The notes under the pieces were generated by a model. The model did not search any database. It was not told the DNA's origin and saw only the letters and a list, made by a program, of their open reading frames with translations. A stretch of 27,893 nt of DNA. Origin: a virus. This document shows positions 1-27,893 of this stretch, piece by piece (the first letter of the stretch is position 1; the number at the start of each line of letters is the position of its first letter). The stretch covers positions 1-27,893 of the IMG/VR virus record IMGVR_UViG_3300035698_012572; one strand, written 5' to 3'. The position numbers and the translations under genes are program-made.

Positions 1-83
1 GCCTCTACACATAATTTAAGCGACCCGAATTCACCGCTGAACAATACCGATCCGTTCCATCTGTGCTTGATCTCGATCTTCAT
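1..83 (-). CDS. 5' end of a probable pentapeptide-repeat protein (cut by window edge)
   Basis: An ATG at 83-81 on the minus strand opens a frame that runs off the left edge after 27 codons. It is preceded by GGAGTGAG, a good ribosome site inside the end of the upstream gene, whose stop is at 87-85. The visible start (MKIEIKHRWNGSVLFSGEFG, then SLKLCVE) resembles the N-terminal leader that, from memory, precedes pentapeptide repeats in many phage and prophage proteins. The repeats themselves would lie outside the window, so the family call rests on the leader alone. It is the last visible member of the leftward gene cluster. Confidence 0.5.
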   Translation of the reverse strand, partial: MKIEIKHRWNGSVLFSGEFGSLKLCVE

Positions 84-84
84 G

Positions 85-351
85 CTACTCACTCCTTTGC
101 ATTACGTGCGCACACTCCGCGCACACTTCATCGCCCATGCAATGTCCGTCGAAAAGAATATGGATCTTTCCGCTGGTCTTATACCTTTTCTTGGAACAGC
201 CAATCAGGTCATAGGGCTCATCAGGGTTGAAGTGATTCCCATGCCCGTCAACAGGAAGACCCCTGCGGCACCCATCACACTGGTTGAGCTCCCCTTCCGG
301 TTCAAGGGAATCCATTTCCTTCTCGAAGTCTCTGTTTCGGTCATTCGCCAT
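85..351 (-). CDS. Small cysteine-rich phage protein, possible zinc binder
   Basis: 88 aa, function not recognised. It holds a CxxC pair at C25/C28, a single C52, then C71 and a second CxxC at C77/C80 followed by His82, an arrangement that could bind one or two zinc ions. The N-terminal 20 residues are strongly acidic. The start at 351-349 is supported by GGAGG about 9 bases upstream. It belongs to a minus-strand run of tiny genes with almost no spacing, so it is probably co-transcribed with them from the divergent region near 1500. No enzymatic motif is visible. Confidence 0.7.
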   Translation of the reverse strand: MANDRNRDFEKEMDSLEPEGELNQCDGCRRGLPVDGHGNHFNPDEPYDLIGCSKKRYKTSGKIHILFDGHCMGDEVCAECAHVMQRSE

Positions 352-363
352 GTCTTAGTCCTC

Positions 364-555
364 CTATGCCATTAACACTTCATCCAAGGCCTGAACAACC
401 TCGTCAAGCTGATCCGCGCCAGCTTCCATCTTTTCGTATTGCTCAGAATCATAAAGGCTCTCTGGGGCATTCTCACGCTTCTCACGTTCCTCTTCGGCAA
501 TGCCCTCAAGTTCCTCCTTGATTACCTCAATTCGTTTGCGCTGTTTCTGGTTCAT
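364..555 (-). CDS. Small acidic coiled-coil phage protein
   Basis: 63 aa, rich in Glu and Lys with heptad-like spacing through most of its length, so a helical or coiled-coil protein is likely. Small proteins of this composition are common in phage early regions and I cannot give a function. The start at 555-553 directly abuts the stop of the upstream gene (558-556) and is preceded by GGAGGG four bases upstream. The close junction suggests translational coupling within the leftward operon. Confidence 0.7.
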   Translation of the reverse strand: MNQKQRKRIEVIKEELEGIAEEEREKRENAPESLYDSEQYEKMEAGADQLDEVVQALDEVLMA

Positions 556-747
556 TCAACCCTCCATCCATTTGCTTGGTGTCATTTCCTTGCAGGTGTC
601 CAGTCCTTCAGCTATCTCCCACTCCATCCAGATCCCCTTGTCCCCCATCTGGAAGAGCCCAAGGGCCCAGCCATCCTTCACGTCGGTGACTATACCGGCG
701 CAGGGAGTGCAGAAGATTGTGGTCTTGACTGGGGTTCCGCGTTTCAT
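556..747 (-). CDS. Hypothetical small protein
   Basis: 63 aa, not recognised. It has a CxxC pair (residues 13 and 16, FCTPCAG) and several Trp, Gly and Met residues, which suggests a small beta-rich fold; an SH3-like fold is only a guess. The ribosome site is weak (AAAAGG) but start and stop fit tightly between neighbours: the upstream stop is at 753-751 and the downstream ATG follows its own stop directly. Support comes from packing and frame continuity, not homology. Confidence 0.6.
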   Translation of the reverse strand: MKRGTPVKTTIFCTPCAGIVTDVKDGWALGLFQMGDKGIWMEWEIAEGLDTCKEMTPSKWMEG

Positions 748-750
748 TGG

Positions 751-948
751 CTATACCTTTTCCAAAATAGAAGCGTCATAGAGTTCCAAAGATTCAAAGT
801 GATCCAGGACCCCGTGAGTTTTGGCAAGGGCCAAGATCTTGATGTGGGCGTTGCGGTGCTGCTCGTCTCCAAAGCTCCCCGCCGTCTTCTGGGCCTGCTG
901 GGCTTCCTTCACTTCCGGAAGGTCAAAGAACTCTCTGGGGTTGATCAT
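751..948 (-). CDS. Hypothetical small protein
   Basis: 65 aa, not recognised. The sequence is mixed and soluble, with predicted helix in the middle (EVKEAQQAQKTAG and HIKILALAKTHG). The start at 948-946 lies two bases after the stop of the upstream gene (953-951). The ribosome site is modest (AGAAGAG). The overlapping plus-strand frames here are shadows: they have no ribosome site and would disrupt the regular minus-strand packing. Confidence 0.6.
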   Translation of the reverse strand: MINPREFFDLPEVKEAQQAQKTAGSFGDEQHRNAHIKILALAKTHGVLDHFESLELYDASILEKV

Positions 949-950
949 GA

Positions 951-1142
951 TTAGCTCTTCTGTTGGATTGTTGCATAGAACACAGAACCATCACTCATTG
1001 TAATCACTGTCCCAGCGTTATGTGTTAGGACGCCGTGCTCCATGAAGTCTTCTGCGGCGGCTACTGTATCTCCCTGCTCAGTTTCATGCTCGGTACCGTT
1101 TAGTGCTTCCATAATGAAGTCACGCATTGTTTGTTCGTTCAT
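951..1142 (-). CDS. Hypothetical small acidic protein
   Basis: 63 aa, not recognised. The N-terminal part is acidic and helical; the C-terminal part (TVITMSDGSVFYATIQQ) reads as a beta hairpin of the type seen in small phage proteins. The start at 1142-1140 has AAGGAG about 9-10 bases upstream. It is separated from the gene to its right by only 26 bases, so it belongs to the same leftward operon. Confidence 0.65.
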   Translation of the reverse strand: MNEQTMRDFIMEALNGTEHETEQGDTVAAAEDFMEHGVLTHNAGTVITMSDGSVFYATIQQKS

Positions 1143-1168
1143 TGTTCAGTTCTCCTTGCGGTAGTTAA

Positions 1169-1420
1169 TTAGTACGCTTTGAATTCGGCATCCCATTCAA
1201 CGACTTCGGTGTAGATCAGTATGCCGTCGCCAACGTCTTGCACATTCTTGGTCCAGACTTCTCGAATCTCATCTGGAGCAGAGATGCTGCGCATGCGAGT
1301 CCATTGTTCTCCATCTTTTCCCTTTTTCAAGCAGTACATGTGTACCTGGCTTTCAACTATCCCGTCACTCGGGCCACCTTTGTACTTCTGGATCATGATG
1401 ACGTGGGTTGGTTTGCTCAT
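1169..1420 (-). CDS. Hypothetical protein, first gene of the leftward operon
   Basis: 83 aa from the chosen start. The frame is open further upstream (ATG at 1474), but ATG at 1420-1418 has GGAGG seven bases before it and begins a natural-looking N terminus (MSKPTHVIMIQKYKGG), whereas the longer form adds a basic stretch with no ribosome site. No family was recognised; the order of strands and helices suggests a compact alpha/beta fold. It is the first gene left of the divergent intergenic region and so is probably promoter-proximal. Confidence 0.65.
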   Translation of the reverse strand: MSKPTHVIMIQKYKGGPSDGIVESQVHMYCLKKGKDGEQWTRMRSISAPDEIREVWTKNVQDVGDGILIYTEVVEWDAEFKAY

Positions 1421-1639
1421 ATGGCTCCTCCATTTGGTTAATGGGTTTTTCATCCTGCCAACAAGATACACCATCCTTTACTTAAAGTATATAAATAAAT
1501 TAAACTAATTTAAGTGCGTCGTAAGAACCCTATTGATAATGACTTACGAGGGCAGTTGAAAGAAAGTCCGGGAAATATGTTAATCAATACTAGGTAAATA
1601 GTCAACTATAGCCCCGTTTTTAACGAGGAGTAATTACCC
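1421..1639. promoter_or_regulatory. Divergent AT-rich intergenic region (promoters and possible operator)
   Basis: This 219-bp stretch separates the leftward small genes from the rightward late operon and is the only sizeable non-coding region in the window. Positions 1480-1515 are very AT-rich and contain TATATA, readable as a leftward -10. No convincing pair of -35/-10 boxes at 17-bp spacing was found for the rightward direction; TTGAAA at 1556-1561 is the best -35-like hexamer. A perfect 7-bp inverted repeat lies at 1519-1525 and 1543-1549. Promoter activity is inferred from gene orientation. Confidence 0.5.
1519..1549. repeat. Inverted repeat, candidate operator
   Basis: TCGTAAG at 1519-1525 is matched exactly by CTTACGA at 1543-1549, with a 17-base centre, so the centres of the arms are 24 bp apart. 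In a divergent control region this geometry fits a dimeric repressor site, but no regulator gene is visible in the window. A chance 7-bp repeat is possible. Confidence 0.35.
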
Positions 1640-2467
1640 TTGGCCAGGACTAAGAACAAAACAAAAGAGAAGAACCTCGGGGGAAAACCTCCCCTCTACA
1701 ACCCCGCCACCCATCCCACCATAGCAAAGCAATGTTGCCGCCACTTCGGAGACTCCCAGAAAGAATTGGCCAAGGCCCTGGAAGTGCACGCTAACACCAT
1801 CACCGTCTGGAAGAATCAATTCCCCGAATTCAAAGACGCCGTCACGGAGGGCTCCCTGGAATATGATTGCGGCCCCATCACCAATGCCTTGAGAGAGTGC
1901 TGCCTCGGAAGTGAGTACGATGAAATCAAGAGGGACTTCATAGAGGTCGTCGTCAACGGGGAAAAGATCCACTGCACAGAAAGAAAGGTAATGGTTGATC
2001 TGGAAGGAGCAATAGTATCCGGATTACTGGAGACCGATGTAGTTATAGGAGAGGTAGCAAGCAAGTCAAAGCAGCTTAAGGCCCCAATAGAAAAGAAGAG
2101 TGGAAGAACAAAGGGGAAAGCAGCAAAGGACCAGGAGGGGGAGAAAAAGAAGGCCGCAGCCCCCAAGCTCACCGCCGCCACGGTATTAGTAGAGGGGGAG
2201 AAGGTAACAGTGACCCATAAGAAACGACTCCCCGAGTCAACAGCAATCTTCTTCTGGCTGCAGAACAGGAAGAGCAAGCTGTGGAAGAATGTCCAGCGCC
2301 AGATAGTGGAGACCACCTCCACCACCAATCACAAGCATGATCACATTCACAGGATGGTTAAGATAGACAAGGAAGAGAATGAACGTTACCGCAGACTTAT
2401 CCACGATGCCGGGACCAGAGACCGAGCAGGAGTGGGCTCCGACAATGGAAGAGCTGGACATGGTTAG
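1640..2467 (+). CDS. terS: Terminase small subunit (TerS)
   Basis: 275 aa. TerS binds the phage packaging site and loads the large subunit. Residues 37-60 (GDSQKELAKALEVHANTITV and following) form a helix-turn-helix of the type found in phage TerS proteins, followed by the usual FPEFKDAV segment. Residues 198-215 (PESTAIFFWLQNRKSKLW) match the conserved motif near the end of this family. Between them, residues 141-176 are an unusual Lys/Ala/Glu-rich insert, probably disordered. The start is TTG at 1640, nine bases after GAGGAG; no nearer ATG fits. The last 20 residues overlap the proposed 5' end of the large subunit and look unlike a conserved tail. Confidence 0.85.
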   Translation: MARTKNKTKEKNLGGKPPLYNPATHPTIAKQCCRHFGDSQKELAKALEVHANTITVWKNQFPEFKDAVTEGSLEYDCGPITNALRECCLGSEYDEIKRDFIEVVVNGEKIHCTERKVMVDLEGAIVSGLLETDVVIGEVASKSKQLKAPIEKKSGRTKGKAAKDQEGEKKKAAAPKLTAATVLVEGEKVTVTHKKRLPESTAIFFWLQNRKSKLWKNVQRQIVETTSTTNHKHDHIHRMVKIDKEENERYRRLIHDAGTRDRAGVGSDNGRAGHG

Positions 2468-3219
2468 CCTACCAGAGTCTTCAGGAGTACACTCAGCAAC
2501 TCTGGCCCCAGGTAGAAACTGAGCCGTTCCAGTCCAACTGGCATATCGATGCCATTTGTGAACACCTGGAAGCGGTCGTCAAGGGTGACCTGCGGCGTCT
2601 CATCATTAACATACCACCTAAGCATATGAAAAGCTTGACCGGCAATGTCTTCCTCCCCTCCTGGTCCTGGCTAAGAGATCCCACCAAGCGCTGGTTCTTC
2701 TTCTCCTACGATGACGGCCTGGTCATGAGGGACAGCAGGAAGTGCAGGGACATCATTCAGTCCAGGCGATACCAGGAGCTCCTGGAGTGCTACCAGCCAG
2801 ACTTTAAGTTTGCCCCGGACCAGAACTCAAAGCATCGCTACGACAACTCCTACCATGGATATCGGCAGTGCTCGACGGTCAGAGGGATGGGTACAGGAGA
2901 AGGAGGGGATATTATTTGTTTACCGGGGGATGTGAAGATCCTAACCAACAAGGGAGAGATTTCCATCAAGGATATTGTGGAGGGTTTTGATACTGATCTG
3001 ATGGTTATCTCCTTGGACATAAAAACAGGGGAATTCCATGAGAGACCAATTTTGGAGAGACAGGAAAGCCCAGGCAAGGACATCTACGAAATAGAGATGG
3101 AGGATGGCTCCATGCTCAGATGCACGGGGGAGCACCCTGTCTGGGTCGAGAGCAGGGGGGAGTATGTGTCTGCCATGGATTTGGTGGAAGGGGATGTTTG
3201 TTTGAGGGTTGAAGAATGA
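2445..3219 (+). CDS. terL-N: Terminase large subunit, N-terminal half fused to split-intein N fragment (apparent 5' frameshift)
   Basis: Encodes the ATPase front half of TerL followed by a 100-aa intein N fragment starting at Cys (2917). The Walker A region is IPPKHMKSL at about 2611-2637, typical of this TerL group, and the GEGGDII just before the intein leads into Walker B. The first ATG in this frame (2626) lies inside Walker A and cannot be the real start, and the frame upstream has no ATG, GTG or TTG back to a stop at 2380. The conserved upstream residues (SLQEYTQQLWPQVE, then WHIDAICEHLEAV) are in this frame, while good starts at 2406, 2445 and 2460 lie one frame away, so a +1 shift is needed near 2460-2470. 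I placed the start at 2445, which has AGGAG 12 bases upstream. Joined exteins give about 490-505 aa, normal for TerL. Confidence 0.8.
2917..3216 (+). other. Split intein, N fragment (IntN, 100 aa)
   Basis: Begins with the nucleophilic Cys1 in CLPGDVKILTNKGEISIKDI (intein block A). Block B is visible as TGEHPVWV with its conserved His, followed by the AMDLVEGD stretch common near the end of intein N parts. The fragment ends LRVEE at a stop, much like characterised phage IntN fragments of about 90-100 aa such as gp41-1. There is no homing-endonuclease domain. It follows TerL residues GEGGDII directly. Confidence 0.9.
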
Positions 3220-3335
3220 AGACTATACGAACTACAGTCAAGGGCGTGAGGAAGTGCAAGGCCCCCGTCTCTGTCTACAACTTGGAAGTAGACCAAGAAC
3301 ATAACTATTTCGCTGATGGTATCCTCACTCACAAC
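3216..3335 (+). other. Split intein, C fragment (IntC, 40 aa)
   Basis: Begins at the ATG of the downstream gene. Block F reads VYNLEVDQEHNYFADG and block G ends ILTHN followed by Cys+1, the canonical His-Asn splice junction. The 40-residue length is close to that of known split-intein C fragments (about 35-40 aa). All residues expected for splicing (Cys1, block B His, penultimate His, terminal Asn, Cys+1) are present across the two halves. Confidence 0.9.
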
Positions 3336-4346
3336 TGTATAGATGACCCTCACAATGTGGAGAAGGCCGAGAGCGAGCTTGAACGCCAGGCAGTAATTGA
3401 TTGGTGGGACCTAACCATGTCCACCCGCCTCCACAACGCCAAGACAGGATCTTTTGTTATAATCATGCAGCGCCTCAATCAGGATGACCTCACAGGGCAC
3501 ATCCTTGAAAAGGAATCCGAGTTTGATTGGACTCACCTGTGCCTCCCGGCCAGATATGAGGGGAACCGCTGCTCCCTGACCGTGAATGGCTTCAAGGACC
3601 CCAGGACTCAGGAGGGGGAGCTCCTATGGCCTCAGAGGTTCGATGAGGAGAGTGTACATGAGCTTGAAGTCAAGCTGGGCCAGTACGGCTCTGCAGGGCA
3701 GCTTCAGCAGCGTCCCAGCCCTCGTGGTGGGGGAATGTTCAAGTCAGAGAATTTCATAGAGGTGGGAGCCATCAACCCCAACTTCATCGTCAAGACCGTT
3801 CGCTACTGGGATAAGGCCGGCACCAAGGAAGACAAGAAGAAGAAGAACCCTGGGCAGGCCAGGACGGCAGGGGTACGTATGCATTTAATGAAGAACGGAA
3901 CCTTCGTTGTCGACGATGTGGTCAAGGGCCGGTGGGACTACGCGGCCAGGGAGAAGAGGATCAAGCAGGTCGCCGAGGATGACGCCGAGGAGTTCGGCTC
4001 CAAGTCCAAGGTAGAGATCTGGGTGGAGCAAGAGCCTGGCTCAGGGGGCAAGGAGAGCGCCCAGAGGACCATACAGAACCTGATGGGCTTCAACATCCAT
4101 AAGGAGACGGTCCAGGGGGATAAGGAAGAGAGAGCCAATCCCTACAGCTGTGCGGTCGAGGCTTCCATGGTGTTCCTGGTCAAGGGGGAATGGGTCCAGG
4201 AGTACAAGGATGAGATGAAGCTGTTCCCCAAGGGCAAGCTCAAGGACCAGGCGGACGGCAGCTCAGGGGCCTTCAATAAGCTTAATGACCTGGGTGGGCC
4301 GGATGATGACGGCACAGCAGGGACATGGGGGAGGGCGGCAGCATAA
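3216..4346 (+). CDS. terL-C: Split-intein C fragment fused to the C-terminal half of terminase large subunit
   Basis: 376 aa: 40 aa of intein C fragment, then 336 aa of TerL starting at Cys+1 (3336). The TerL part opens with IDDPHNVEKAESE, which completes Walker B once joined to GEGGDII, then has the conserved STRLHNAKTGSFVIIMQRLN and DDLTGHILEKE segments. The RNase H-like nuclease follows, with its three acidic positions readable in VRYWDKAGT, VEQEPGSGGK and DQADGSSGAFNKL. The ATG at 3216 overlaps the TGA of the first half as ATGA in another frame, so translation is probably coupled and equimolar. Without trans-splicing neither half would be a working packaging motor. Confidence 0.92.
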   Translation: MKTIRTTVKGVRKCKAPVSVYNLEVDQEHNYFADGILTHNCIDDPHNVEKAESELERQAVIDWWDLTMSTRLHNAKTGSFVIIMQRLNQDDLTGHILEKESEFDWTHLCLPARYEGNRCSLTVNGFKDPRTQEGELLWPQRFDEESVHELEVKLGQYGSAGQLQQRPSPRGGGMFKSENFIEVGAINPNFIVKTVRYWDKAGTKEDKKKKNPGQARTAGVRMHLMKNGTFVVDDVVKGRWDYAAREKRIKQVAEDDAEEFGSKSKVEIWVEQEPGSGGKESAQRTIQNLMGFNIHKETVQGDKEERANPYSCAVEASMVFLVKGEWVQEYKDEMKLFPKGKLKDQADGSSGAFNKLNDLGGPDDDGTAGTWGRAAA

Positions 4347-4540
4347 TGCCCAAAGCTGAACTCACAGTCAACCTCACCAATGGATGGGAAGAAGCCCAGC
4401 CGGACGGAAGCTCCTGCCTGGTATGTGGTGAGGTGATCTACCTGAAGGCCTGGAAGGTAATAGTGCATGTCAACGGGAAGAAGATGGGGGCCATGAAGCG
4501 GTTGGTCTGCTGTGGGTGTAAGGAGGCCTCAGAGATATGA
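4346..4540 (+). CDS. Small zinc-ribbon-like protein
   Basis: 64 aa. A CxxC at residues 24 and 27 (SCLVCGE) and a second cluster at residues 55, 56 and 58 (VCCGC) give a plausible two-knuckle zinc ribbon with a beta-rich middle. The start is the ATG that overlaps the TerL stop (TAATG), ten or so bases after GGGAGGGCGG; an in-frame ATG at 4325 is less well placed. Function unknown. Position between terminase and portal suggests a packaging or head accessory role, but that is only context. Confidence 0.65.
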   Translation: MPKAELTVNLTNGWEEAQPDGSSCLVCGEVIYLKAWKVIVHVNGKKMGAMKRLVCCGCKEASEI

Positions 4541-4698
4541 AGCGCAACCTCTCAGAGCATTGGACCATTGAGCCTATAGATCCCCCAGGCACCCTCAAGG
4601 TCACGGTCACTCCCCCGGAGCCAATCGTGAAGCCCATGGTGCTCAGAATCAAAGCAAGTTTCCTGAAGCAGGTCGTCCAAGATTTAACAGAGGAGTAG
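4537..4698 (+). CDS. Hypothetical 53-aa protein
   Basis: A short frame from ATG at 4537 to TAG at 4696-4698. It overlaps the upstream stop as ATGA and has an excellent ribosome site, TAAGGAGG, about ten bases before the start, so it is likely translated despite its size. The protein is proline-rich in the middle (EPIDPPGTL and VTPPEPIVKP), and ends in a short helix. No family recognised. Confidence 0.6.
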   Translation: MKRNLSEHWTIEPIDPPGTLKVTVTPPEPIVKPMVLRIKASFLKQVVQDLTEE

Positions 4699-4702
4699 GA
4701 CA

Positions 4703-5074
4703 ATGGCAGACGAAATCACAGTCAACAGTAACATCAATCTTTCCAAGGACCTCCTCAAGAACAGGGGATTGGCCAACAACACCGTCCGGATAGATCAGAC
4801 AGGGAATGGCTACGCCTCCAATGAGATTGACCTCACCACCAGCCCCATTGCCCTGGACATGGGAGACCTCACCACCCCTGGAAGATATGAAATGCTTTGT
4901 AGTGAGGCCTCAGCAGGCAATGCCCAGGTGGGGAGCATGGACAGTGGAGTCTTTATCCCGTTCGATGAGCTATGGCTGGGAGAGCCCAGCAGCGGCAGGC
5001 TGGCCACCACGGCCCCTTACGCCAAGATGACCACGGGCACCGGCAAGCTCGATTACTTTATCGCGGAGGAATAA
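4703..5074 (+). CDS. Structural-type phage protein between terminase and portal
   Basis: 123 aa, not assigned to a named family. The sequence is beta-rich with little charge clustering; the C-terminal part (VFIPFDELWLGEPSSGRLAT and then KLDYFIAEE) resembles small phage proteins in which a short beta domain ends in an acidic strand. The start has AGGAG ten bases upstream (GAGGAGTAGGACA). The stop lies one base before the portal start. A head accessory or neck role is suggested by position only. Confidence 0.65.
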   Translation: MADEITVNSNINLSKDLLKNRGLANNTVRIDQTGNGYASNEIDLTTSPIALDMGDLTTPGRYEMLCSEASAGNAQVGSMDSGVFIPFDELWLGEPSSGRLATTAPYAKMTTGTGKLDYFIAEE

Positions 5075-5075
5075 G

Positions 5076-6590
5076 ATGAGAACAGCGTACCCAGGCATAC
5101 AGAAAGGCAATGTGGGTCAGGCTACAAGTGTGCTCTCGTTAATGGCACTGAGCTCCGTCTCCGGCAGCAGGGATCTCATAGCCCGCGGCCTGGGTAAGAT
5201 GTACGGAACTGAGCGAGATGTCTACGAAGCCCTGGGCTACAAGAAGTATTTGGATTACAGCACCTTCAAAGCCAAGTATGATCGCCAGGACATTTGTCAG
5301 AGGATCGTCACCGCCTACCCCAAAGCCACCTGGAGGGGAGAGCCCCTGGTCCAGGAGGATGAAGACCCGGAAGTCAGCACAGCCTTTGAGGAAGCCTGGG
5401 AGGAGCTCGTAGAGGAGAAGAATGTCTACCACTACTTTGCCCGCGGAGACATCCTGGCCGGCATCGGTCGCTACTCAGTCCTGTATCTGGGCTTTGATGA
5501 TGTCACTATCACCAAACTTCCCAGTGAGCCCGTCGAGCAGAACAACAACAGACAGCTACTTTACATCCAGCCCTTCTCAGAAACCAACGCCAAGATCAAG
5601 AGCTGGGTAGGTGATATCACTAATGACCGCTTCGGCCTCCCCGAGATGTATACCCTCAACGTGGTCATGCAGGATGAGTCCAACACAAACATCCAGCTTG
5701 GTGGTGGACGAGGGGGCAGCCAGGACGCCAAGACCGTGAGCAAGACCATGGATGTGCATTGGAGCAGGGTGGTTCATATAGCGAAGGGGCTCCTGGAGTC
5801 TAATGTGTACGGCACCCCAAGGCTTGAGGCCATCTACAATCGCCTGGACAATTTGGAATTGATACTCGGGGGCAGTGGTGAAATGTTCTGGAGGGGAGCC
5901 CTTCCGGGTATTGCCCTTGAGCAGGACAAGCAAGCCACGCTCACAGATGCCCAAGCCACAGCCCTCAATGAGGAGGTGGATGAATACGTCCACAATATGA
6001 GAAGGGTGTTGAGGGTCAAGGGGATGAAGGCCAACAGCCTGGCCCCCACAGTAGCCAACCCCAAGTTTCATGTAGAGGTCCAGCTCCAGATGATCTCAGG
6101 CACCACGGGCATCCCTGTCAGAATTTTGACGGGTGCAGAGAGAGGGGAGATGGCCAGTACCCAGGACAAGGAGAATTGGGAATCCAGGGTAGGGGAGCGC
6201 CGGGGAGACTTCGCAGAGCCCGTCATCCTCAAGCAGTTCATTCAGCGATGCCAGGGAGCCGGAGTCCTGCCTGAGACGGCGAAGGGCAAGAAGGTCCTTA
6301 TAACGTGGCCCGACACCAATGCCCTTGACGCCAAGGCCATGGCAGAGATCGCCGAGAAGGTGGCCCTGGCCCTGAAGGCATACGTGGAGAGCGGAGCCGA
6401 TATGGTCATCCCTCCTCAGCAGTTCTTGACTACGGTGCTGGGATACGAAGAGGACGAAGCCAAGACAATGTTGGAACAGGTGGACAAGGATTTGGAAGAG
6501 GAACGTAGGGAAGCAGAAGCGGCGGAGGCAGCAGCAGCTAAGCTCCAGCTGAAGCTCCCCCCAGCGATCCCTAAGAATGGCGGAGAATAG
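5076..6590 (+). CDS. Portal protein (DUF1073-like)
   Basis: 504 aa, the usual length for a siphovirus portal, located between terminase and the head morphogenesis gene where portals sit. The N-terminal half has the pattern of DUF1073-type portals: DRQDICQRIVTAYPKATWRG, then GDILAGIGRYSVLYLGFDD, then the wing strands. The conserved middle ESNVYGTPRLEAIYNRLDNL followed by ISGTTGIPVRILTGAERGEM is characteristic of the clip/stem part. The tail end (residues about 460-504) is a Glu/Ala-rich coiled coil. GGAGGA five bases before the ATG supports the start. It would form the dodecameric DNA channel at one capsid vertex. Confidence 0.88.
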   Translation: MRTAYPGIQKGNVGQATSVLSLMALSSVSGSRDLIARGLGKMYGTERDVYEALGYKKYLDYSTFKAKYDRQDICQRIVTAYPKATWRGEPLVQEDEDPEVSTAFEEAWEELVEEKNVYHYFARGDILAGIGRYSVLYLGFDDVTITKLPSEPVEQNNNRQLLYIQPFSETNAKIKSWVGDITNDRFGLPEMYTLNVVMQDESNTNIQLGGGRGGSQDAKTVSKTMDVHWSRVVHIAKGLLESNVYGTPRLEAIYNRLDNLELILGGSGEMFWRGALPGIALEQDKQATLTDAQATALNEEVDEYVHNMRRVLRVKGMKANSLAPTVANPKFHVEVQLQMISGTTGIPVRILTGAERGEMASTQDKENWESRVGERRGDFAEPVILKQFIQRCQGAGVLPETAKGKKVLITWPDTNALDAKAMAEIAEKVALALKAYVESGADMVIPPQQFLTTVLGYEEDEAKTMLEQVDKDLEEERREAEAAEAAAAKLQLKLPPAIPKNGGE

Positions 6591-7682
6591 ATGACATCCC
6601 TTGCAGCTATACATAGAGCTAGAAGGCACTCCTTAATGGCCAACAGGGGCCATTCTGGGGCTTGTAGCCATGCTCTAGCCACCAATGCAGCCCTCAAAGT
6701 GGACCCAACCCGTACTTTGACCCTCAGAAAGGCATTCGTGAGGGAGACCAGCAGACGGTTCAGGACCATGAAGGCTCTCATCTGGGATGCCATTGTGGTC
6801 AAGGATATCTTCGGTCTCCTGGAGAAGGACAATCCTTTCGGGCTCATAGCTACCAACGCCGACAGCAAGCTTCCCACCAGGGCCTTTCAGTTCAACACCA
6901 ACCCGGAGAAGGTCAAGGGCTTCATGGAGTGGCTCCATACAAACAACAACCTGGAGATCCTTAAGATCCCCGCAGGAGTCCCCAGGACGGCAGTGGGGGA
7001 TGTTGCCTGGGCCAACACATATATTGACTCCGCCTACAAGAAGGGCATGAAGAGGGCAGACGCTGAGCTCCTCAAGGCAGGGGTGACCCCTTCCAAGGTA
7101 ACCGGGCTGGAGCAAAGAGCTTTTGGAATCGATGCGAGGTTCAACCTCCCTATCCACGCGGATAAAGTCGGCCTCATCTATACAAGGGTGTACTCCGAAC
7201 TGAAGGGAGTGACGGATCAAATGGAGGACCTGATAAGCAGAAGTCTTGCTGAGGGTCTAGCAGAGGGGAGAAATCCCCGGCAGATTGCTCGAATCCTCCT
7301 AAATCGTATCGAACAGGCTGGGGGAGACCTGGCCATAGTGGATTCACGTGGGACGCCAATGAGAGCCCTGACACGCGCCCGAATCATAGCCCGCACTGAG
7401 GTCATCCGGGCGCACCACGTAGCCACTATCAACACCTACCGGGAAGCCGGTCTGGCAGGAGTCATGGTCAAGGCGGAGTGGGCCACAGCAAATGATGGAA
7501 GAGTCTGCCCTGATTGTGAGGGCATGGAAGGATTGATCTTTGAACTGGATGTGATAGAGGGGCTCATCCCCCTGCACCCCCAGTGCCGATGTGTGGCCCT
7601 CCCTTACCTGGGCCCCTTTGATAAGTTGGTAGAAATAGAGCCAGGTATATTTGAAGTAGAAGCCGCAAGCATAGGAGCCTAA
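6591..7682 (+). CDS. Head morphogenesis protein (SPP1 gp7 / Mu F-like minor head protein)
   Basis: 363 aa. The C-terminal third carries the signature of the PF04233 family: RIIARTEVIRAHHVATINTY at about residues 262-281, then DGRVCPDCEGMEG near 302 and PLHPQCRC near 327, with four Cys that may bind metal. The N-terminal part is basic with a helical segment. These proteins attach to the portal and ride in the capsid during assembly, sometimes entering the cell with DNA. The ATG directly follows the portal stop (TAGATG), with GGAG in front, so it is coupled to portal translation. Confidence 0.88.
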   Translation: MTSLAAIHRARRHSLMANRGHSGACSHALATNAALKVDPTRTLTLRKAFVRETSRRFRTMKALIWDAIVVKDIFGLLEKDNPFGLIATNADSKLPTRAFQFNTNPEKVKGFMEWLHTNNNLEILKIPAGVPRTAVGDVAWANTYIDSAYKKGMKRADAELLKAGVTPSKVTGLEQRAFGIDARFNLPIHADKVGLIYTRVYSELKGVTDQMEDLISRSLAEGLAEGRNPRQIARILLNRIEQAGGDLAIVDSRGTPMRALTRARIIARTEVIRAHHVATINTYREAGLAGVMVKAEWATANDGRVCPDCEGMEGLIFELDVIEGLIPLHPQCRCVALPYLGPFDKLVEIEPGIFEVEAASIGA

Positions 7683-7684
7683 CC

Positions 7685-7843
7685 ATGGCACGGACAAAGA
7701 GAGCGAATAAGCCGATGATGAAGAGCATCCCAGGAGATTGCAATAGGATAGCCCAGGACAGGGCTTCAAGCCGTTCCGGCGCTCCTACCCAGGAGTATCG
7801 CGACGGGCACGATGCCATCAATTGGAATTCAAAGAGGAAGTAG
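7685..7843 (+). CDS. Hypothetical 52-aa basic protein
   Basis: A frame from ATG at 7685 to TAG at 7841-7843 fills the gap between the minor head protein and the protease. TAGGAG lies about eight bases before the ATG. The product is basic at the N terminus (MARTKRANKPMMKS) and contains a short TQEYRDGHDAINWN stretch; no domain is recognised. It is the only frame with a ribosome site in this gap. Confidence 0.55.
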   Translation: MARTKRANKPMMKSIPGDCNRIAQDRASSRSGAPTQEYRDGHDAINWNSKRK

Positions 7844-7845
7844 CC

Positions 7846-9555
7846 ATGAAGAAGAGCAGAGATCCATCAGTGTTGATAGAGGAAGCCCTGGAGGCAGTGA
7901 AGGGAAATGTCAAGCCGGCAGTTATCCCTGATACCAATCTCAAGCTCCCTGCCTCCTACCAGGCCCTCAGCATTAACCTGGAAGAGGGAACAGTGGGTAA
8001 GGCCGGAAGCATAGGTCTCCGCCACCTCATGAGCAATCTGGTGACTTCCCAAGTCCTGGGGGATACGGATTACTTGGTCATCCCAACCGTCCTGATCTGT
8101 GAGGGAGTCCACAACCTCATCTTCTACCCCGCCTCGGAGCTTGCCAAGTTCCCGGACAGCTGGGCAGGGGAGCCGGTAGTGGTCACCAACACGGGCCATC
8201 CGCAGAATGCCTTTGGGGAGCCCATCACGGCCAACCAGCCTGAGATCTTCGAGGGGCAGACGGTAGGCCAGCTCTTTAATGTGAATTATGATCCCATCAC
8301 CACCAAGCTCCATGCTGAGGTATGGGTGGATGTGAACAAGTGCGCCCTGGTGGCGCCGGATGTCCTGCTGAAGCTGCAGAACAATGAGAACATAGATGTG
8401 AGTACCGGGCTGTTCACGGAGTGCGATGGCATAGCCGGCAATTGGAGTGGGGAAAAGTATCTGGGAACGGTCTTCAACTACCGTCCGGATCACTTGGCCC
8501 TCCTCCCCAATGATAGTGGTGCCTGTAGTTGGATAGATGGAGCAGGCCTTGCGAGAAATAAAGACACAGGAGGAGGGGATGAGGTGAAAGGAAAAGAGGA
8601 AAGTAGGCTGAGGATGTTCCTGCGCAATGTCAAGGACAAGCTGCCCACGTTCGGATTCAAGGTGAACGAGCTCAGCCACAGTGACATTTGGCAGGAGTTG
8701 AATCAAGCCGTCAAGGTGAAGATCCAGCCCGGAGACAATGAGTGGGTCTGGGTGCGGGATGTGTTTGACAAGAAGTTCGTGTACGAGTTCGAGACCAATG
8801 ACAACGGCATCTTATTCTTCGAGCAAGGCTACGCCATTACTGCCGACGACAAGGTGGAGCTGGTGGGGGATGCTATCGAAGTCAGGATGGTGCAGGAATT
8901 CGTGCCGGTGGTGAATGAAGAAAATAACGATGATGTTCCTGGTGGTCAGGGCGACATCAAACCAAAAGGAGGCTCTGTCATGGACAGAACCAAATCCATA
9001 GAAGCTCTGATTGCGAATAAAAGCGGTTGGGGTGAGAAAGACAAGGAAGTGCTCGTCGGTCTGACCGATGAGGCTTTCGCGACTGTTCTGAAGGGCGCAG
9101 GCCTTACAGACAACGGGGACCCGGTAACGGAGCCCAAAGTGGACGAGCCGAAAGTCGACGAACCTAAAGTCGATGAGCCCAAGGTGAATGTTGACGAGCC
9201 CAAAGTCGACGAGCCAAAGGTTGACGCTCCGAAAGAGGCAACGCCTCAGACGCTCCAGGAGCTGTATGACAACAGCGAGGAAGGGCCTCTGAAGTCATCC
9301 CTGAAAGCATTGATGGACCAGAATAAGGCCATCAAGGATGGGATGATTGCCGATTTGGTCGGCAATGCGGCTTGTCCGTTCACCCCGGAGCAGCTCAGCG
9401 TGAAGAGCGTTGATGAGCTCCAAGGTCTTCTCCAGCTTGCTGGGTCGAAGAAGTCCGCGAATGATTATTCCGCACAGGCGCCGGCAGTGGTAGTTAATAC
9501 CCAGGCCGATGGTGTGCCGGATATGCCTCAGCTGTGTCCTGAGAAAAAGGACTAA
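7846..9555 (+). CDS. Prohead protease-scaffold fusion (DUF2213-like)
   Basis: 569 aa. Residues about 40-235 resemble DUF2213-type capsid maturation proteases: TNTGHPQNAFGEP with His118, NIDVSTGLF with Ser186, and NYRPDHLALLPNDSGACS with His216, a plausible His/Ser catalytic set by analogy with herpesvirus-type prohead proteases (not proven here). Residues 240-378 are a less familiar insert with a beta-rich segment. Residues 379-569 are scaffold-like: acidic, with six EPKVD-type repeats and helical ends. I chose ATG 7846, which follows GAGGAAG, over the in-frame ATG at 7822 that lies inside the previous gene. It sits directly upstream of decoration and capsid genes, as expected. Confidence 0.75.
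   Translation: MKKSRDPSVLIEEALEAVKGNVKPAVIPDTNLKLPASYQALSINLEEGTVGKAGSIGLRHLMSNLVTSQVLGDTDYLVIPTVLICEGVHNLIFYPASELAKFPDSWAGEPVVVTNTGHPQNAFGEPITANQPEIFEGQTVGQLFNVNYDPITTKLHAEVWVDVNKCALVAPDVLLKLQNNENIDVSTGLFTECDGIAGNWSGEKYLGTVFNYRPDHLALLPNDSGACSWIDGAGLARNKDTGGGDEVKGKEESRLRMFLRNVKDKLPTFGFKVNELSHSDIWQELNQAVKVKIQPGDNEWVWVRDVFDKKFVYEFETNDNGILFFEQGYAITADDKVELVGDAIEVRMVQEFVPVVNEENNDDVPGGQGDIKPKGGSVMDRTKSIEALIANKSGWGEKDKEVLVGLTDEAFATVLKGAGLTDNGDPVTEPKVDEPKVDEPKVDEPKVNVDEPKVDEPKVDAPKEATPQTLQELYDNSEEGPLKSSLKALMDQNKAIKDGMIADLVGNAACPFTPEQLSVKSVDELQGLLQLAGSKKSANDYSAQAPAVVVNTQADGVPDMPQLCPEKKD
8980..9555 (+). CDS. Nested in-frame scaffold protein (internal start)
   Basis: Inside the protease-scaffold gene, AAAAGGAGG followed nine bases later by ATG at 8980 forms a near-perfect translation start in the same frame. 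It would yield a separate 191-aa protein beginning MDRTKSIEALIANKSGWGEK, without the protease domain. The arrangement matches the lambda C/Nu3 design, in which the scaffold is made from an internal start of the protease gene at much higher copy number. The product is acidic, has the EPKVD repeat tract near its middle, and ends in a possible capsid-binding tail. Expression from this start is inferred. Confidence 0.65.
   Translation: MDRTKSIEALIANKSGWGEKDKEVLVGLTDEAFATVLKGAGLTDNGDPVTEPKVDEPKVDEPKVDEPKVNVDEPKVDEPKVDAPKEATPQTLQELYDNSEEGPLKSSLKALMDQNKAIKDGMIADLVGNAACPFTPEQLSVKSVDELQGLLQLAGSKKSANDYSAQAPAVVVNTQADGVPDMPQLCPEKKD
9130..9225 (+). repeat. Six tandem EPKVD codon repeats (15-bp units)
   Basis: Five 15-bp units and one 21-bp unit encode EPKVD six times (one as EPKVNVD). 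Third-codon positions differ between units while the amino acids are kept, so selection on the protein is likely. The tract would act as a flexible acidic spacer between helices of the scaffold region. Confidence 0.9.
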
Positions 9556-9561
9556 CCAAAG

Positions 9562-9593
9562 TTGGGTTGAAGTAAACCTGATCGAGATATAAA
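9562..9593 (+). promoter_or_regulatory. Possible weak promoter before decoration and capsid genes
   Basis: The 51-bp gap after the scaffold contains TTGAAG at 9567-9572 and TATAAA at 9588-9593, a -35/-10 like pair with a short 15-bp spacer. It precedes GGAGG and the decoration gene. The spacer is shorter than optimal, so this is a tentative call; a local promoter would help supply the abundant decoration and capsid proteins. Confidence 0.25.
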
Positions 9594-9606
9594 GGAGGGC
9601 ACAAAC

Positions 9607-10071
9607 ATGCCAGCACGGAATTCGATCATAGTGAAACAGGAGACCGGGGAGCAGTATGAGGCGGTAGCGAATGCGGCCATATACCCCGGACAGCTTGTTG
9701 AAGAGCTTTCCACTGCGAAGGTTCAGAAGCAGGCCACGGCGGCTGCGGTAGTCCAGAAGATGTTCGCCATCGAGGACTACGTGCAGGGGAATGAGATCAG
9801 CGACGTCTACGCGGCTGCGGCCAGGGTCTTCATGCGGTGCTACGGCTCCGGTGAAGAGGTCTATGCTATCCTGGCGGATGGCGAGAATGCCGCGATAGGT
9901 GACAGGCTGGAGTCCAATGGAGGTGGAGAACTGCGTGTGCAGGATACCAGCTCGGACGGTTCCATCACGAACCCTGAAGCGCTCATAGCGTTTGCACGTG
10001 AAGCAGTTGATGCCAGTGATTCGGCAGCAATGGCTCTGGCGTCCAGGCGGCTTGTTGTACGTATTGCGTAA
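9607..10071 (+). CDS. Capsid decoration-like protein
   Basis: 154 aa between scaffold and major capsid protein, the usual place for a head decoration or stabilisation protein. The pattern PARNSIIVKQETGEQYEAVA, then AIYPGQLVE, then KMFAIEDYVQGNEISDVYAA matches small beta-rich phage capsid-associated proteins that I recognise by pattern but cannot tie to a named family. The C-terminal part (GDRLESNGGGELRVQD and an Ala/Ser-rich end) fits that group too. AAAGGAGGG eight bases before ATG is a very strong ribosome site, in line with high expression. Confidence 0.65.
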   Translation: MPARNSIIVKQETGEQYEAVANAAIYPGQLVEELSTAKVQKQATAAAVVQKMFAIEDYVQGNEISDVYAAAARVFMRCYGSGEEVYAILADGENAAIGDRLESNGGGELRVQDTSSDGSITNPEALIAFAREAVDASDSAAMALASRRLVVRIA

Positions 10072-10115
10072 CCATCGCAATCTTAACCGAGAAGAAAAGA
10101 AGGAGGACCAATATC

Positions 10116-11108
10116 ATGGACCCACAACTTCTCGCACTGATAGAGGCAAATGGCGGCGTGATGCCAACACAGGCGCAACTGCTCCTGAACACGCAGTCAT
10201 GGGGTGCCTTGCGCACCAACGGGACTCTCCGCAAGGATGAGTGGCTCGTACTGGACACAGCGATCATCAAATCATCCCAGGACAGACTGGTGGGATATGC
10301 GGATGTGCTGATGGCTGGTTTGCGCAAAGTACTGCAGAATGGCTTGGGGACTTCGGTCATCGAGTCGGAGAACGTCAGCGATATGCAAGATGCTGAAATC
10401 ACGATGGACGGGGTAACCCGGGCTCGTAACGACGCGGTGAAGTATGCCACGGTCGGCCTGCCCTTGCCCTTCATCCAGAAGGAGTATCAGATCAGCATTC
10501 GTAAGCTGGCTTCGAGCCGCAACAGGGGTGAAGCCCTGGACACGACTCAGGCACAGCTCTCGGCCAAGAAGGTCGCCGATAAGCAGGAAGATATCCTGTT
10601 CAACGGAACAAGCCTGTTCAAGTATGCCGGATACATCATATACGGCTACACGGATTACCCTGACCGCAATACGGTCACGCTTTCCGAGAACTGGGATGCC
10701 GCCGGTAAGACTGGTGCTGAGGTCGTCGCCGACGTTCTCAACATGAAGCAGGAGAGCATCGAGGCGAAAAAGTACGGTCCCTGGAATCTCTACATTCCTA
10801 CGGCCTACGAGACGAAGTTGGATGAGGATTATTCAACGGCAAAGGGTAACAACACTATCCGCCAGCGAATCCTGGCCATCGAAGGCATCAACAGCGTCAA
10901 GGTCGCCGATAAGCTCACGGCCAACAACGTTGTCATGGTCCAGATGTCGGAAGACGTTGTGCGGATCGTGGAAGGCCTTCCTCTGACAAACGTGGAATGG
11001 GAGAGCAAGGGCTCAACAATCTTCCATTTCAAGATCATGACGATTTCCGTGCCGGAGATCAGGTCTGATCAGGACGGTAACAGTGGGGTGACTCACCTAG
11101 CCGCGTAA
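10116..11108 (+). CDS. Major capsid protein (encapsulin-like HK97 fold)
   Basis: 330 aa. The stretch GLPLPFIQKEYQISIRKLAS at about residues 113-132 followed by GEALDTTQAQLSAKKVADKQ and EDILFNG is the hallmark of encapsulin/linocin-related HK97-fold capsid proteins. The rest fits: a P-domain with SIEAKKYGPWNLYIPTAYE and a C-terminal IVEGLPLTNVEW strand. Position after scaffold and decoration genes and a strong AAGGAGG ribosome site nine bases upstream agree. Arg codons are mainly CGN (11 of 14 by hand count), unlike the AGG/AGA-rich portal, consistent with codon adaptation in the most abundant virion protein. A strong hairpin follows the stop. Confidence 0.9.
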   Translation: MDPQLLALIEANGGVMPTQAQLLLNTQSWGALRTNGTLRKDEWLVLDTAIIKSSQDRLVGYADVLMAGLRKVLQNGLGTSVIESENVSDMQDAEITMDGVTRARNDAVKYATVGLPLPFIQKEYQISIRKLASSRNRGEALDTTQAQLSAKKVADKQEDILFNGTSLFKYAGYIIYGYTDYPDRNTVTLSENWDAAGKTGAEVVADVLNMKQESIEAKKYGPWNLYIPTAYETKLDEDYSTAKGNNTIRQRILAIEGINSVKVADKLTANNVVMVQMSEDVVRIVEGLPLTNVEWESKGSTIFHFKIMTISVPEIRSDQDGNSGVTHLAA

Positions 11109-11117
11109 AGAAAACTG

Positions 11118-11149
11118 AGTGGGGCCCCCTAACCATGGGGGCCTCCACT
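11118..11149 (+). terminator. Strong GC-rich hairpin after the major capsid gene
   Basis: The left arm 11118-11129 (AGTGGGGCCCCC) pairs with 11137-11149 around a 7-base loop, giving about 12 bp with a single bulged T at 11144. There is no U-tract behind it, so it is not a classical intrinsic terminator. It may be a partial terminator, or a 3' stabiliser that protects capsid mRNA from decay. Confidence 0.6.
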
Positions 11150-11175
11150 TCTAACCAAGAAGGAATGAGGATATC

Positions 11176-11610
11176 ATGAAGTTCAGATTGCTACACGGAA
11201 GACACATGGAAGGTGGCTGCTCATTTGATGGCCGCGGAGACAAGAAGCCTATCATCGAATCGGACACGCCCCTTGATGTGGTATTTGCCAATAAGTTTAC
11301 CCAGGTGAGTGATGCTCTCCCGGCAGTCAACGGCAAGCCGATGCGAACCCCGTCGATCAAGGACCAGGCTGAGGAAAAGGTCCAGCAGGAGGTCCAGCAG
11401 GAAGAAGAGAAGGAATCGGAAGTGGATAAAACTCCCGAACCTGTCATGACGCTCAAGGCCATTCACAAGGGCAGAGGGCGCTGGGACGTGGTCAAGGTCA
11501 TTGATGGGGAAGTGACTGACGAATGTGTGAACGAGGAATTTCTGAAGAAGGCCGGAGCCACCGAGATGGTGGAAGCCGGATACAAACCCGAATACGACGA
11601 AGAGGATTAA
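11176..11610 (+). CDS. Unknown protein after the capsid gene
   Basis: 144 aa in two parts. The N-terminal 45 residues (KFRLLHGRHMEGG, then TPLDVVFANKFTQV) follow a pattern seen in small phage proteins encoded after the capsid gene. Residues about 60-88 are a Glu/Gln/Lys-rich linker (QQEVQQEEEKE), and the C-terminal part (LKAIHKGRGRWDVVKVIDGE and following) is a small beta hairpin with an acidic tail. The start at 11176 has AAGGAATGAGG in front. A head-assembly or connector role is suggested only by position; it is the last gene before the accessory cassette. Confidence 0.6.
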   Translation: MKFRLLHGRHMEGGCSFDGRGDKKPIIESDTPLDVVFANKFTQVSDALPAVNGKPMRTPSIKDQAEEKVQQEVQQEEEKESEVDKTPEPVMTLKAIHKGRGRWDVVKVIDGEVTDECVNEEFLKKAGATEMVEAGYKPEYDEED

Positions 11611-11617
11611 GGGTACG

Positions 11618-12292
11618 ATGATGACACAGTCTCCTCAGCTAAACAGTCCCTACTGGACCCCCGAAGCCATATGGGAAGGGGAGACTGTGTTTGTCATTGG
11701 TGGCGGGCCAAGCCTGCAGGGGTTTGATTGGACACCTTTCCATGATCGCAGGGTCCTGGGGATCAATGATGCTTTTAAGCTGGGGGTGTGGGTGGATGCC
11801 TGCATCTGGGGGGATAACAGGTGGTATGAGGTTTACAAAGAAGAGCTCCTGGCTTTCCCTCGCATGAAGATCTCCGTCCAGACTACACGACCCACGGGTG
11901 ACCCGTCTGTGAAGTGGATACGGAGAAGGCCCCTGGGATTGTTTACAGGTCCGCGGATAGGATGGAACTGGAGCACGGGTGGAGCAGCCATCAATGTGGC
12001 CTTGAAGATGGGGGCCAAGAATGTGGTGTTGTTGGGGTACGATATGAAGCAAGGCCCCAAGGGGGAGCGCAATTGGCATCGTAATGATATAGACACCATT
12101 CCATTGGATTACAAGGAGGATCCAGAGGGCAAGACTTCTCTGGATTTGTTTCGGGAGGGGTTTGAGAGAATAGCCAAGGACCTGCCTGATATGTATCCGG
12201 GGTGCAAGGTTCTTAATGCCGGCCCTGACAGTGCTTTGAATTGTTTTGAGAGAGTAGTTTACACTTTACCAAGAGTGGAGCAGGTAGCATGA
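11618..12292 (+). CDS. DUF115-like (MptE/sialyltransferase-fold) protein
   Basis: 224 aa. The N-terminal VFVIGGGPSL (residues 24-33), GINDAFKLG, and DACIWGDNRWY look like the Rossmann-type nucleotide-binding core of DUF115 and related sialyltransferase-like proteins. Later STGGAAINVALKMGAKNVVL (119-138) followed by LLGYDM and His154 matches the second half of that fold. DUF115 proteins are linked to glycosylation of surface structures, for example flagellin modification. The exact reaction here is unknown. It opens the accessory cassette, begins with a double ATG at 11618/11621, and its end overlaps the sulfotransferase start by four bases (ATGA). Confidence 0.65.
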   Translation: MMTQSPQLNSPYWTPEAIWEGETVFVIGGGPSLQGFDWTPFHDRRVLGINDAFKLGVWVDACIWGDNRWYEVYKEELLAFPRMKISVQTTRPTGDPSVKWIRRRPLGLFTGPRIGWNWSTGGAAINVALKMGAKNVVLLGYDMKQGPKGERNWHRNDIDTIPLDYKEDPEGKTSLDLFREGFERIAKDLPDMYPGCKVLNAGPDSALNCFERVVYTLPRVEQVA

Positions 12293-13083
12293 ATGACCCC
12301 ATATTCATTTTGAGTGCAGGGCCACGATGCGGGAGTACATGGCTTCAACGTATACTCACTTCTACCAAAGGGGTGTTTATCTGGGGGGAGTCCTTCCACC
12401 TGTGGCCTATAGACAATAGTCTAATCACGCCGGACACTCCGAATGTGGCCCGGGTGAATGATGTGCATTACTTCCGAGAGCATGGAGCTGATATGTGGAT
12501 GGCTACAATCAAACCCACTCTCCAAGACCACATGGACGGTTGGAAGACCATGCTTGAAAGAATTTATGGTGAGCCGGCAGAACGTGAGGGGTTTTCCCGC
12601 TGGGGAATGAAGGAAACCAAGTGGGAGCCGTTCGCCCCTAATTTCATAATGAGCATGTGGCCTGATGCCAAGATCATTTTCATCATTCGCAATTTCCGAT
12701 CCACCTACATGAGCCAGTTCAAGAACCGTGAACCAAAAGAAAGCCAGAACAGTAACCGGGAAAGTGACCTTGATATATTTGCTGCTCAATATGCTGGTCA
12801 GCTCCAGGAGATTTGTAAGTGGCAGGAGAATCCAAGATGTCGAACAATTAAGCATGAAGACCATGCTGGGGAAGGGGGCAGGGGGAAGGTTGCAGAATTA
12901 TTGAAGTGGTGTGGCCTTCCGGATGCCGATTGGGAGAAGGCCGGGACCAAGATCAGCTTTCATGAGTGGAGACCAGATCAGGACATCACCAAGTACAAGC
13001 CGCAGGACTTGGACTTCATGTGGGCGTACCGGGACCGGCTGGTTGATTTGAGTAAACAGTTTGGCTACGAGATAGGGATGTAA
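12289..13083 (+). CDS. Sulfotransferase (PAPS-dependent type)
   Basis: 264 aa, the size of single-domain sulfotransferases. The 5'-phosphosulfate loop is SAGPRCGSTWLQRIL at residues 9-23, and the 3'-phosphate-binding segment is KIIFIIRNFRSTYMSQF at about 128-144, both canonical for the fold that moves sulfate from PAPS to a hydroxyl or amine. A likely substrate is a carbohydrate or lipid, judged from neighbours; this is inference. It overlaps the upstream gene by four bases (ATGA), and its TAA shares a base with the ATG of the radical SAM gene. No truncation is visible. No PAPS-synthesis gene is present in the window, so it would draw on host PAPS. Confidence 0.85.
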   Translation: MNDPIFILSAGPRCGSTWLQRILTSTKGVFIWGESFHLWPIDNSLITPDTPNVARVNDVHYFREHGADMWMATIKPTLQDHMDGWKTMLERIYGEPAEREGFSRWGMKETKWEPFAPNFIMSMWPDAKIIFIIRNFRSTYMSQFKNREPKESQNSNRESDLDIFAAQYAGQLQEICKWQENPRCRTIKHEDHAGEGGRGKVAELLKWCGLPDADWEKAGTKISFHEWRPDQDITKYKPQDLDFMWAYRDRLVDLSKQFGYEIGM

Positions 13084-14333
13084 TGAAGATCACTTTTGTC
13101 ATACCGGATATGCTGTGGCTCTACAATTACAAGGAGCAATTCTCCCTGGGGATCTTGTACCTGTCCACCGTGCTCAAGGAAAAGGGCTGTCAGGTTGACA
13201 TCTATGATACAAACGTTCACCCCATTGAGGAGATACCCCATGCAGATGTATATGGCTTTTCCACGGTGCATGGGACTTACGAGAGCTGTGTGGAACTGGC
13301 CAAGGCCATCAAGGACATCCATCGGAGCTCCCAGTTGATTGTGGGAGGGGTCTATGCCAGCTTGAGCCCTATGGAAATCGATCCCGTCTTTGACTCCATC
13401 TTCGTGGGGGAGGCGGAAGAATCCATAATCAAGTATGTGAAGCATTTCAAATCCGGGCACCCGCTTGCGTTCTATCCAGCGCAGAAAGATGTCAACATCG
13501 ATGACTTGGTTCCGGATCGGTCCCTGCTCCCGGATGATTATGTCAGGACCCCATCCATTTTCACCAATGGCAAGATGTATGATGAGCACGGGTCCACCTC
13601 CATTATGTTCTCTCGTGGTTGCCCCTACAACTGTGCCTTCTGTGCCAGCCCAGGACTTTATGCCCATCGGGTACGCTTCAGGCCTGTACAGGGCATTGTG
13701 GACGAGGTAAAGGGCATCATAGACACTTACGGCATCCGACAGTTCAGGGTTCAGGACGATACCTTCACTGCCAACCAATCCCACTTCCTTGAGCTGGCCG
13801 CGGCCCTGGAGCCCTTGGGCATTTTCTATCGCTGCTCCACCCGGGCCAACCATGTGAATGAGAATGTGGCTCAGTGGCTGTACAGATCAGGATGCAGGGA
13901 AGTAGGCCTTGGCATTGAGGTGGCTGATGATGGGGTCCTCAAGAAGCTCAACAAGGGGACCACAGTCGAGCAGATGGAGAAGGCAGTTCACATCTTGAGG
14001 GGGGAGGGCCTCGTGGTCCGGAGCTTCTTCATGCTTGGGCTTCCCTTCGATACCCCCGAGACCATCCAGGCCAATATGGATTTCATCGACCGCAACAAAA
14101 TTGACAACGCTATGACCAGCAACTTCATTCCCTTCCCTGGGACGGAGATGTATAAACACCTTGGCCGCTTCAACATTAGAAGCATCAAGACAGATGGATT
14201 TACGTGCCTCAGTTTTGCCAGCCATATCAAGCTGGCCCCAAATATCCTGCGAATGGATATGACGGAGCAGGAGCACATCGAGATCATGAAAGTGTTCTAT
14301 GATTATATGATAAAGAAGGGGTTCATCCATTGA
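13083..14333 (+). CDS. Radical SAM protein with N-terminal B12-binding-like domain
   Basis: 416 aa. Residues 1 to about 125 form a Rossmann-like cobalamin-binding-type domain (LGILYLSTVLKEKGCQVDIY, then VGGVYASLSP at 87-96); the DxHxxG motif that supplies a cobalt ligand is absent, as in some members. The radical SAM core follows with CX3CX2C at C180, C184 and C187 (RGCPYNCAFC), binding a [4Fe-4S] cluster, then QDDTFTANQ and GIEVADDGVLKKLNKGT. Family members include C-methyltransferases and others acting on sugars, lipids or peptides; the reaction here is not predictable. The start overlaps the sulfotransferase stop (TAATG), and the gene ends by overlapping the next one as TTGA. Confidence 0.85.
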   Translation: MKITFVIPDMLWLYNYKEQFSLGILYLSTVLKEKGCQVDIYDTNVHPIEEIPHADVYGFSTVHGTYESCVELAKAIKDIHRSSQLIVGGVYASLSPMEIDPVFDSIFVGEAEESIIKYVKHFKSGHPLAFYPAQKDVNIDDLVPDRSLLPDDYVRTPSIFTNGKMYDEHGSTSIMFSRGCPYNCAFCASPGLYAHRVRFRPVQGIVDEVKGIIDTYGIRQFRVQDDTFTANQSHFLELAAALEPLGIFYRCSTRANHVNENVAQWLYRSGCREVGLGIEVADDGVLKKLNKGTTVEQMEKAVHILRGEGLVVRSFFMLGLPFDTPETIQANMDFIDRNKIDNAMTSNFIPFPGTEMYKHLGRFNIRSIKTDGFTCLSFASHIKLAPNILRMDMTEQEHIEIMKVFYDYMIKKGFIH

Positions 14334-16705
14334 AAACCAGGAGCCGACAACTACTGAGACGATGTACTTGCGGGAGGTCGGAGTATACCACTTCACAAAA
14401 GAATAATGTGAATGTGGCCCAGTGTTCTTGTGGGATTATGCGCCAGATGGTGAACATGACTGAGAGGCAACTCCAGGGATGGTACAAGGATTATTTCAAG
14501 GGCACCTATACCCACTCCCATCGCCAAGACCTTAAGGCAGCCAAGGCTCGGGCCCTCAACTATGGCTTCCGGGAAGGCCGCATGCTGGACTTTGGTTGTG
14601 GGGGTGGGGAGTTTGTGGAGTTGCAGAGGAGTAAGGGCATCAACGCTTGGGGTTTTGAGCCTTATAATGGGGAGACTCCCTATGTGTATTCTGAACCTGC
14701 TATTGAGGATGTGTGCTTCCCCACAGATTATTTTGAGACAGTGACCGTTCACGATGTGATGGAGCATCTGGTAGATCCAGTCGCCACCCTCAAAGAGCTT
14801 CACCGGATAACTACCCAGGACGGCCGACTGTACCTGGAGCTCCCGGACTTCCATAACAAGGCTGGCAAGCATCACTGGAAAGCAATCGAGCACCTGTGGA
14901 TGTGGGACCAGGAGCAGATGATAGCCCTGCTGGAAAAGACTGGCTTCTTCATCAGTTTTGTTTCAAGGCCTATCCCCGGCAAGATCTTCTTCGTAGCCAC
15001 CAAGGCTCAGGAGATCCGTCCCAAGATCCTCATTCCTCCTGGGGTGGGGGACAGCTACTGGTGTCTCATCAAGCTCCCAGGCTTTTTGCGGACAAAGAAC
15101 CTGTCACTGCCAGATGTGCGGATAGTCAACATGGATAAGGAGCCATCCAGGAATAGAACTTTTGAATTGGTCCAAGCCTGCCCCCATGTCAATGCTGCTG
15201 GGTATAGGACGGCTCTTAAATCGGGAAGCCATTGGAATGAGGCCTACTTGCAGGATGGCCGGACAGTGTTCCCCAATGTGACAGATCAGGATTACTTTAT
15301 GGCCTATAATGGGGTCCTGCGTTTCGGAAAGAGCTTGGACAAGGTGGACACGGCGTGGGGGGACCCCGATTGGTTCAAGCCCATGTTCCGTCCCTTGGGT
15401 TGCAAGCAATATGGGGAAGACCTTCATAAGAAGATCGGGGACTACTTTGTGGTCTATTTCATTCCTCATGGACTGTATGGCCGGTGGATGGGGGAGTACC
15501 CATTTAAGAATACCCTTTCTGATCTGAAGAAGATAGTGAAACGAACCAAGAAGAGGCTGGTGGTGGTGGGGGGTTCATGGGATACGAATCTTTTGGATGC
15601 CGAGATTGAAGAGGAAATACCTGGGACAGTTAACCTGTCCGGCCAGACCACCCTTCAGCAAGCCTTCGAGGTCATACGCCATTCTAATGGTATGATGGGA
15701 TACCCATCCGGGCTGACTATCATGGCCACCGCTTTCAAGATCCCCACATTTATGTTCTGGAATGATTACTATGACGAAAAGTTCTTCTGGAACTCCTGCC
15801 CCACTGAGTCCCACAAGAAATGGTATTTGGCCCAGGACACCAAGTCAGCCGGCAAGGTGGATATCCCTTCCACCTTTATTGAGCTCACTAAAAAGAATTG
15901 GCAGGATTACAAGACCAAGAAACCCAAGGGACCGGTCTGTGTGGAGAATCTTCCGAAGGCCCCCAAGGTACAAGGCCCTGTGGCAGCCATTCAGACCCGG
16001 GCACCGGAACCAGAACCCATCATAGATGTTAATAAAGGGATTCCTAAATCAAATAGGAAGCTGCTGGTGATGTGTGTGCTCAGGACAGGGGGAGACTTCA
16101 ATGGGAGTTATGTGGGTAAGCTGGAGAACATGCTCAAGAAGCACCTGCGGATTCCATACCGATTTGTCTGCCTCTCCGATTGCGAGGTTCCCTGTGAGAG
16201 GATTGCGTTGAAGCATAACTGGCCCGGGTTCTGGAGCAAGCTGGAGATCTTCCGTCCAGCCATACTTAGGACCACCGACAAGTATTTGTACTTGGACTTG
16301 GACACGGTCATCACTGGGTGCCTGGACCCCCTGATGGATCATGCCGGACGTATTGCAATGATCGACCCATGGAACCCCAAGTCTAAACGGGCCTCTGGCA
16401 TCATGGCTTGGAGGGGTGACCTGAGTGGGCTGTATCGGAAGGCTAAGGAGCTGTTCAACCCAAAGCTCTATCATGACTACCGCGGGGATCAGGACTTCAT
16501 CTGTGAGATGCTGGATGAAGTGTACGGCATCAAGGATCCTGCCAAGGTCCAGTCCTATATCAATGTGGCTTCTTACAAGAGGGACTACCTGTATAGCCAC
16601 CCCCTGCCGGAGGATGTAAGAGCGGTCTGTTTTCATGGCAAACCCAGACCACATGAATTGTCAGGAGATGACCTGCCAGAATGGATGAAGGAGAATTGGA
16701 TATGA
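14330..16705 (+). CDS. Three-domain fusion: methyltransferase, GT9-like and DxD glycosyltransferase
   Basis: 791 aa. Residues 12-34 hold CTCG...CSCG, a small zinc-ribbon. Residues about 80-225 are a class I SAM methyltransferase with MLDFGCGGGEF (85-95) and VTVHDVMEHLVDPV near 140. Residues about 230-500 resemble GT9 heptosyltransferases: ILIPPGVGDSYW, YFVVYFIPHGLYGRW, RLVVVGGSWDTN, MMGYPSGLTIMATAF. A Pro-rich linker (about 528-577) leads to a third domain with a DxD motif in KYLYLDLDTVITG (about 650-663), a GT8-like arrangement that binds metal and nucleotide sugar. The start is TTG at 14330, preceded by AAGGGG; it overlaps the radical SAM stop (TTGA). The next in-frame ATG would remove the zinc ribbon. 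Confidence 0.8.
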   Translation: MKTRSRQLLRRCTCGRSEYTTSQKNNVNVAQCSCGIMRQMVNMTERQLQGWYKDYFKGTYTHSHRQDLKAAKARALNYGFREGRMLDFGCGGGEFVELQRSKGINAWGFEPYNGETPYVYSEPAIEDVCFPTDYFETVTVHDVMEHLVDPVATLKELHRITTQDGRLYLELPDFHNKAGKHHWKAIEHLWMWDQEQMIALLEKTGFFISFVSRPIPGKIFFVATKAQEIRPKILIPPGVGDSYWCLIKLPGFLRTKNLSLPDVRIVNMDKEPSRNRTFELVQACPHVNAAGYRTALKSGSHWNEAYLQDGRTVFPNVTDQDYFMAYNGVLRFGKSLDKVDTAWGDPDWFKPMFRPLGCKQYGEDLHKKIGDYFVVYFIPHGLYGRWMGEYPFKNTLSDLKKIVKRTKKRLVVVGGSWDTNLLDAEIEEEIPGTVNLSGQTTLQQAFEVIRHSNGMMGYPSGLTIMATAFKIPTFMFWNDYYDEKFFWNSCPTESHKKWYLAQDTKSAGKVDIPSTFIELTKKNWQDYKTKKPKGPVCVENLPKAPKVQGPVAAIQTRAPEPEPIIDVNKGIPKSNRKLLVMCVLRTGGDFNGSYVGKLENMLKKHLRIPYRFVCLSDCEVPCERIALKHNWPGFWSKLEIFRPAILRTTDKYLYLDLDTVITGCLDPLMDHAGRIAMIDPWNPKSKRASGIMAWRGDLSGLYRKAKELFNPKLYHDYRGDQDFICEMLDEVYGIKDPAKVQSYINVASYKRDYLYSHPLPEDVRAVCFHGKPRPHELSGDDLPEWMKENWI

Positions 16706-17367
16706 TAGCGCCGATATTTATCACGGGTTGTGCAAGGTCTGGAACGTCTATGACTGGTGGCATCTTTTATCGATGTAATGTTTTTGGTGGCAATACCTAT
16801 GGGGCAAATAACTGGAACAAGAAGGGCATGTATGAGAACATCGAGCTCAGAGAGAATGTGCTCAAACCATATTTGTTCTTGTGCAGTGCTGATCCCCGCG
16901 GGCAGAACCCCCTTCCAGATGTCAATCACTTGATGCCCCTGGCTAATCTTCGGAACAAGATGGAGAGTATAGTTAAGTTCCAGGGCTACAAGAATGGTCC
17001 CTGGTTCTACAAAGGTGCCAAGATGTGTCTGGTGTGGCCCACCTTCCATGAAGCCTTCCCGGATGCCAAGTGGGTCATTGTTCGCCGGGACGACAAGGAC
17101 ATCATCCATAGTTGCATGAAGACGGCCTTCATGAGTGCCTACCGGAACGAAGAGGGATGGCAAAGCTGGGTGGATGTCCACAAGTTAAGATTCAAGGAGA
17201 TGCAGGACAATGGGCTGAATGTAACGGAGATCTGGCCCAGTGAATTCGTGAAGGGGAATTTTGACCCCTTGAAGGAACTTCTTAGCGAACTCAAGATTCG
17301 TTTCAATGGGAAGGCCGTTAAGGAATTTGTGAGCCCTGAAATGTGGAGGACGAAAGATGGCCAATAG
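16702..17367 (+). CDS. Second sulfotransferase-like protein
   Basis: 221 aa. The N terminus MIAPIFITGCARSGTSMTGG carries a P-loop of the sulfotransferase type (ARSGTS at 11-16), and KWVIVRRDDKDIIHSCMKT near 123-141 matches the 3'-phosphate-binding region. It is shorter than, and only distantly similar to, the protein at 12289-13083, so it is not a recent duplicate. The ATG at 16702 overlaps the preceding stop (ATGA) and has AAGGAG ten bases upstream; an in-frame ATG at 16681 has no ribosome site. It closes the accessory cassette and overlaps the connector gene by 11 bases. The acceptor is unknown. Confidence 0.7.
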   Translation: MIAPIFITGCARSGTSMTGGIFYRCNVFGGNTYGANNWNKKGMYENIELRENVLKPYLFLCSADPRGQNPLPDVNHLMPLANLRNKMESIVKFQGYKNGPWFYKGAKMCLVWPTFHEAFPDAKWVIVRRDDKDIIHSCMKTAFMSAYRNEEGWQSWVDVHKLRFKEMQDNGLNVTEIWPSEFVKGNFDPLKELLSELKIRFNGKAVKEFVSPEMWRTKDGQ

Positions 17368-17776
17368 AGTCACAGTCACAGAGGTCAAGCAGATCATCGA
17401 TATAGCCTCTTCCATACTGGATGCTGATGTTGAGGTCATGATCACGGCGGCCAACATTCTGACCAGTAAGGTGAACACGGTTGGGGGCATGACGGATGTT
17501 ACCCAGCTCAAAGAAATCGAGCGGTGGCTCAGCGCTCACTTCCAGGCTATCCGGGACATGCGCAGTGCCAGTGAGAAGGCACGGAGTGTTGCCCAGAGCT
17601 TTCAGTACAAGTTGGGATTGAATTTTAATGTGACGATGTATGGGCAGCAGGCCCTTATCCTGGACACGACCGGAACCTTGGCTGGAATACAGCTCGATGC
17701 AAAGGAGGGCACCTACACGGCAGAGCTGTCCGCCCTGGGTCCTGTGAGCGATGAGGATGCAGATATCACGAGGTAG
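17357..17776 (+). CDS. Head-tail connector protein (adaptor type)
   Basis: 139 aa. The order of helices and the pattern VTVTEVKQIIDIASSI, then AANILTSKV, then LKEIERWLSAHFQAIRD is that of the small helical adaptors that dock under the portal in siphoviruses, related to gp6/gp15-type connectors. The MYGQQALILDTTGTLAG end is also typical. The ATG lies inside the last codons of the sulfotransferase-like gene and follows GGAGG by eight bases, so structural genes resume without a gap after the cassette. Confidence 0.75.
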   Translation: MANRVTVTEVKQIIDIASSILDADVEVMITAANILTSKVNTVGGMTDVTQLKEIERWLSAHFQAIRDMRSASEKARSVAQSFQYKLGLNFNVTMYGQQALILDTTGTLAGIQLDAKEGTYTAELSALGPVSDEDADITR

Positions 17777-17780
17777 CATC

Positions 17781-18131
17781 ATGGTAATGCGAATACTCAC
17801 AACGATGTTGATACAAGATGCGGTCTACTGGGGCAATCCAAGTTCGGATGGATACGGGAAGACTCAGACTGACGATCCCGTGGCTATCACTTGCCGGTGG
17901 GAAGACACCGCTGAGTTGTTCAAGGATGCCACGGGCAAGGAGCAGGTCTCCCAGTCCATCGTGGATTGTAGCGTGGATGTGGTGGTGGGGGGCTTCCTCT
18001 ACCTGGGCACCTTGGCAAGCCTGGCCGACACCAAGGACCCCAACAAGATCAATGCCGCTTATGTGATTCGTAAAGCAGACAAGATCCCCACTTTGGATGG
18101 GGAACAGTATTTGAGGACGGGATGGCTATGA
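17781..18131 (+). CDS. Head-closure / neck protein candidate
   Basis: 116 aa. The frame is open to an ATG at 17751, but that lies inside the upstream gene; ATG 17781 after GAGG fits the junction better. The protein is beta-rich, with QDAVYWGNPSSDGYGKTQTD, then CRWEDTAELFKDATGKEQVS and a strand pattern similar to small neck proteins that follow the adaptor in siphovirus genomes. The identification rests on gene order and on this pattern. It overlaps the next gene by ten bases. Confidence 0.6.
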   Translation: MVMRILTTMLIQDAVYWGNPSSDGYGKTQTDDPVAITCRWEDTAELFKDATGKEQVSQSIVDCSVDVVVGGFLYLGTLASLADTKDPNKINAAYVIRKADKIPTLDGEQYLRTGWL

Positions 18132-18694
18132 GAACCACATCTATCAGGGTACAGGGACTTGACAGGGCTGTTCGTAGAATGAACATGGCTGCCAAGAAGA
18201 TCCAGTTCAAGACCTTGAAAGGCTTGATCACTGGGGGCCTGTTCCTGCAGAGGGAGTCTCAGAAGCTTACCCCTGTGGATACGGGAAACCTGAAAGCCTC
18301 TGCCTTTACCATCTGGCATGGTCGGAGCCGAGTGGCCGCCAGGTTCAATGGCCCGGAGGGTGGAGAGATGGCTTCCCACCATGACCAAGTTGTGGCAGAG
18401 GAGCAGCTCAAGCTCCCTATCAGCGTCTTGCTCTACCCATCTGTGGCTGTGGGGTATTCAGCAGCATACGCCATCTATGTTCATGAGGATCTGCAGGCCC
18501 GCCACACCAAGGCCAAGGGCAAGCTGGTCACCGGGGTCAAGCTGGGCAATGTGACGGCCTACTTTGACAAGCAGGGGAATCAGTCGTTTGACAAGGATGT
18601 GAGTCAGATAGGTGAAGCCAAGTTCCTGGAGAAGGCATTCATAAGAAACCAGAGGAAGATCCTGGGGCTGGTAGCAGGGGAGGTGAAGCCATAA
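18122..18694 (+). CDS. HK97 gp10-like tail component
   Basis: 190 aa. The diagnostic part is LQRESQKLTPVDTGNLKASA at about residues 41-60, followed by VGYSAAYAIYVHED and, near the end, AKFLEKAFIRNQRKI, the standard features of the gp10-like family found at the head-tail junction. Two starts are possible, ATG 18122 and ATG 18128; both follow GAGG. The protein is somewhat longer than usual because of a loop between the two conserved parts (residues about 66-100). It is followed, with one base of overlap (TAATG), by the tail-terminator-like gene. Confidence 0.8.
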   Translation: MAMRTTSIRVQGLDRAVRRMNMAAKKIQFKTLKGLITGGLFLQRESQKLTPVDTGNLKASAFTIWHGRSRVAARFNGPEGGEMASHHDQVVAEEQLKLPISVLLYPSVAVGYSAAYAIYVHEDLQARHTKAKGKLVTGVKLGNVTAYFDKQGNQSFDKDVSQIGEAKFLEKAFIRNQRKILGLVAGEVKP

Positions 18695-19107
18695 TGGAAT
18701 CGGTATCAAACGATGTAAAGGATTTGCTGGTGGCTGCCGGCATCGGGCAGTTCGGTGCCAACAAGAAAGACGTCTGGGGCATCTTCGTGGGGGACGAACC
18801 CAAGGAACCCAACACGTCCATCACTATTTATGACGGGGAGACAGAATCCCTCAAGAGCCATACCAAGAAGACGGAGGAGGATGAGAATCCTAACTTCCAG
18901 GTCAGAGTCCGCGGCACGAGTTACAATGGGGCCCATGACAAGCTCAAGGAGATTGTGATCCTATTGAATAGGACAGGTATCTTTCATATGAATGATACCA
19001 AGTATCACAACATCTTTACGGTGGGGGGTAAGGTCCCCCTGGGAATGGACGACAATAAAAGATATCTGGTAATTCAGAATTTTAGAGCACCCCGAGAGGA
19101 GGAGTAG
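18694..19107 (+). CDS. Tail terminator / minor tail protein candidate
   Basis: 137 aa. The N-terminal VSNDVKDLLVAAGIGQFG, then GIFVGDEPKEPNTSITIYDG, and later NFQVRVRGTSYNGAHDKLKE follow the pattern of the small proteins that cap the tail tube in siphoviruses (DUF3168/minor capsid type). It sits in the expected slot between gp10-like and tail tube genes. The start overlaps the previous stop. The precise family is not certain. Confidence 0.7.
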   Translation: MESVSNDVKDLLVAAGIGQFGANKKDVWGIFVGDEPKEPNTSITIYDGETESLKSHTKKTEEDENPNFQVRVRGTSYNGAHDKLKEIVILLNRTGIFHMNDTKYHNIFTVGGKVPLGMDDNKRYLVIQNFRAPREEE

Positions 19108-19109
19108 CA

Positions 19110-19466
19110 ATGCCCAAGAGAACCAAGAGCAAGAAGACGGTGGAAGAATCCAAATTGGAGATCTGGACTTTTTGTATTGGATGCGGATGGGTCCGATTAG
19201 AACAGCCTACTGGAATGAACTGCTTATATTTGACCAGCGACACCAAGGAGAGAATGCGTCTGAAATTCCAGGACGAGATTCTTTCATTGGAAGTTAAGAG
19301 ATTATTAACCAAAGAAGAAAAAGAGAAGGAGCCCCACAAGAATGCCCATTGGGTGATTTTGAACACGGCTCCTTATAGCTCAGTGAAGATCGGCGACGGT
19401 GGCTTGATCTTCGAAGAAAAGAAAGAAAAGAAGAGCGTAGACGCAGACGCAAAAGGAAAGGACTAG
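19110..19466 (+). CDS. Hypothetical Lys-rich protein with CxxC
   Basis: 118 aa, not recognised. It has a basic N terminus (MPKRTKSKKTVEESK), a CIGCG motif at residues 22-26, then a helical segment and a strongly charged Lys/Glu/Asp tail. GAGGAGGAG shortly before the ATG is a strong ribosome site. The gene lies between tail terminator and tail tube genes, where short proteins of unknown role often occur in related phages. Confidence 0.6.
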   Translation: MPKRTKSKKTVEESKLEIWTFCIGCGWVRLEQPTGMNCLYLTSDTKERMRLKFQDEILSLEVKRLLTKEEKEKEPHKNAHWVILNTAPYSSVKIGDGGLIFEEKKEKKSVDADAKGKD

Positions 19467-19469
19467 GCC

Positions 19470-19844
19470 ATGTTTATTGGAACAGGCACATCAATAACAT
19501 TTGCCACTGGTTTCCTCGCGGAAATCATTGACATCACTCCTCCGGGTTATACCAGGGAGAGTATTCCGACATCACATATGGCCACGTCGGATTATGCCCA
19601 CACATTCCTGCCGGGGAAGCTCGTGGACTATGGAGAGTTGGAAGTGGAGATGGGTTTTGCCCCAAAGACGACTCCTCCGATAGATACAGCAGCAGGGGCA
19701 ATCGTGATCACGTTCTCGGACAGTGCGGCAAGCACTTGGTCCTTCAACGGGTTCTTGACTGGGTATGAGTCCTCAGATCCCCTGGAAGATCGAGCCTTGG
19801 CTACTGCCACGGTGAAGGTCACAGGTAAAATCACAATAGCATAA
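19470..19844 (+). CDS. Major tail tube protein
   Basis: 124 aa. The pattern GTGTSITFATGFLAEIIDIT, then YTRESIPTSHMATSDYAHTF, LPGKLVDYGELEVEMGF and the closing TATVKVTGKITI matches siphovirus tail tube proteins, in which hexamer rings stack to form the tube. Length and position, directly before the chaperone pair and tape measure, agree. The ribosome site is GGAAAGGA, and a hairpin follows the stop. Confidence 0.85.
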   Translation: MFIGTGTSITFATGFLAEIIDITPPGYTRESIPTSHMATSDYAHTFLPGKLVDYGELEVEMGFAPKTTPPIDTAAGAIVITFSDSAASTWSFNGFLTGYESSDPLEDRALATATVKVTGKITIA

Positions 19845-19850
19845 TAACGG

Positions 19851-19874
19851 TGGGGTAGCTAACCAAGCACCCCA
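19851..19874 (+). terminator. Hairpin after the tail tube gene
   Basis: TGGGGT at 19851-19856 pairs with ACCCCA at 19869-19874, and GCT at 19858-19860 with AGC at 19866-19868, leaving a five-base loop and one bulged A. As after the capsid gene, there is no U-tract, so partial termination or mRNA stabilisation downstream of a highly expressed gene is more likely than full termination. Confidence 0.45.
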
Positions 19875-19899
19875 TCAAAACTTAGGAAAGGGACTAACC

Positions 19900-20289
19900 A
19901 TGTCATTGAACAAAGAGGACATACTGAAAGCGGATGACCGACCTATCGTAGAAATTGAAGTGCCTGAATGGGGAGGAACCGTTCGGATTCGAAGCATGAC
20001 AGGTACGGAGAGGGATGAGTTCGAGGCCGCGGTGGCCAGGAACACTACTGGCAAGCGGGTGGACATCCGGGGATTGCGCACCCAGCTTCTGGCTCTGTGC
20101 GTTGTGGACGAGGCTGGAGAGCTTATGTTTACGCCGGCAGATATGAAGACGCTGGGCAATAAGTCTGCCAAGGTCATCAACGATCTTTTTGAGCACGCTC
20201 AGAAGGTCAATGGGATAGGGGACGACGCGGTTGAGGAGCTGGAAAAAAACTTGAGCGACACCCCGAGCGATACCACTGGTTCAGATTAG
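19900..20289 (+). CDS. Tail assembly chaperone, zero-frame product (gpG-like)
   Basis: 129 aa. It sits between tail tube and tape measure and carries the small alpha/beta pattern of tail assembly chaperones (RPIVEIEVPEWGGTVRIRSM, then LRTQLLALCVVDEAGELMFT). The C-terminal part holds the slippery heptamer A AAA AAC at 20244-20250, where a fraction of ribosomes would shift back by one base and read into the next frame. Non-shifting ribosomes stop at 20287-20289. Such pairs bind the tape measure and recruit tail tube subunits, and are not part of the finished virion. GGAAAGGG precedes the ATG. Confidence 0.82.
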   Translation: MSLNKEDILKADDRPIVEIEVPEWGGTVRIRSMTGTERDEFEAAVARNTTGKRVDIRGLRTQLLALCVVDEAGELMFTPADMKTLGNKSAKVINDLFEHAQKVNGIGDDAVEELEKNLSDTPSDTTGSD

Positions 20290-20306
20290 CCAGAGAGCTC
20301 GGGTGT
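20244..20306 (+). promoter_or_regulatory. Programmed -1 frameshift site with stimulatory hairpin
   Basis: The heptamer A AAA AAC (20244-20250) is in the correct phase for a -1 shift. Seven or eight bases downstream, 20258-20268 pairs with 20297-20306 (core CCCGAGC with GCTCGGG, with C20261 bulged), and a second small stem CTGG/CCAG lies in the loop (20276-20279 with 20290-20293). The zero-frame stop falls inside the loop. The spacing and phase are those of classic -1 signals. Confidence 0.85.
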
Positions 20307-20609
20307 ACTGTAGAGGAGTTACAGGCAAAGATGAGTGCAAGAGAATTTGGTGAATGGCTGGCCTTTAACAGGGTAGATCCGCCATTGGATGTCCGGATGA
20401 ATTACGGGTTTGCACTCCAGGCTTATATGCTGGCCATGGTCAACAGGGCCAAGAGGACAGCTAAGTTCAAGATTAGCGATTTCATTCTGAAGTTTGGTCC
20501 CACCAGGAAGGTGGCTACCACAATGAAGGATATGAAGATCAAGATGATGCAGTGGGCGAACATGCATAACGCTATGGAAGACAAGAAGGATGGGAAGGCC
20601 GGAAAATGA
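20250..20609 (+). CDS. Tail assembly chaperone, frameshift extension (gpT-like part)
   Basis: Read after a -1 shift at 20250, this frame adds about 119 aa to the first 117 residues of the zero-frame protein, giving a gpGT-like fusion of about 236 aa. The joining region (RYHWFRLARELGCTVEELQA) and the following MSAREFGEWLAFNRVDPP are typical of gpT-type extensions. An ATG at 20331 lies in this frame, but it has no clear ribosome site and falls within conserved sequence, so independent start there is less likely. The C terminus is Lys-rich. The stop overlaps the tape measure start (ATGA). Confidence 0.8.
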   Translation, partial: LERHPERYHWFRLARELGCTVEELQAKMSAREFGEWLAFNRVDPPLDVRMNYGFALQAYMLAMVNRAKRTAKFKISDFILKFGPTRKVATTMKDMKIKMMQWANMHNAMEDKKDGKAGK

Positions 20610-22783
20610 CAGTTGGCGTCCTAGTTGTAAAGCTAAACGGTGTCACCACAAACTTCATTAAGAACTTCAAGAAGGCTTCCGGTACATTGAATAGGTTTGC
20701 TGTCAAGGCTGATGCCGTGGGTAAGTCCATGGACAAGTTTGGTAAGAAGCTCACCATGGGCGCCACCCTTCCTATCGCTGTGGCCTTGGGGGCATCGGTC
20801 AAGTCCTTTGCTTCCTTCGACCAGGCAATGACACAGTCCCTTGCTATTATGGGGAACGTGACAGAGCAGATGAAGAAGGATATGGGGGACCTGGCTAAGA
20901 CCTTGTCCACCCAGACTACCTTTGCGGCCAAGGAGCTGGCACAAGCCTACTTCTTCCTGGCCAGTGCCGGCATGAATGCTCAGCAGTCCATGAAAGCTCT
21001 TGGAACGGCGGCCAGGTTTGCCCAGGCAGGTACCTTTGACCTGTCCCGGGCCACCTCGCTGCTGGCGGGTTCTTTATCCGCCCTGGGAATGAAGACCAAG
21101 GATGCCGAAAAGAATATGAGGGGCATGACCCGTCTGTCTGATGTTCTGGTCGAGGCCAACCAGATTGCGGATGCCACCACTGAGGAATTCGCTGTAGCCC
21201 TTACACGCTCCGGTGGGGCCATGAAAACCTTTGGGATAGACCTGGAGGAGGGGGTGGCTGTTCTAGCCGCATTTGCAGAGGTGCAGAGGAAGGCAGAGGT
21301 GGGTGGTGAAGCCTTCGCCCGAATACTTCAGTTACTGATTCCTGCAGCCACTGAGAATGCAGCAGCTTATAGGAGATTGGGCATTGAGGTCTTTGACAGC
21401 GCTGGGGAACTGAGGAACATGGCGGATATTATTTTCGACATGGAACAAGGTCTCAAGGATTTGTCTACTCAACAGAAATCAGCAGCCCTGAAAGCCTTGG
21501 GGTTCCAGAAGAGGATTCAGGGGGCCATCCTTCCCATCATTGGGATGAGCAATGCTATTAGAGTGTATGAACGGCGACTTAATAAAGCTGGAGGCACTAC
21601 TCAAACGGTAGCTGAGAAGCAGCTCAAGTCCCTTGCCAATCGGCTCAAGATAGTCCGCAACAGATTCAATGTGATTGGCATAGAAATAGGGGAGGCCTTC
21701 CTGCCCGAGGTAGAGGCAGCTGTTGGCAAGATCAAGAAGTTGGCAGGTTGGTTTGAGAAGCTTGATGATGCCCAGCGCCAGTCCCTTGTGAAGTGGGCTT
21801 TGATTGTGGCAGCCATTGGACCTGTCCTGACGATCCTGGGTAAGCTCACTATGGCCTTCGCTGGTCTGGTGAAGTTTGTCATAATTTTGAGTACTTTGAA
21901 AGTGGCCCTGCTGGCGATGGCCGGTACTGCAGCACTTTTTATTGCTCTAAACATCGCCATAGTGTTAACGGCCAAAGCCTTCTTTGAATGGCGGGATGCT
22001 GTTGATGCCTTGAAGGATTCTCAGCGCCAGTTGATTGCCCAGAACGAGATGATCGAAAAGCAGTTCGGGGGCATAGCCAATGTGCGTCGGGAGAATCAGA
22101 TACGCTTCTTTAAGGATTCCCAGGCACGGAAGGCTTTTGCTAAGATCCTCGCCCAGGAAATAGATCTGGAAGATAAGCTGTTCAGGCTTCGTCAGGTGGC
22201 TGCCCGCGGTGGTATGAGCAAGAGCATCGTGCAGAACTTCCAACGTCAGATTGCTCAGCTTGAGAAGCAGGCAAACAACGTACAGAAGAAGATCAAGCCC
22301 GGGTTTGTCCAAGAGGCTAGTGACATAGAAGCCCAAAAGAGTTTTGATAAGAAGTTCACGGACGCCATCATTGACCAGCTTCCCTTCCAGAAGAAGCTCA
22401 ACCAGTTGATAGAGGAACGTCTGAAGATCATGGAGAAGCTTGCTGGGGCCCAGGCTGGTTCAGCGGCTTTCTTCCAGCTCGGTGAAGAGGCTTTGGATGT
22501 GGAGATGAAAATCCAGTCTTCTGTGCAAGACAGAATTAACAAGCTCAAGAATCTGCGCAGTGAAGTTTCCACCCCCAAGTTTGCCGGTGCCGCTGAAGAA
22601 GGAACCACGGCGGCTTACCAGAATAAGATCAGGCACAAAGCTGGTAAGGAGACGGAGAAGGCCACCCGATCTATTGACAAGGGCATCAAGAATTTGGTCG
22701 CGATAGGAAAGAGGCAGTTGTTCCTATTGAGACAGGGGACACAGGCCCGCGGTGAAGAATTCAATGTAGTGGAGATCTTATGA
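20606..22783 (+). CDS. Tail tape measure protein (TP901-like core)
   Basis: 725 aa, the longest structural gene in this half. Residues about 60-400 match the TP901-type tape measure core: SFASFDQAMTQSLAIMGNVT, TFAAKELAQAYFFLASAGMN, then GVAVLAAFAEVQRKAEVGGE and a coiled segment. Residues about 395-458 are a long hydrophobic run that may form membrane-inserting helices during DNA ejection. Residues beyond 460 are largely coiled coil. By the usual relation of about 1.5 angstrom per residue the tail would be roughly 110 nm; this is an estimate. The start overlaps the chaperone stop, and the end overlaps the next gene as ATGA. Confidence 0.88.
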   Translation: MTVGVLVVKLNGVTTNFIKNFKKASGTLNRFAVKADAVGKSMDKFGKKLTMGATLPIAVALGASVKSFASFDQAMTQSLAIMGNVTEQMKKDMGDLAKTLSTQTTFAAKELAQAYFFLASAGMNAQQSMKALGTAARFAQAGTFDLSRATSLLAGSLSALGMKTKDAEKNMRGMTRLSDVLVEANQIADATTEEFAVALTRSGGAMKTFGIDLEEGVAVLAAFAEVQRKAEVGGEAFARILQLLIPAATENAAAYRRLGIEVFDSAGELRNMADIIFDMEQGLKDLSTQQKSAALKALGFQKRIQGAILPIIGMSNAIRVYERRLNKAGGTTQTVAEKQLKSLANRLKIVRNRFNVIGIEIGEAFLPEVEAAVGKIKKLAGWFEKLDDAQRQSLVKWALIVAAIGPVLTILGKLTMAFAGLVKFVIILSTLKVALLAMAGTAALFIALNIAIVLTAKAFFEWRDAVDALKDSQRQLIAQNEMIEKQFGGIANVRRENQIRFFKDSQARKAFAKILAQEIDLEDKLFRLRQVAARGGMSKSIVQNFQRQIAQLEKQANNVQKKIKPGFVQEASDIEAQKSFDKKFTDAIIDQLPFQKKLNQLIEERLKIMEKLAGAQAGSAAFFQLGEEALDVEMKIQSSVQDRINKLKNLRSEVSTPKFAGAAEEGTTAAYQNKIRHKAGKETEKATRSIDKGIKNLVAIGKRQLFLLRQGTQARGEEFNVVEIL

Positions 22784-23718
22784 GCGTCACCGAAATAACC
22801 CAGATGAGGGAAGAACGTGGGGGCAAGAAGGATGAGGACACCACCTCCTTTTATGACACCTACCAGATTTTCACGGACACTCCTGAAGACAACGCCCTCA
22901 CGGTCATGAATGCTCCGGGCCTTCCTCAGCCTGGGGATGAATACGAATTTGATGAAGACATGATTGTGGCCAACTTGAATCCACGCCCAGATGGTGACGG
23001 CCAGGTCTGGAAGGTCCAGGTCAACTACAAAAGGCGTGAGGGGGAGGTTCTGGAAGGGCATACCGGGGATGAGCCCTGGGACCTGAAGCCGGTGGTCAGC
23101 TTTGGCTTTGCTGCCAGGGGGGTTGATGTTGAAAGCTGCTATACTGAAGGAGAGGACATCACTGGTTCTGCCGCTATCAGGTTTACTCCTGCAGTCAAGG
23201 TCCTCAATAGTGCCCAGCAGGCCTTTGATCCAGCAGTGCAGGATGAAGAGTTTCTGACCTTGATCAATATCCAGCGTAACATCGAGGATGCAAGTTTTGT
23301 GCCAGAGAATATCTACACGTATCAAGGAACGATTAACAGCGCTGCCGTGGTCATAGGAGGCATTACCGTTCCAAAGTTGACAGCCCTATGCAAGGATTAC
23401 AAGGCTACCCCTGCGTGGAACAAAGACAATGACAAGTACTGGATGGAAACCATCGAAGTAGTTCTCAATCATAGAACCTGGGTGAAGAAGGTTCAGGACA
23501 AGGGCATCAAGGAAGCTACCCCTTTGGCCTCCTCTGCGGTGGCCTCAGACCTCTTGACGTACAAGGCTATTGAAGATGATGTTGGCAGGCAGGTTCTTGA
23601 GCCCGTCATGCTGAATGGAGCAGGGGCCCGATTGGGTCATGGAGAAAACGTGGTGCTGATTGAGTTCCATGTGAAGTGGGAACTGAGTTGGACTGATTGG
23701 TTGCCGATAGCACAGTAG
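22780..23718 (+). CDS. Tail protein downstream of the tape measure
   Basis: 312 aa, not assigned to a named family. It is coupled to the tape measure by an ATGA overlap. The N-terminal 20 residues are charged (ITQMREERGGKKDED); the rest is beta-rich with several aromatic-ended strands (VWKVQVNYKRREGEV, FHVKWELSWTDWLPIA). Position suggests a distal tail or tail-tip component such as those that adapt the tube to fibres, but there is no diagnostic motif. Confidence 0.6.
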   Translation: MSVTEITQMREERGGKKDEDTTSFYDTYQIFTDTPEDNALTVMNAPGLPQPGDEYEFDEDMIVANLNPRPDGDGQVWKVQVNYKRREGEVLEGHTGDEPWDLKPVVSFGFAARGVDVESCYTEGEDITGSAAIRFTPAVKVLNSAQQAFDPAVQDEEFLTLINIQRNIEDASFVPENIYTYQGTINSAAVVIGGITVPKLTALCKDYKATPAWNKDNDKYWMETIEVVLNHRTWVKKVQDKGIKEATPLASSAVASDLLTYKAIEDDVGRQVLEPVMLNGAGARLGHGENVVLIEFHVKWELSWTDWLPIAQ

Positions 23719-23727
23719 GAAATAGAG

Positions 23728-25212
23728 ATGGGTGAAGGATACTTATTTACTGAGAGCAGTGCAAAACGCATCGCCGATGTAGTCCGTCGCGTGGAAGGGA
23801 AGGCTGGTGGCAGATCTCGTAGGGGACATCGGTTCAACCCTGCTAATGACAAGGGCTATCACTTCGAGGTTATTCGTGTAGATTCCACTCACATCAAGAT
23901 CAGGGCTGGGAAATGGGTGAGGTATTCTACTGGTGTTCGTCATAGTGTTCTTATGACTATAGATGGAGCCACCACCTCAGAGGATCTTACCAAGTTTTTG
24001 ACCATAGATGTTTCTGGCCTTGGGAATGGGCCTGCTTACGTGGTGGGCACCCTTACGGATGGAGGTGGCCATAATGTTACTGAACCAGACACCCTGACAA
24101 TAACAGCCACCAGCACAGCTCCTTCGGGGAATGATCACAACGTGGAACAACTGGCCCACTTCACCATGGCCTCTGCGGTGATAAGTGTTCGTCCAGTTCA
24201 AGACTGGGAGGGTGGCAATATACTAGATTTCACATTGGTCCAGGATCTCATGTCCATGAATTATAGCAACTCTGGGGAAAGCCAGATTTGGGACTGGGAA
24301 GATGCTGTAGCTCTTTTGGATGATGGGACGGGCTTTGATGATGCGACTGATCCCATGGTATTTCAAGATGCTGACGATTTGACTCTCAATTACATAACCT
24401 TCTTGACGGCTCTCCAATGGGCTTCATGGGATCAGGTTGATATTTCTGGAGCCACCGGAGATTGGCCCGTGGTGTGGTCTGAGTTGGGAGACACGTCCGG
24501 AGACCCGGTCACTGATCCAAATGGATATATGCCTATTGTTCAAGGTGCTGAATTGATTTTGAAGGCTCCTCAAGGACTCTCCTACAAGTCACATCATGGT
24601 TTGGATGAATTTGATGCCGGGGAAGCGGTGGGGGAAGGCTATGATGATTATGATGATCACGGAGACGGCTCTGAACAAGGGTCTATAACTACAGGAGAAG
24701 GACCTGGTAATGCGGCTTTCCCATTGATGCTTCTCGGGCTTCCGGTAAGTGTGGCCACCATGTACCTTCGTAATTCCATTGCCGGGGAAACCAATGTTCT
24801 TGGGAATGACTTGGATTTAGAAAATGATATGCAGGTGGGAAATGATCTGTTTGTTCTGAATGATATGGATGTGACTGGCGATGCTCAGATAGACGGCACG
24901 TTGGATGTGGATGGAGTGGGTACCTTTGATGATTATATATCTGTAGATGGGGGCAAAGCTGTTATCGGTGATGACGGGGCCAATGCTCGGCTAGGTTGGT
25001 TTGATGACGGAGGAGGGAACACGGTCATGCTTGCGGGAAATGGCACCTACCCATGTATCATTGCTGGTGGCAGGTACGATTCTGATACAGGATATGCCGT
25101 CAGTGGGGTTGACGGGCTTTCTGTGTTTGGTCATACAGGTGGGATTTTCACGAGTGAGGAAGAATTGGAACGGGATGTGGTTGCGGCCAACTGGATGTTT
25201 GCGGTCAACTAA
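23728..25212 (+). CDS. Tail fibre-like structural protein
   Basis: 494 aa. The N-terminal 60 residues contain a basic stretch (VRRVEGKAGGRSRRGHR) followed by beta strands. A very acidic loop (GEGYDDYDDHGDGSEQG) lies near residues 308-324. Residues about 356-402 form regular short strand-turn units (VLGNDLDLENDMQVGNDL, then VTGDAQIDGTLDVDG), the pattern of beta-helical fibre shafts. The C-terminal 90 residues are Gly-rich and may be a head or chaperone-like end. No catalytic motif is seen. Ribosome site before the ATG is weak (AGGAAATAGAG). A receptor-binding or tip role is inferred from the shape and location. Confidence 0.65.
   Translation: MGEGYLFTESSAKRIADVVRRVEGKAGGRSRRGHRFNPANDKGYHFEVIRVDSTHIKIRAGKWVRYSTGVRHSVLMTIDGATTSEDLTKFLTIDVSGLGNGPAYVVGTLTDGGGHNVTEPDTLTITATSTAPSGNDHNVEQLAHFTMASAVISVRPVQDWEGGNILDFTLVQDLMSMNYSNSGESQIWDWEDAVALLDDGTGFDDATDPMVFQDADDLTLNYITFLTALQWASWDQVDISGATGDWPVVWSELGDTSGDPVTDPNGYMPIVQGAELILKAPQGLSYKSHHGLDEFDAGEAVGEGYDDYDDHGDGSEQGSITTGEGPGNAAFPLMLLGLPVSVATMYLRNSIAGETNVLGNDLDLENDMQVGNDLFVLNDMDVTGDAQIDGTLDVDGVGTFDDYISVDGGKAVIGDDGANARLGWFDDGGGNTVMLAGNGTYPCIIAGGRYDSDTGYAVSGVDGLSVFGHTGGIFTSEEELERDVVAANWMFAVN
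24793..24933 (+). repeat. Fibre-type strand-turn repeats
   Basis: Within the fibre-like gene, about five units of roughly 8-10 residues repeat a hydrophobic strand followed by N-D or G-D turns (LGNDLDLEND, VGNDLFVLND, VTGDAQIDGT, LDVDGVGTFDD). Units are degenerate at DNA level, so this is a structural protein repeat and not a recent duplication. Confidence 0.65.
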
Positions 25213-25224
25213 GGAGCTTTTGAA

Positions 25225-25551
25225 ATGGGTATTACAGCAAAACCACAACGGACCAATTCAACCACAGCGGCCACACAGACCATTCTTGCCGCTCCCGGAG
25301 CCGGAGATCAGTCACGAGTAGGAAAAGGGATGATCAATATTTGCAACAAGGGGACAGTGGATCATCCGATCACGATAGAAGTGTACGATGGTACCAATGT
25401 CTTCCGTCAGTGGAAATTTACTCTGGAAGTGGATGTGTCTTGGACTAATCCGGCAGAGATAATCCTGTCAGGGGCCACGGATATTATCCGGGTAGTCACC
25501 ACTCTCACAGAGCCCACTGATTTCACGGTCAATTATATTGAGGATGAATAA
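25225..25551 (+). CDS. Small beta-rich structural protein
   Basis: 108 aa. After a Thr/Ala/Gln-rich start (KPQRTNSTTAATQTILAAPG), it reads as an Ig-like or beta-sandwich domain: MINICNKGTVDHPITIEVYD, then FRQWKFTLEVDVSW and a final TDFTVNYIEDE. Proteins of this size and pattern occur among fibre-tip genes of siphoviruses, but I cannot name the family. AAGGAGC ten bases before the ATG gives a ribosome site. It is followed two bases later by the next gene. Confidence 0.6.
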   Translation: MGITAKPQRTNSTTAATQTILAAPGAGDQSRVGKGMINICNKGTVDHPITIEVYDGTNVFRQWKFTLEVDVSWTNPAEIILSGATDIIRVVTTLTEPTDFTVNYIEDE

Positions 25552-25553
25552 CC

Positions 25554-26360
25554 ATGAACGGTAAAATGATTGAAGGGTATGAGGCTTTGTTGATGTCGGC
25601 ACGGTACGGCTCTGGTTCTGGGGACGTGGATCAGGTTCGGATGGACCCATCTACCAATGCCTTAGAGGGCATCACTATCCCTCATTCAGAAATACATAAA
25701 GCATCTCATTATTATCTGGAAGGTCATACCACACTAGGGAGTGGGGCTTCCCTTTTCGTTAAACTCGTTACCCCCAATACAGCCAAGTGGGGTCACTTTA
25801 CTTGGGACATAGCCTCTTCGTTTATTCTTGAGACCAATCTTGATGAAGATGCCACTGGCGGGATGACGGGAGGACTGGTTGCGACAATCCATGCCAACAA
25901 CAGGAATAAGAACTGCTGGACGGGATTGGTCACAGGTTCTGCGGCTCCAACTGTACTAATGCAGGACACAGCCCAAACATGGGTGGTGGATGCATTGATC
26001 GGGATGCAAGTATTTAACACCACAGACGGATCAAGCGGGATCATAATAGACAATGATGCCAATACAATAGGTGTGGCGGCTTTGGCTGGAGGAACGGCTA
26101 ATGTGTTTGCTGTTGGGGATGCCTACGAAATTAACAACAGTCAATTCGTGATTACGTCTGGAGTGACAGTTTGCACCAGTTACACCCAGCGAGTCTCCAC
26201 AGCTAAGTGGGGTGCCAAAGCGCAGGGCGGTGGCTCTACTCATGAAAATGAATTGATGTTGAAGCAGAACACAGTGTACTGCCGGACATTCACATCAAGC
26301 ACCAACTCAAATATAGTGGCATTCAAGGCAAACTGGTATGAGCACACAGATAAACACTAG
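25554..26360 (+). CDS. Conserved structural protein with EIH motif (tail region)
   Basis: 268 aa. The N-terminal third contains TIPHSEIHKASHYYLEGHTT followed by KLVTPNTAKWGHFTWDIASS, a pattern shared by proteins common in phage tail or capsid gene clusters, where it usually opens with a similar E-I-H segment. An insert at about residues 105-195 (Gly/Ala/Asp-rich, with WVVDALIGMQVFNTTDGSSG) separates the usual halves and may be an added beta domain. The protein ends with VYCRTFTSSTNSNIVAFKAN and a His/Lys tail. A structural role is likely; receptor binding cannot be shown. Confidence 0.6.
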   Translation: MNGKMIEGYEALLMSARYGSGSGDVDQVRMDPSTNALEGITIPHSEIHKASHYYLEGHTTLGSGASLFVKLVTPNTAKWGHFTWDIASSFILETNLDEDATGGMTGGLVATIHANNRNKNCWTGLVTGSAAPTVLMQDTAQTWVVDALIGMQVFNTTDGSSGIIIDNDANTIGVAALAGGTANVFAVGDAYEINNSQFVITSGVTVCTSYTQRVSTAKWGAKAQGGGSTHENELMLKQNTVYCRTFTSSTNSNIVAFKANWYEHTDKH

Positions 26361-26369
26361 GGGTTATCC

Positions 26370-26705
26370 ATGAGCAAGAACAGGAAAACACAGAAGGAAG
26401 AACAGAGGAAGCTGATCCTCACGCGCAAGAGTGCCCTGATTTACGAAAGCCATCGTCATGAGGATGATGAGGAGTTGAAGAAGCTCATCAAAGAACAAAG
26501 TGCCGCTTGCAAGAAATTGGCCAAGGAACTTGAGAAGAAGAATGCAGAATACACCATTGCCAAGAGAGAGATGCAACAAAGGAGACTGGATTGCATGGAG
26601 GTCCAGGTGAGGATGAATGAAGCATGCCAGCCCGCGAACGAATACCTGGAGCAGTTCATTGATGATGATCTCAAGCTGGAAGTCATCAAGGGAGTTGGGA
26701 AATGA
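26370..26705 (+). CDS. Coiled-coil protein
   Basis: 111 aa, not assigned. Residues about 8-85 are Lys/Glu/Gln-rich with heptads (ELKKLIKEQSAACKKLAKEL), predicting a long helix or coiled coil; the end (YLEQFIDDDLKLEVIKGVG) is acidic. It lies between structural-type genes, so a chaperone or fibre-trimerisation role is possible. The stop overlaps the next start as ATGA. Confidence 0.6.
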   Translation: MSKNRKTQKEEQRKLILTRKSALIYESHRHEDDEELKKLIKEQSAACKKLAKELEKKNAEYTIAKREMQQRRLDCMEVQVRMNEACQPANEYLEQFIDDDLKLEVIKGVGK

Positions 26706-27184
26706 GTGACCGGCGGATCATATATATGTGGTATGATGTCACAGAGAAGGTCCTGCGGACTTCGACCGGGGGCCTCCTGCGCACGGAGGATCTCCCCTTC
26801 ATAGCTTTCCGGGAAAAGCCTCTGGTGAATCTACTCTTGGTCACAGACTCCAGCCTCACGGTCTACACGGGCCTTGGGGCCGCCATGACTTACATTGGTG
26901 TGGTAGACAAGGACTACCTCACTACGACCCCCATGTGCAAGACCTTGAATGTAGGCTTCAACGTGACAGGGGACTGGGGAGAGGCCGCTGCTACGGCAGA
27001 TCCTACAGTCGGTCAGTTGAGCATTCTCCTGGATGCCGACAATGCTGATTTCCAAAGCGACATTGGCACGGATGGGGAGCTGTCCTCTACCAAGCTGGAA
27101 GTGCAGGCTTTCTCGGGCACGAATCTGTTCCAGATCTTCCGGATGCCCTTTAGGACTTTGAACATACTGAATGATAATGGGTAA
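26702..27184 (+). CDS. Beta-rich structural protein (tail region)
   Basis: 160 aa, not assigned. It begins MSDRRIIYMWYDVTEKVLRT and continues as a strand-rich protein with PFIAFREKPLVNLLLVTDSS, then TPMCKTLNVGFNVTGDW and LEVQAFSGTNLFQIFRMPFR, a pattern seen in small baseplate or tip proteins of environmental siphoviruses. No catalytic signature. The start overlaps the preceding gene by four bases. A structural role is inferred from neighbours. Confidence 0.6.
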   Translation: MSDRRIIYMWYDVTEKVLRTSTGGLLRTEDLPFIAFREKPLVNLLLVTDSSLTVYTGLGAAMTYIGVVDKDYLTTTPMCKTLNVGFNVTGDWGEAAATADPTVGQLSILLDADNADFQSDIGTDGELSSTKLEVQAFSGTNLFQIFRMPFRTLNILNDNG

Positions 27185-27211
27185 TTTGCCCAAACAATGA
27201 GGAGAGGTGAG

Positions 27212-27562
27212 ATGAAGAACAGAATCGGAACCATGGTATTTGTGCTGATGTTGGTGGCCACGATAGCCGGGGCTGTTGCCCTCAACTATATGACTCAGGA
27301 CACAGCAGCCCAGAGGGATCTAGTGAATACTCCCTCCGGCCTTGATGCTGTTACCCGGGCCATGATTGCCAGGTCCACCCAGACTTATCAGGTGGAAGAT
27401 GTCGGCGGAGCTGGCACCACGTTCTACAAACGCTGGAAGTCTGGGACCGGGACCAACTACATTCAGAAGGTGGCTTTGACTACCAATATATGGACCACAT
27501 CGCAGACATTGGATCTTTGGGTCAACAGAGCAACAGCCACGTATCTGCCTGCACCACAATAA
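27212..27562 (+). CDS. Small protein with N-terminal signal anchor or signal peptide
   Basis: 116 aa from the chosen start. ATG 27212 follows GAGGAGAGG, whereas the in-frame ATG at 27197 has no ribosome site. Residues about 5-26 (IGTMVFVLMLVATIAGAVAL) are a single hydrophobic segment after a short basic N terminus (MKNR), so the product is probably membrane-anchored or exported; AGA or AVA could be a cleavage site. The remainder is a beta-rich, Thr-rich domain with no recognised fold. It lies at the end of the tail module and has no holin-like features. Confidence 0.65.
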   Translation: MKNRIGTMVFVLMLVATIAGAVALNYMTQDTAAQRDLVNTPSGLDAVTRAMIARSTQTYQVEDVGGAGTTFYKRWKSGTGTNYIQKVALTTNIWTTSQTLDLWVNRATATYLPAPQ

Positions 27563-27591
27563 TAATTGAAAATCAAAAAAGGAGAGAGAAA

Positions 27592-27893
27592 ATGAAGAAG
27601 ATTCTACCTTGGATATTGATGAGCCTGCTGGGGGCCAGCTCTGTTCTAGCCGGTGGTAAGTTTGATGCCTTGCTGGGGGAGCTCCGGGAAAAGGATACGG
27701 TCAGTACAGCAGACCAAGTTGCCATTGATTACGTGAAGGCCCACAGCAATGATTGGGATAGTGCTTGGGATTGGGTGGTGGCAAACTCTAATGGCATTAC
27801 AGACGTTTCAAACCGGGTGGTGTTAATAGAAGCCCGGACCAGTGCTTGGAATGGTGCCTCTTCTTGGGCAGGTTCTTATACCAGCCGGACGGA
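27592..27893 (+). CDS. Exported protein, cut by right edge of window
   Basis: The ATG at 27592 follows AAAAAAGGAGAGAG, a strong ribosome site, and the frame is open to the window edge (100 codons, no stop). The N terminus MKKILPWILMSLLGASSVLA is a textbook signal peptide with cleavage after VLA. The visible mature part is helix-rich and acidic with many Trp and Ser/Ala/Asn (AHSNDWDSAWDWVVANSNG and following). The family is not recognised. A second exported product at the end of a structural module is unusual for a virion gene. Confidence 0.7.
   Translation, partial: MKKILPWILMSLLGASSVLAGGKFDALLGELREKDTVSTADQVAIDYVKAHSNDWDSAWDWVVANSNGITDVSNRVVLIEARTSAWNGASSWAGSYTSRT

What the first reader, a model, noticed from the sequence alone, without database searches (positions are those of the whole stretch)
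2917..3335. Split intein interrupting the phage terminase large subunit at its Walker B motif
Seen: TerL is encoded by two overlapping genes (ATGA at 3216-3219). The first ends with a 100-aa intein N fragment (Cys1, block A, block B TGEHPVWV); the second begins with a 40-aa C fragment (blocks F and G, ending THN followed by Cys+1). Removing both gives GEGGDII joined to CIDDPHN, an intact Walker B. Known: natural split inteins are rare and several come from phage genes (gp41-1, NrdJ-1, AceL-TerL). Inference: the packaging ATPase exists only after protein trans-splicing, so late gene timing or stoichiometry could be set by splicing. The insertion at the catalytic site makes loss by deletion difficult.
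Basis: partly seen in the sequence, partly recalled or inferred. Interest (0 to 1): 0.88.

Follow-up and report, generated by a model that had tools for sequence, protein, structure and literature searches.

The report
Split intein in a phage packaging motor
An uncultivated phage encodes its DNA-packaging motor in two overlapping genes whose protein products must be joined by a self-splicing "split intein"; relatives carry the same split with a selfish DNA-cutting gene sitting exactly in the gap, so this looks like a known kind of gene break that has been cleared of its parasite.

Summary
The window (an IMG/VR phage fragment) has a terminase large subunit (TerL) cut at Walker B: a TerL half ending in a 100-aa IntN, then a gene overlapping by ATGA (3216-3219) that starts with a 40-aa IntC. 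Both pass curated intein cut-offs, IntN folds like the Npu DnaE split-intein N fragment, and the joined exteins match intein-free relatives without a gap. The break is most likely real. A close relative (L103/L100) has the same two halves at the same codon with a GIY-YIG endonuclease gene between them, bounded by an ATGA at each end; removing the gene between the ATGAs gives the window's layout. Other relatives have an intact, an internally deleted (L228) or no (L230) endonuclease. So this is a "fractured gene" split intein without its endonuclease: a new member of a known kind. Walker B TerL split inteins also occur in Listeria phage LIS04 and Bacillus phage SP-15. Control of packaging timing by splicing is unsupported; ATGA coupling fits balanced production of the halves. 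Splicing itself was not tested.

The parts
1640..2467 (+). Terminase small subunit, 275 aa
   Evidence: phrog_309 terminase small subunit, 72.5 bits
2445..2463 (+). Likely TerL start (ATG 2445, MEELD) in frame 0, then the frame break: GAC 2457-2459, ATGG 2460-2463 (4 nt), TTA 2464 in frame 1. The homologous place in L103 has 6 nt (GGAGAG)
   Evidence: Direct reading against L103 PTMEELDGELAYRSL and L127 TAREVDNALAYVSL; every relative aligns in frame only from 2464 on
2464..2916 (+). TerL N-extein: ATPase N part with Walker A region PPKHMKS (2614-2634) and the start of Walker B (GEGGDII)
   Evidence: phrog_4758, phrog_38; alignment A1
2917..3216 (+). IntN, 100 aa, Cys1; stop TGA 3217-3219
   Evidence: TIGR01445 47.5 bits > 24.5; AlphaFold2 pLDDT 89.2; best Foldseek match Npu DnaE split-intein N fragment 4lx3, TM 0.84
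3204..3208 (+). Shine-Dalgarno-like GAGGG, 7 nt before ATG 3216
   Evidence: Direct reading; a consensus match only
3216..3219 (+). ATGA overlap of the IntN stop and IntC start; corresponds to the two ATGAs that bound the endonuclease gene in L103
3216..3335 (+). IntC, 40 aa, ending ILTHN (penultimate His, last Asn)
   Evidence: TIGR01443 35.2 bits > 15.6; alignment A5
3336..4346 (+). TerL C-extein from Cys+1: CIDDPHN Walker B acids and nuclease domain
   Evidence: phrog_38 144.3 bits; Terminase_6C 21.8 bits and TIGR01630 39.5 bits, both just under their cut-offs; 51% to L100/L103 and 58% to L127

Best explanation
The TerL gene of this phage is a fractured gene. A split intein cut at the usual split site interrupts it inside Walker B, so the ATPase half carries IntN and the catalytic/nuclease half carries IntC. 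The two genes overlap by ATGA and are probably translated in a coupled way from one mRNA; the halves associate and trans-splice to give a TerL of about 55 kDa with an unbroken Walker B. The arrangement descends from, or is the endonuclease-free allele of, a three-gene unit (TerL-IntN, free-standing GIY-YIG homing endonuclease, IntC-TerL) seen in relatives. The endonuclease lies exactly between two ATGA start/stop overlaps there and is absent here. Shown: both intein fragments, the exact extein join, the same split in relatives with and without endonuclease. Inferred: coupled translation, splicing activity, and loss (rather than not yet gain) of the endonuclease. Unresolved: how the TerL N half is started, given the frame break at 2460-2463.
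For: Curated intein models above cut-off for both halves. AlphaFold2/Foldseek places IntN with Npu DnaE and NrdJ-1 split inteins; the concatenated halves match NrdJ-1 over residues 3-139 at E 6e-13. Extein join matches intein-free relatives. L103/L100 (two samples, 99.45% identical): TerL-IntN, GIY-YIG ORF (PF01541 34.7 bits > 22.6), IntC-TerL at the same codon, ATGA at both junctions. Decayed and empty forms: L228/L229 with a GIY-YIG ORF that lacks its middle and L230 with about 100 nt and no ORF between the halves; L211 (GIY-YIG) and L230 (none) are sister inteins, support 99/97.
Against: No reads and no splicing assay. The TerL N half has no in-frame start, so this contig as it stands may not make the N precursor; that also shows the contig has at least one indel-like break in this gene. 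The place of the window's intein in the tree is poorly supported, so descent from an endonuclease-bearing form is likely rather than proven.
Confidence: 0.85

Rival explanations
1. The intein is a contiguous 140-aa mini-intein and the split is a 1-nt sequencing or assembly error, or a fresh mutation, near 3216.
For: 100+40 aa is also a normal mini-intein size. A second frame break lies in the same gene at 2460-2463. A contiguous form beside split relatives exists at another TerL site (L254 against L253). IMG/VR relatives can carry frame breaks (TerL of L165).
Against: IntN ends and IntC begins at the positions seen in independent endonuclease-bearing relatives, with the same GAATGA / ATGAAGA letters. 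An ATGA with a Shine-Dalgarno-like motif arises in 1.7% of random single deletions. From about 4.7 kb on, the window is tiled by long intact ORFs.
Confidence: 0.08
2. The TerL locus is a decaying gene: split and without a start, not functional.
For: No in-frame start for the N half; 4 nt against 6 nt in the relative at 2460-2463.
Against: Intein catalytic residues, Walker A/B and the nuclease half are all conserved, and the rest of the structural module is intact. A single error or unusual initiation would explain the start.
Confidence: 0.12
3. The split serves regulation: trans-splicing times or limits packaging-motor assembly.
For: The motor is inactive until spliced, because Walker B is interrupted.
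Against: Most close TerL relatives have no intein and the split follows endonuclease gene layouts. The ATGA overlap favours co-production. No regulatory element was found (Rfam 0 hits).
Confidence: 0.05

Closest known systems
Fractured genes: split inteins with a free-standing homing endonuclease (Dassa et al. 2009, cited in PMC10448857; the paper itself was not held)
   Same: An essential phage gene broken by a split intein; relatives L103, L211, L220 and L231 have an endonuclease gene between the halves
   Different: No endonuclease here; the halves overlap by ATGA
TerL Walker B split intein of Listeria phage LIS04 / Bacillus phage SP-15 (L091, L090)
   Same: TerL split at Walker B with neighbouring IntN and IntC genes; LIS04 has no ORF between them
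   Different: Insertion a few codons away (RDIF-CGLLDEVEF), about 100 nt gap instead of an overlap, 31-32% intein identity
NrdJ-1 and gp41-1 split inteins
   Same: Split at the usual position; NrdJ-1 is the best PDB sequence match
   Different: Other host proteins
AceL-TerL / GOS-TerL (PMC11766414)
   Same: Split inteins of phage TerL
   Different: Atypical split, 25/104 and 37/115 aa; here 100/40
TerL1-e inteins of mycobacteriophages (PMC5050341) and Gordonia phage Clown
   Same: Insertion in Walker B of TerL
   Different: Contiguous in Clown; that paper does not mention split inteins (term search)
Lactobacillus phage CL2 TerL (L006)
   Same: TerL-IntN, HNH endonuclease ORF, IntC-TerL
   Different: Insertion in the nuclease domain (DH-CMDATRYF); endonuclease present

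Membership tests
Naturally split intein (class 1) | N-terminal splicing region with nucleophile at position 1 and block B TxxH | tested here: met
   TIGR01445 above cut-off; C1, TGEH (alignment A4)
Naturally split intein (class 1) | C-terminal splicing region with penultimate His, last Asn and Cys/Ser/Thr at +1 | tested here: met
   TIGR01443 above cut-off; THN then C
Naturally split intein (class 1) | Halves encoded by two separate genes | tested here: met
   Stop 3217-3219, ATG 3216; same break in independent relatives. Not confirmed with reads
Naturally split intein (class 1) | Hint fold | tested here: met
   IntN model pLDDT 89.2; Foldseek TM 0.84 to 4lx3
Naturally split intein (class 1) | Protein trans-splicing activity | not testable with these tools
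   Needs co-expression
Fractured gene with homing endonuclease | Free-standing endonuclease ORF between the halves | tested here: not met
   4-nt overlap, nothing between; present in L103, L211, L220, L231
Fractured gene with homing endonuclease | Exteins join to one essential protein | tested here: met
Atypical TerL split intein (AceL/GOS) | Short IntN (25-37 aa), long IntC (over 100 aa) | tested here: not met
   100/40 aa
Phage TerL | Walker A, Walker B and C-terminal nuclease domain | tested here: met
   phrog_38, phrog_4758, alignments A1 and A3

The most novel reading that the evidence does not exclude
The window is the cleared end stage of a homing cycle acting on split inteins. A GIY-YIG endonuclease gene enters or leaves the IntN/IntC junction exactly at an ATGA overlap, and the split outlives the endonuclease because re-fusion brings no gain while ATGA coupling keeps the halves balanced. 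The junction would then be a reusable docking site for selfish endonucleases inside an essential gene.
Probability: 0.4. Interest if true: 0.6.

Novelty: new member of a known kind. Interest (0 to 1): 0.48.

Why it matters
It adds an endonuclease-free, gene-overlapping case to a series found here in one gene at nearly one site: intact endonuclease, internally deleted endonuclease, none with a gap, none with a 4-nt overlap. That series makes the question of how split inteins arise and persist open to direct test. The NrdJ-1-like halves are also candidates for a new split-intein tool pair.

Tried and rejected
Single-protein scans with the TerL C half in viral and genome contigs found no relative; alignment and pattern scans did. 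The HN|CIDDP pattern in genome contigs gave 22 stretches, none reading as a TerL. A -1 slip from TerS into TerL at its stop codon was considered for the missing start; by eye no slippery heptamer is there. A single clade of the six GIY-YIG-type and endonuclease-free relatives plus the window, leaving L144 out, was rejected (p-AU 0.034) with L144 nested among them, so descent is not claimed from the tree. Dassa 2009 and Carvajal-Vallejos 2012 were not held. The spliced TerL and fused intein were not modelled, as they are not letter-for-letter window sequence.

Full report
What is there. The window is a linear IMG/VR phage fragment of 27,893 bases. After a terminase small subunit gene (1640-2467; phrog_309) comes TerL in two pieces. 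The first piece ends GEGGDII, then a 100-aa sequence starting CLPGDVKIL and stopping at TGA 3217-3219. The second begins at ATG 3216, runs 40 aa to ILTHN at 3335 and goes on as CIDDPHN. NCBIfam calls the pieces intein_Nterm (47.5 bits, cut-off 24.5) and intein_Cterm (35.2 bits, cut-off 15.6); Pfam Intein_splicing is hit by both, below its whole-domain cut-off as expected for half domains. An AlphaFold2 model of IntN built on eight relatives has mean pLDDT 89.2; its best matches in the PDB are Npu DnaE split-intein structures (TM 0.84) with NrdJ-1 close behind. The two pieces laid end to end match NrdJ-1 best by sequence (52 bits, E 6e-13).

The exteins join exactly. Roseobacter phage CRP-901 has GDGGDIICIDDPHNV without an intein, and the window's exteins join to GEGGDIICIDDPHNV with no gap. 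PHROG TerL profiles continue across the cut. The +1 Cys is thus an ordinary TerL residue and the insertion falls inside Walker B.

Is the break real? ATGA alone is weak evidence: a random 1-nt deletion in this window's genes makes such a junction in 8.9% of cases, 1.7% with a Shine-Dalgarno-like motif (the window has GAGGG at 3204-3208). Relatives are stronger. A scan for HN|C-IDDP in viral contigs gave nine stretches, all TerL with an intein at this codon. Two of them, L100 and L103, come from different samples, are 99.45% identical over 2,739 bases and are 51% identical to the window over the TerL C half. They encode TerL-IntN, then a GIY-YIG endonuclease (PF01541, 34.7 bits, cut-off 22.6), then IntC-TerL. 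In L103 the IntN stop and endonuclease start overlap as ATGA (GCAGAATGAGATGG), and so do the endonuclease stop and IntC start (GCGGCATGAAGATC). The window reads GAAGAATGAAGACT: the left side of the first and the right side of the second, with the endonuclease gone. An indel in a fused intein would have to imitate this by chance.

A series of states. Further scans found more TerL Walker B splits. At the same codon: L231 and its copies L233-L235 with an intact GIY-YIG ORF, and L102 with an HNH-type ORF. One codon downstream (|CDDP or |CDDA): L220 and L211 with GIY-YIG ORFs, L144 with HNH (PF01844), L228/L229 with a GIY-YIG ORF whose middle is missing, and L230 with about 100 nt and no ORF. L211 and L230 are sister inteins (99/97), so the endonuclease was gained or lost at least once between close relatives. 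The window's own place in the intein tree is not resolved, and its endonuclease loss is inferred from layout.

The N half has no ATG, GTG or TTG in frame before 2626, which lies inside the Walker A region. L103 reads PTMEELDGELAYRSL; the window reads PTMEELD in frame 0 from ATG 2445, then 4 nt (2460-2463) where L103 has 6, then LAYQSL in frame 1. Seven intein-free relatives align in frame only from 2464 on. This may be an assembly or sequencing error, a lesion or unusual initiation; nothing here decides. It is the main reason for not giving a higher confidence.

How it works, as far as evidence goes. Neither precursor holds a complete Walker B, so TerL ATPase activity should need trans-splicing (inference from motif anatomy). 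The ATGA overlap suggests coupled translation and roughly equal amounts of the halves (inference). Nothing supports splicing as a timer: most close TerL relatives have no intein, no known RNA family was found, and the split is explained by the endonuclease layouts of relatives.

Known or new. TerL inteins in Walker B were described for mycobacteriophages (PMC5050341). Split TerL inteins AceL and GOS are known but cut at another place (PMC11766414). Split inteins with free-standing endonucleases are known as fractured genes (Dassa 2009, cited in PMC10448857), and a DNA polymerase case with HNH in phage MIJ3 (PMC6892783). Listeria phage LIS04 and Bacillus phage SP-15 already carry a TerL Walker B split with neighbouring halves, and Lactobacillus phage CL2 a TerL split with HNH elsewhere in the gene. 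The window is therefore a new member of a known kind; its 4-nt gene overlap and clean lack of the endonuclease are the distinctive points.

Noticed in passing
window 11618-17367: A block between the head genes and the tail genes encodes two sulfotransferases, a radical-SAM/B12-binding protein, a methyltransferase with a weak glycosyltransferase match, and a weak MptE-like protein: a possible surface or metabolite modification cassette.
   Followed up: no
L144 (also L145-L147) TerL: L144 TerL has two inteins: a contiguous one at Walker A (seen whole in L145, ending HN-S) and a split one with an HNH gene at Walker B; L145-L147 lack the Walker B intein.
   Followed up: partly
L253 and L254, TerL nuclease-domain site: L253 has a split intein with several hundred nt between the halves while L254 appears to read IntN straight into IntC as a contiguous mini-intein at the same site: the opposite outcome to the window.
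   Followed up: partly
L090 (SP-15) 4369-5067 and L091 (LIS04) 4304-4396: Two phages that the database files under the same species (Thornevirus SP15) differ between the TerL intein halves: SP-15 has an extra ORF of 232 codons, LIS04 only about 95 nt.
   Followed up: partly
L232 at about 1413: An intein lies near the TerL N-terminus (GGWHLAAI-C ... CEHLSAV), a TerL insertion site other than Walker A or B.
   Followed up: no
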